Positions 1-64,000 of a stretch of 64,000 nt of DNA are shown piece after piece. The notes below the pieces were generated by a model. The model saw nothing but the letters and a program-made list of their open reading frames with translations, was not told where the DNA came from and searched no databases. Position 1 is the first letter of the stretch. Every line of letters begins with the position of its first letter. The DNA is taken from positions 18,366,931-18,430,930 of the forward strand of contig CAIIXF020000003.1 in NCBI GenBank assembly GCA_903813345.2. Reading direction: 5' to 3'. The DNA comes from Owenia fusiformis (Eukaryota; Annelida; Polychaeta; Sabellida; Oweniidae). The translations under genes were made by a program, and so were the position numbers.

Positions 1-1494
1 CTTCCGGTTTCGAAGTTATGGCGTGTCCAAAAAGTAGGTCAAAATAAAAATTCGCCAAATTTAACGTATGAGTTATGAATTAGGGGTAGAATTTTGTCAG
101 GAATCCGAATCTGCAAACCAAATTTCGATCCGACTCCCGGTTCGAAAGTTATGGCGTTTTGAAATTTCGAGAAAAATCGATCTGATGTTATCCTGATTGA
201 AACTCAAGGAAAAAAGATTTTTTTGAAGTGTAAAATACGAGATATAGATTGAGTACAGCTTAAGATAATGAATTCTGATAAAAGAAGGGGACCTCAAAAG
301 CTACCTAGTTTCAATATTTGGACACCAAAATGCCTAGGTCAAAATCTAGGTCAAATTCATAGTTTTTCCTTATTTTTGCGATTCTGGCACTACATTTTTA
401 GGATTTGCTTCAAAATTTTGTATACAGGTAGCAAAGAGTGTGCTAATAGTGTTAGCCTTTTGCCGTCAGAGAGTATTTTGACCCACTTTTGAGATATGGT
501 GTCCGAAAAGTAGGTCAAAATAAAAAATTCTCCAAATTTAACATATGAGTTATGAGTTAAGAGTAGAATTTTCTCAGGAATCCGAATCTGCAAACCAAAT
601 TTCGATCCAACTTCCGGTTCCAAAGTTATGGCGTGTCCGAAAAGTAGGTCAAAATAAAAATTCGCCAAATTTAACGTATGAGTTATGAATTAGGGGTAGA
701 ATTTTGTCAGGAATCCGAATCTTTAAATTAAATTTCGATCCGACTTCCGGTTCGGAAGTTATGGCGTTTTGAAATTTTGGAAAATCGATCTGATGGTATC
801 CTGATAGAAAGTCAAGGAAAAAAGATTTTTTTGAAGTGTAAAATACGAGATATAGATTGAGTACAGCTTAAGATAATGAATTCCTATAAAAGAAGGGGAC
901 CTCAAAAGCTACCTAGTTTCAATATTTGGACACCAAAATGCCTAGGTCAAAATTTAGGTCAAATTCATAGTTTTTCCTTATTTTTGCGATTCTGGCACTA
1001 CACTTTTAGGATTTTCTTCAACATTTTGTATACAGGTAGCAAAGAGTGTGCTAATAGTGAGAGCCTTTTGCCGTCAAAAAGTATTTTGACCCACTTTTGA
1101 GATATGGTGTCTGTAAAGTAGGTCAAAATAAAAAGTTCTCATAATTTAACTTATGAGTTATGAATTAAGGGTAGAATTTTCTCAGAAATCCAAATCTGCA
1201 AACCAAATTTCAATCCGACTTCCAGTCAAAAATTCCTACTTACCTACCTACTTACCTATTTGGCTACCTACTTAGCTACCTACTCAGCTACCTACTCAGC
1301 TACTTACTCAGCTACCTACTCAGCTACTTACTCAGCTACCTGCTCAGCTGCTTTCTCAGCTACCTACTCAGCTACTTACTCAATTACTTAATCATCTACT
1401 TACTCAGCTTCCTACTCAGTTACTTACTCAGCTCTTTACTCAAGTAAATCAATCTGGAGTCTTAAATTGAACTTTGTTCAATTTACCAATCTAG
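1..1494 (+). mobile_element. Helitron-like satellite-cored element 1 (family A), 5' end outside window
   Basis: Non-coding. The core is tandem units of about 608 bp (units begin near 269 and 877), each containing a directly repeated sub-block of about 134 bp that starts near the phrase caggaatccgaatctg. Next comes a CTACTTACTCAG-type minisatellite (about 1230-1440), then the hairpin AAATTGAAC-TTT-GTTCAATTT, a short spacer and CTAG at 1491-1494, followed by T. A subterminal hairpin just before CTRR, with T as the next base, is the 3' signature of Helitrons; assigning the family is an inference because no Rep/helicase gene is present. Short open frames here are satellite translations. Confidence 0.55.
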
Positions 1495-1504
1495 TTATTA
1501 TTTT

Positions 1505-3261
1505 TCTTTCTTTCTTTCTTTCCGAACACTTTTTCTCAGCAACTAGAAGAACTTACTTTAACCCACTTACATGGCTAAATTAGCCCATCAACCTAGTTTC
1601 TGGGAAATTAGGTCAAATTTGTATCTAGGTCAAAGGTCAAGAACTAGGTCAAATTTAGGTCAAATCAACATTATGTCAATTATCTTCATTGTTGATTGTC
1701 CTTACTCCTTCATCTTTTTTTCATCATGTAGCTTAGAAAAAAACAAATCGAGAGTGTGCCATCCGTTTTTTAATTACTCTTAGCGATTTTGAGATATGGC
1801 GTCCGGAAAGTAGGTCAAACTAAAAAAGTTCTCCAAATTTAACATATGAGCTATGGAATAAGGGTAGAATTTTCTTAGGAATCCGAATCTGCAAACCAAA
1901 TTTCGATCCGACTTCATGTTTGGAAGTTATGGCGTTTTGAAATTTCGAGAAAAATCGATCTGATGGTATCCTGATAGAAAGTCAAGGAAAAAAGATTTTT
2001 TTGAAGTGTAAAATACGAGATATAGACTGAGTACAGCTTAAGATAATGAATTCCTATAAAAGAAGTGGACCTCAAAAGCTACCTAGTTTCAATATTTGGA
2101 CACCAAAATTCCTAGGTCAAAATCTAGGTCAAATTTATAGTTTTTCCTTATTTTTGCGATTCTGGCACTACACTTTTAGGATTTGCTTCAAAATTTTGTA
2201 TACAGGTAGCAAAGAGTGTGCTAATAGTGTTAGCCTTTTGCCGTCAGAGAGTATTTTGACCCATTTTTGAGATATGGTGTCCGAAAAGTAGGTCAAAATA
2301 AAAAATCCTCCAAATTTAACATATGAGTTATGAATTAAGGGTAGAATTTTCCCAGGAATCCGAATCTGCAAACCAAATTTCGATCTGACTTCCGGTTCCA
2401 AAGTTATGGCGTGTCCAAAAAGTAGGTCAAAATAAAAATTCGCCAAATTTAACGTATGAGTTATGAATTAGGGGTAGAATTTTGTCAGGAATCCGAATCT
2501 TTAAATCAAATTTCCACCAGACTTCCGGTTCGGAAGTTATGGCGTTTTGAAATTTCGAAAAATCGATCTGATGGTATCCTGATAGAAAGTCAAGGAAAAA
2601 AGATTTTTTTGAAGTGTAAAATACGAGATATAGATTGAGTACAGCTTAAGATAATGAATTCCTATAAAAGAAGGGGACCTCAAAAGCTACCTAGTTTCAA
2701 TATTTGGACACCAAAATGCCTAGGTCAAAATCTAGGTCAAATTCATAGTTTTTCCTTATTTTTGCGATTCTGGAACTACACTTTTAGGATTTGCTTCAAA
2801 ATTTTGTATACAGGTAGCAAAGAGTGTGCTAATAGTGAGAGCTTTTTGCCGTCAGAAAGTATTTTGACCCACTTTTGAGATATGGTGTCCGTAAAGTAGG
2901 TCAAAATAAAAAGTTCTCATAATTTAACTTATGAGTTATGAATTAAGGGTAGAATTTTTATCAGGAATCCGAATCTTCAAACCAAATTTCAATCCGACTC
3001 CTTGTCAAAAATTCCTACTTACCTACCTACTTACCTACTCGGCTACCTACTTAGCTACATACTCAGCTACTTACTCAGCTACCTACTCAGCTACTTACTC
3101 AGCAACCTGCTCAGCTGCTTACTCAGCTACCTACTCAGCTACTTACTCAATTACTTAATCATCTACTTACTCAGCTTCCTACTCAGTTACTTACTCAGCT
3201 CTTTACTCAAGTAAATCAATCTGGAGTCTTAAATTGAACTTTGTTCAATTTACCAATCTAG
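1505..3261 (+). mobile_element. Helitron-like satellite-cored element 2 (family A)
   Basis: The 5' end follows a (TTA)/(TTTC) tract and begins TCTTTC...CCGAACAC, then CTCAGCAACTAG. The core has satellite units near 2047 and 2655 (608 bp apart). A CTAC/CTCAGCTACTTA minisatellite spans about 3010-3215. It ends with the same AAATTGAAC hairpin and CTAG at 3258-3261. The 5' TC and 3' CTAG with flanking A/T fit Helitron ends. The 5' boundary is approximate because of the TTTC microsatellite. Confidence 0.55.
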
Positions 3262-3385
3262 TTATTATTATTAGACTCCAGATTGAAAATCTGGAGTCTA
3301 TTGCTTTTGCCAGTTTTATTATTAGACTCCAGATGAAAATCTGGAGTCTATTGCTTTTGCCAGTTTTCTTATTATTATTATTCAT
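3262..3385 (+). repeat. Two short inverted-repeat units inside a TTA tract
   Basis: Between elements 2 and 3 lie two tandem copies of a palindrome, AGACTCCAGAT with its complement ATCTGGAGTCT, each followed by attgcttttgccag. The half-palindrome AATCTGGAGTCTTA also sits just before the terminal hairpin of every family A element. These may be extra 3' ends of the same family or target-site debris. Confidence 0.5.
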
Positions 3386-5132
3386 TCTTTCTTTCTTTCT
3401 TTCTTTCCGAACACTTTTTCTCAGCAACTAGAAGAACTTACTTTAACCTACTTACATGGCTAACATAGCCCATCAACCTAGTTTCTGGGAAATTAGGTCA
3501 AATTTTTATCTAGGTCAAAGGTCAAGAACTAGGTCAAATTTAGGTCAAATCAACATTCTGTCAATTATCGTCGATGTTACTTGTGGTAACTCCTTCATCT
3601 TTTTTTCAACATGTAGCTTAGAAAAAAACAAAACGAGAGTGTGCCATCCGTTTTTTGATTACTCTTACCGATTTTGAGATATGGCGTCCGGAAAGTAGGT
3701 CAAACTAAAAAGTTAACCAAATTTAACATATGAGCTATGAAATAAGTGTAGAATTTTCTCAGGAATCTGAATCTGCAAATCAAATTTCGATCCGACTTCC
3801 GGTTCGGAAGTTAAGGCGTTTTGAAAACTCAAAAATCGCTAAATTTGGTGCCCATGTTAAGTCAATGGGAAAAAAAGATTTTTTTGAAGTGAAAAATACG
3901 GAATATAGACTGAGTTCAGCTTCACATAATCAAAGCCTTTAAAAGAAGGGGACCTCAAAAGCCATCTAGCTTCAAAATTTGGACACCAAAATGCCTAGGT
4001 CAAAATCTAGGTCAAATTCATAGGCTTTCCATATTTTTCGATTCTGACACTACACTTTAATTATATTCTTCGAAATTGTGTATACATGTAGCCAAGAGTG
4101 TGCTAATGGCGTTAGCCTTTTGCCGTCAGAAAGTATTTTGACCCACTTTTGAGATATGGTGTCCGAAATGTAGGTCAAAATAAAAAGTTCTCCAAATTTA
4201 ATGTTTGAGTTATGAATTAAGAGTAGAATTTTCCGAGAAATCCGAATCTGCAAACCAAATTTCGATCCGACTTCCGGTTCCGAAGTTATGGCGTGTCCAA
4301 AAAGTAGGTCAAAATAAAAATTCGCCAAATTTAACATATGAGTTATGAATTAGGGGTAGAATTTTGTCAGGAATCCGAATCTGCAAACCAAATTTCGATC
4401 CGACGAAGTTATGGCGTTTTGAAATTTCGGAAAATTGATCTGATAGTATCCTGATAGAAGGTCAAGGAAAAAAGATTTTTTTGAAGTGTAAAATACGAGA
4501 TATAGATTGAGTACAGCTTAAGATAATGAATTCCGATAAAAGAAGAGGACCTCAAAAGCTACCTAGTTTCAATATTTGGACACCAAAATGCCTAGGTCAA
4601 AATCTAGGTCAAATTCATAGTTTTTCCTTATTTTTGCGATTCTGGCACTACACTTTTAGGATTTGCTTCAAAATTTTGTATACAGGTAGAAAAGAGTGTG
4701 CTAATAGTGAGAGCCTTTTGCCGTCAGACAGTATTTTGACCCACTTTTGAGATATGGTGTTCGTAAAGTAGGTCAAAATAAAAAGTTCTCATAATTTAAC
4801 TTATGAGTTATGAATTAAGGGTAGAATTTTCTCAGGAATCCAAATCTGCAAACCAAATTTCAATCCGACTTCCGGTCAAAAATTCCTACTTACCTACCTA
4901 CTTACCTACTCGACTACCTACTTAGCTACCTACTCAGCTACTTACTCAGCTACCTACTCAGCTACTTACTCAGCTACCTGCTCAGCTGCTTACTCAGCTA
5001 CCTACTCAGCTACTTACTCAATTACTTAATCATCTACTTACTCAGCTTCCTACTCAGTTACTTACTCAGCTCTTTACTCAAGTAAATCAATCTGGAGTCT
5101 TAAATTGAACTTTGTTCAATTTACCAATCTAG
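3386..5132 (+). mobile_element. Helitron-like satellite-cored element 3 (family A)
   Basis: It starts in a TTTC microsatellite followed by CCGAACAC and CTCAGCAACTAG. The core has units that differ from those of elements 1 and 2 (a version with gctcaaaaatcgctaaatttgg near 3830) and a unit at 4526 of the first type. The CTAC minisatellite spans about 4880-5085. It ends with the AAATTGAAC hairpin and CTAG at 5129-5132. Confidence 0.55.
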
Positions 5133-5145
5133 TTATTATTATTAT

Positions 5146-7358
5146 TCTTTCCGAACCAGTTTTCTCAGCAACTAGAAGACCTTACTCAAATCTACTTACA
5201 GAATCAGTAAGGAGATGAGATCTAGTTTCTGGGAAATTAGGTTAAATTTTTATCTAGGTCAGAGGTCAAAATCTAGGTCAAATTTATAGTTTTCCTTATT
5301 TTTACGATTCTGACACTACAATTTAATAATTTGCTTCAAAATTTTGTATACAGATAGCAAAGAGTGTGCTAATAGTGTTAGCCTTTTGCCGTCAGAAAGT
5401 ATTTTGACCCACTTTTGAGATATGGTGTCCGAAAAGTAGGTCAAAATAAAAAGTTCTCCAAATTTAACGTATGAGTTATGAATTAAGAGTGGAATTTTCT
5501 CAGGAATCCGAATCTGCAAACCAAATTCCGATCCGACTTTCGGTTCGGAAGTTATGGCGTTTTGAAAGCTCAAAAATCGCTAAATTTGGTGCCTATGTTA
5601 AGTCAATGGGAAAAAAGACTTTTTCGAAGTGTAAAATACAAGATATAGACTGAGTACAGCTTAATATAATGAATGCTTATAAAAGAAGGGAACCTCAAAA
5701 GCTACATAGCTTCAAAATTTGGACACCAAAATGCCTAGGTCAAAATCTAGGTCAAATTCATAGTTTTTCCTTATTTTAACGATTCTGACACTACACTTTA
5801 ATAATTTACTTCAAAATTTTGTATACAGGTAGCAAAGAGTGTGCTAATAGTGTTAGCCTTTTGCCGTCAGAAAGTATTTTGACCCACTTTTGAGATATGG
5901 TGTCCGAAAAGTAGGTCAAAATAAAAAGTTCTCCAAATTTAACGTATGAGCTATGAATAAAGGGTAGGATTTTCTGAGGAATCTGAATCTGCAAACCAAA
6001 TTTCGATCCGACTGCTGGTTCGGATGTTATGGCGTTTTGAAATCTCAAAAATCGCTAAATTTGGTGCCCCATGTTAAGTCAATGGGAAAAAAGACTTTTT
6101 CGAAGTGTAAAGTACAAGATATAGACTGGGTACAGCTCAACATAATGAACTTTTGTAAAAGAAGGGGACCTCAAAAGCTACATAGCTTCAAAATTTGGAC
6201 ACAAAAATGCCTAGGTCAAAATCTAGGTCAAATTCATAGTTTTTCCTTATTTTTATGATTCTGACACTACACTTTAATAATTTTCTTCAAAATTTTATAT
6301 ACAGGTAGCAAAGAGTGTGCTAATAGTGTAAGCCTTTTGCCGTCAGAGAGTATTTTGACCCACTTTTGAGATATGGTGTCCGAAAAGTAGGTCAAAATAA
6401 AAAGTTCTCCAAATTTAACATATGAGTTATGAATTAAGAGTAGAATTTTCTCAGGAATCCGAATCTGCAAACCAAATTTCGATCCGACTTCCAATTCTAA
6501 AGTTATGGCGTGTCCGAAAAGTAGGTCAAAATAAAAATTCGCCAAATTTAACGTATGAGTTATGAATTAGGGGTAGAATTTTCTCAGGAATCCGAATCTG
6601 CAAACCAAATTTCAATCCGACTATCGGTTCCAAAGTAATGGCTCGAAAATCGCTAAATTTGGTGCCCCATGTTATGTCAATGAGAAAAAAGATTTTTTTG
6701 AAGTGTAAAATACAAGATATAGACTGAATACAGCTTAACATTCTGAAAGCCTATGAAAGAAGGGGACCCCGAAGCCTATCTAGCTTTAAAATTTGGACAC
6801 CAAAATGCCTAGGTCAAAATCTAGGTCAAATTCATTGTTTTTCCTTATTTTTGCGATTCTGACATTACACTTTAATGATTTACTTCGAAATTTTGTATAC
6901 AGGTAGCAAAGAGTGTGCTTATAGTGTTAGCCTTTTGCCGTCACAAAGTATTTTGACCCACTTTTGAGATATGGTGTCCTAAAAATAGGTCAAAATAAAA
7001 AATTCTCAAAATATCCCTTATGAGTTATGAATTAAAGGTAAAATTTTCCCAGGAATCCGAATCTGCAAACCAAATTTCAATCCGACTTCCGGTCAAAAAT
7101 TCCTACTTACCTACCTACCTACATACCTACTTGGCTACCTACTTAGCTACATTGTACCTACTTCTCAGCTACTTGGCTACCTACTCAGCTACTTACTCAG
7201 CTACCTACTCAGCTGCTTACTCAGCTACCTACTCAGCTACTTACTCAATTACTTAATCATCTACGTACTCAGCTTCCTACTCAGTTACTTACTCAGCTCT
7301 TTACTCAAGTAAATCAATCTGGAGTCTTAAATTGAACTTGTTCAATTTACATGTCTAG
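5146..7358 (+). mobile_element. Helitron-like satellite-cored element 4 (family A)
   Basis: Begins TCTTTCCGAACCAG after a TTATTATTATTAT spacer that directly follows the CTAG of element 3. Core units start near 5672, 6146 and 6744, spaced about 474 and 598 bp; the longer spacing carries the extra sub-block of about 134 bp. The CTAC minisatellite spans about 7105-7310. The terminal hairpin is AAATTGAAC-TT-GTTCAATTT, with CTAG at 7355-7358. Confidence 0.55.
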
Positions 7359-7368
7359 TTATTATTAT

Positions 7369-9412
7369 TCTTTCCGAACCAGTTTTCTCAGCAACTAGAA
7401 GGGCTTACTTAAATCTGCTAACATAGTCAACTAGGTAATGATACCTAGTTTCTGGGAAATTATGTCAAATGATTATCTAGGTCAAAGGTCAAGAACTAGG
7501 TCAAATCGTGGGTTTTCACTATTTTACAAGTTTTCTCAGTCGTCCTTCGGTATTTTTGCTCCTGGATTTTTTCATCATGTTCCTTAGATAAAAAGCTAAT
7601 TCCGTAAGGCAAATCGTTTTTTGATTACTCTTACCGATTTTGAGAAATGACGTCCGAAAAGTAGGTCAGAACATAAAAAGTTCTCCAAATTCAACGTGTG
7701 AATAATCAAATAAGTGTAGAATTATCTCAGGAATCCGAATCTGCAAACCAAATTTCGATCCGACTTCCGGTTCGGAAGTAATAGCGTTTCGAAATCTCAA
7801 AAATCGCTAAATTTGGTGCCCATGTTAAGTCAATGGGAAAAAAGATTTTTTTGAAGTGATAAATACGAAATATAGACTTAGCTCAGCTTAATATAATGAA
7901 TGCCTATAAAAGAAGGGGACCTCAAAAGTTATATAGCTTCAAAATTTGGACACCAAAATGCCTAGGTCAAAATCTAGGTCAAATTTATAGTTTTTCCTTA
8001 TTTTTACGATTCTGACACTACACTTTAATAATTTGCTTCAAAATTTTGCATACATGTAGCAAAGAGTGTGCTAATAGTGTTAGCCTTTTGCCGTCAGAAA
8101 GTATTTTGACCCACTTTTGAGATATGGTGTCCAAAATGTAGGTCAAAATAAAAAGTTCTCAAAATTTAACGTATGAGTTATGAATTAAGGGTAGAATTTT
8201 CTCAGGAATCCAAATCTGCAAACCAAATTTCAATCCGACTATTGGTTCGGAAGTTATGGCGTTTTGAAAGCTAAAAAATCGCTAAATTTGGTGCCCCATG
8301 TTATGGCAATGGGAAAAAAGATTTTTTTGAAGTGTAAAATACGAGATATAGACTGAGTACAGCTTCACACAATGAAAGCCTACAAAAGAAACGGACCTCA
8401 AAAGCTATCTAGCTTCAAAATTTGGACACCAAAATGCCTAGGGTCAATATCTAGGTCATATTCATAGTTTTACCTTATTTTTGCGATTCTGACATTACAC
8501 TTTAATGATTTGCTTTGAAATTTTGTATACATGTAGCAAAGAGTGTGCTAATAGTGTTAGCCTTTTGCCGTCAGGAAGTATTTTGACCCACTTTTGAGAT
8601 ATGGTGTCCGTAAAGTAGGTCTAAATTGAAATTTCTCATAATTTAACTTATGAGTTATGAATTAAGGGTAGAATTTTCTCAGGAATCCGAATCTGCAAAC
8701 CAAATTTCAATCCGAAGTTATGGCGTTTTGAAAGCTCAAAAATCGCTAATTTTGGTGCCCAATGTTATGTCAATGAGAAAAAAGATTTTTTTTGAAGTGT
8801 ATAATTCCAGATAAAGACTGAGTACAGCTTAAGATTCTGAAAGTCTATAAAAGAAGGGGACCTCGAAGGCTATCTAGCTTTAAAATTTGGACACCAAAAT
8901 CCCTAGGTCAAAATCTAGGTCAAATACATAGTTTTTCCTTATTTTTGCGATTCTGGCACTACACTTTTAGGATTTGCTTCAAAATTTTGTATACAGGTAG
9001 CAAAGAGTGGGCTAATAGTATTAGCCTTTTGCCGTCAGAGAGTATTTTGACCCACTTTTGAGATATGGTGTCCGAAAAGTAGGTAAAAATAAAAAATTCT
9101 CCAAATTTTACATATGAGTTATGAATTAAGAGTAGAATTTTCTCAGGAATCCGAATCTGCAAACCAATTTTCGATCAAACTTCTGGTTAGATAGTAATAG
9201 CGGTTTGAAGTCTCGAAAAGTCGATATGATGATATCCCCATGTCATGCATATGGAGTCGAAGATAACATTCTTAAGAGTTGTCTAAATGTCTATATTCCA
9301 GCTGACTCAGCTTATAGTGAATGACTCAGCTTACAAGTAATTGGATGACTCAGCTTAAAACAAGTCTTAAATCTGGAGTCTTAAATTGAACTTGTTCAAT
9401 TTACATGTCTAG
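7369..9412 (+). mobile_element. Helitron-like satellite-cored element 5 (family A, no CTAC array)
   Basis: Begins TCTTTCCGAACCAG. Core units start near 7897, 8371 and 8834, spaced 474 and 463 bp. Unlike its relatives it lacks the long CTAC minisatellite and instead has a short atgactcagctta stretch at about 9300-9360 before the AATCTGGAGTC block, hairpin and CTAG at 9409-9412. Confidence 0.5.
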
Positions 9413-9420
9413 TTATTTAT

Positions 9421-11160
9421 TCTTCCTCCCTCTTTTTCTCCTACTTCCAACTACCTTTCAACTAGGTACTACATAGTACTACTAGGGACCTGGGCTGAAC
9501 TTGGCGGGAAAGGAATTTTTATCTAGGTCAAGGTCAAAGGTCAAAATCTAGGTCAAATCTAAGTTTTTTTCAAGTTTCTCAAATCCTGACACTACACTTC
9601 AATATTTTTGGCTGAATTTTTGCACACAGATAGATATTAGTCTTCTATTAGTCTTAGCCTTTTGCCGTCTAGAGAAATTTTGCTTAGATTTTGAGATATT
9701 GAAGGTCAAAAAAAGGTCAAAAAAGGTCTTTTTTCAACTTGCTTCAAATTGACCAAATTTTTTTTTAAAACTCATCTACAAGTTCTCAGGATTCCAAATC
9801 TGACCTTACTTTTGACCTTTGACCTTTGGTTGACCTTCAGTGACCTCCGAAAGGTCAAAAAGTTGATTTTTCAAATCGATTTTCTGGATTCAAATTTAGG
9901 TATATTTATTCACAAAAGACCTTCTGAGGTCTAAAAAAGTAAAATTTGCAAGGTCAAAGGTCAAGGTCATCAAACGAAATCACAAACTGTGTTTTCTAAG
10001 TTTCTCAAAATTGGAGACTACAAATCAATTTTTTTTACTGAAAGTCAGAATATAAATTCCTCTAAAGGTTCTACACATATGAGCAATTGACTATTTATTA
10101 AAATTTTGCTCCAGTTTTGAGATATTAGAACTCAAAAACTAAAAAAAGGTCAAATTTCGAAATTTTTCATAGTCAAATTTCAACTTGCTCTAAATTGACC
10201 TTTTTTTAAAAAAGCATCTACAAGATCTCAGGAACTCAAATCTGACCTTACTTTTGACCTCCGACCTTTGGTGACCTTCGAAAGGTAAAAAAAGTTTTTT
10301 TTTTCAAATTGATTTTCTGGATTCAAATTTAGGTATATTTGATCACAAAGGACCCACTGAGGTCTAAAAAAGTAAAATTTGCAAGGTCAAAGGTCAAGGT
10401 CATCAAACTAAATCACAAACTGTGTTTTCTAAGTTTCTCAAAATTGGAGACTCCAAATCAATATTTTTTCATGAAAGTCAGGATATATATTCCTCTATAG
10501 GTTCTTCACATATTAGCAATTGACTATTTATTAAAATTGTGTACCAGTTTTGAGATATTGGAACTCAAAAACTGAAAAATGTCAAATTTCGAAACTTTTC
10601 AAGACTAAATTTCAAATTGCTTCAAATTGACCAATTTTTTTAAAACTCATCTACAAGTTCTCAGGATTCCAAATCTAACCTTACTTTTGACCTTTGACCT
10701 TTGGTTGACCTTCAGTGACCTTCGAAAGGTCAAAAAAGTTAATTTTTCAAATCGATTTTCTGGATTCAAATTTAGGTATATTTATTCACAAATGACCTTC
10801 TGAGGTCTAAAAAATAAAATTTGCAAGGTCAACGGTCAAGGTCATCAAACAAAATCACAAACTGTGTTTTCTAAGTTTCTCAAAATTGGAGACTACAAAT
10901 CAATATTTTTAAATGAAAGTCAGAATATATATTCCTCTACTAAAGGTTCTACACATATTAGCAATTGATTATCTATTAAAATTTGGCTCCAGTTTTGAGA
11001 TATTATAGCTAAAAAACTGAAAAAAGGTCAAATTTCAGAATTTTTCAAGGTCAAATTTCAACTTGCATTAATTCTACCAAACCTTTTTAAAAAACCTTTA
11101 GTTGACCTTCTAATTGGTAATGCCTACAGGGCCTCCGTAAGATTGCTTGCAATCTTCTAG
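9421..11160 (+). mobile_element. Helitron-like satellite-cored element 6 (family B)
   Basis: The 5' end is TCTTCCTCCC, followed by tctcctacttccaac. The core is a tandem satellite of about 436 bp (aligned points near 9834, 10270 and 10703) packed with AGGTCA and TGACCT. The 3' end is different from family A: GGCCTCCGTAAGATTGCTTG, completing the hairpin GATTG-CTTG-CAATC, then CTAG at 11157-11160 and T. Confidence 0.55.
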
Positions 11161-11164
11161 TTAT

Positions 11165-13440
11165 TCTTCCAAAGCATTTTTCTCCTACTTCCAACTAGCT
11201 TTCAACTACCTACTATATGATCCTACTAAGAAACTTGTCTGGAATAGGGGGGAAAATATTTTTTATCTAGGTCAAGGTCAAAGGTCAAAATCTAGGTCAA
11301 ATCTAAGTTTTTTTTCAAGTTTCTCAAGTTTGTCCTTATACTTCATTATTTCTTGCGATGAATTAAACTGAAACTACATTTAAGTATTCTCTACAAATTG
11401 TTCACTATATGTCAGCATTAAATTTTTACCGTTTTTGAGATATTTGACGTCAAAAAACGGTCAAAAAAGGTCATTTTTCAACTTGCTTCAATCTGACCAA
11501 ATTTTTTTTTTAAAATCATCTACAAGTTCCCAGGAGTCCAAATCTGACCTCAGATTTGACCTTTGACCTTCGGTTGACCTTCAGTGACCTCCGAAAGGTC
11601 AAAAAAGTTGATTTTTCAAATCGATTTTCTGGATTCAAATTTAGGTATATCTATTCACAAAAGACCTTTTGAGGTCTAAAAAAGTAAAATTTGCAAGGTC
11701 AAAGGTCAAGGTCATCAAACGAAATCACAAACTGTGTTTTCTAAGTTTCTCAAAATTGGAGACTACAAATCAATTTTTTTTTACTGAAAGTCAGAATATA
11801 TATTCCTCTAAAGGCTTTACACATATTAGCAATTGACTATTTATTAAAATTTTGCTCCAGTTTTGAGATATTAGAACTCAAAAACTGAAAAATGGTCAAA
11901 TTTCGAAATTTTTGAGGGTCAAATTTCAACTTGCTCTAAATTGACCAAACTTTTTTTTAAAAAGCATCTACAAGATCTCAGGAACACAAATCTGACCTTA
12001 GTTTTGACCTATGACCTTTAGTTGACCTTCAGTGACCTTCGAAAGGTCAGAAAAGTTGATTTTTCAAATTGAGTCTTTGGATTCAAATTTAGGTCAGTCT
12101 AATTACAAAAAGCCTACTGAGGTCTCAAAAAGTAAAAATTTCAAGGTCAAAGGTCAAGGTCATCAAATTAGGTCACAAACTGTGCTATCTAAGTTTCTCA
12201 TACTTCAAGACTTCAAATCAATATTTTTAATTGAAAGTCAAGATATACTTTTCTCTAAGGGTTCTACACATATTAGTCATTGACTATTTATTAAAATTTT
12301 GTCCCACTTTTGAGATATAAGAGCTCAAAAACTGAAAAAGGTCATTTTTTCAAAGTTTATAAGGTCAAATTTTAACTTCCTTCAAATTCACCTAACTTTT
12401 TTTAAAAAATCATCTTCAACTTCTCAGGAGTTCATATTTAACCTCAGATTTGACATTTGACCTTTAGTTGACCTTCAGTGACCTTTGAAATGTCAGAAAA
12501 GTTGATTTTTCAAATTGAGTTTTTGGACTCAAATTTAGGGTTGGCCTAATCAAAAAAAAACTACTGAGCTCTAGAATAGTAAAATTTTCAAGGTCAAGGC
12601 ACTCAAGGGTCACGGTTATCAAATTAGGTCAAAGGTCAAGATCTAGGTCAAATCTAAATTTTTTTCAAGTTTCTCAACTTTGTCCTTATACTTTGTTATT
12701 TCTTGCGATGAATTAAACTGAAACTACATTTTGGTATTCTCTATAAATTCTTCACTATATGTCAGCATTAAATTTTTACCGTTTTTGAGATATTTGACGT
12801 AAAAAAAACGGTCAAAAAAGGTCATTTTTCAACTTGCTTCAATCTGACCAAATTTTTTTTATAACTCATCTACAAGTTCCCAGGAGTCCAAATCTGACCT
12901 CAGATTTGACCTTTGAACTTTAATTGACCTTCAATGACCTTCGAAAGGTAAGAAAAGTTGATTTTTTAAATTGAGTCTTTGGATTCAAATTTAGGTCAGC
13001 TTAATTACAAAAGTCCTACTGAGGTCTGAAAAAAGTAAAACTTTTCAAAGTCAAAGGTCAAGATTATGAAATTAGGTCACAAACTGTGCTATCTAAGTTT
13101 CGCAAAGTTCGACTACAAACCAATATTTTTAATCCTGAGTCGAAATAAACACATTCCTCTAAGGGTTGTACACATATTAGCAATTGACTATCTAATTGAA
13201 TTTTGTCCCAGTTTGAGATATAAGAGTTCAAAAGTTGAAAAAAGGTCAATTTCGAAATCTTTCAAGGTCAAATTTAAACTCGATTCAAATTGACAAAATC
13301 TTTTTTTGAAAATCATCTACAAGTTTTCAGGAGTTCACATCTGACCTCAGATTTGATATTTGTCCTTTAGTTGACCTTCAAATTGTCAAAAATGCCTAAG
13401 AGGGCCTCCGTGAGATTGCTTGCAATCTTCAAAAGTCTAG
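11165..13440 (+). mobile_element. Helitron-like satellite-cored element 7 (family B)
   Basis: The 5' end TCTTCCAAAGC is followed by the same tctcctacttccaac block as element 6. Core units lie near 11577, 12027, 12471 and 12918 (about 440-450 bp apart). It ends GGCCTCCGTGAGATTGCTTG, completes the hairpin, and reaches CTAG at 13437-13440. A mariner remnant abuts the end. No coding capacity is seen. Confidence 0.55.
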
Positions 13441-14222
13441 TTATCAATAAGTACTCAAAGGGGGTATGTTAAAACACATTAAACGTATATGTGACGAGGA
13501 TATTATTTTCCATCAAGACATTGCCTCGTACCATAGATCAAAGGAGACATTGGCATTTCTTTGCAAACAAGGTGTCAATTTGATTGATCTCGATGCTTGG
13601 CCACCCAACAGCCCCGATGCTAATGTGTTTGATTACCGTACATGGAGCCATCTCGCGGAAATGGTACAATCAAAACCATCCAATAAACAGCATTGATGAG
13701 CTGAAACAGAATTCTAAAGTACTGAAATGAATTGTAACAGAAATCTCTCAATAAGGCTATTGATAGATTGCGCTACCGCTTGAAGCTTATTGTTGATGCA
13801 GAGGGGAGGGGGTGGGGTATATTGAGTAATTGTTAAAAATTGTTTAAATAAATGAAGTGTAAAATGTTATTAAACAACACTGAAATTCATAAACAATAAA
13901 TAAAGTCACACAATGATGCAAATATCAATATCCAAGCATGTATTCACCTAAAAAAAGAATGATACTCTATAGATAAAAAATTAACATAATTCCGCAGATT
14001 TACTATTTTCTCCCTTAAATCTGGAGACCTTAAATAGCAACCCGGCCTCCCAAAGAAGTATAATAAAACTTTACTATTGATTTCATGACATAGTGTTATA
14101 TATCAAATTGTTTGAAATTGTATAACCTTTAAAATGATATGTAAGTCAATGTGCCATATTGAATGTAACTATTTTTATTCAGATTTGAAGTTGGGTATTG
14201 GTTTTTTTTGGCCCACCCTGTA
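13441..14222 (+). mobile_element. maT-type (DD37D) mariner remnant, 5' truncated
   Basis: Only the C-terminal part of a Tc1/mariner transposase survives, in the frame from 13466. The motif FHQD is followed by WPPNSPDAN and VFDY. From the D of HQD to the D of FDY there are 37 residues, the spacing of the maT branch rather than DD34D or DD34E. The frame then breaks near 13695; the C-terminal stretch RLRYRLKLIVDAEG is readable in another frame to about 13820, so at least one frameshift is present. The right end is gttttttttggcccaccctg then TA at 14221-14222, a typical mariner terminal repeat. The left end and N-terminal DNA-binding domain are missing. Confidence 0.75.
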
Positions 14223-14640
14223 GATACACATACTTGTCATTTATTCTGTAGGTTTTACTGGGGATGATTTAACGTCACATATTGACCCATTGACTTGGGC
14301 ATCTTGAAGAAAGGAATTCCTAACTATATTTAGCTGCCTGTGAAAGTAAATTTGGACTGTCGTGAAACTTGTAATCCACTTTCGGAAAACGTAAAACGGT
14401 TAACTCCGTCTACAATAGCCTGTCAATTAGAAATGGTATCCTCTTGTGGGAATGTTTCACTGGTATGAAATTCCAACGTTCTCCACGCCTCTGATCACCA
14501 TTTGATGGATTTTGATTGGATGATATCAATATTAATATTTAATGACATTTAATAAAGATCGCATCGTATGCTATGTGTAGTGAGAAAAGGAACCAAAAAG
14601 CCATCGGTTTGGACCAAGGACCTACAGCTCTGCCACTGCA
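14223..14640. other. Intergenic, upstream of the fibrinogen-like gene
   Basis: Unique-looking sequence with no repeat or open frame recognised. The promoter of the PAN/fibrinogen gene is expected here; no convincing TATA box was seen. Confidence 0.4.
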
Positions 14641-15906
14641 ATGAACGCCACGCTCCTCTTCAATCTGCTGGCGTTCTCGTTATCTATATATTTCGGTATT
14701 TCAGTTAATGCTAAACGAGAAATTTACACAAAAGTCACAGACTCGAAAAAAGCAGGAAATATTACAAAGACTGTTAGCGTCAGCACTGTGGATGATTGCG
14801 CCATAGTATGTTTATCAAACGAGAAGATTTGTAGTTCGTTCAATGTAAAAACGATCGAAGGAAGCGATGTGAAGGAGTGCGAATTAAACGGAGCAAATTC
14901 CGGACCGCTTGTCACAAGCGCTCTCACTGATCATTTCTACCTTAAACGAGGTGAGATTTTTTCATTTTAATTTAACCAATGACTTTCTTAAAATACTACT
15001 TCATTCTACATCTTCTCTTTCATTTGATTTTCGATTTTTCTTGATTTACAGTAAATGATTCGAGCGTCTCATGCATGAAATGTTACAATTATATGTTGCA
15101 TTGGATGATCAAAAAATCTAAATCTCTTGTTGGGAAATTCAAATATTTCAAAAGTAATTTATTTTCCAAAAGTGTCTCAAACGTGAATAAACCTGATATT
15201 TGGAGATTAACAATAATTTTAAACTTTGCACGTTGCCTTATGTTTTCCAGTAGGTCTAACTTTGCCAAAGGACTGTAGTGATAACGTAGGCTTTACTGGT
15301 GTTAAAACAATCCAACCAAAGGGAAAAAACTTGTTCAAAGTGTACTGCAGTGGGGGATGCGTTTACATGGCCAGCCGCTTCGACGGGAGTGTTGATTTCT
15401 ACAAAGGCTGGGCAGAGTACCAAAGAGGGTTCGGAAGCCCTTTCGGAGAACATTTCATCGGCCTGGAAAATCTCCATGGTTTACTAAATCAAGGGAACTA
15501 TAAACTAAGAATTGATCTTACCACGTGGCCCCCACATAATGAAACCCGCCATGCTGAATACTCCACATTTAACGTGAGTGATGCACAAGATAACTACAAA
15601 CTGACAATTGGAAGTTATAGCGGGGATGCAGGGGACTCACTTGCCTGGCACAATGGTATGCAATTTACCACGAAGGATCGTGATCACGATGAACACCCCC
15701 GTGACAATTGTGCTGTTGACTTCACTGGGGCAATGTGGTATAACATGTGCCACAGCGCAAATCCTTTTGGTTTTTATAATTCTAATGCTAAGTGCCCTTC
15801 TTTTGCTAAGTGTATGTCATGGCACAATTGGCCAAACAAAATCGGCTCACTTTCCATTGAATATTATTCTTTCAAAAAGATTGACATGAAAGTTTGTCCA
15901 AAATAA
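14641..15906 (+). CDS. Secreted PAN/fibrinogen-like domain protein (FReD lectin), two exons
   Basis: Exon 1 is 14641-14950 and exon 2 is 15251-15906. The donor CGAG/GTGAGA and acceptor TTTTCCAG/TA both give phase 1, and the join encodes 321 residues. Residues 1-24 form a signal peptide (hydrophobic LLFNLLAFSLSIYFGI). Residues about 25-103 look like a PAN/apple module (cysteines in DDCAIVCL, KICSSF and KECEL). Residues about 108-319 are a fibrinogen-related domain: DGSVDFYKGWAEYQRGFG, GLENLHGL, a DRDHDEHPRDNCA region matching the calcium-site loop, WYNMCHSAN, and a C-terminal KKIDMKVCPK. FReD proteins bind acetylated sugars and often act in innate recognition; that role is inferred here. The product is probably extracellular. 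An in-phase open stretch begins at 15051 after TTTACAG inside the intron but has no matching donor, so it was not used. ATG 14641 was chosen because the signal peptide follows it at once. Confidence 0.88.
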
Positions 15907-16663
15907 GAGTATCATCTGTTCTAATATGATTCACAATAGAGAGATTAAGTTTCACGCATTTTGGAGAACTTGGACGTAAATGTGTAATATGGTAATTGTT
16001 GTCCACCTCTCAATTGGCTTAAACAGGGACCCTAATACAACTTTTACCCCACATTTTCATACTAAGATGGGCATATAAACGCCAGTGAGTGAAAATACCA
16101 CGTACACGTTCTTCAAAATAGTACAATCTTAAACTCCCTATTGTCACACACTATACAAGGGGACTTAAAATGGGCATAAGGTAAAGGAGAACATGTTGGA
16201 GTGATTAATGACTTATCTGGATTTGTTTTAAATTACCTCCAAATGCACTGCAAAAAGCGGTCACATTAGAAATATAAAATGACTTTAATTCTATGATTTT
16301 TAAATTCAAAGAGATTGTGATGAAAGTTCTATAATGAAATGACTATCTGATAGATTGTAATGGTACCAGGTTGAAAAAATATATACATTACATATGAAAA
16401 AACTTTGTGATTTTTTCCTAACATGGTCCATTATGCATGGTATTTACGTTAAACCTTTCATTGAATTTTCTACTTCTTGGGCGTCAGCTGAAACTTTGAA
16501 TTATAATTCTGCATGTAAAATTATTTATCTTTGGTATTAGGCCATCAGCTTCACCCCAACATTTGGGTTATCGGTATCAAATCAGGGGAATAATCGCCAT
16601 AGTGATTTTTGGGAAGTTTAAGACCTCTAGAGTAAAAAAATATGTGATAGCATTGCAACAGTT
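15907..16663. other. Downstream intergenic region
   Basis: AT-rich, with no open frame, repeat or clear AATAAA recognised. It should hold the 3' UTR of the fibrinogen-like gene. Confidence 0.35.
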
Positions 16664-18547
16664 GTAGCTAAATGGGTGTTATCACCCATTTTTCAAAATG
16701 GCTGCCGGTGCACGTGTTACAATATAAGAGTGGGTATATCTAAGTATACAGAGATGCAGAAACTGATTTTAAGGCCTAAGTTTGGGTTTTAGGGGTCAAT
16801 GATTTCATTTATGCCAAAATCTAAGTCATCAAGCAATTACTTCTTATAGAAATCCAAGATGGCCACCAAAATGGGTCCAAAAACGAATACAGGTATATAA
16901 CCATTGATTTAAGCTCGAAGAACAGTTAAAAACAGTGATTTTGGAGATCATGTCACAGTTCTAGAGTCAAGGATCTCATTTATGTCTAAATGGGAGTCAT
17001 CAAATAATTACCTTTTCATAGAGATACAAGATGGCCACCAAAATGGATGCCAAAAGGAATACCGGTATGTAACCATTGCTTTAAGCTCAAGGAGAGTTAA
17101 GAACAGTGATTTTGGAGATAATGTCACAGTTCTAGAGTTAAAGATTTCATTTATGTCTAAATTGGAGTCATCAAATAATTACCTTTTCATAGAAATACAA
17201 GATGGCCGCCAGAATGGGTGCCAAAACGGCCATCTTGGATACCCATATAAATAAAATGTTTGTTGATTTTATTAAAGACAAAATTAATCAAAAATTAATG
17301 TTCTAACTCTTCTATATGTTTAGATAATTAATCGTATTTTCACTATGGCAGCAATGTTGGAAGCCATCTTGGATCTAAATAAAGGAATTAATTATAGTTG
17401 TAGACATAACTGAAATTCTTGACACTAAAAATCTTGACATGGTCTCAAATTACTGTTATAAACTGTTCTTTGAGCTTAAATCAACATTTACTTGTTATTG
17501 GCACCTATTTTGGTGACCATCTTGGATTTCTATGAAAAGCAATTGTTTGATGACTCAGATTTAGACATAAATGAAACCCTTGACCCCTAAAACCTAGTCA
17601 TTGTCTCCAAAATCACTGTTCTTAACTGTTCTTTGAGCTAAAATCAATAGTTAAATATTCTTTTTGGCACCCATTTTGATGGCCATCTTGGATTTTTGCA
17701 TAAAGTAATTGTTTGATGACTTAGATTTAGACACAAGTCTAATCCTTGACCATTCAAACCTAGACATTGTCTCAAAAATCACTGTTCTAAACTGTTCTTT
17801 GAGCTTAAATCAATCAGTTAAATATTCATTTTGGCACCCATTTTGGTGGCCATCTTGGATTTCTGTATAAAGTGATTGTTTGATGACTCAGATTTAGACA
17901 TAAATGAAATTATTGACCCCTAAAACGCATTCATGTGCTCCAAAATCACTGTTCTTAACTGTTCTCTGAGCTTAAATCAATAGTTGAATATTCATTTTGG
18001 CACCCATTTTGGTGGCCATCTTGGAATTTTTATTTAAAGTAATAGTTTGATGACTTAGATTTAGACATAAGTCAAATCCTTGACCCTTAAAACCCAGATA
18101 TGGTCTCCAAAATCACTGTTCTTAACTGTTCTTTGAGCTTAAATCAATAGTTACATATTTTTGATTTGGCATCCATTTTGGTGGCCATCTTGGATTTCTA
18201 TGAAAAGTAATTATCTGATGACTCAGATTTAGACATAAATCGAATCCTTGACCCCTAAATGTAGACATGGGGTCCAAAATCACTGTTCTTAAATGTATCT
18301 TGAGCATTAACAGTAGTTACATATTCGTTTCTGCACCCATTTTGGTGGCCATCTTGGATTTCTATAAGAAACAATTGTTTGATGACTTGATTTAAACATA
18401 AATGAAATCCTTGACCCCTAAAACCTAGACACAGGTCCTAAAATCACAGTTTTTGCATCTCAATGTGCTTTGATAAACCCACTCTTATATTGTGACATGT
18501 GCACCGGCGGCCATTTTGAAAAATGGGTGATAACACCCATTTAGCTA
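16664..18547. mobile_element. Foldback transposon with repeat-built arms
   Basis: The ends are inverted: TAGCTAAATGGGTGTTATCA at 16664 and its near-perfect complement ending at 18547, with similarity running inward for over 100 bp. Inside, diverged units of about 165-170 bp (key phrases: ttaggggtcaatgatttc, gatggccaccaaaatggg, aacagtgattttggagatc) appear about three times in one orientation on the left, then about seven times in the opposite orientation on the right, with a spacer around 17240-17400. Arms made of tandem units define Foldback-type elements. No transposase frame is present. The ends are flanked by TA. Confidence 0.75.
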
Positions 18548-18783
18548 TTTAGGTTTGTCCATGGGCATTCAATAGATTTAAGCCCATGCTTGTCCCATGA
18601 CTATAGCATACTATTTAAATCTTACCAGTACTAATATTCCGAGAAGAGGCCTAACAAGGTGGTGATAAAAGGGAGGTTGAGTTACTCGTTTTTGATAGAA
18701 CTTGTACGTGGCCGTGAAGTGTAGAATTGTGGTTATCTAGAGAGTGGTTATCTAGGGATTTGTTCTCCCCTTGGTAGTGTAAT

Positions 18784-19025
18784 GTAAGTTAAAACGATGA
18801 AGTATCGCTGCTGCATACAGCGGCACTAAACTACAGGCTTTTGTTGTTATTCGATGCTACAGTCTCGTCTCGTTTCACCCCATTAAAGCACGTACAAACT
18901 CTGATGGGTGTTGAAGCAGGGTGATCAAATTCCTCTCACTGATACACCCAGTTCTCTCTACAACTCAGCCATCTGGATGACCGCTCTGCCACTTGGCTTG
19001 TCTCTAGGAGGGCCTTTATTACTAA
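18784..19025 (+). repeat. Direct repeat, left copy
   Basis: About 240 bp matching 19827-20101 (shared: gctgcatacagcggcact, caggcttttgttgttatt, gcacgtacaaactctgatgg). The copies have diverged by indels and substitutions. They bracket the element at 19031-19822, so this may be a duplication with the element at its junction or one larger composite. Confidence 0.7.
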
Positions 19026-19030
19026 CCCTA

Positions 19031-19822
19031 CTATCACACCAAACTAGTTCTCACTACGTTCTCCAAAACGGGCTTCAACTGTGTACGAACGGACGTACTT
19101 AGAACCGTTTGGGGTCTATTTACAAACTTCATCGAACGTACTTGAACGGGTAGGTCCTCTAGGACTTAGAACATGCTCAAAATGCTCTCGTGGTCCTCAC
19201 GTTCTACAATTAGAACGAGTGACAACGTACCAACGACGAGCTGGACGTACTACGAACGGAACCGTCGTACTTCAATCCTACTAGGGACGTTTTAACAACG
19301 AGTTGAATTGTCTGAGGACGTATTGAGAACGAGGTAGAACTAATTGCAAACGGGTTTAAACTGATTAAGAACGTATTTAAGACTGCTTATGAACGAGTTA
19401 ACAAAAATATAGCTATCACACCAAACAAGTTGCCACTGCGTTCTTCAAAACTGGTTTTAAACTGTGTGCGAACGGAATGAACGTAGCTGCAACTTTCTAA
19501 GGTCTATTTACGAACTTCATGAACGTTCTCAGACGGGAAGGTGATTTTAGAATTTTGAATCGATTCAAAATTCGATGGCGACCATACCGTTCTGTAATCA
19601 GGTCATGATGACCTTCTAGACTAAGGGACGCGTTATACGACGTTGCACACCGACCTGGTGCGACCTGAACGAACTGCGAATGAGATGGACGTATTGAAGA
19701 CTGTTTATGAACGAAGTAGCTAATTATTTAGACATATTTCCCGACCACAGCCAGATTGAGCCCGTTTTACGACTTTTTCGTAGGACTGGCAAGAACGGGT
19801 AAGAACTAGTTTGGTGTGATAG
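19031..19822. mobile_element. MITE with TIR CTATCACACCAAACTAGTTC
   Basis: A 21-bp perfect terminal inverted repeat (CTATCACACCAAACTAGTTC plus T; complement at 19802-19822). The interior is rich in ACGT-containing phrases (acgaacggacgtac, gaacgagt). A second internal copy of the end sequence, tatcacaccaaacaag, occurs near 19409, suggesting nested or duplicated ends. No transposase is present. The same terminal phrase also occurs near 32331. Confidence 0.7.
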
Positions 19823-19826
19823 GGGG

Positions 19827-20101
19827 GTAAGTAAAAACGATGTTCAAGTATCTTTGCTGCATACAGCGGCACTTAAACTACAGGCTTTTGTTGTTATTAG
19901 CTGCTACAGTCTCATCAGCACACTTCCCATCTTCATTGCTTGTTTGACCCCTTAAAGCACGTACAAACTCTGATGGGTGGGGAAGCAGGGTGATCAAATT
20001 CCTCCCACTGATACAGCCAGCTCTCTCTACAACGCAGCCATAGTCATCTTGATGACCGCTCTGCCACTTTGCTTGTCTCTAAGAGGGCCTTTATTACTTA
20101 C
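19827..20101 (+). repeat. Direct repeat, right copy
   Basis: Partner of 18784-19025. It is about 35 bp longer because of insertions such as tcatcagcacacttcc and catagtcatctt. Confidence 0.7.
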
Positions 20102-20199
20102 CCATTGAGTATAGAGGTATGAGGAAAATAGTATTAATTAGGTCACTGGAAGAACCAATTGAGAAGAGGACAGTTATAGCCGGTGTCATAATATTACGC

Positions 20200-20354
20200 G
20201 TTCACTTACAAGTTCTATTAATTTGAGCTAAAATAATGAACTTAATTAAAATGTCTTCAATAGCTCAATTTAGAATTACGTTCACTTACAAGTTCTATTA
20301 ATTTGAGCTAAAGTAATGAACTTAATTGAAATGTCTTCAATAGCTCAATTTAGA
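20200..20354 (+). repeat. Two tandem copies of a 78-bp unit
   Basis: The unit begins acgttcacttacaagttc and ends tagctcaatttagaat; the two copies differ at a few positions. The second leads directly into a relative of the MITE interior at 20351. Confidence 0.75.
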
Positions 20355-20663
20355 ATTTTGAATCATTTCAAAATTCGATGGCGACCATACCGTTCTAAAT
20401 AGTGTGACAACGGACTTCAAACGAGATGACGTACATGTCGTACTTCGACCATAACTAGGGACGCGTTAACGACGTAATGCAATCGGATATCAATTGCAGT
20501 GCGTGTGCACACCGACATGGTGCGACCTAAACGAACTGCGATTGAGATGGATGTTTTGGAAACGGTTCAACGTAGCTAATTATTTTAAACATATTTCCCG
20601 ACCACAATAAGATTCAGATATTTTTACAACTTTTGTATGACTGGAAAGAACGGTTGAGACCTA
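20351..20663 (+). mobile_element. Partial, diverged second copy of the 19031-19822 element
   Basis: It matches 19545-19810 of the MITE interior in order: tttcaaaattcgatggcgac, gggacgcgtta, caccgacatggtgcgacct, acatatttcccgaccaca, and ends near gactggaaagaacgg. The left terminal repeat is absent. Confidence 0.65.
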
Positions 20664-20937
20664 TACACTCGCATTTAATTTTTTTTTAAATTAATTAATT
20701 TTTTATTTCAAAGAAAAAACTTGTTAAAGCAGTTCCAAAAAACAATTACAATACAGCATTTAATTATTACACTTCCATATATTAATTAGATGCATTATGT
20801 TATTGATACATCAACATGGAATACCTCGCCCTGGTGGAATCTTTGTACTTACACAAAGGAAGCAGAGAGCATGTTAACACGCTCTATACATGAGTAACTT
20901 TTTTAGGACTCCCAGAGGAGTCTCCATAATTTACCAA
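20664..20937. other. AT-rich spacer
   Basis: Contains poly-T and TTAATTAATTAA, possibly an old retroelement tail. No gene seen. Confidence 0.3.
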
Positions 20938-20941
20938 TAAT

Positions 20942-21022
20942 AACGGTAACTGGTACCCAACTCGTACCCAAGACAACTCGTACCCAAGTCAAGTCGTACC
21001 CAAGACAACTCGTACCCAAGTA
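20942..21022 (-). repeat. Minisatellite, 16-bp unit TCGTACCCAAGACAAC
   Basis: About five imperfect tandem copies (variants with AAGTCAAG). The same minisatellite occurs in the opposite orientation at 22876-22960, so the two arrays face each other around the mariner at 21330-22365. Confidence 0.8.
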
Positions 21023-21329
21023 TATGTTTTGTTTTGAATCAAGTGTTGGGCTGGGAATGGGTATAGATATACATACCTGTATTCTAATGGTTACATACAG
21101 TTCAGAATAGTTTGAAGTATGTAGAAGAGTTTTTGGAAGAAATAGATTGAAATTTGTCACCAAATATATTGGTCACAGATTCAGATGTTCGAGGGAAGAG
21201 ATTTATGTCTATTCCACATATTCATAATCATTGTTCACAATATTATTGGTATTTTTGTATGTTAATGAGTGTTTGGAACAAGTATCAGATCTAATTCATT
21301 TTGCAATATGGTATTATCAAAAATATAAT
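21023..21329. other. Spacer without recognised features
   Basis: AT-rich sequence between a minisatellite and a mariner element; nothing supportable was seen. Confidence 0.3.
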
Positions 21330-22365
21330 CAATAAGTAATGACACCAAGGCTCTCATTTTAAGAGATTACCACCAATCATCATAAAATTTGGTCAGATAA
21401 GCACAAATACACTGTTTTATAAGTGTGATGAATTTTATTAATAAATACAAAATATAAAGTACAATTATCCCTTTATAAAAAATAGTGGGCATGCCACTTG
21501 ACTTGGGATTTTGAAAGATCTGAAGCGCATGTAAAATTGTAACACAAAATATTGACGAATATTGATATTCTTTAAGATTGACAATATAATGATTTATACT
21601 CCTTAGTATAAATATATCATAACAAGCATGCGCATATGAATTTAAAGTCACTCAAAATAGTCTCCATTAGCACCGATACATCGTTGCTGTCTCAACACCC
21701 ATTCATCAAAGACATTTTGAAATCCACTTTGTTCAGCCTTTCTGAGAATTCTCTTTGTTTCAGTCAAGAGTCCCTGTTCTGATGCAAAGTGTACCACCGG
21801 AAAATTGATCTATTACTCATAGAGTCATTACCATAAGCCTCCTGGATATACTGCACTATATCTTTTGCTTGTTTCCCAAGCAATACAAATGTTTTTATTG
21901 AACTCCTTTGCTGTAGTGCCAAACTCATGGTTTTGCAGTTTTCAGGACTTTTCCCTTTTTTGAGGGAATCTATGATCATTATGACTCATTGGATTCCCTA
22001 CTTTTGAGAAATTAACTGTGATGTCATACCATTTAGTTACCATAGCAACATACACACAAAACATAAACACAAAACATTAGCTAATATAAAACATAAACAC
22101 AAAAATTATGCTTCGAAATCCACTATACTCAAGAAAGATAGGGGTATAAAACATGTGCTGATGGGCCATCATTCTTATCGATTTGGATTCAAGTCAAGTG
22201 CTGTATCCTCATGTTGCTATGGCAACCAAATTACTGGTTATTATTAGTTATATCTGGTGATTTTCCGCATATAAATAGGCAAATGTATTTTCAACATATG
22301 GTGAAAATTTGAGATAAAACAAGCAAAATTTGACAAAATGAGAGCCTTAGTGTCATTACTTATTG
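21330..22365 (-). mobile_element. Internally deleted mariner (MLE)
   Basis: Terminal inverted repeats of about 31 bp: CAATAAGTAATGACACCAAG at 21330 and its complement ending at 22365. On the minus strand the transposase N-terminal helix-turn-helix region is readable at about 21979-21770 (QQRSSIKTFVLLGK, QEAYGNDSMSNRSIFRWY). The C-terminal end VFDEWVLRQQRCIGANGDYF then a stop is readable at about 21705-21648. The catalytic middle is missing and the two parts are nearly adjacent in different frames, so this is a non-autonomous derivative. Confidence 0.85.
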
Positions 22366-22875
22366 AACAGCCTATATTTAGGATTTCATATTATCAGATT
22401 AAAGAATGATAATTCTAAGAAGTCACCTTCATAAAATTAAGCAATAAAAAATATTCTAAATAATTTGAATATCAAATATTATTTTGACACTTATTCATAC
22501 ATGATATAATACACTTTGCATGCATGTGTTCAAATATAATTCAATTAAGTTCAAAATGGAAAAGAAATTAACAGATTAAAGTTCCCTTGTTAATTTTCTC
22601 TGAATGCACTAAGCTAAGTTTGATTCATTTGTTGAAAAGTTACTGTTGTAATTATATTCATTTATATATATGAATTACAAAAACAAGTTGAGAACAAGCC
22701 CTTCAAATTAAAGCACTTCAAAGGTAATCCAAGTTAAAACAAAATGCTTTGCTTAATCCATTGAGAAAAAATGTCTTCTAAATTCAGAAAAAATATTGAG
22801 GCACATTATAACATTAAACATTTTGACACAGACTCAATTTGTTTTCTTATATGCACCCATAATACAGAAAATAAA
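22366..22875. other. AT-rich spacer
   Basis: No gene or repeat recognised. Confidence 0.3.
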
Positions 22876-22960
22876 CGTGGGTACGAGTTGTCTTGGGTAC
22901 CAGTTGACTTGGGTACGAGTTGTCTTGGGTACGAGTTGTCTTGGGTACGAGTTGACTAGG
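22876..22960 (+). repeat. Minisatellite GTACGAGTTGTCTTGG
   Basis: About five tandem 16-bp copies, the inverted counterpart of the array at 20942-21022. Confidence 0.8.
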
Positions 22961-23130
22961 AAGCATAATAACTTGAACCCAGTTCATGTGTTAAACCCAT
23001 CAATTAAGGTTACGATAATGCAATTGCCTCTTGTATTATCAGTGGTATATGTGAGCAATCCTTGCAATAGGTAGATATTTCTCAAAAATCTCCTTAAAAC
23101 ATGCAGAGACCTCAGGACAATTCAATTCAT

Positions 23131-23452
23131 GTACTATTAACAAAGTTGTTGATTTTCTTTCTCAGAGATATTTATTTTTCTTTTGACGTTTCGTAGGATG
23201 TCCATCCTACTTCTTCAGAAATAAAATTATATTTGAATCAAACTGAAATAATTAATTATTACATAACAATGAGACAAATAGCAACCGTTACTATAGAAAA
23301 TTTCAATGAAATTTATATGTAATAATTAATTATTTCAGTTTGATTAAATAAATTTATTTCTGAAGAAGTAAGCTTAGGATGGACATTCTACGAAACGTCA
23401 AAAGAAAAATAAATATCTCTGAGAAAGAAAATCAACAACTTTGTTAATAGCA
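23131..23452. mobile_element. Palindromic MITE
   Basis: A nearly perfect foldback: the left arm (attaacaaagttgttgattt...) is repeated inverted on the right, arms about 135 bp, loop about 50 bp containing gagacaaatagcaaccg. The arm contains gacgtttcgtaggatgtcc followed by tcctacttcttcagaaata, a phrase type met in many invertebrate repeats. No coding capacity. Confidence 0.8.
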
Positions 23453-23947
23453 CATTACAACCAGAGAGATGAACATTCATAAATCAATTCATTTTTTCTT
23501 GAGGATCGCGAATAACTGATTCAACAGTGTACCAATTTGAAAATTTCGATAGGATAAATTCGTTATCAATAAAACTATGAAGGAGGAAGAGGACCTATAT
23601 GATTGAACCTTAGTATCACAATTCCATATATGATCAGTGGAATTATGAACTCTAGTTCAAGTATACATTGAATTAGGGGATGCCATCCAGTGAAAATGGG
23701 ACTACGTCGTTGTAGAAATAAACTGGTTGGACAAAGATAATTGAAACAAGATAAAATTACCGATTTTCAAGCGTTTTCTTTTCAGCATTATGCACGATTG
23801 TCACAGCCACATTATAGATAAATTATTAAGTTAGAGGAGTGAAATCACGAAGCAGTTAAGCCAAAATCAAAATCGAATGCGATCTTCATGAATAGTTTTC
23901 TTGGCTACCCGTTCCGAAAACCAAATATATAATTTCGACATGGATCC
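23453..23947. other. 3' flank of the mucin-like gene
   Basis: Expected to contain its 3' UTR on the minus strand. No minus-strand AATAAA was recognised. Confidence 0.35.
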
Positions 23948-25327
23948 TTATGATACATGCTGTTTGCGCAGGAACTCTGTATTACCATACTGTGATTCGT
24001 CTGTATCATTGCGCAGGAATTCAGTATTACTATAATGGGGATCATCCTGATAATTGCGAAGGAATTCAGTATTACCATATTCTGAATCCTCCACAGTGTC
24101 CACACCATTGCCGTGGCACTCTGAATTGCCATATTGTGAATCTTCCAAATCATTGCAGTTGAATTCAGTATGTCCGTTAAGTGAATCCTCTACATGTACG
24201 TCATTCCCCAATGTGCCAAGTTTCTCGTATATGTTTTTGACAACTGCATCATTTGTGTTCTCATTTTTCAAAGCGTATGCCGTACTCATGCTAGTCATAT
24301 CTACTCCAACGTTCTTGACGGTTGTTGCTCGAGTCTCTGATTTTTTCAAGAATTTCATTTTCAGCATTAAACACATTGTCACAATCACGCCTATTGCAAA
24401 CGCAAGTATCATGCCTAATGAAATCGTAGCCCCTTTTAAGGTAGAAATCTCTTGAATATAATGTTGCAATTTTGCATCAGTTTTGGCGAGTGTGGAAACT
24501 ACAGGGGAACTGGACTCAGATGTTGTTGCCAATGGTATTTCACCTGCATCGGATTTTGGCATCGTTGCTGTGTATGCTTCGATTGATGATTCAGACCCTA
24601 AGGGGACTTTGGACGATGGAGTGGTGGTGGAAATTTGAGGAGGTCTGGTTTCTGATGATGTTTGTGACAGTGTCAAACCTTCCTCACTCGTGGGAATAGT
24701 TGACGTTACGTCTGCCTCGGTTGATTCGATCGATGATCTAGACGTTGACGAGACATTGAACGAAGAGATGGATGTGGTAATCAGCGAGGCGTTGGCTTCT
24801 GATGATGATTGAGATGGTATCAAATTTCCCTTTGGTGTTGGTATAGTTGAATTTGGATGTGCATTGGGTGTTGCAATGGATGAGTTGATTGTTGAAGGGA
24901 TTGTGGACGATAGAGAAGTCGTATCGGCTATGCCAATTGTAAACGTTGTGTTGGAACTGCCTTCTGATGTTGGCAGAGATGGAATCACACTTGCCCTTTT
25001 GGATATTGCAGAAGTAGAAAATGCATTCGTTGTTTCGATTGGTGAATCATCCGTTGGCGAGATCGTCAATGATACCAAGGATGAGCTTATGTTGGCCGTT
25101 TGGACTCCAAATCTTTCCATGTCTCTTCTTACAACACCACGCTGTCGTGTATCTTGGTGTGTATCGTTGCTTGCAGTAGTGTTATCTGAACTATACACCG
25201 ATTTTTCGTTCACACCAGACAGCTCCAAAGTATTATCCATAGCTGTACGACTCAAAGTTGCTGAATTGCACGTTGCCTCATAATAACAAAATACGAGAGA
25301 GAGTGAAACCAAATTCATAGTGATCAT
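23948..25327 (-). CDS. Mucin-like type I membrane protein with repeated YxN tail motifs
   Basis: A single open frame of 459 residues with no intron needed; family not recognised. Residues 1-20 can act as a signal peptide (NLVSLSLVFCYY). Residues about 25-290 are Ser/Thr-rich with many N-x-S/T sites and several imperfect repeats of about 50 residues (ending in variants of STIPTSEEG and SQTSSE), as expected of a heavily O-glycosylated ectodomain. A transmembrane helix lies at about 299-322 (ISLGMILAFAIGVIVTMCLM), followed by the basic stop-transfer KMKFLKK. The cytoplasmic tail carries five degenerate repeats of the type DSxYGNTEFLRN; four keep the tyrosine: YGNS (Y399), YGNT (Y417), YSNT (Y432) and YGNT (Y447). 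pYxN is the GRB2 SH2 consensus. There is also YEKL at Y367. An adaptor-recruiting surface receptor is inferred. Start 25327 is the first ATG; ATG 25318 is an alternative. Confidence 0.8.
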   Translation of the reverse strand: MITMNLVSLSLVFCYYEATCNSATLSRTAMDNTLELSGVNEKSVYSSDNTTASNDTHQDTRQRGVVRRDMERFGVQTANISSSLVSLTISPTDDSPIETTNAFSTSAISKRASVIPSLPTSEGSSNTTFTIGIADTTSLSSTIPSTINSSIATPNAHPNSTIPTPKGNLIPSQSSSEANASLITTSISSFNVSSTSRSSIESTEADVTSTIPTSEEGLTLSQTSSETRPPQISTTTPSSKVPLGSESSIEAYTATMPKSDAGEIPLATTSESSSPVVSTLAKTDAKLQHYIQEISTLKGATISLGMILAFAIGVIVTMCLMLKMKFLKKSETRATTVKNVGVDMTSMSTAYALKNENTNDAVVKNIYEKLGTLGNDVHVEDSLNGHTEFNCNDLEDSQYGNSECHGNGVDTVEDSEYGNTEFLRNYQDDPHYSNTEFLRNDTDESQYGNTEFLRKQHVS

Positions 25328-25666
25328 TCAATTGCACATGCTGTATTGCCACTTCTTTCCAAATAATTTTTGTCGATAGCTCTAACGTTAACATAGGTGA
25401 TCTATGAATAGTGTACATGATCTATCATTATTGTTTATGATCGTCATGATTCGATGATGTCATCAGGGGGAAGCAGTCCCAAAGCCCAATTGGCTAAAAT
25501 AAAACAAGGATATAGTCCATGGCGAGGTGCTTAAACAGAGGGAAACAAATAGCGATTACTAAAAACACTGTTTTATATCCCCCATAATAAATTATTATTG
25601 ACTATAAAATTGAATTTTGATTTATTTGACTGCAATTCTATCCAACGTATACGTATATAGAGATTA
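25328..25666. other. Upstream region of the mucin-like gene
   Basis: Presumed promoter side. Repeated gatctat/atgatc phrases at about 25390-25460 may be short palindromic sites; no known motif is claimed. Confidence 0.3.
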
Positions 25667-25800
25667 TCCTATATGAGGTTCAGGATATTGGGATTATCCC
25701 GAGGCCAATATAATATATCTGCCCGAGGGCCGTAGGTCCCGAGGGTAGATATATTATATTGGCCAAGGGATAATCCAAATATCCTGAACCGACTTAGGAT
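25667..25800. mobile_element. Short palindromic MITE
   Basis: Arms of about 53 bp (ggttcaggatattgggatta... and its complement ending at about 25790) with an 8-base loop ccgtaggt, plus weaker pairing of flanking atcctatatgag and cttaggat. Non-coding. Confidence 0.75.
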
Positions 25801-26732
25801 GATCTGTTTATCCCATACCAATCACATGAATGGAGAATCAATGCCATGTGTAGTGAAACATGGATGGATTTTGAACTTTGCTTTTAGGGAAAAAATCAGG
25901 GTAGTGTTTGGTTGGCTAAGAAGAAATATTGTTACAGGGGCAGGTCTTACAGGGGCGGGGCTCTACCAATTTCGGATGGCTGCTCAACGCCCGGGCTATA
26001 AGAGGGAGGGGGAAATTAAAGTAAACCAAGTTTTATCACTGTGGATTTGGTCTGATTTAGACTGCTGTATGTGGTTTCCAAGCAAGGCAAATAGCTTATG
26101 ATTGCCAAATGACTGGTCGTAATTCTGGAAGGGCAATGACAACATTTATCAAGACAATTCAAAGATGGCTGCCAGGAAACGAAATGACCGCCTAAAAGTT
26201 GATCAACTGTTGAATTTGGTACCCTCTAATTTGTGTACAAAAAAAATAAATCCAAGGAGCGGTTTACCTGAAATAGCGATGACAAGGAAGGTGGCCAACC
26301 CAAAGTTAACCAACTGTAGAACTAGAACTTGGTATTCTCTAACATGCGTTCAAATTTGAAGAAAATATGGCAAACGTTTTTTCTGAAGCAACCACCGTTA
26401 TCACGATAACGATGACGACTATATGTGTTGTGATAAAAACTCTGAAGAAAAAATATAATATATGTAATATTTAATTCTTCCGTATTGAAAAAACACGCTA
26501 TTTCACAAAATCCCAACCCTTAGTGCAATTCCATGAGTTTATATCACTTGTCACGAATGAGGAAACTATCAAACAACATTGGATTTTCAATGATCAGTAT
26601 TGATTATTGTTGATAAGGAAGGCATTAGCAGAAAAATCGTAACATAAAGTCCATAAATTCTTAAATCAATCGTTGTACGTAACCATGGTTATTATGAATA
26701 AAAGTAAATGGGTGGATCTGAGAGATTTAATT
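25801..26732. other. Intergenic, no gene recognised
   Basis: Short open frames exist but show no domain, splice support or repeat structure. Confidence 0.35.
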
Positions 26733-27054
26733 AATTAATTAATTTATTTCTTATTTCCTTTATATACCAATAAATCAAAATACAAATTATTTACAGTGGA
26801 CACCTAAAATAGGTGTATATACTGCTTGATTAAACATGAATTGAATACAATAATAACGCAAATAAATAAAGAAGTATAAATAAGAGCACATCAATAGTTG
26901 TTGGGAAGGAGCAAGGGAGGAGTGACAGTAAAATGAAGTATGAAAACATGATGATAATCTTAGGACAAATACTGCTGGAGATGATTATAATTGTAATTAA
27001 ATGCCTTTAAGACCCAGAATGAGGTATTTGGTGATATAGAGTCTAATCTAAAGA
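26733..27054 (-). mobile_element. Possible LINE 3' tail
   Basis: Begins with TTAATTAATTAATTAA, which on the minus strand would be a simple 3' tail, followed by a small hairpin around cacctaaaataggtg. It lies downstream, in minus-strand sense, of the reverse transcriptase remnant, so it may be the 3' UTR of that LINE. This rests on position only. Confidence 0.35.
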
Positions 27055-27795
27055 AATAAAGGAGTGGTATCGATATCGAGAACTTTTTGAACACACGTTT
27101 CTCTTAAACCAGTCATAAAAAATCTAAAATTTTACACATCGTCAATCTAATGGTCATCTTTTGAATGGTAACAGTATAATTTGAAATAAATAAATATATA
27201 TATTTTCTTCTATATTGTTTCAGAAAACACATCAAACACTTGTTTTGTTCTTGGTATCATGTTTCCAGAGTGAAATGAAACATCTTTCCGAACCCCATTG
27301 GAACAAAACGACATAAACACAACATGTTTTGGTCTCTCAACATTGTAATTGTACAAAGGAAACCTTAAAAAGTATCTTGTCAATGAAATAAAAGGTTTAT
27401 CTTGATTTCTATCTACACTGGGGGGACCTTGTTTTAATTTTTTGAATACCCCCTCCAAAAATCAATCAAAAATTCCTTCGTACAACCACAATATTGAGAG
27501 GTCTAAAAACATGTTGTATCTGCTATCTCGTTCCAACAAGCTTCGGAAAGACATTTCATTTCATTCTCAAGAATTGTTAGAAAGGAGCAAAAACAATTGC
27601 ACTAAAAAACAAAAAATGTTAACAAAAACAGTTGTACAAAATATTTCTAAATAATTTTCGCAATAAATTGTTGTCAATCAGTCAACATTACATAAAATAC
27701 CATGTTTTTTTAAAGAAAGTTTTCAATGATTGGTTTAAGAGAAAAACATTGTTGAATTCAGTTCTCCACATCGATACCACTCCTTTTATCTATCA
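27055..27795. repeat. Imperfect inverted duplication of an unknown coding fragment
   Basis: The sequence at 27055-27110 (ggagtggtatcgatatcgag...) recurs inverted at about 27725-27795, and 27240-27400 recurs inverted at about 27475-27600. The open frames on the two arms resemble each other: minus arm NYNVERPKHVVFM and RKDVSFHS, plus arm SYNHNIERSKNMLYL and RKDISFHS. So a fragment that once coded for protein was duplicated head to head and has diverged. The family is unknown; it may be LINE-derived because it adjoins the reverse transcriptase end. Confidence 0.6.
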
Positions 27796-28570
27796 AGATA
27801 TTCATCAATTTGAACACCAAGAAAGTTAATTGATTTTACCCTTTCAATGTTGATATTATTAATCTTTATATTCACATTTTTATTAATTTGCTCTTTCTTC
27901 TTTGTTAAAACTATGTATTTGGTTTTATCATAGTTGAGTGATAGTTTATTTGATCTAAACCAATCATCCAGAGATAAAAGTTCTCGATTAAGATTATTGA
28001 CAAGTAGGTCTACATTCGAGTTATGCGCCAGAATGTTAGTATCATCAGCAAATAAAACTGATTTCAAAGTGGGAGATGCCAGATACATATCATTTATGTA
28101 TAAGATAAATAAGAGTGGCCCTAGAACCGATCCTTGGGGTATTCCATGAGATATTGATTTAACTTCAGATGAAGTATCATTGTTAAAGACCACTTGTTCT
28201 CAATTGGCTAAATATGATTTGAAAAAATTGAAGGACTTATCTCGTATTCCATAAAATTCTTATTTTTAAGCAATATTTCATGAATTAACGTGTCAAACGC
28301 TTTTGAAAGATCAAGAAAAAGTCCAATTGAATAGTCGTCATTTTCTAAGGCTGTTAATATTTTCAACAAAAGTTAATATTGCCATATATGTGGAGAAGTC
28401 TTTTCTAAATCCAAATTGTTGTAAGTAAAAGATTTGATTATTTTCGATAAATTGATAAAGACGTTCATGAACAGATGGACTAGATTTTCAAGAAGTTTAG
28501 AAAAAACTGACAAATTAGATACAGGTCTATAGATGCACCCGTCTTCAAAGTCAATACAAAGAGTAATTGT
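27786..28570 (-). pseudogene. LINE reverse transcriptase fragment (jockey/CR1-like)
   Basis: Minus-strand reverse transcriptase motifs lie in order over several frames: YRPVSNLSVFSKLLENLVH (about 28530-28475), GLFLDLSKAFDTLIHEI (motif A, about 28333-28275), GIPQGSVLGPLLFILYIND (about 28150-28090), FADD (about 28055) and INFLGVQIDEYLDR (about 27830-27790). It lacks the endonuclease and the C-terminal domain, and at least three frame breaks separate the motifs, so it is a dead copy. Its 5' end lies close to the 3' end of the IFI44-like gene. Confidence 0.85.
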
Positions 28571-28696
28571 CTGAAATTATTTGCCTTATCTCATGGGGCT
28601 CTTTGTAAGAAACATCTGCCGTTCTTTATATTACAACAATAAAAGCAACTAAATAGCACATGCAAAACAATAGCTCTAAGTCTGTATTTCAGATTT

Positions 28697-28702
28697 TTTA
28701 TT
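28697..28702 (-). promoter_or_regulatory. Candidate polyadenylation signal of the IFI44-like gene
   Basis: AATAAA on the minus strand, about 230 bases after the stop codon and before the LINE remnant. Confidence 0.4.
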
Positions 28703-28932
28703 AGACTTAGCTTATTTGAAAGATGTCATCGCTGTTTTGTACTAGGCTAAGTGTCTCAGGGTTTGGATTTTAAATAATGTCATGGCCATTGAAAAGTCAA
28801 TATAATGAAGAATACAACAGCCTACACATTCACAACGATTGTATATTTCTGTGAACAGTTCAATTCTATCAGATGGTATTTCATCTTCTACTTCTAAGGT
28901 GATTAGTTGATGGTCTATTCAGTTTGAGATTT

Positions 28933-31900
28933 CTATTCTGTATCTAGTAGTTCCACTTGGTCTTCGAAGAATGTGTCAGCTGCTCTAAGTACCTGCCTCA
29001 TTGCAACCATCGTGAGAATATCTGCAAAGGGAGATACCAAAGATAAATCAGTCATACAAAGTTACAAACCAAACCCGTTTAAAGAAAATGCCTTTTTGCG
29101 ACTATGGAATTGTCGTACAAAAAAAAACATGGTGACATTTTATTCCCACAATTAATTGAATACTTTAGGAGGTGGTTAGCAGTTTTTAAATTATTTTGGA
29201 ATGTATAGATGGCGAAATGGAAAACTGTAATATTGGCGGAGTATGAGGCATTCTAAAATATGTGAATAATACCAAATCTAATAAAATTCACCATTTTCAC
29301 AGTTTCAAATAACAATTCAACATTTTATCTTCTGTCTTAAGCAGTGTTGGTAGTTAAATGATTGTACCTTTACGTACACAGCTCTTAAATAATTATTATA
29401 CACTTCTGGCTCTAAATGTCAATTGTTACCTGTGTCCTTGTCTAACTCCATTTCTGTTGAGTAATTCTTTATAGGAAGTACATTTGTTTCTAGCATGCCA
29501 AACTTGTCACTAACCATCTGTACAAGTTCGTTGACGTTCAAGCTTCTGAACGTCAACGAGGTGTCGTATTTTACGTGTGAACAGAACTTATCGGATTTTG
29601 TTATGACAATTAAAAGCGGCAAATCTATAAAGAAAATAGAACAATATATGTAAAAACAATTTATTAACGATGACATTAGCATTTACAAAATCAGTTGCTT
29701 GTGATCACTATAACTAGTCTTTATCGTACCTCTTTCGTTTACTTGTTCCTGGATAGCCTTCAGTTTATCATAAACCTCCTCGGGCATCATCGTGATCGTG
29801 CTGCCATCTATTACAAATATGACGCCATGAATCATGTTTGCCAAAGGAGGATCCTTGATGTAACCTTGAGACTTTGGTGTGATTCGGCCTCCTGCTTTGA
29901 ACTACAATGATTTTAATTAGCTTTATAGGTAATGCCACAGAAGTTTAACAGATTGCACAAATGAGTGCTTTACTTATTTCTTTACACAGATCCTCGCGCT
30001 ATCTATCATTGAAGCAAATGTGTGTATTGGGTCTAATTGTTACTAAAGTCCGACTTTGGTCACATAATATTACTGACATTCACATGGAAGGTGAGGAAAA
30101 TGAACGGAATATGGCATGCACAATCGACAGACTGACCTATGTCACGTTGTTATTAGTTTTAGGTAAACGTACCTGGAATCTGTCAGGAAGGTTACCATCT
30201 AGAATATAAGGAAAGTCTGCAACGTTTAGTCCACCCTCCGCCTCAATACCCATTGTGTCACAGAGCCGTACACGTAAAGGGCCGTGCTCTGTTCGGACCT
30301 CGTATCGTCGGTACTGGAAAACAACTGACAATTATCATATCGACGATAAACAAGGCATTAACATGGTAAAATGTCACCACCTAGTTGCTCACAATATTAT
30401 GAGTTCAATCTGAAGTCAGATTTGAATTTTTGAGAACTTGTAGATGATTTTGAAACAATATACTGGTCAATTTGAAGCAAGTTGATAAAGACCTTTTTTG
30501 ACATTGAGAAGGTCATTGAAGGTCAAATCTCAAATCTAAAGTCAGATTTGAATTTCTGATAACTTGTAGATAATTTTGAAAAAATTGGTCAATCTGAAGC
30601 AAGTTGAAAAAAGACCCTTTCGACCTTTTTTACCTTTACCGCCGTCAAAAAACGGAGACCATAACAATATGTCACCACTTTTTTGGTGGTGACATAAAAA
30701 CTTGAATAGAAAGACTTTAAGTTACTATATTTCGGATTATCACATATCAAACTAAAAAGTCAGATTGCGATTGGTCAGATTGTAACTAATTGCTAAGGGG
30801 GAGGATCCCCCTCTTCTAATTGCTTTAACTGAACAAATGTATAACACGCCATCTATCTTATCTTACCTTTGTTGTCATACTTCCAGCTCCACTACCACTG
30901 AATGCCTTGGTGACTACGTAACCTTTGAATATGGAGTTCAATGTGTTGTATATGCTGGACTTGCCCGAACCGACTTGCCCGACCATTAGGATATTAGCAG
31001 CAGGGATGCTCAGTTCTTCAGGAGGTCTGTATGTTTGTAGGTACGACATCAGTTTAATATGGTCCTTGAATTGAATATTAGGATTACGCTATGAATACTT
31101 ACTCTTATTTCATTATGGGCCTCAAATTGATCTTTAGGGGCCTCAAAAACAGAATATTATAAAAATTTGGCATTTTTGGAAAATGTGATCCAAACATGGA
31201 ATTTTTGATAAGAAATGGGCCAAAATTGTCAAAAAATTCAAAACTATTTTATTCCCACATCCTCCTCTGAATTTCCAAAACCTAACCGATTTTTGGTACT
31301 GACCTCTTGCGACCAGCTAATCCCTCTTCGCCAAGGGCAGCTCTCAGCCGTTACGTCTTTGTCTAAAAGCAAATAGCACTATAAACATAGATTCTCAGAT
31401 CAATATATGACAAAAGTTATCGTGACCGAGACGGTACCCATTGCTGATTCATGATACAAACAAGTAAATCTAAAGGGAGCGTATTAAAAAGTGACAGAAC
31501 ACATTCTCAGAATTACGAGTGTCACGATGACATAGAATGACACACACCAATATCCCAGAACTCATACGATCATTCAAGTAAAATATTAATACACGTGTTT
31601 TAAGTTTATGATTGTGTTGATATTGATAAGACACTCTGACTCACCTAAGATGATAGCATAGACCTCAAAGTTCTTAAACTTGATATTGTTCCCGCAAAAT
31701 GACTTTGTGTCGAGGCTGTCGCTATAAGCCTTTCCAAGTTGTGGCGGCAATGCGTTACTTTCATACGTCATATCCGCAGATGGCTCCAAATCCTTTGAGA
31801 ATGAATACCAATCGCCATCCCCAAAGCATGGCGCGTGATCTTTAGAAACAAAAATGGCTTCAGTTGGTTCTTTGACTCTAGCTATTGCGGGGCTAAATCG

Positions 31901-32170
31901 ATTGTCCGCCTCTAGTCGAAATAAAAAGGCAGTGCTGTCGCATAAGAAACCACCCTCATCTTCAGGGCTGGTCCATGGTATGGAGGTGTAGCCACCGAAA
32001 ACATAGCCAGAAGTATTGTACGCCAATGTTACAGTTGGGTTTCGTTGATCGCATCTTTGGTGAAAGGTTTTGGCGCTAAAGCCATCTCTTTTAGCACTAT
32101 ATAACAGTTCACACTTCCCCGATCGCAACGCCGTCCATTTTAAAATTTGCTCTTGGTGTATGCGGTCCAT
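28933..32170 (-). CDS. IFI44L: Interferon-induced protein 44-like GTPase (TLDc + G domain), seven exons
   Basis: Exons, high to low: 32170-31645, 31362-31304, 31088-30867, 30313-30173, 29901-29730, 29624-29430, 29021-28933. All junctions are GT-AG and keep phase; the sum is 1404 nt, 467 residues plus stop. Residues about 15-175 form a TLDc domain (GYVFGGYTSIPW, DSTAFLFRL, CFGDGDW, FKNFEVYAI). The linker CPWRRGISWSQE is followed by NPNIQFKDHIKLM, typical of IFI44/IFI44L. The GTPase has the P-loop GQVGSGKSS (232-240), DTMG (288-291, G3) and TKSD (382-385, G4). The last exon encodes DILTMVAMRQVLRAAD. All nucleotide-binding motifs seem intact. Vertebrate IFI44L is interferon-induced and cytoplasmic; invertebrate members are often expanded, and an immune role here is inferred. 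The fourth intron base pairs aside, the third intron holds a MITE (30369-30707). Confidence 0.92.
30369..30707 (-). mobile_element. MITE carrying family B satellite, in an IFI44L intron
   Basis: The ends are ATGTCACCACC and GGTGGTGACAT (11-bp inverted). Inside are two tandem, minus-oriented relatives of the family B core (gtcagatttgaatttttgag, ggtcaatttgaagcaagttg, ttgacattgagaaggtcatt). It links the satellite of elements 6 and 7 to a different mobile form. Confidence 0.65.
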
Positions 32171-33109
32171 AATTTATCCTATTAAATAACCTATTAAAAA
32201 TAAAATTTGAAATGTACATTTAATTCTGTTTTGTTATGGAGCTGTCATATTTAGGCCGTGTGGGGATGGCGGGGACGACATGGCTACATGTGGGCAAAAC
32301 AAAAAGTTTTACGACAACACATCCCCTATCACACCAAATACAAAAATTACTTAATTAGAAAATCAATGCCGAAAATAAGTCACATGATGGCGAACGGCGA
32401 GATCACACAAATAATGTGAAAGCTAATTTAAGTTCCCAGCCATCTTGCATGGAGTCTTGTGAGTGGGAACGCACCTTTATGTGTTTAGCTTAATTAATCG
32501 AAATGTGTTTCTTAATTGAATTTGAATTAATTCTCAAATTTGTTTTAAGTAAATTAATGAATTAAAATACCTTTAATATCCTAATGTGTCCTTTTGTTAA
32601 ACTCTAGCGTAGTTCACTAATTGATCTCTCTGGTCTCAAGTCTAGTAGACGATTGAAATGATGTAGATGCCTAGCTTTAATTTTCTTGCTATATTTCAAA
32701 ATGATGATCTCAAAAACTTATAATGTTGATGATGCTAGTTGTTTCCAATTAGTCACACGAAAAAACCATCACACGTCAGTTCGGTCCATTCGGATTAAAA
32801 CGAAAGTAGTTTCGTTTTGGAATATAGATTCCCGTATTCCTAATTCTTCAACAGATATACAGAGTAATGCTATTGGGGATGAGGAAGTAAAATAAAGTCT
32901 CATGATCAATTACTTTATGTTTAGCAGGTTCGCGAATTGGGCTGCATGGATATTTCATTATTTCGTCGAAGTCCTTATCAATAGCTTCAATTCCAAATAC
33001 ACTCCTCACCGTCTAGGATAGGAGAAAGTATGAATCATACTATATGGAAATTTTCTGATCAATACTTCAGTAATTTTAGAACTTCTTCGAAGTGGCAATA
33101 ATCCCATAG
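32171..33109. other. Intergenic region between divergent genes
   Basis: Should contain the promoters of the IFI44-like gene (leftward) and perhaps the 5' exons of the coiled-coil gene (rightward). A phrase like the MITE end ctatcacaccaaa occurs at about 32330. A minus-strand open stretch at about 33015-32929 (VFGIEAIDKDFDEIMKYP) is flanked by CCTAG and GTAATT and could be an unassigned exon. An open frame from ATG 32701 (+, 65 codons) does not splice in phase to the next gene. Confidence 0.4.
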
Positions 33110-35660
33110 GAAGATTGAGTCAGGTCAGACAATTCTTGTAGCGTGTCAAAAAGGATTTAGTTTCCAATGCAAAACTACAAAGACTAAATTAACATCAGAG
33201 GACATACTCGATAAACTGGACGACTTAGCTTTAGATTTAGTGAAGGTGGGTAGGCTGTCACATAAATGGCCTCCTCCTCCAAAGCCGTCAAAGTATAGCC
33301 CTCTCGGGGCAATCACGAATCAGCCAACCAGCCAAGTGGAAATGGGTAATAAGGACAAAAAAGCAAATCAGAGCACATCGAAACCAAAATCTAGTATCTT
33401 AGGGTCATTTGTCAGGAAGTTGGGTGGGAGTAGTTCTCCAAAGGACACTACACAATTAACATCGACCTTATCGATGGAAGCAGCGCATGGCAAAGATAAC
33501 CTAATTGCAAGTGGTATTTCCGAGTCTGTTCAAGTACATGAAGATATGCTTGACTTGGTAAGTCTTTCTTCATTTTAAATATTCGTTGGTCATTTGGCGT
33601 TTTAACAAAACTTTTACCATGAGGAATCATCCATTCATCTTTTTGTATTTTATACAGACTGCATTTCAATGCAATCATTATCAAATTAACTAAGTAAATA
33701 ACTTACCGTTAGTAAAAACCGCGTTTTATAGCCTCTGAAAAAGAAAATCTTTTAATGGTATATTATGTACACGTCCTGTATGCATCGCATGTAACAGTGC
33801 GATCAAAGAATGATGTGGAGATCTGGCTTCAATCGGCATACTATTTAGTATTAAAGGTTGCTACTTGTTCGAGTTGACTTTCCAATGATGTATGCTAGGA
33901 ATACTACAAACTTATTCAATAGGGCTTATGATGCATGTTAGGAATACTACAAACTTATTCAATAGGGCTTATGATGCATGTTAGGAATACTACAAACTTA
34001 TTCAATAGGGCTTATGATGCATGCTAGGAGTACTACAAACTTATTCAATAGGGCTTATGATGCATGTTAGGAATACTACAAACTTATTCAATAGGGCTTA
34101 TGATGCATGCTAGGAATACTACAAACTTATTCAATAGGGCTTATGATGCATGTTAGGAATACTACAAACTTATTCAATAGGGCTTATGATGCATGTTAGG
34201 AATACTACAAACTTATTCATTAGGGCTTATGATGCATGCTAGGAATACTACAAACTTATTCAATAGGGCTTATGATGCATGTTAGGAATACTACAAACTT
34301 ATTCAATAGGGCTTATGATGCATGCTAGGAATACTACAAACTTATTCAATAGGGCTTATGATGCATGTTAGGAATACTACAAACTTATTCAATAGGGCTT
34401 ATAATATGGATCACATTAACTGATTAACTGAGGTGTTTGCAATTCTGAAATGACATCTTGGAGAAATGGGATTACTAATTCCGAAGTAATAATTGCTCTA
34501 ATATAGGCTAAATATCTATCTGTTACAGATTGAAAAACTCCCTCCCAGATCCAAGAAGGCTGTTCAGTATCTTCTAGAGTCAATTATATACGATGCACCA
34601 GATGACAAACATGATACAAATACAGCAGGGATATCTTTGGGTTTCCCTCTTGGGACAGATGAACAAAAGATGATCAATGCTTTAGAAACAGAAGTTACAT
34701 CAGCAAAGGAACATAATGCGATGCTTCAAGAAAGATTTAACAAAGTGACAAAAGAAAAGGAGAAATATGAGGAAAGAGTAAACGATTTAGAAGCGGAGGT
34801 TGAAGGACTAAAACAATTACGGGATTCCTTGCAAGAAAAAATTGAATCTGAAGTCACTGATAAAGAAAATATACAAACACAATTGAGCAAAAAAGAAGAA
34901 ATTTGGAGTGACGAAAATTCGGAAAATTCCCATAATATCATGCTAAAGGAACAATACATCGTAGAACTTCAAAGACAAATTACTGACTTAAAAGATAAAA
35001 TCAAGAATTTGGAGAGTACTGGTGATCGTACAAGGAGGGTTTCAGATAAGTTAAATGAAGACATAAATGCGAAAATTAAAGAACTTGATCAGAAAGAAAA
35101 AGAGATTAAAGCATTAGAGCGCGAAAAACAAGACATATCGACCAGGCTTGACAGAGTCTTTAATGATTTGAAGAAACAAGAAGAACTCAACAGGTCCCAA
35201 ACCGCAAAGCATCAGACAGAATTGAATAGATATAACAACAATGAGAAAGCATTGAGTCAAGTCCAAAAAGAATTGTCCGAGTCACGCAACAGTACATGTG
35301 CTCTAAAAGAGAAATATTCAATCTTAGAGAAAGAACATGCGAAACTAAGCAATGACTTGAAAACCCTAGATAACAAGTATAAAGCACAAGACGAAACAAT
35401 TCTGAAATTGAAAAACGAAAATGTAGAGCTTCGCAGAAAAACAGAAAAAATGTTAAAGGTAAGAAACGATGTAATTAATCGGACTGATGTATATATGTAT
35501 TTACTAATACTGTCTGTTGAGATAATTCAGTATCATTATATACTTATTCAAAGTGATTTTAAACTTAATCTTGTTACTAGAAGTTGACTTTTGACTAAAA
35601 TTACTTTTAAACTTTGTATTAAATATATGTTCTTTTGAATTTTAGCAATATTTAGCATAA
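33110..35660 (+). CDS. Coiled-coil protein, 5' exon(s) not found
   Basis: Exons read: 33110-33557, 34529-35458 and a tiny terminal exon 35646-35660. The last two junctions are phase 0 (TTG/GTAAGT to CAG/ATT; AAG/GTAAGA to TTTTAG/CAA). The first exon needs two bases from an upstream exon. At least 463 residues are seen. The first part has IESGQTILVACQKGFSF and LTSEDILDKLDDLALDLV, then a proline/serine-rich stretch (HKWPPPPKPSKYSPL). From about residue 185 to 455 there is a long, highly charged Glu/Lys heptad region, a classic coiled coil (RFNKVTKEKEKYEERVNDLE). The end is MLK-QYLA-stop. The stop TAA overlaps the ATG of the next ORF. The family is not recognised; a cytoplasmic scaffold is a guess. 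An alternative acceptor at 35667/35668 would fuse this protein in frame to the downstream ORF. Confidence 0.7.
33885..34401 (+). repeat. Minisatellite, 43-bp unit, about 12 copies
   Basis: The unit runs gatgcatgttaggaatac then tacaaacttattcaataggg and cttat. Copies are almost identical, differing mostly as atgtt versus atgct. It is inside the intron of the coiled-coil gene. Confidence 0.92.
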
Positions 35661-36667
35661 TGAAGAGTTCGGGTGGGAACATACTGGACGGATTGGTGAG
35701 CAGCGTTGAGTCGTCTATTAAAGATGAGATGCAAACGCGTCAGATTGAAGTACATCAGGTTCCTCCCGAACAGAAAGATGTCCCCACTGTTCTATTTTGT
35801 CTGAAATCATCAAGACTTGGGGTCGATGTGGCGAAAGCTTTAAAACAAGTACAAGGTAAGCAAACGTCCATATACGTTTGATTTAAGGTTCGGGCAGTGC
35901 AACATAAGGTCCCAAGGTACTTAACAGGAAGTGACAAAACAGGAAGTGAAAATACATGTGGATTTTTGAAATTTTTTGAACTAATTATTCACTCTTATAT
36001 TCCTCACTCACATTAAAGGCGAATGTTATCACACCACCGAACAAAGTTTGTAGGGAGATAGAGAAGCCGCCCGTCCATCCGTGTTCTGTTTGACCTTCAG
36101 TCAGTTTCACTAGTTCCGTATATCATTTACATGGCCAGGATTACAATGGGAATGATCAGAATGACCCTAAACATGATGTAATAGCTTTTTCAGCCCTCTG
36201 AAAATGAGACTGAAATAAAGTTCAAAGTTGTACGTTCGGAATGGTTGCCGAACAGAATATTTTGATTTTTTCACAAATGATAGGAATTTGTCATGTTATG
36301 CATCAAGATTTTAGACTACCTCTTCCTCAAATAGACTTGTTATGTTTGCGGAGGAGGGGGCAAGGGCCTTATTCAAAACTACATTCAATCCAGACCCCGT
36401 GTCTAGTATGTTCCCCTAGTGTTATTGTGACCTTTTTATTTTTCAGGGCATGGTACCGTATTGTTGGTTGTTGTTCATCACCAGGCGAGTCACGTTAACT
36501 CTCCAACACCAAGCAAACATATTCTCCCTGAGGCCACGAGAAACCAAGTTAGAGATATCACCGACATCGTATTCTGGAATGGAGCCTTCTACTCTTGTGA
36601 TTTCAACACAAGCGCCATTGAAACATTTGTGAACTATTTGACGAGTGATTGTATCAAAGAAGTGTAG
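35660..36667 (+). CDS. Small alpha/beta-type protein of unknown family, two exons
   Basis: Exons 35660-35855 and 36447-36667; donor CAAG/GTAAGC and acceptor TTTTTCAG/GG keep phase 1, giving 138 residues. Hydrophobic strands alternate with helices: VPTVLFCLKSS, GVDVAKALKQVQ, TVLLVVVHHQ, then DIVFWNGAFYSCDFNTSAI and ETFVNYLTSDCIKEV. This suggests a compact Rossmann- or TIR-like fold, but no signature was recognised. It begins one base inside the stop of the coiled-coil protein (TAATG). It is either a separate product by reinitiation or internal promoter, or the C-terminal domain of a larger protein through an alternative acceptor. A degenerate copy of its last exon lies just downstream. Confidence 0.6.
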
Positions 36668-36714
36668 GTTTATTAACAATTTCACGATCAGGCCACGTCC
36701 AAATTTTACCGTCG

Positions 36715-36815
36715 ATCTTTCGAATTCTTGAATGGAGCATTCTATCATGTGACCTTGTGATTTCAAAACGACATTGCATCACTTACTGAATGATTGCATC
36801 AAAGAAGCGAAAGAC
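36715..36815 (+). pseudogene. Degenerate tandem copy of the preceding terminal exon
   Basis: Matches 36568-36665 (cgaattcttgaatggagcat; cttgtgatttcaa; tgattgcatcaaagaag) with substitutions and several small indels that destroy the frame. A broken relic of a local duplication of a host exon. Confidence 0.7.
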
Positions 36816-37084
36816 AAATATAAGAGAGCATCTGGTGATTTAGAAACAATTGCAACCCAATATTTTCTAGGATCTGCATGAACTTGAGCCTGGTTGAAAA
36901 CTACTAGGTAAAATGAAGACAACCTCAAACCGAAACTTAAGATTATCATGCTTATTTGATATGATGTAAATGTCATTTGTTGGCTGGCATGCATCCACTC
37001 AGTCAGTGCATCATAGACAAATGCCATGAATGTTAATTATCTAAAACGCTATATTTTTTGTAATGATTTATCCGCTAAAACCTA
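36816..37084. other. Intergenic spacer
   Basis: No gene or repeat recognised. Confidence 0.3.
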
Positions 37085-37187
37085 TATTATACAATACACA
37101 TTATATATAAATAAACATTTGCTTTGTATTTGTATTGTGTTAACGTTTGAAACGTTTAGTTAATATCACCGATGAGTTAGCACTAAT

Positions 37188-37375
37188 GACCGGTGTAAAA
37201 GGGTACATGTAGGTGGTCCTATCAAATTTTGGTCCTACTCTCTATTGATTTATATGGTGACCTATACTAATAACAATTATTTTTCTTATTATTTATACAC
37301 AGTCAGGGCCAGTAAGGGCCGTAAGGAAAGGGGACTATAATCCCCAGGGGACCATAATTTCTTTTACACCGGTGT
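37188..37375. mobile_element. MITE with TIR GACCGGTGTAAAA
   Basis: GACCGGTGTAAAAG at the left and CTTTTACACCGGTGTC at the right, about 187 bp. Non-coding, inserted in the olfactomedin relic. Confidence 0.7.
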
Positions 37376-37779
37376 CAGAGTAAATATAGTCTCCCTGAAT
37401 ATATGGTCCGTGGGACCATACACCCTAGGACCATATTTACCTCTTGGGAGAAGGTGTCATGGGAACGATCATGTCATCCTCTTAAAAATAACCTTTACTG
37501 TGACCATTACAATGGTAGCATGCTGATGTTATACGACCTTTTAACTGGTGAAGCCATTAATCGCCAATCCAATCTCAGAGTTGAAAAGATCGACAATCAA
37601 TTCAATCCGTGATGGAAGGTATAGGTATCTGCCATTCTTAGCTGGTGAAAATGGTCTTCCAAATAAATAACTATATGGGCAACTGGGACGCGATAAAGTT
37701 TCATTCGAGCAACGTGATATGCTTTGAAAAAGCATTTGGAAATCAAACTCAGACCTGATGATTTCATTGTACAATTACT

Positions 37780-38207
37780 CAGATGCGAGTAGGTAGTTAC
37801 CAGTTTCACCACCAGGTGGCTGATTCGGGGGAATTAACATGGCAGGGTATTACAAAATTCCCCTAAACCTGAATATGCATCAGTTTTAGTGGTTCACTTT
37901 TCATATTACCTTTATGTATCTGATAGTTATACAAATTAAAATATGTCCAGTAAAAGAAAATATTATCTGCCCAACACAAGAAAATATATTTCACTTTTTT
38001 TGTGGTTTTACAACATGGGGTCTATGGGGAATCTCTCCGACCTAGAAGTCACATTTTCAAAGAAAATTAAATTTTCAACGTTGATAAACTCTTTTCAAAA
38101 CCACATTTCTAACTGTAATTTTACATGTAGATTCCAAATATGACATCAGTTTGACTGAATTGTGAATTTTTAATGACGTAAATCAAAATTATTTCTACTC
38201 GCATCTG
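37780..38207. mobile_element. MITE with TIR CAGATGCGAGTAG
   Basis: 13-bp perfect inverted ends at 37780-37792 and 38195-38207; 428 bp, no coding capacity. The flanks on both sides match the contiguous 3' region of the intact olfactomedin gene, supporting a real insertion. Confidence 0.7.
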
Positions 38208-38235
38208 GGATATTGTTCAGCTTTATACATTTGGT

Positions 38236-38755
38236 CTTATCACACTTTTGAAAAATTTGTTTCTAGAGATTTACGAGTATTTGAATGCCATATAACGTTT
38301 CCAATTTAAAGTTTGATCGACTGTTATTCCAAGAATGTATATGTGGTCAAGTTTTTTTTATTTAAGTAAAGGCTTATATTGTTTGCATTAAATTAATTTT
38401 GCATTAAATCCAGCTAAATATGATATAAATATAAATAGGATATATTTTTTTCTTTAATGTTCTTTCATTCAAGTAAGTTGTATTCGTCCAATTAAATGGT
38501 CAAGATTTTATTGCCATTTTACAAAACATGCTCCAAATGCCGTCCTCGTTCCATGAATTTCCAGACTTGGGACTCTCTAAATGATAATGTCCACACTAAC
38601 AACTCTAGATGCAGTAGAGAGTTTAAACAACAGATTAGAATTCAGAGAAGAGCCATTACACAAGATGTCTGTGAGCATATAGTGGGCAACTTCGCCTGAC
38701 ACATTCATGTTTCCCTCCAGAGACAAGCCCAGCATTTTTGCATATTTTCATAGCC
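38236..38755. other. Spacer
   Basis: AT-rich; a short open frame at 38496-38699 has no recognisable domain. Confidence 0.3.
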
Positions 38756-39610
38756 TACACTCCCCTCCATAAGTTTGGCAACCTTTTTTCCCCCATTGAA
38801 CTACGTGTTAAAGCCTCTTTACCTTTGAATTTTTATTTACTTAACCTGCGATGAAAATACTTATACTATTGATTGAAACGTAATTTAACTTTAATTCCAA
38901 TACCTCAAAATTTTCTCAATTTTTTTCCTCAATTACAATAGGTCGAAAATTGATGATAAATGTGATGAATTTTTGAAAATCGTCATTCCCATGTTAACCA
39001 ATGGGAAATGGTAGGTTTGCCGTAAGTCATATGACAGAATATCCATCCATCCGAGTCCTTGCAAAAAATACAAGTTAGGCAGGCAATTGAATTTGCTAAC
39101 TTTATTTAACAAAAAATTGATATGTTTCTTCAGGTTCAACAAAGTTATAGGGCTTTAAAGTCAAAATTGTTTTTCAAAAAACCTCTCCCATTGAAATAAC
39201 ACAGGAGGCGAAAAATTATTTTCAAAAATGACTTTGAAGCGCTGTAACTTTAATATTCATCAAATAAACTAAACACTTAATGTTCAAAAAAGTTAGACAA
39301 TTCAATTTTCTATATAAAAATATTTTTTGCTGAATCTTTTACTGCAAAGATATCCTGATTTCTGATTTGCCCCGAACCCTCCATTTCCCATTGGATTACA
39401 TGGGAATGACGATTTTCAAAAATTCATCAAATTTATCATCAATTTCCGAGGTAAAATTTGAAGGTATTGGAAATAAAGTCAAGTTACGTTTCCATCAATA
39501 TTATAAGTTATTTCATCGCCGGTTAAGTAAATAAGAATTCAAACGTAAAGAGGCTTTAACACATAGTTCAATGGGGAAAAAAGGTTGCCAAACTTATGGA
39601 GGGGAGTGTA
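38756..39610. mobile_element. Foldback MITE with long terminal inverted repeats
   Basis: Starts TACACTCCCCTCCATAAGTT and ends with its complement at 39610. The arms pair over roughly 190 bp or more (ggcaaccttttttcccc; tgttaaagcctctttac; cgatgaaa.ta.tta). A TA flanks each end, as for Tc1/mariner-related MITEs. No transposase. Confidence 0.82.
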
Positions 39611-40390
39611 TATTAAGACAACCAGAGACATTATATCATTATGTTATTATTAAGTATGTCTCTGGGTCAACCCTTGCTATTGCAGGCGATCCCGAAAAAG
39701 CTGCTGGAAATAAATATGTTGGAATTGGCCACATCCTTTCCCTCTCATTCCTAATCACCCTAATATTGGCGTGATTGTGTAATTGTTGTGTTAACTTGAT
39801 TGCCTAGGGTTTAATATTTCCAATTTGCCGTGATTTTGGGTTTAAATTCAAAAGAATTGAATATATTTCTATTTTATTGCAATAATCCTAAGCCATAATA
39901 AGCAAATGCAATGATATTTTTGGTCACATGATACTGAATCAGCCAATCAAATCACACGATATTAGCAGTGATATAATAATGCATGTTCCATTGGTTGTGC
40001 TTTTATTTGGTTATTGTAACGAAAGATTTCCCAATTCCTAAACTAATTAAGAGCAGGAAAGGAGTTGATGAATTAAATGTTTGAGATCATCGCGTCCTGC
40101 TGCAACAGGATTTAAGTTAGACATTAATTTTTGCATTTCATTCCCAGCAGCAACTTGTCTCCCTATTGTTTGCATTAATGTTAATATATCTAGATGGCTA
40201 TTTTTATGAAACGTTTAATACCATTTGCTGAATAATTACTATTCAACACAAAAATAGAATAAACATTAGTTTTGCATTGTGTTAAAACGTTTGAATCATT
40301 TACCATGATAGAAGTTAATATCGCTGGTGAGTCAGCAAGAGTCAACGACGACGATTAGAAGAGTCTAGCTTGCTCCCATAACTATTCACC
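39611..40390. other. Upstream region of the olfactomedin gene
   Basis: No repeat recognised. 40255-40335 is shared with the broken copy at 37085, so it probably contains conserved promoter or 5' UTR sequence. Confidence 0.4.
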
Positions 40391-43300
40391 ATGTTTTGGC
40401 TCATATGTATCTCCCATATTTTAGTATTGGGGTTAGCGATTGAGTCATACGAGGCAACGGATGGTGGTATGGAGAGGACGAATCAATCCATACCAGGTGA
40501 GTGTCAATGTGTTTATTAACAAACATCGATATTGTATGTGTAATTATGATAAAGTTCAGTCCGACTATGGCATAAAAAGATCCAAGACACAAGTCAGTTA
40601 ACGGCAAGAAAACATTCAATAGGCTTGCAATGTTTTTCACAACCTAAACGTGAACGCGATGCACGTGTATGGGCGATTGGTCATACGTATAGGTTGGCGT
40701 TTCGATTTTATATGCAAGCTTAAACTCCCTATTAATATAGGTAGGGTGTATGAGGACCGAACTGACATGCTTCAAAAAATTAAGATAGTTTTTGAATTTA
40801 ATTGAATAAAAGACCTTACGTGGATACTAACTGATTTAGATTAGGCTTTTATCTAAGGACCAGTCAACTCAACATACACTTGGTTGAGTTGACTGGTCAT
40901 AACCGAAAGTGGATTTATTTCTTTTTCTGATGTTATACAACAGATAGCGTAATGAGCATTTTGCCAGCGGTGGAAGCCATTTTGAAAGACTATACGGAAA
41001 TACGCAAAATCCTTGACAGGGATTACAAGGAGTCCGTTGTCAAGCAGAGGTTCAAACTCGTCGCACTAATGGCAAAGTTCATAAAGGTATCATTAGTGAA
41101 ATGAAATTGTATCTGCCCAAAATACCTAAATCTCCTTATTGCTTCTCTTGGTCTTCTCAAAGTTTTTAATTTAATTTAACTTTTGTAAGCCATTTGCAAC
41201 AACTCACCAGGTTGTGCCAATTTGCATTGTCATGTTTAAGCATTATTCTCATTATTGTTGTTATGGACTTGTCAATGATGTCAATGATAATATTGATCAT
41301 TTATGTACTTCAGGAAAAATCCTTTTTGTTGGCTTCCCAAGAGAAGGACAGTGTCGTAAAAAAGAATATATGGAACTTAAGGTCGATTATAGTAAAGCAA
41401 CTCCTACCTGTTGCAAACAAACTTAGCAAGTCCAAGAAAGGTAGGCGTCAGTATTTGGTTAAATTGAACTCGGCGATTGACTCAATAAAGAAGTGGTCAA
41501 TTAAGTATGCTCATGGTATGTGCTTTACCGATGGCGATGATGGTGGCAAGGATAAAGACAAGGATGATGTTAATTCTCATCTTAAAGGTAAACAAATAAA
41601 TCAGATTGTCTTCACATCGATGGAGGTATATTTGATTAAAAGCTACATCTACAAAAGTCCTAATGACTACTAGATACGTATAGGATATACAGCATATAGC
41701 TGCTTTTTATACGGCAAAACTTTGCAACCCTTACCCCAACCCTAAAAGGTAGGGTAAAAACAATCTCTAAAATCAAATATAAACTCTATAGTACTTTTTA
41801 AAGGTGGAAATAAAACAGTATGATGCACCTTGTCTTTGCAGGTAAATGTGAAAAGTTATACATCAAGAGTATCAATAAACCTGTGATTCAGCCACATAGG
41901 TCGTACATTTACGCAGTTGGTACTTGGTTGAGAGACGCTTCTGATGAATTGTTCACAAAGGTCTACGCCATCGACAAAATTGGAGATCTAGCAAGGCCTG
42001 GATCTAAAGATCTCAGGTACAACTTCTATAATCTGGAATTATTACACCAAAAGTAGTGCGAAATGGACTTTTCACGCGTTGGCATAAAGTTTTGATGACA
42101 TTTAAAGACATAGTTCCTCTTTCACATATATTATCTCATGGAAATGGGCATACCAGCGCAAAGATCTTTGTTCCGTGGTGGAGAAAAGCCATCAAACATT
42201 GTCTGAAGAGCAGATTTATCTCCGTAATTCTACTTTTAACATGGCGACCTTGACCTTGAAAAAATATAGCCATTTGGGCGATAATAGGTGATTCAAAAGT
42301 GAAAATGAGTGCTTTTTTCGTAGTTTTACTTTGACCAATCCTAGAAAAAAATCGAAGTGGTAAACCTACCCCCAATTTTTGATATTTTTGTCGTTTAGAA
42401 GTGTCCTAAATGATATCAAAGTTTAAGAAAATTTGTATGTCTAGAAATATTTTATAAATTAGTGCCAATATGGTGGGTTTGGGTGCTTTTTTGCTCTAAT
42501 TTTTTACCCCATTTCTACGGTTGCCATGGCAACTATAAGGCTTTGGTAACCATGCCAACTTGATTTTTGAAGGACGTCCACCTGATAGTAGTTGGGCCAA
42601 GTTTGATGGAAAATGGGCCTGGTTTGATATGCTGGCAGTGAGGTTGATTGTGGCATGTAGTAAAACGGCAAAACAATGGTGGAGTCATACCATTATTTTG
42701 CCGCATTTTGATGCTTAAAGATGTTGATTTAAGAGCAAAAAAGGCTCCAAAACTTAATGAAACATGTAGTTTGGATGTTCATTTATGTCTGTGGATTATA
42801 TTTTATACCACAAACACTTTATAAATACCTGAAAGGACGATTCTCGGTTTGGAGAACGAAGTTCATCAATCTAAATGAGCATTATCCCTGCTTCGGACAC
42901 ATTTGATTTTTTTACATAATATAGATTTGAATGTCTTCTTTTAAATAGTCATAATTTAATTTGGGTAATATTTCTAGATTTTTCGCAAAAAAATATTAGC
43001 GTAGTACACTGATGAACTTCTTTCCCTAAATCGAGACTTGTATTTTATTGAATCGGTCTAATTGAGCGTTATCCCTGCTTCAGACCAATTTGTTATTTTT
43101 ACATCTTGTAGATTTAAATGTCCTCTTTTGAATATTCATAGTTTAATTTGGGTAATATTTCTATATTTTTCATGAAAAAAATTATTAGCCCAGGAGACTG
43201 TTCTCCAAACCGAGAATCGTCCTTTGCAATAAAAGTGCCCAAAAATTGTTGTTTCGAAATTCCCCATTTTTCCTGTATCGCGCTAGTCACGTGACCATTA

Positions 43301-46300
43301 CGCGTAGCAGTCAATGTACAGATATTACAGTACATATAATATGTTCAATATGGCAAACATCAGCGATTCTGATTCCCGGGTTCTGGGAAATGACTATATA
43401 AATCGGCGAGAGGGTGTAATTTGAATGAAGACAATTTAAGGAGGGGAAATGTGTGCAAGTATGGCAGTAAGAGAGCAGATATGGGGACTTTAAACAAGAA
43501 CTATGACGGAGAATCAACTAAAAATGTGAGTTCTGGAATGAAGACCCGTTGCCATTGACTGAAGATTCCAGCGATCCTATTATCATACTCAGTTTGAATC
43601 TAGACGCGGAAAACAGATTATGAAAACAGGTTTTCTGCAAAGTTATCAAATTTAGAAGATATGGATCTTGTTTTTGAGTGGCTTAACAAGCATTTAGATA
43701 CCAGACTTGGCGCTATCTCTTGTCAAATACATGCACTGGACTTGCAGTAAATTGGCCATTGCAAATTGCAAAATCAGATCGTCAAATTAATCGCTTCGTT
43801 TTTAAACCTACGCTTCATATCTTCTTCCAAAACTTTAGGATTCGATAGAGATAAGTTATAACTTGTACAGGAAAAAATGGCAGATCCTACCTTAATTTAG
43901 AATCGCTGATTTCTCTGGACAAATTCCGAGAAGAAATTGTTCAACATCGCGATCACCCCAGACAACATGTCGCGTGCGTGTCACTCTGAACTCACGTGAT
44001 AAAATACGGCATCTTGATTGGTTACTACTCGTGTTGTCATGACGTGAAAAGCAGTAGTAAACACTGAATATGTTAATGAACTGCCATATATGGAACAATT
44101 GTCTTTCTGATTGGTTAACTTTACACGCCTCCTAAATGAATATAGTAGTCGTAGTAAATGATTCATTGATAACTCTGAAAGTGGGCGTGACCAGCTTCAT
44201 TTTGACACCAAATTCAAGATGTTTCAAATCAAAATGGCCTCGCAAGACGAGGTTGAAATATCAGTAATTTGATACTGATATGGTCTACGATAGATCAAAA
44301 TTGACTGCCCCGCGTCACATGTCACGTGAGCCTATATTTGTTGAAAAATGAAAGAGATAGTGACACTTTTTAATCTTAAGTTTATACCAATATTACAAAC
44401 ACATATCTATTTTTTTCATTATATATTTATTTCTTCATAATACATACATTTGTTTTATACTACATTGATTTATTTTTGCAAAACCTTTGCTATTAGATCT
44501 TTAATTTTCAATTTATAATCGTTTGGTACCATCGTGACGTCACAATATAGCATCTGACCTCATGATATGGGTACCAAATTGAAGCGGACGTGACAAGCTT
44601 TAAGATGGTACCAAACATGTGACCATTCATTTGATTAAAATGCTAACTTGAATAAGCCCAAAAGGTGTGTCACTCCCCTACCCCATCCATTTTTCAGGCC
44701 AGTGAAAAACACCAAAATCTCAAATAATCCTGGCATCTTCAGGGGTCGTTTTTTGGCCCCGTTTTATTCAAAATATCATGTTTCTGGATACCATTTTTAT
44801 CAGAAATGTCTCAATTACCTAAAAACAGTTGCACTAGTGCTGAATAAGAAAACATGTCTCCATTATGGAATTATTACACCAAAAGTAGTGCGAAATGGAC
44901 TTTTCACGCGTTGGCATAAAGTTTTGATGACATTTAAAGACATAGTTCCTCTTTCACATATATTATCTCATGGAAATGGGCATACCAGCGCAAAGATCTT
45001 TGTTCCGTGGTGGAGAAAAGCCATCAAACATTGTCTGAAGAGCAGATTTATCTCCGTAATTCTACTTTTAACATGGCGACCTTGACCTTGAAAAAATATA
45101 GCCATTTGGGCGATAATAGGTGATTCAAAAGTGAAAATGAGTGCTTTTTTCGTAGTTTTACTTTGACCAAGCCTAGAAAAAAATCGAAGTGGTAAACCTA
45201 CCCCCAATTTTTGATATTTTTGTCGTTTAGAAGTGTCCTAAATGATATCAAAGTTTAAGAAAATTTGTATGTCTAGAAATATTTTATAAATTAGTGCCAA
45301 TGTGGTGGGTTTGGGTGCTTTTTTGCTCTAATTTTTTACCCCATTTCTACGGTTGCCATGGCAACTATAAGGCTTTGGTAACCATGCCAACTTGATTTTT
45401 GAAGGACGTCCACCTGATAGTAGTTGGGCCAAGTTTGATGGAAAATGGGCCTGGTTTGATATGCTGGCAGTGAGGTTGATTGTGGCATGTAGTAAAACGG
45501 CAAAACAATGGTGGAGTCATACCATCTTGGAAAGTGAGTTTGCTTACCTGTCATTTTCATTCTTAGATACTCCAATAATTATGTTTATGGTTTCAGACGA
45601 GCTTCGCAGGTTAAGGTTTACGACGATCTGAATACCCTAGAAACATCAGGGAACCCGTCATCCTTGATAAACTTACCAGCTGGCAAATGGTGTCAGGGGA
45701 CCGATCATGTAATCTTAAACAATAACCTTTACTGTGACCACTACAATGGTAGCATGTTGATGAAGTATGACCTTTCAACTGGTGAAGCTGTTATCGCCAA
45801 CCCAATTCCAGAGTTGAAAAGAACGATCAGCCATACGTTTTGTGATGGAAGATATAGGTACCTGTCATTCTCAACAGATGAAAACGGACTTCTATGGGTG
45901 ATATACCCAACTGGTAACAAGGGCAATATTACAGTTAGTCTCTTGGATCCCGACGATCTTACAAACTTAGGGACTTGGTACACTGATTATCCCATATACG
46001 TGCCATTCGTTGGGAAGGTTGGCAACGCCTTCATGGCGAACTGTGTGTTGTATCTCACCGGGTTCTGCAAGGATTCTCCCACTGATATCCGCTATGTCTA
46101 CGATACTGTCACAAGCAAGGGGTTCGTTTTGGAAGAGAATGTGATACCTCTCTTACAGAGTAACAACGTACGCGGGGATCACCTAGACTGGGCATCTGTA
46201 TGGTCGTTGAACTATAATCCCGTTGATGATAGTTTGTATGGTAATAACTATGGAAAACTGGAACGCTATAAAGTTTCATTCGAGGAACTTGAAAGCTTTG

Positions 46301-46338
46301 AACAGGCATTTGGAAATCTAACCCAGACCTCAGCCTGA
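40391..46338 (+). CDS. Secreted olfactomedin-domain protein, five exons
   Basis: Exons 40391-40496, 40944-41086, 41314-41587, 41842-42016 and 45597-46338; all GT-AG with phases 1, 0, 1, 2 in agreement. The sum is 1440 nt, 479 residues plus stop. Signal peptide: MFWLICISHILVLGLA. Residues about 36-174 are a helical, charged region (AVEAILKDYTEIRKILDRDY; QLLPVANKLSKSKK) ending in a Asp/Lys cluster. The olfactomedin domain runs from C177 (GKCEKLYIKS) to about residue 470, with GTWLRDA, the central WCQGTDHVILNNNLYCDHYN, and the C-terminal YNPVDDSLYGNNYG that is typical of the family. Olfactomedin proteins act outside the cell in adhesion and matrix assembly; the partner here is unknown. The last intron is 3.6 kb and carries duplicated DNA. 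A broken paralog lies upstream. Confidence 0.9.
42034..42693 (+). repeat. 660-bp direct repeat, copy 1
   Basis: Starts 18 bases after the 5' splice site of the last olfactomedin intron. It matches 44866-45525 over its whole length, with only about two differences noticed by eye. Confidence 0.92.
42833..43226. mobile_element. MITE with TIR and an internal duplicated block
   Basis: AAAGGACGATTCTCGGTTTG at the left and its complement at the right (about 27 bp TIR). Inside, a block of about 185 bp (gagcattatccctgcttc ... gggtaatatttct) is present twice in tandem. Non-coding, intronic. Confidence 0.8.
43227..44865. other. Intronic sequence
   Basis: Within the last olfactomedin intron. No gene recognised; short open frames have no domains. 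Confidence 0.4.
44866..45525 (+). repeat. 660-bp direct repeat, copy 2
   Basis: Ends 71 bases before the acceptor of the last olfactomedin exon. Same length as copy 1 and nearly identical. Confidence 0.92.
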
Positions 46339-46430
46339 TTCTTACATATGGGTTATTCAGCTTTATAGCATTCGTTTCCCAATATCACAATCTTAAAACC
46401 AAAATTGAAAATAATTTCCAAAAGAGCAAT

Positions 46431-46436
46431 AATAAA
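46431..46436 (+). promoter_or_regulatory. Polyadenylation signal of the olfactomedin gene
   Basis: AATAAA 93 bases after the stop codon. Confidence 0.55.
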
Positions 46437-47097
46437 AATAACATGTGAGCTATGATGAAAACTTATGTTGTTCAGTTTTGAAGATAATAAATCATTTAAA
46501 TTCCCTTCTTTCCTATACTAATAAGGGGAAACCGAATGTTTTTAGACTGAAGGGCATACACGTTTGCTGTATCTTTATTGTTTGATTTTGAAAATTATGA
46601 CCTAAGGACTGTCAAAAGATGGCAATCAGTGGGTTTAATTGTATATTTTTAACATTTAAAATCTGCCTGAAAAATCTCAAAAAACAAAGAACAGGTCCAT
46701 TTAACAGACTATTGGTCCACTTAGACTTTTCCCAAAAAACTCATTTTGTCCATTTACTTTTAAAACCGATTGCAAGTTGTAGATAAACCCTTTTCCTTGA
46801 AATGTGCAATTTCAAAAAGTGGCATTAGTTTTCAGTTTGTTTGAAAATTTGGCAGTAGAACCCCTATCACAAGACTGTCTGAATATGGGAACACATTATG
46901 ATTACCATCAAAATAATATCAAAAATTATCATTATATAGAATTTAATATATGGAACCTATGGCATACAAGTATTCGGAGAAGAAAATTGACAAAATCTAG
47001 CTATGTATGAAGTTTACTAATGCAAATCTGGAAAACACTGTCATTTTTGTTCACTTTGTCATCAAGTTTTAGCATGGTGCTCATTCCCTTTCATTGA
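46437..47097. other. Intergenic spacer
   Basis: AT-rich; no gene or clear repeat. Confidence 0.3.
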
Positions 47098-47240
47098 AAA
47101 TTTAACCATCAGCCCACACTCCCACAAAAAAGATATTGAAACTGTATAATGCAGAGACTGTGAAGTAGCTTCTCTGCAAATATCATTGCTGTGGAAGTGT
47201 GGGCTAACCACTAAAACTTAAATTTTGTGATGAAAATAAG
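47098..47240. repeat. Short inverted repeat
   Basis: AGCCCACACTCCCACA and TGTGGAAGTGTGGGCT form a stem about 90 bases across, with further pairing of the flanks aaatttaa and ttaaattt. Probably a tiny MITE. Confidence 0.5.
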
Positions 47241-47316
47241 GCTGACTGGTTTATGTTTTCAATATGGCTGCTAACCTGGGCATACATTGTACACTACATA
47301 ACTGCAGGTACAGATT

Positions 47317-47677
47317 AGGCCATTCAAAATTAATTATATGTTGGCATTCTGATGAAGGGCCTTATATTAAAACCTTTATTTATTTAAAGGGTTTTATATA
47401 TTATTTTATAGCGAAAATGCAATAACACACTGTGGGAAGGCAAGTAACACACCTCTTGATTCAGATGACCTTGTTAATGAAGACAATACTGAAGGTTGTA
47501 TACACATAGTTTTTAATCAATTTTGGAACTCATTTCACTACAATACAATCCAAGATCACAATTCCCTTTGTCATATACATGCATAACAAGTACAGAGTAC
47601 ATGGGAACATTTTGTTGTTTTCTGAAAACATAGAATTTAGTGACATTAATTATAAAAACATCTTTGAATGGCCTAAG
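47317..47677. mobile_element. MITE with TIR AGGCCATTCAAA
   Basis: AGGCCATTCAAAATTAATTA at the left; ttaattataa...TTTGAATGGCCT at the right. About 360 bp, no coding capacity. Confidence 0.55.
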
Positions 47678-48724
47678 TGTTTTTCTAAATAGGGTATAAG
47701 TAGAGAATTTTAAGCAATCCTATGAGTGTCATGTCATTTATACATGATGCTGCCTTATATCTTATGATATATATTGAAAGACGATTTCTCTGAATTATTT
47801 GTGTTTCAAATATGGGAACTGCAAATTGGCAAATAACTTTAAAATTAAGTGTCCATTCAGACATTTAAAAGTGACCCTATAACTATTTACAATATGGCAA
47901 ACCGATGTTTAGAAAACTGGTAAGAGGCGATTGAAATAAGAAAATCCATTCTCATGGACGTGCCCTTGTGTGCATTTAATTGCAGTCTTTTTATTCTTAT
48001 TGCCCATGGGCATTAAAACAATAATCACATCCTAACTCTTAAAACATGCTTAGGATACTGTTGGAGTCTCAAAAGGCAACAAGATCATTCATTTTTGAAA
48101 CAGGAAAATTTAGTCCCCCTAAAAATGCCCATATTGGGATTTATTCTCAAGATTTTCTTGTAATTGCCCATGAGAATTTATTAAGAATATTTTTATTTCC
48201 ATTCACATGTCTTATTATCAGTCACAACCAAAATTAAGCCAATTGCTTTCATTTCTTGTATTAGAAAATGGCAAAATTTTGACAAAAATAGCATCTCTCA
48301 AAGTTGACCTTTAAACCACCCTAATGTCAAGATCAATTGTCAAAATTCTCAGAAATCACATTTTAAGTAATAAATCATACTTCCTCTTCAATTCCATGTC
48401 AATATATACTTGTTTTGTAGGGGGGCTAAAAGAGGGGTTTACCGCCACCTGTCCTTTCATATTTCTTTCTTTCAAAATCTTATGACATGTATGATATTGA
48501 CATTTTAAGCTTGGTCGCAAATAATTACCAAAAATGATATTAATTTTGAGTAATGTTTGGTGTATGTGAAGTTTTAATACAGCTATATTTACAACAAACA
48601 ATGGAACAGTTCTGAGGAACAACACATTAGAAAGAATTAGTGAACTGCCATACGTCCAGGCTCCCATGATATCATAAATATTTAAATAAAAAGTTAATAT
48701 ACAAGTGTTGCATTTATTGGTTTC
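47678..48724. other. Intergenic spacer
   Basis: No gene or repeat recognised. Confidence 0.3.
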
Positions 48725-48795
48725 AATCTAAGGAGGATTGGCAGCCATTATTCAAACTCGATACTCCGTTGCCTGCAGTGGAACAATTTATAAAA
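48725..48795 (+). pseudogene. Fragment of an unknown coding exon, plus-strand copy
   Basis: Reads WQPLFKLDTPLPAVEQF in one frame. It is an inverted relative of the minus-strand fragment at 49915-49743 (WKPLFKLDTPMSGVDQF). The flanks do not extend the similarity far, so this looks like a broken duplicate. Family unknown. Confidence 0.5.
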
Positions 48796-48954
48796 ATATT
48801 TCTACAAGATCAGATAAGTAAAAAATACCGTCTTTGGCAAGGCTATAAGGTTCTCTTTGGACCAAGAATTTCGTTGAAAGACGGTCATTCCAAATATTTT
48901 GGTAGTATTCAAGCTTCCTCAGCAGTTCTAGTCTTCAAAATATGTCTGAGTACT

Positions 48955-49744
48955 ATTTGCTGGAATTACACCAGAAAAAACGCTAAAAGCACTTTAGTGG
49001 AAAGCGTTTTACAAAATCGCCATCCTGATTACACCAACATTTCCAAAACGCCTTTTGAATTACACCTGCCATTTCTAAAGTGCACTTTTATGATGCAGAT
49101 ATGGAGAAAATCCAGCAGTATGTGTACATCTACAATAAATTTAATTCTTTTAGCATCCATGAGAAAACGTAACCGAGACTTTTGCCAGTGATGTGCACTT
49201 ACTTTCAATTTTGCGACATGATTTGATGACCTATTGTTTTTGGGCTCCAACCATCATTTCCTGTATTTTTGCGGTGGCCCAAATGTGTAGCCTGTAGCAT
49301 TCGAAATACGTGTTATTTCGTTTAGGGCAAATGGTAAAAACCCGGGTAAGGCGTTTTACAAAAACCGATCGGTATTACACTACACTCCTAAAGCGCCTAA
49401 CGATTTAAGGCGTTTTTTAGTGACACGGGTTCTAGGCCGAGGCCCAGGAATAAGTTAAAAATGTTTAAATGTCCGCTAGTGTAGAGTTGGTAATGCGTGG
49501 TGTATACATGTATATAAATCTTTTACTAGATTACTTACATCTATAAGAATAAGACTGATTTTTATAAGCTTAATGGATAAGAATAAGACTGATTTTTTTA
49601 TTAATGACAGATTACCCGGGCCTCAGGTTCTAGGAGTTTCGGAAAAGCGCTTTTGTAAAACCGCAATCGTGTTTATACCTATTTTTCAAACCCGGTTAAA
49701 ACCTTAGAGGCCTTTTTAAAACGCATGGTGTAATTCCAGCAATT
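48955..49744. mobile_element. MITE with TIR TTGCTGGAATTACACC
   Basis: Inverted ends of about 16-17 bp (ttgctggaattacacca and tggtgtaattccagcaa). The interior has recurring aaagcg/gcgtttt palindromic phrases. No transposase. It ends inside or against the minus-strand coding fragment, whose similarity to the plus copy stops near the element end. Confidence 0.65.
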
Positions 49745-49915
49745 GTTACCAAATTGGTCTACGCCGGACATCGGAGTATCGAGTTTGAATAACGGCTTCC
49801 AATTCCCATTGGTTTCAAATTTCAATCCAACTAATAACCGACCGCGAATGAGTTCAAACGAAGCAATCAACTGCATCAGCATCCCTTTTGAATCCTTATA
49901 ACGACTGTCACACAC
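49743..49915 (-). pseudogene. Fragment of an unknown coding exon, minus-strand copy
   Basis: Open on the minus strand: CDSRYKDSKGMLMQLIASFE, then LLVGLKFETNGNWKPLFKLD and TPMSGVDQF, where the MITE begins. No domain recognised. It could be part of a live gene or a relic; no splice sites were assigned. Confidence 0.4.
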
Positions 49916-50121
49916 AAGAGATGTTCGAGTTTGCCATGGTGTTTCCTTATTCGGTTAATATTGTTATGAGATGCATTGTATGTTGTGATATTATACCTAA
50001 CTTAAAAATAATCACGAAATAATATTTTTTTACATTTTTATCTGGACATTTATTTCAAAATCGAAATATCAAACTTAAATCAAAACATGGTCGCATCTTA
50101 TGCGGGCGTATCGCTCTACAT

Positions 50122-53100
50122 TCATCGAATAAGGTAGACTGAATTTCTAGCAGCTGCACCACAGTTCTGAGAGGGGTCGCCTTGACAAGTCATCCTACAC
50201 TCTGAATCGCTATCAGCTAGGCCATATTTTCCAAACTTGTCCCCACAAAAACAGTGTCGCGCATACTGGAGCCCAGCATATTTGAAACCTGATAAAGTTG
50301 ATGGACAGTTTAAGGGTTTTCACAGTGAAAGAGAAATATGAAAGTTCTAAAAGTTTGCACGGATTAAAATTGGCAACTATTACAGACCATCATTGACCAA
50401 AATATAATGAATGTATTTACAGACTATGTTTAACATATTGTAACATTCAGCCTAATTATGGTAGTGTGGATGTTGTTTAATAGACTGTGTCACTGTGGGT
50501 CTCAGGGTATACGTTAAATATACACATGGGAAATCTATACATAACAACTTATATACAATTAAATACAATAACACGTATATTGTGGCGTTTTAGCCCGTCA
50601 AAATAATACATGAAAATCGATATATTTGCTTTACTTCAGTTACTGAGACACTAAGGTTAAAGTCCTTTATATGCAATGATAGTTTTCGAAGCACTAATAT
50701 TAGAGTCCTCTATACGAAAATACTTGTACACTCAATTGTCTCTTGAGCTCTGGACTTGTTCAATTCAGCTAGGTATAAATCTGGGAATAACAGTCTCTCA
50801 TTACAGCTTCAGTGATTATGCCTTGGAATAACAGTCTCTCAACGAAGGCAAATCTCAGGCTGGCCTGAAATAAAATAACTAAGTCTGGAATCAACTTAGT
50901 TCCTCAATCAGGCTGGAGTTATATAAACTAAGTCTGGAAATGACAAAGTTCCTCGATCCAGCAGTAATTCTTCAATCGGGCTGAAATATTCTAAACTATG
51001 TCTGGAAGTGACAAAGTTCCTCAATATGTGGAATCTACCCAAGATTCCCAGTAGTTCCCAAATAAATTAAGTGTCTCGTACTTAGTTTCCATCAAAGTCA
51101 TCCAGGTCGGGGGTGACACTATTCAACGTCCCCAACAGGCAACATCGAAGAAGATCCTCTAAGTTCCTCAATATGTGGAATCTGCCTAAGATTCCCAGTA
51201 GTTCTTAAATAAACTAAGTGTCTCGTACTTAGTTTCCAACAAAGTCATCCAGATCGGGGGTGACACTATTCAACGTCCCCAACAGGCAACATCGATGAAG
51301 ATCCTCTAAGTTCCTCAATATGTGGAATCTGCCTAAGATTCCCAGTAGCTCCTAAATAAACTAAGTGTCTCATACTTAGTTCCTCAATATGTGGAATCTG
51401 CCTAAGATTCCCAGTAGCTCCTAAATAAACTAAGTGTCTCGTACTTATTTCCTCAATATGTGGAATCTGCCTAAGATTCCCAGTAGCTCCTAAATCGATG
51501 AAGATCCTCTAAGTTCCTCAATATGTGGAATCTGCCTAAGATTCCCAGTAGCTCCTAAATCGATGAAGATCCTTTAAGTTCTTCAATATGTGGAATCTGC
51601 CTAAGATTCCCAGTAGCTCCTAAATCGATGAAGATCCTCTAAGTTCCTCAATATGTGGAATCTGCCTAAGATTCCCAGTAGCTCCTAAATCGATGAAGAT
51701 CCTTTAAGTTCTTCAATATGTGGAATCTGCCTAAGATTCCCAGTAGCTCCTAAATCGATGAAGATCCTTTAAGTTCCTCAATATGTGGAATCTGCCTAAG
51801 ATTCCCAGTAGCTTCTAAATCGATGAAGATCCTCTAAGTTCCTCAATATGTGGAATCTGCCTAAGATTCCCAGTAGCTCCTAAATCGATGAAGATCCTTT
51901 AAGTTCTTCAATATGTGGAATCTGCCTAAGATTCCCAGTAGCTCCTAAATCGATGAAGATCCTCTAAGTTCCTCAATATGTGGAATCTGCCTAAGATTCC
52001 CAGTAGCTCCTAAATCGATGAAGATCCTTTAAGTTCCTCAATATGTGGAATCTGCCTAAGATTCCCAGTAGCTCCTAAATCGATGAAGATCCTCTAAGTT
52101 CCTCAATATGTGGAATCTGCCTAAGATTCCCACTAGCTCCTAAATCGATGAAGATCCTCTAAGTTCCTCAATATGTGGAATCTGCCTAAGATTCCCTGGT
52201 AGCTCCCAAATAAACTAAGTGTCTCGTACTTAGTTTTCATTAAGTCATCCAGGTTGAGTGAAAATATTCCAAGTTCCTCAACAGCTCCTCCAAATGAGCT
52301 AAGTTTCTGGTACTTATTCTCAAACAGGCTGGAGTTGTATCAACTATGTCGGGAAATGACAGAGTTTCTCAGTCCAGCTGTATTTCTTCAGTCAGACTGG
52401 AATATTATGAACTTTGTCTGGAAATGGCAAAGTTCCTCAGTCAAGCAGTATTTCTTCAGTAAGGCTGGAATATTGTATAAACTATGTCGGGAAAGGACAG
52501 AGTTTCTCAATCCAGCTGTACTTCCTCAATCAGGCTGGAATATTCCTCAATCCAGCAGAGTCCTTCAAACAGGCTGGAATATTGTATAAACTATGTCGGG
52601 AAACGACAGAGATTCTCAATCCAGAAAAGTTCCTCAATCAGGCTGGAATATTATGAACTTTGTCTGGAAATGGCAAAGTTCCTCAGTCCAGCAGTATTAC
52701 TTCAGTCAGGCTGGAGTATTGTATAAACTATGTCGGGAAATGACAAAGTTTCTCAATCCAGCAAAGTTCCTCAATCAGGCTGGAATATTATGAACTTTGT
52801 CTGGAAATGGCAAAGTTCCTCAGTCCAGCAGTATTTCTTCAGTCAGCAAATTGATGAAAAATAATCGATCTAAAAAAATGGCTAAGTTTCTCAAGTTAGC
52901 TAAATTATGAAAAGAATAATGTAAGTTTCTCAATCTCAAAAATATCAAAGTTTCTCAAGTTAGCTAAATTATGAAAAGAATAATGTAAGTTTCTCGATCT
53001 CAAAATGGCAAAGTTTCTCAAGTTAACAATTGATTTCGAAAAATGGCAAAGTTTCTCAAGTTAACAATAGAAAAACAAGTTACTTAATAACACCTGAAAA

Positions 53101-56100
53101 TACAAGTTTCTGGCACTCCTTCTCAATCAGGCTGGAATAATATAAACTAAGTCTGGTAATGACAAAGTTTCTCGGTCCAGCAGTAATTCTTCAATCGGGC
53201 TGAAATATTCTAAAACTTTGCCTGGAAATGACAAAGTTTCTTGGTTCAGCAGTATTTCATCAAACGGGCTGGAATATTCTAAACTATGCCTGAAATTGAC
53301 AAAGTTTCTCGGTCCAGCAGTAATTCTTCAATCGGGCTGAAATATTCTAAAACTTTGCCTGGAAATGACAAAGTTTCTCGGTTCAGCAGTATTTCATCAA
53401 ACGGGCTGGAATATTCTAAACTATGCCTGGAATTGACAAAGTTTCTCGGTCCAGCTGTATTTCTTCAGTCAGGCTGGAGTTATCTAGACTATGTCTGGAA
53501 ATGACAAAGTTCCTCGATCCAGCAGTATTTCTTCAAACAGGCTGGAATATTCTAAACTATGTCTGGAAATGACAAAGTTCCTCGATCCAGCAAATCTTCT
53601 AAGTTTCTCATCAATTCCCAAATGAAACACTGGCACGGGAGATGTGTTCCAATCAAAAGTTGCCTACGTGTCTGGCTTGTTGTATGCTCACTCCGTATTT
53701 ATACCCCTGACATGTATGGAACATGTAGTATGATCACGTGAATGGCTGATGCAATACCTCGTCACCGGATGTAATCACTGAATCAGGATATTAGTTTCGT
53801 AAAAATAACTGGCTTCACTTACAAATCACGATCTCGGCTTTTACACCCAATATCAATACATGTTTGGTACATAATCAACAAGATTATAGTATACACTCAA
53901 TAAATATAACCATAAATGATCGCTATCTAGTCTAATTACGCTTCGATTTGATCGAATTGAAAACAGGAAGTGATAATTTCTGTAAAATGATAGTCAAGAG
54001 TTCTCGATCAACCGTAACCATAGTCACTGGTAAAACTACCCGATCAACATTAACTAAATCTGAACTCGATAAAATAAAAAGTTGCTAACACCTCTGTAAG
54101 TACAAATAAAGTGCTTTAATCGATACTACAATCAAAGATCTTAATAATCTCAACTGTGAAGCACTTAAATCCCCAAAAATTAAAATCAAAATTTTGTTAC
54201 ACTCCTCCAATCCAATGATTTTGGTGTTAACAACACCAAGCCAAAGTACAATAAAAAAAATAACAAAATTTTGCTATCTTAGCTATCCTACAAAATACAA
54301 TCTTACAATTTTCTAACCTCGAGGTTAACTAGCTTTCAATACAATGTACAATGTATATTCTAAACTCTGGCTTATCTCAAACCCTAACACTAGATATCTA
54401 ACTATTTGAATGTCTAACTCTGTGTACATTAATAACTTCTCACAACTCTCAGCTAAATGTCAACTTCACATATAGGACAAAATCATACTCATCCTAAATG
54501 TCTTGTTTGAAGCTCACTATCGAGTTATTGTCTCTTGGTAAGGGAATGATGATTATTTCTCCCATAACTATCTGTGTCACATACTCTTTCCGGAGCCACC
54601 ATCCTTTTAGTGTCTCGAGCGGACACAACCCCTTTATCTTTGGGTGATAAATATCTCCCTGTCGCTACATGAGACCGTCTCTCATGGACTTCCGGTGCCC
54701 GTTCTTGTGCCCGTTCTTGTGCCCGTTCTTGTGCCCGCCTCCTGGAGTAGCAGTCGGCTATTCTATGATCGAATTTATGGCAATAATAACATTCCAAGTT
54801 CCGAAATGTACTTCCCTTTGATTCAACAGTATACTGGCTCGGTTTTTCCAATACCTGAGTCTTCTTAGGTTTTTCTGGATATTCCTCCTGGCCTTGTATA
54901 TCTTTTCCCATCTCCTCTAACATCTGGTTTGTCTTGTCTACTCCGTCCCCTTTTTCTTGGCCATTAACATGGCTACACTTGAGCTTCTGAAAATCTTCTA
55001 CTAATCGATTCCGCATATCTTGTAGTTGTCTCTCTTGAGTCTCCTTACTGACTTGAAACTGTTCTGCAAGTTTACTAATGCTATCGATTTGTATTTGCAA
55101 GGACTCCCTAAATCCCATCATCAGACTCTGTTGTGTTTCTAAAACTTGCATCATACATTTTTGTTGAGCCTCTGTCAACATCTGTATTTGACGCTGCTGA
55201 GCTACAACGGTCTCATTCATCATGGTTAACTTTTCGTCACCTTTCGCCTGTACTTAACTCGATGATTGTCTATCAGTTACGGTTGGGGTTAAGGGTAATG
55301 TACGCCTTCTTGATGAGGCTCTTACATCGCTACGGACTGGAGACTGGGTGTTTTCTAACTCCTTTTCAGCCCAATAGTTATACCCTACACTCCAAAGACT
55401 AGGAGAATCTCTGTTCTCCACTTCCCCAGTTGTATTTTTCATTCTTTCTCCTGAACTTGGCGTTAACATCTCAGGAGACACCGAGTGAGTCACTTCATCT
55501 TCTCCTTGCACTAGCACAGTATCATTACCAGCTCTGGGGCTATCCCTCTCTTCAGCACCTGTTTTCGTAACTACTGTCTTCTCCAAATCACTATCGGCCC
55601 TATTCACAACATCAGGAGGAGGCGGAAGATCAGACTCTTTCTCCATCTCGGGTGAGGTATATGTAATCTATGATTTCACACGTTATCCCACCGCTGCCAC
55701 CAGTGTAACATTCAGCCTAATTATGGTAGTGTGGATGTTGTTTAATAGACTGTGTCACTGTGGGTCTCAGGGTATACGTTAAATATACACATGGGAAATC
55801 TATACATAACAACTACTTATATACAATTAAATACAATAACACGTATATTGTGGCGTTTTAGCCCGTCAAAATAATACATGAAAATCGATATATTTGCTTT
55901 ACTTCAGTTACTGAGACACTAAGGTTAAAGTCCTTTATATGCAATGATAGTTTTCGAAGCACTAATATTAGAGTCCTCTATACGAAAATACTTGTACTCT
56001 CAATTGTCTCTTGAGCTCTGGACTTGTTCAATTCAGCTAGGTATAAATCTGGGAATAACAGTCTCTCATTACAGCTTCAGTGATTATGCCTTGGAATAAC

Positions 56101-59100
56101 AGTCTCTCAACGAAGGCAAATCTCAGGCTGGCCTGAAATAAAATAACTAAGTCTGGAATCAACTTAGTTCCTCAATCAGGCTGGAGTTATATAAACTAAG
56201 TCTGGAAATGACAAAGTTCCTCGATCCAGCAGTAATTCTTCAATCGGGCTGAAATATTCTAAACTATGTCTGGAAGTGACAAAGTTCCTCAATATGTGGA
56301 ATCTACCCAAGATTCCCAGTAGTTCCCAAATAAATTAAGTGTCTCGTACTTAGTTTCCATCAAAGTCATCCAGGTCGGGGGTGACACTATTCAACGTCCC
56401 CAACAGGCAACATCGAAGAAGATCCTCTAAGTTCCTCAATATGTGGAATCTGCCTAAGATTCCCAGTAGTTCTTAAATAAACTAAGTGTCTCGTACTTAG
56501 TTTCCAACAAAGTCATCCAGATCGGGGGTGACACTATTCAACGTCCCCAACAGGCAACATCGATGAAGATCCTCTAAGTTCCTCAATATGTGGAATCTGC
56601 CTAAGATTCCCAGTAGCTCCTAAATAAACTAAGTGTCTCATACTTAGTTCCTCAATATGTGGAATCTGCCTAAGATTCCCAGTAGCTCCTAAATAAACTA
56701 AGTGTCTCGTACTTATTTCCTCAATATGTGGAATCTGCCTAAGATTCCCAGTAGCTCCTAAATCGATGAAGATCCTCTAAGTTCCTCAATATGTGGAATC
56801 TGCCTAAGATTCCCAGTAGCTCCTAAATCGATGAAGATCCTTTAAGTTCTTCAATATGTGGAATCTGCCTAAGATTCCCAGTAGCTTCTAAATCGATGAA
56901 GATCCTCTAAGTTCCTCAATATGTGGAATCTGCCTAAGATTCCCAGTAGCTCCTAAATCGATGAAGATCCTTTAAGTTCTTCAATATGTGGAATCTGCCT
57001 AAGATTCCCAGTAGCTCCTAAATCGATGAAGATCCTCTAAGTTCCTCAATATGTGGAATCTGCCTAAGATTCCCAGTAGCTCCTAAATCGATGAAGATCC
57101 TTTAAGTTCCTCAATATGTGGAATCTGCCTAAGATTCCCAGTAGCTCCTAAATCGATGAAGATCCTCTAAGTTCCTCAATATGTGGAATCTGCCTAAGAT
57201 TCCCACTAGCTCCTAAATCGATGAAGATCCTCTAAGTTCCTCAATATGTGGAATCTGCCTAAGATTCCCTGGTAGCTCCCAAATAAACTAAGTGTCTCGT
57301 ACTTAGTTTTCATTAAGTCATCCAGGTTGAGTGAAAATATTCCAAGTTCCTCAACAGCTCCTCCAAATGAGCTAAGTTTCTGGTACTTATTCTCAATCAG
57401 GCTTCAGTTATATAAACAATGTCGGGAAATGACAGAGTTTCTCAGTCTAGCAGTAATTCCTCAATCAGGCTGGAATATTATGAACTTTGTCTGGAAATAG
57501 CAAAGTTCCTCAGTCAAGCAGTATTTCTTCAGTAAGGCTGGAATATTGTATAAACTATGTCGGGAAAGGACAGAGTTTCTCAATCCAGCTGTACTTCCTC
57601 AATCAGGCTGGAATATTCCTCAATCCAGCAGAGTCCTTCAAACAGGCTGGAGTTGTATCAACTATGTCGGGAAATGACAGAGTTTCTCAGTCCAGCTGTA
57701 TTTCTTCAGTCAGACTGGAATATTATGAACTTTGTCTGGAAATGGCAAAGTTCCTCAGTCCAGCAGTATTTCTTCAGTAAGGCTGGAATATTGTATAAAC
57801 TATGTCGGGAAAGGACAGAGTTTCTCAATCCAGCTGTACTTCCTCAATCAGACTGGAATATTCCTCAATCCAGCAGAGTCCTTCAAACAGGCTGGAATAT
57901 TGTATAAACTATGTCGGGAAACGACAGAGATTCTCAATCCAGAAAAGTTCCTCAATCAGGCTGGAATATTATGAACTTTGTCTGGAAATGGCAAAGTTCC
58001 TCAGTCCAGCAGTATTACTTCAGTCAGGCTGGAGTATTGTATAAACTATGTCGGGAAATGACAAAGTTTCTCAATCCAGCAAAGTTCCTCAATCAGGCTG
58101 GAATATTATGAACTTTGTCTGGAAATGGCAAAGTTCCTCAGTCCAGCAGTATTTCTTCAGTCAGCAAATTGATGAAAAATAATCGATCTAAAAAAAATGG
58201 CTAAGTTTCTCAAGTTAGCTAAATTATGAAAAGAATAATGTAAGTTTCTCAATCTCAAAAATATCAAAGTTTCTCAAGTTAGCTAAATTATGAAAAGAAT
58301 AATGTAAGTTTCTCGATCTCAAAAATGGCAAAGTTTCTCAAGTTAACAATTGATTTCGAAAAATGGCAAAGTTTCTCAAGTTAACAATAGAAAAACAAGT
58401 TACTTAATAACACCTGAAAATACAAGTTTCTGGCACTCCTTCTCAATCAGGCTGGAATAATATAAACTAAGTCTGGTAATGACAAAGTTTCTCGGTCCAG
58501 CAGTAATTCTTCAATCGGGCTGAAATATTCTAAAACTTTGCCTGGAAATGACAAAGTTTCTTGGTTCAGCAGTATTTCATCAAACGGGCTGGAATATTCT
58601 AAACTATGCCTGGAATTGACAAAGTTTCTCGGTCCAGCTGTATTTCATCAAACGGGCTGGAATATTCTAAACTATGCCTGAAATTGACAAAGTTTCTCGG
58701 TCCAGCAGTAATTCTTCAATCGGGCTGAAATATTCTAAAACTTTGCCTGGAAATGACAAAGTTTCTCGGTTCAGCAGTATTTCATCAAACGGGCTGGAAT
58801 ATTCTAAACTATGCCTGGAATTGACAAAGTTTCTCGGTCCAGCTGTATTTCTTCAGTCAGGCTGGAGTTATCTAGACTATGTCTGGAAATGACAAAGTTC
58901 CTCGATCCAGCAGTATTTCTTCAAACAGGCTGGAATATTCTAAACTATGTCTGGAAATGACAAAGTTCCTCGATCCAGCAAATCTTCTAAGTTTCTCATC
59001 AATTCCCAAATGAAACACTGGCACGGGAGATGTGTTCCAATCAAAAGTTGCCTACGTGTCTGGCTTGTTGTATGCTCACTCCGTATTTATACCCCTGACA

Positions 59101-62100
59101 TGTATGGAACATGTAGTATGATCACGTGAATGGCTGATGCAATACCTCGTCACCGGATGTAATCACTGAATCAGGATATTAGTTTCGTAAAAATAACTGG
59201 CTTCACTTACAAATCACGATCTCGGCTTTTACACCCAATATCAATACATGTTTGGTACATAATCAACAAGATTATAGTATACACTCAATAAATATAACCA
59301 TAAATGATCGCTATCTAGTCTAATTACGCTTCGATTTGATCGAATTGAAAACAGGAAGTGATAATTTCTGTAAAATGATAGTCAAGAGTTCTCGATCAAC
59401 CGTAACCATAGTCACTGGTAAAACTACCCGATCAACATTAACTAAATCTGAACTCGATAAAATAAAAAGTTGCTAACACCTCTGTAAGTACAAATAAAGT
59501 GCTTTAATCGATACTACAATCAAAGATCTTAATAATCTCAACTGTGAAGCACTTAAATCCCAAAAAATTAAAATCAAAATTTTGTTACAATATTTTAAAT
59601 AAAAACAATTTTAGGTGAAAAAACAATTTGGATAGACAAAAATACAAACACCTAGTAAGGAAAAATTTAAGAAAGGTTCAACACTGTGGCTAGTGTATCT
59701 ATGTGGATGCTGTCATTTATATGCAATGTATCGTGGGTGGTCGCCTCTGTACTCTTCAATGAGAGATATTTACTCATCCGTGTATATCATGCTTCATTGA
59801 TTTACAAAACCAAAGCTATGCTATAAACACACATTCTCTGATATTTTTACGAAGAATAGATAACTCAAACGAGTTCACTCGACCAGTTTTATCATCTCGC
59901 TCATAGCTGTGAGCTGTGTATAATTTGCCATAGGTTTACCTTATAATGGGGAATAAAAATTTCAAGTAATATAATTATTTCACGTACACAAATATGTCTG
60001 TGTCAAGTAAAATACAAATACAATGCGTTTTATAATATTTTTTGGGTTATGGTATGAAATATCCGCTCTAAAAAACCAATTTAATTATGTGTATCATGTG
60101 GATTAGTAGACGTTCTGAATGGATTCAATGAACAGACTGGCTAGGTTTTAATTGAATCATTTTGAATGTGTGTATTTTAAATATTTTAATCCACAGTGTC
60201 CAAAAACAATAATAATGCTATATTGGTAATTGGAAAGATTCCACTTACCACGATTTCAAAAAAATTGTAAATAGATAATGTTATTCCTGAATTTGTTTCA
60301 AGGAATCTGTAGGCTCGTTCAGCTGAGCTGACAAAATTGTCAAGATTTACGGATGGTCCATATGTTGGCTGCTCATTGTCACTTTTAAGGAATGTTAATG
60401 GCTCTGAAACTTGTGGCCTTGCCCAAGTCGGTACTTATTTACTTATCTGATCTTGAATTATTGCCACCTTGTACAATCCAATGCATCATCGCTGATATTA
60501 TGCTAAGTTATTCAGTGGTTCCGAGATTCCCATAATACCTACGCTTCCTACGGGTATCGCAAAACCTTATTAATTGACAAGATCGCATGGACACGACGTG
60601 TGACTTCAGGCTGATTGACCAATCAAAACGTTATCTGATCTGATCGAGTGTTTCTTGAGAGTTACAATATATTATGTTATTAAATGTACATTGGAATGTA
60701 AGCAGTCATAATACTCGTATAAATGAAATCGTGTAATTCAATGTTAATTCAAAATCAAAACTGAATTCGCGATGGAAATGCAAGAAGACCTAGTCCGGCA
60801 ATGTAGGGCCGTCGTTGATTGGTCAAATTTTACCGACAATAACATTGGGTCGGTAAAGCACGTGGCTTTCTCTTGGGTACAAGGCGGTCATAATATAAAT
60901 CAAGAAAAGTAAAAGAGACCGACTTGGGCAAGGCTATGAAACTTGATTTGTGGGTATTCCAGTGGGTTGATGGGTCTTTGGCTCTGAATTCACTTCATTG
61001 GCGTACCTAATTTCAACATTTTCATTGTCATCATTACATGACACGATATGGACCCGATTTTCAAATTAACAGTATTAGGGATAAAACCATAGTTTTTTCA
61101 TCTGTAATGGCATTTTCCAGTTGATGGGTTTATATATAGTATTTTCAATTCTTAATGAGGGTGTCTTGTAATGATGTGGCTAATTACTTTACTGAATGAG
61201 GAATGTTTATCCAAACAATGGATACAAAGAAAATCTGGCCAGTTGTCCATCAGTAAATAAATCATCATGATAAAAGTATAATTTATTATAGCATCCATTT
61301 GTTACCGTTCTGAATCCAAATGATACATAGTGGCATCATAGTGGCAAATGCAACATATTTTTGCAATGATCCCATTCCCTATAATGTACGCGAGCACCCA
61401 CGATACATTGCATATAAATGACTTCATCCACATAGATCGACTAGCCACAGTGTTCAACAATTACAAACTGCTATATGTAGCTCAGCAGTTTGGGACAATT
61501 GTTGTCTAGAAGTTATCAAGTTATCGCCGGTGGATAGGTGTTTCCTGACTTCTTCAGTTATCTATTAATGCAACACGTTATTTCAGAAAGATAACTGTAT
61601 TGTCACTACTTCAGTTATCTATTAAATGCAACTAGTAATTTCAGAAAGATAATCGTATTTTCAATTCTTCAGTATCTATCAATGCAACTTGTTATTTCAG
61701 AAAGATATCTGTATTTTCACGACTTCAGTTATCTATTAATGTAACTAGTTATTCCAGAAAGATAACTGACTGTATTCTTACTATATCAGTTATCTATTAA
61801 TGCAACTAGTTCTTTCAGAAAGATAGCTGTATTCTCACTACTTTCTTTATCTACGAATGCACCTAGTTATTTCAGAAAGATAGTTGTATTCTCACTACTT
61901 TAGTTTTCTATTAATGCAATAAGTAGGTCTATCTTAAATCGTTCAGTTACTGTATCTATGAATGCATTAAGTAATCTTAGCTAATGTACATGTATAATGC
62001 AAAATGCGTTTGGGAACAACTCGACGATTATGAACATAAAAATGTTAAAATAAGCAAATAAGCATTGCAAAATGAGATAACTAGATTGTTGTGGTCAGTA

Positions 62101-62338
62101 ACTTTGTGGCCAACGACTCTTTCACTTTTACGATTAAGACCTATTTTTGGATGTAAGCGTCATTTCTCAGAAGATGACTACACCCGTTGAAGTAATATTC
62201 TAAAAATGTACTTACCTCTTGTGCGGCAATGATCTGTGCACATTTCAACTGTCATCAGTGAGTTTTCATAACCGTTCTGTATACCAAGCCCATGCATATC
62301 ACGTGAGTTAGTATCTTTGAAGCAACCCAAATAGAAGG
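50122..62338 (-). CDS. WSC-domain protein, last two exons seen (5' part missing)
   Basis: Exon 62338-62216 (acceptor TTTTCCAG/CC, donor AGAG/GTAAGT) and terminal exon 50288-50122 (acceptor TTTATCAG/GT) join in phase 1 and complete one WSC domain: FYLGCFKDTNSRDM, LMTVEMCTDHCRTRG, then FKYAGLQYARHCFCGDKFGK, DSECRMTCQGDPSQNCG, ARNSVYLIR and stop. All the usual WSC cysteines seem present. WSC domains are extracellular, carbohydrate-binding modules; such proteins in invertebrates are often secreted or membrane-bound multi-domain proteins. Upstream exons should lie beyond 62338 or outside the window and were not found. The exons are separated by an 11.9-kb intron that contains a whole LTR element (50439-59589) only about 150 bases upstream of the terminal exon in gene sense. 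Confidence 0.85.
50439..54201 (-). repeat. LTR (3' LTR in element sense), 3.76 kb, satellite-filled
   Basis: Contains about 11 copies of a 65-bp unit (aagttcctcaatatgtggaa / ctaagattcccagtagctcc) at about 51489-52195, then a field of about 70-bp units (caggctggaatattatgaac / tggcaaagttcctcagtcc) to about 53590. The frames MSGN... and similar are spurious translations of these units. Confidence 0.85.
54525..55223 (-). CDS. Gag-like frame of the LTR element (fossil)
   Basis: 232 codons. A glutamine-rich coiled-coil region is followed by a CCHC zinc knuckle (CYYCHKFDHRIADC, spacing CX2CX4HX4C) and a short RAQE repeat. It resembles the nucleic-acid-binding end of Gypsy-type gag. Whether it is translated is unknown. 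Confidence 0.6.
   Translation of the reverse strand: MMNETVVAQQRQIQMLTEAQQKCMMQVLETQQSLMMGFRESLQIQIDSISKLAEQFQVSKETQERQLQDMRNRLVEDFQKLKCSHVNGQEKGDGVDKTNQMLEEMGKDIQGQEEYPEKPKKTQVLEKPSQYTVESKGSTFRNLECYYCHKFDHRIADCYSRRRAQERAQERAQERAPEVHERRSHVATGRYLSPKDKGVVSARDTKRMVAPERVCDTDSYGRNNHHSLTKRQ
55704..59589 (-). repeat. LTR (5' LTR in element sense), 3.89 kb, satellite-filled
   Basis: Almost identical to the other LTR apart from satellite copy number: about eight 65-bp units here, but extra copies of the 70-bp type around 57400-57720. Confidence 0.85.
59655..61465. repeat. Region bounded by inverted repeats of about 80 bp
   Basis: 59655-59735 (caacactgtggctagt; tttatatgcaatgtatcgtg) recurs inverted at 61385-61465. 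A second inverted pair lies inside (60388-60440 and 60905-60945; cttgcccaagtcgg). Possibly an old transposon or a rearranged duplication within the WSC intron. A candidate minus-strand exon at 60403-60249 lies inside. Confidence 0.55.
61540..61930 (+). repeat. Tandem repeat, about 58-bp unit, about 7 copies
   Basis: The unit runs cagttatctattaatgcaac, tagttatttcagaaagata and actgtattctcactactt; the copies have diverged by 10 percent or more and by small indels. Intronic. Confidence 0.85.
61931..62215. other. Intronic spacer
   Basis: No feature recognised before the WSC exon. Confidence 0.3.
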
Positions 62339-62377
62339 CTGGAAAAGAAAACACAGTATATTTTACCCATGTTTTAT

Positions 62378-62640
62378 ACAGGGTGGGCCAGAAAACGCCA
62401 CTTTTTTTCAAGACACTATAACTTTTTCATTTTTCAATCTACCATCCTCCTAAGCAATTGTCCGGAACCCGTATATTCTGGATTTTGAAGCCCTGTGATC
62501 GGAGGATGCCAACCTACATACACCAGTAATAAAAAAATATAACAAGTCCTTCAACTTGAATTGTATTTGATCTAAAAGAGGAATTTGATCGGTCCGCCAA
62601 CCTCTTTGATGATAGCCTTAAAGTCTTAGTCGCAATCCTG
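62378..62640 (+). mobile_element. Mariner-type end fragment
   Basis: TATACAGGGTGGGCCAGAAA is the inverted counterpart of the right end of the maT remnant (ggcccaccctgta at 14210-14222). It begins about 40 bases upstream, in gene sense, of the WSC exon. No transposase and no right end were recognised, so the 3' limit given is a guess. Confidence 0.45.
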
Positions 62641-62879
62641 ATATAGCAGTATCAATGAAATGTTGACTAAGTTTCTTTTTACCTGTCTTAATTACCAATT
62701 GAGCAATTTTTGCAATTGGATACCTTTATACCATCTCCTGGATACCTTCCTGTACCCTATACTCACTGGGGTTTACATCAGGACTATTAGCTCGGTGGTC
62801 ATAAGGCCATATCAGTTCAGGTACATTATGCAAATTCTGTTAATTTCTCATGGCACATCATATGTTTAAGTTTAGTTTT
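62641..62879. other. Spacer
   Basis: Nothing recognised. Confidence 0.3.
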
Positions 62880-64000
62880 TATGGTTCATTTATTGAAATC
62901 ATATATATATAATACATTAACAGGGCCTAGGCGAAAGCATTATTGGCCCTGTGAGAATACAACATACAAATTATTACAGATGGCTTTTTGTTGAAACAAC
63001 TGATTAAATGTTATAAATTGATAATTCAAATAATTTCCATTATTTTACAGAGAAAGTTAGTAAAAATCTTAAATACACAACCTTTGATTTTGTTATTCAC
63101 TAAATCATCTCCAAACAAAAGTGTATTGGTCTTTTGTTCTAAAGTGCATCCAATTAAAAAGAAATGGTTCAGTTCTGGCATCACCCTAAGCTCCCCCCAA
63201 AGTTCTTCTCTTTCTTTAACTAACAGCGGGCAATTGAAGATAAGGTGTTTTGAAGTTTGTTCTCTGTAGCCACATAAGCATTTTGGACTTTCTAATCTCT
63301 AAAATTATGTAAGAAAAAATGGCCAGAGAAAATAAAATCACATCTAATACGATTTAAGAATATTTCACTCTTTCGTGATAGTTCTAACTGAGATGTAGGT
63401 AATGGTAAATTTTTATCTTTAAGATGAGTTTTGACACTTCTCTTAAAACTAGCAAAACTTTTACTTTCTTTTTGATCAGTTGGGAGCTTTTCCCATAAAC
63501 GTATTGCTCTAGTAACTGGAGATTTGGAAAAGGAGCCAATTGGCTTTGGGGCAGTAAAATGTCTAATCCTTCTAAGGTTCACATTTTGTACCGGATTTCT
63601 ATGCTGGTCAAAAATTCTTTGAAGGTATGAGGGGACAGTCTTGTTTTTAACCTGGTACATTAACTTTAAATATTTTTCATCTGGTCTAGTAGACAGTTCA
63701 TTCCAATTTAATGATTTAAATAATTTAGTTTTTGAGGTTCCTTGAATACACCCACTTATTAGTAAGGCAGCTCTATAATGCACCTGATCAAGTTTAGCAA
63801 GGTCATATTTAGTCGCTTTTTCAAATAAAATACTTCCATATTCCATTTTGGGGAGTATAAATGACAGATACATTTTTTCTAAATGTTTTGATCTTATTTT
63901 GTTTTTTAGAGCTTTCAAAGGATTTAACATTGTGTTACATTTATCAATAGTTTCTAGTATATGAGGCCTAAAAGATAAGTGTTCATCTAATATTATTCCT
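62880..64000 (-). mobile_element. LINE, 3' half (jockey/I-like), continues past the window
   Basis: Minus strand. The long frame 63930-63292 encodes the post-catalytic thumb/connection region of a non-LTR retrotransposon: YLSFILPKMEYGSILFEKAT, LDQVHYRAALLISG, PSYLQRIF, AIRLWEKLP, SFKRSVKTHL. In the next frame, after one small indel near 63300, the typical C-terminal zinc motif follows (SPKCLCGYREQTSKHLIFNC). The 3' UTR (62880-62980) holds a short stem, CAGGGCC...GGCCCTG. The catalytic domain lies outside the window. At least one frame break is visible. Confidence 0.82.

Follow-up and report, generated by a model that had tools for sequence, protein, structure and literature searches.

What kind of protein is encoded by the minus-strand gene at 23948..25327 of the window (the whole 64,000-nucleotide stretch of Owenia fusiformis DNA analysed here), and could its repeated tail serve as a dock for GRB2? 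The coding sequence is a single open frame of 459 amino acids plus stop, matching its own genome at C3:18390881-18392257, with a stop codon immediately 5' of the first ATG. In 100 base-shuffled windows the longest stop-free run measured 195 codons; this gene has 459. This rules out a chance reading frame, and the ORF is intact and real. All its features lie on the minus strand. A probable signal peptide begins at Met4 (MNLVSLSLVFCYYEATC, 25268..25318; hydrophobic core 2.61 over 9 residues) and resembles exon 1 of a relative called B below (MNLFFLCVIFGV...). It is followed by a Ser/Thr-rich stem (24479..25267), predicted to be probably O-glycosylated, built of repeats of about 49 amino acids and of low predicted order. 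Residues 18-287 contain 38% Ser+Thr and 8 N-x-S/T sequons, and the DNA repeats of the stem fall into families, one with spacings of 147-165 nt and others with 135-147 nt. A short helix (DAKLQHYIQEISTLKGAT, 24425..24478), delimited by alignment, common to family members and included in a model helix spanning 275-339, precedes a transmembrane (TM) helix at residues 302-322 (24362..24424; hydropathy and model). This single TM segment has basic residues on its cytoplasmic side, in the sequence KMKFLKK, and leads into a tail of 137 amino acids. The AlphaFold2 single-sequence model is weak because its mean pLDDT was 40.6, with values below 50 for residues 18-265; it was confident only at the helix around the TM segment, stem and tail being mostly below 50. 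A Pfam scan of the protein at E up to 10 gave three unrelated weak matches, none above the cut-off. The sequence-only reading had described an intronless gene for a receptor-like protein with a repeated, mucin-like ectodomain. Once TM and signal predictions had been run, this layout held, with one TM segment, a signal-like N-terminus and stem repeats mostly 135-165 nt apart; as signal-like start, stem, TM and tail share one open frame, the gene appears to be intronless.

The tail holds five copies of a 45-nt unit, spaced by 45, 45, 54 and 45 nt, and a membrane-near YEKL motif (Y367, 24218..24229). The other four copies are 60-73% identical to the reference copy, and Tandem Repeats Finder reported 2.6 copies of a 45-nt unit. 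Repeats 2 to 5 read DSQYGNSEC (Y399, YGNS; 24108..24152), DSEYGNTEFLRN (Y417, YGNT; 24054..24098), DPHYSNTEFLRN (Y432, YSNT; 24009..24053) and ESQYGNTEFLRK (Y447, YGNT; 23964..24008). Tandem repeats with Y-x-N kept in four of five had been claimed, and residues 399, 417, 432 and 447 bear this out. Repeat 1 (24153..24197) had been said to have lost its tyrosine, which is correct as far as it goes; the loss is wider, the degenerate sequence DSLNGHTEF (LNGH) having neither Tyr nor Asn. When the tail was shuffled 20,000 times, 63 of the shuffled versions reached four YxN (mean 0.81). The four sites are one amplified motif and not four independent events.

Relatives of the gene were sought in the host assembly (498 Mb, 525 contigs). 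The best other match, relative A (L048; C3:19341337), lies some 950 kb from the gene, on its own contig (E 4.8e-19). Relative B (L049; C1:24053779) was found with the TM segment and tail of A as query (E 3.3e-13), and matches to this query beyond A and B were weak (E at least 0.001). The existence of A and B rules out an orphan gene. Over the pre-TM helix, TM segment and tail, the window gene is identical to A at 51 of 115 aligned positions and to B at 41 of 104. Like it, both have the pre-TM helix, the TM segment, YEKL (A) or YETL (B), the motif Y-G-N-[ST]-E-F-L-R and a Ser/Thr stem. Unlike it, they have a Cys-rich ectodomain of about 350 amino acids, an inferred phase-1 intron behind a signal-peptide exon that appears to end in CK-G, and a single copy of the motif, at the C-terminus (DSQYGNSEFLRK and DLQYGNTEFLRN). 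Searched in the 498 Mb as a degenerate DNA pattern that leaves out AGY serines at the S/T position, Y[GSR]N[ST]EFL[RS] gave five exact matches, of which the window gene holds three and A and B one each. Matches with one or two mismatches were at noise level (271 against 529 in the reversed control). In a tree built from the TM region, A was nearest to the window gene, followed by B, with weak support for the fork.

The 351-residue ectodomain of A gave 70 match segments in the host genome at E up to 1, 31 of them spanning 300 or more of its residues (A included; one with an internal TGA). Twenty-two aligned ectodomains, among loci L018-L047, have many invariant cysteines in common. A profile search of the family ectodomain against PDB returned no match at E up to 10, and a Pfam scan of the 22 members returned 13 families, none common to more than three members, with a best E of 0.0094. 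The family is sizeable, and its ectodomain has no match in the versions of Pfam and PDB that were used. Repeated PAN/apple-like modules, seen by eye, received no support from Pfam; the ectodomain apparently consists of two halves of related sequence. In a literature search with most subscription journals outside its coverage, no paper on such a family and no public name was found. The family layout is a Cys-rich ectodomain, a stem, a TM segment and, in many members, a tail with tyrosine motifs. The sequence-only reading knew of no named family with the layout of the window gene. That statement has to be amended: the gene belongs to a large receptor family, minus the ectodomain. It has the homologous pre-TM helix, TM segment and tail, and has neither the Cys-rich ectodomain nor a separate signal-peptide exon or phase-1 intron.

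How did the gene come to be without these parts? No ectodomain was detected in the window: tblastn with the 22 ectodomains gave nothing below E 0.48, the best i-Evalue of an ectodomain profile search was above 1 among the matches listed, and none of the 70 segments found with A falls inside it. A hidden upstream ectodomain exon was discarded on these three results. In a blastn comparison of the window with A the 5' flank carried no deletion trace, the matches being confined to TM segment and tail, tail repeats and one 55-bp piece of stem. From Met4 (MNLVSLSLVF) the gene is identical to exon 1 of B (MNLFFLCVIF) at 24 of 36 nt, a value reached by 8 of 5000 codon shuffles, and the gapped score of the signal region was reached by 10 of 2000 shuffles for B and 58 of 2000 for A; the ungapped comparison with A (14 of 36 nt, reached by 2524 of 5000) was not significant. 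A loose scan detected candidate signal-peptide exons at 8 of 26 family loci, convincing only in A and B. A family-wide signal-peptide exon was accordingly not retained and, the other candidates being unconvincing, a model in which such an exon was fused to the stem is drawn from A and B.

From these sequence comparisons it is most likely that the window gene lost the ectodomain and the intron and amplified the motif, since A and B have both of these parts and one motif copy, and exact matches to the motif pattern are confined to the three genes. Intron and ectodomain could have gone together in one deletion that began at the end of exon 1 and reached into the stem; the product would be a stem receptor with no intron. 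Alternatively, a processed copy may have lost the ectodomain later, and the order of the events is one that we infer. A near-palindrome at 25677-25790, which begins some 350 bases 5' of the gene and has two 53-nt arms, 89% complementary and separated by 8 nt, looks like a small mobile element.

Among these three genes of one genome, the motif has diverged less than the remainder of the tail. A 13-aa motif, which was not chosen blind, was compared with the remaining alignment from the coil to YEKL: identities were 11/13 against 43/87 for window and A (one-sided Fisher p 0.016), 9/13 against 32/79 for window and B (p 0.052) and 9/13 against 31/79 for A and B (p 0.043). The converse pattern in orthologs, tyrosines lost from a tail otherwise kept, had been named as evidence against the docking reading; within this genome it was not seen, the YGN core being kept in A and B while the rest diverges. 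Among six YxN units pN/pS was 0.18 for YGNTEF, 0.44 for the acidic flank and 0.30 for LRN, and with the degenerate unit added it was 0.20, 0.50 and 0.46, respectively. Tyr is TAT and Asn is AAT in all six units; as these codons never vary, they show identity, with no synonymous change of their own.

These values bear on whether the gene is a decaying relic of its family, deprived of its ectodomain, with repeats grown by replication slippage into an array without selected function. Such decay would fit the lack of any ectodomain near the gene in the tblastn search, the repeat that is minus its site and the longer branch of the window gene, which exceeds that of A in both trees (0.9 against 0; 0.73 against 0.33). 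Because of this branch length, and as no well-supported set in either tree holds the window gene, constraint on this copy may have relaxed. We nevertheless consider a relic quite unlikely: all 459 codons are intact, the repeats are old (pS 0.45-0.63 between units) and still keep Y, N and mostly F, the pN/pS of their core is low, and the comparison of the window gene with A over 87 codons gives a dN/dS of 0.45 (Fisher p 0.004), a value that partly reflects the constraint on A itself.

Tyrosine motifs were surveyed across the family in 34 open frames, namely those of the window gene, of L008, L013 and L015 and of the 30 loci with the best ectodomain matches; the survey covered open frames only, so that exons outside a frame would escape it. 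A hydropathy cut gave a clear TM segment in 25 of the 34 and none in the other 9. Y[ED]x[LIV] was present in 12 of the 25 tails against 2.2 in shuffles (reached by 0 of 4000), and in 11 of 24 against 2.0 when the window gene was omitted. YxN was present in 10 of 25 against 8.2 in shuffles (reached by 997 of 4000), which is no enrichment per tail. As only the former is enriched in this way, the YExL-like motif, to which the YEKL of the window gene belongs, is the family-wide signal. The total number of YxN sites in the 25 tails did exceed that in shuffles (27 against 12.2), also without the window gene, L013 and L020 (14 against 7.3; reached by 36 of 4000). YxN is thus used by some family members and multiplied in a few. 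Nine YxN follow the TM segment of L013 (C5:11423747 region), in longer and looser repeats. L020 (C3:21510966 region) has at least 20 tail tyrosines, with an EYAEV/EYTEP array recurring every 20-22 residues; its tail reaches the end of its locus and the count is a lower bound. Since L013 and L020 carry tyrosine-motif arrays of their own, tail amplification seems to have happened more than once in the family.

The family-wide enrichment of Y[ED]x[LIV], the retention of YEKL or YETL in A and B, and the YEKV motif found beside YTNP in the MUC1 tail, as described in the available part of PMC5039420, would all suit a tail that signals mainly through YEKL-type sites, bound by Src-family or phosphatase SH2 domains, with the YxN sites weak, secondary or tuning. 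We treat this as a serious though doubtful alternative. It was the YxN unit, not YEKL, that the window gene multiplied, and YxN was kept in four of the five copies.

A single GRB2 gene is expected in an invertebrate. A search with fly Drk detected three GRB2/Drk-like loci, more than this expectation, all on contig C9 (L050, L051 and L052), with 63%, 59% and 68% identity to Drk in their best segments. All three carry (F/Y)LWVVKFNSL, the Trp of which we take to be equivalent in position to GRB2 Trp121. The partner required by the docking reading is therefore encoded in this genome, by three GRB2-type genes that keep the key Trp. In the text available from PMC3787023, the GRB2 SH2 domain recognises pY-X-N-X with Trp121 taking part, and prefers pY-(L/V)-N-(V/P). 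The window sites have Gly or Ser at +1 and Ser or Thr at +3; given this preference, pY-G/S-N-S/T should be tolerated by GRB2 but is probably not a strong site. The multiplicity of sites could offset the weakness of single ones.

We hold with middling confidence that the tail is a multivalent GRB2-type dock. The product would be a type I protein of the plasma membrane, with a stiff, presumably glycosylated stem, a TM segment and a disordered tail. Phosphorylation by a tyrosine kinase would create up to four pY-x-N sites, each of which may receive a GRB2/Drk-like adaptor through its SH2 domain. GRB2 with SOS could then bridge neighbouring receptors, with clustering or Ras signalling as the outcome, as in the case of LAT and LAX. 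With the ectodomain lost and one motif multiplied, several copies of GRB2 could gather at once. The membrane-near YEKL would probably act as an SH2 site in its own right, of a kind belonging to the wider family. A Grb2-associated phagocytic receptor described from amphioxus lacks a tail of its own, according to the accessible text of PMC10199209. The array might also be read by another adaptor, GADS-like or TSAd-like, or serve in sorting rather than in Ras signalling: the excerpted text of PMC5440646 has a YxN of CD6 binding the SH2 domains of GADS, GRB2 and TSAd, and that of PMC5039420 has internalisation of MUC1 depending on the YHPM and YTNP sites. We consider this very unlikely, as the search with Drk gave three loci with a GRB2-type SH2 domain.

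LAT, LAB (NTAL) and LAX have a short extracellular part and a juxtamembrane CxxC palmitoylation site, and are not known to carry a long Ser/Thr stem. Unlike them, the window protein has about 280 residues before the TM segment, and VTMCLMLKMKFLKK contains one Cys and no CxxC. Its sites are near-identical tandem repeats, in a gene of receptor-family descent, and, in the Pfam scan of the window protein at E up to 10, it showed no homology to LAT, LAB or LAX. What it has in common with them, in the available descriptions, is the presence of several YxN in a membrane-anchored tail, four in the present case. The accessible account in PMC3291652 counts three GRB2 sites of this type in LAT, three in LAB and five among the ten tyrosines of LAX, and describes a valency that makes bridging through GRB2-SOS1-GRB2 possible. 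The tail of MUC1 has one GRB2 site, YTNP, and the motif YEKV (PMC5039420, available part). As there described, MUC1 is like the window protein in its repeated Ser/Thr ectodomain, one TM segment, GRB2-type tail site and YEKV (YEKL here), and differs in having one GRB2 site against four candidate sites. The SEA domain of MUC1 was absent from the Pfam matches of the window protein at E up to 10; the resemblance is one of layout only, no sequence relation being seen. Judged by sequence, the window protein belongs to neither group. By analogy with these partly available accounts it would act most like LAX, LAT and LAB and is laid out like MUC1, and both multi-pYxN membrane scaffolds and a mucin with a GRB2 site are kinds already known from them.

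A wider proposal, which we put forward as speculative and unlikely, is that the family is an independent invertebrate counterpart of LAT-type proteins: a large repertoire of receptors with a novel Cys-rich ectodomain, in which tandem amplification of phosphotyrosine motifs raised tail valency in at least three members (YGNT x4 in the window gene, YxN x9 in L013, EYAEV/EYTEP in L020), with the window gene acting as a ligand-free GRB2 scaffold shared by ligand-binding relatives. If the docking reading itself is right, one genome would hold a natural series from one-site relatives to a four-site descendant, alongside other family members that multiplied other tyrosine motifs. The evolution of receptor valency for GRB2 would become directly testable, as would multiple origins of LAT-like multivalent scaffolds in animals.

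Elsewhere in the window, PAN and fibrinogen C-terminal domains are encoded in neighbouring open frames, probably of one gene (14584-15906, plus strand). A TLDc domain (31586-32173, minus strand), an olfactomedin domain (45538-46338, plus strand) and a reverse-transcriptase fragment (27786-28199, minus strand) were also identified.
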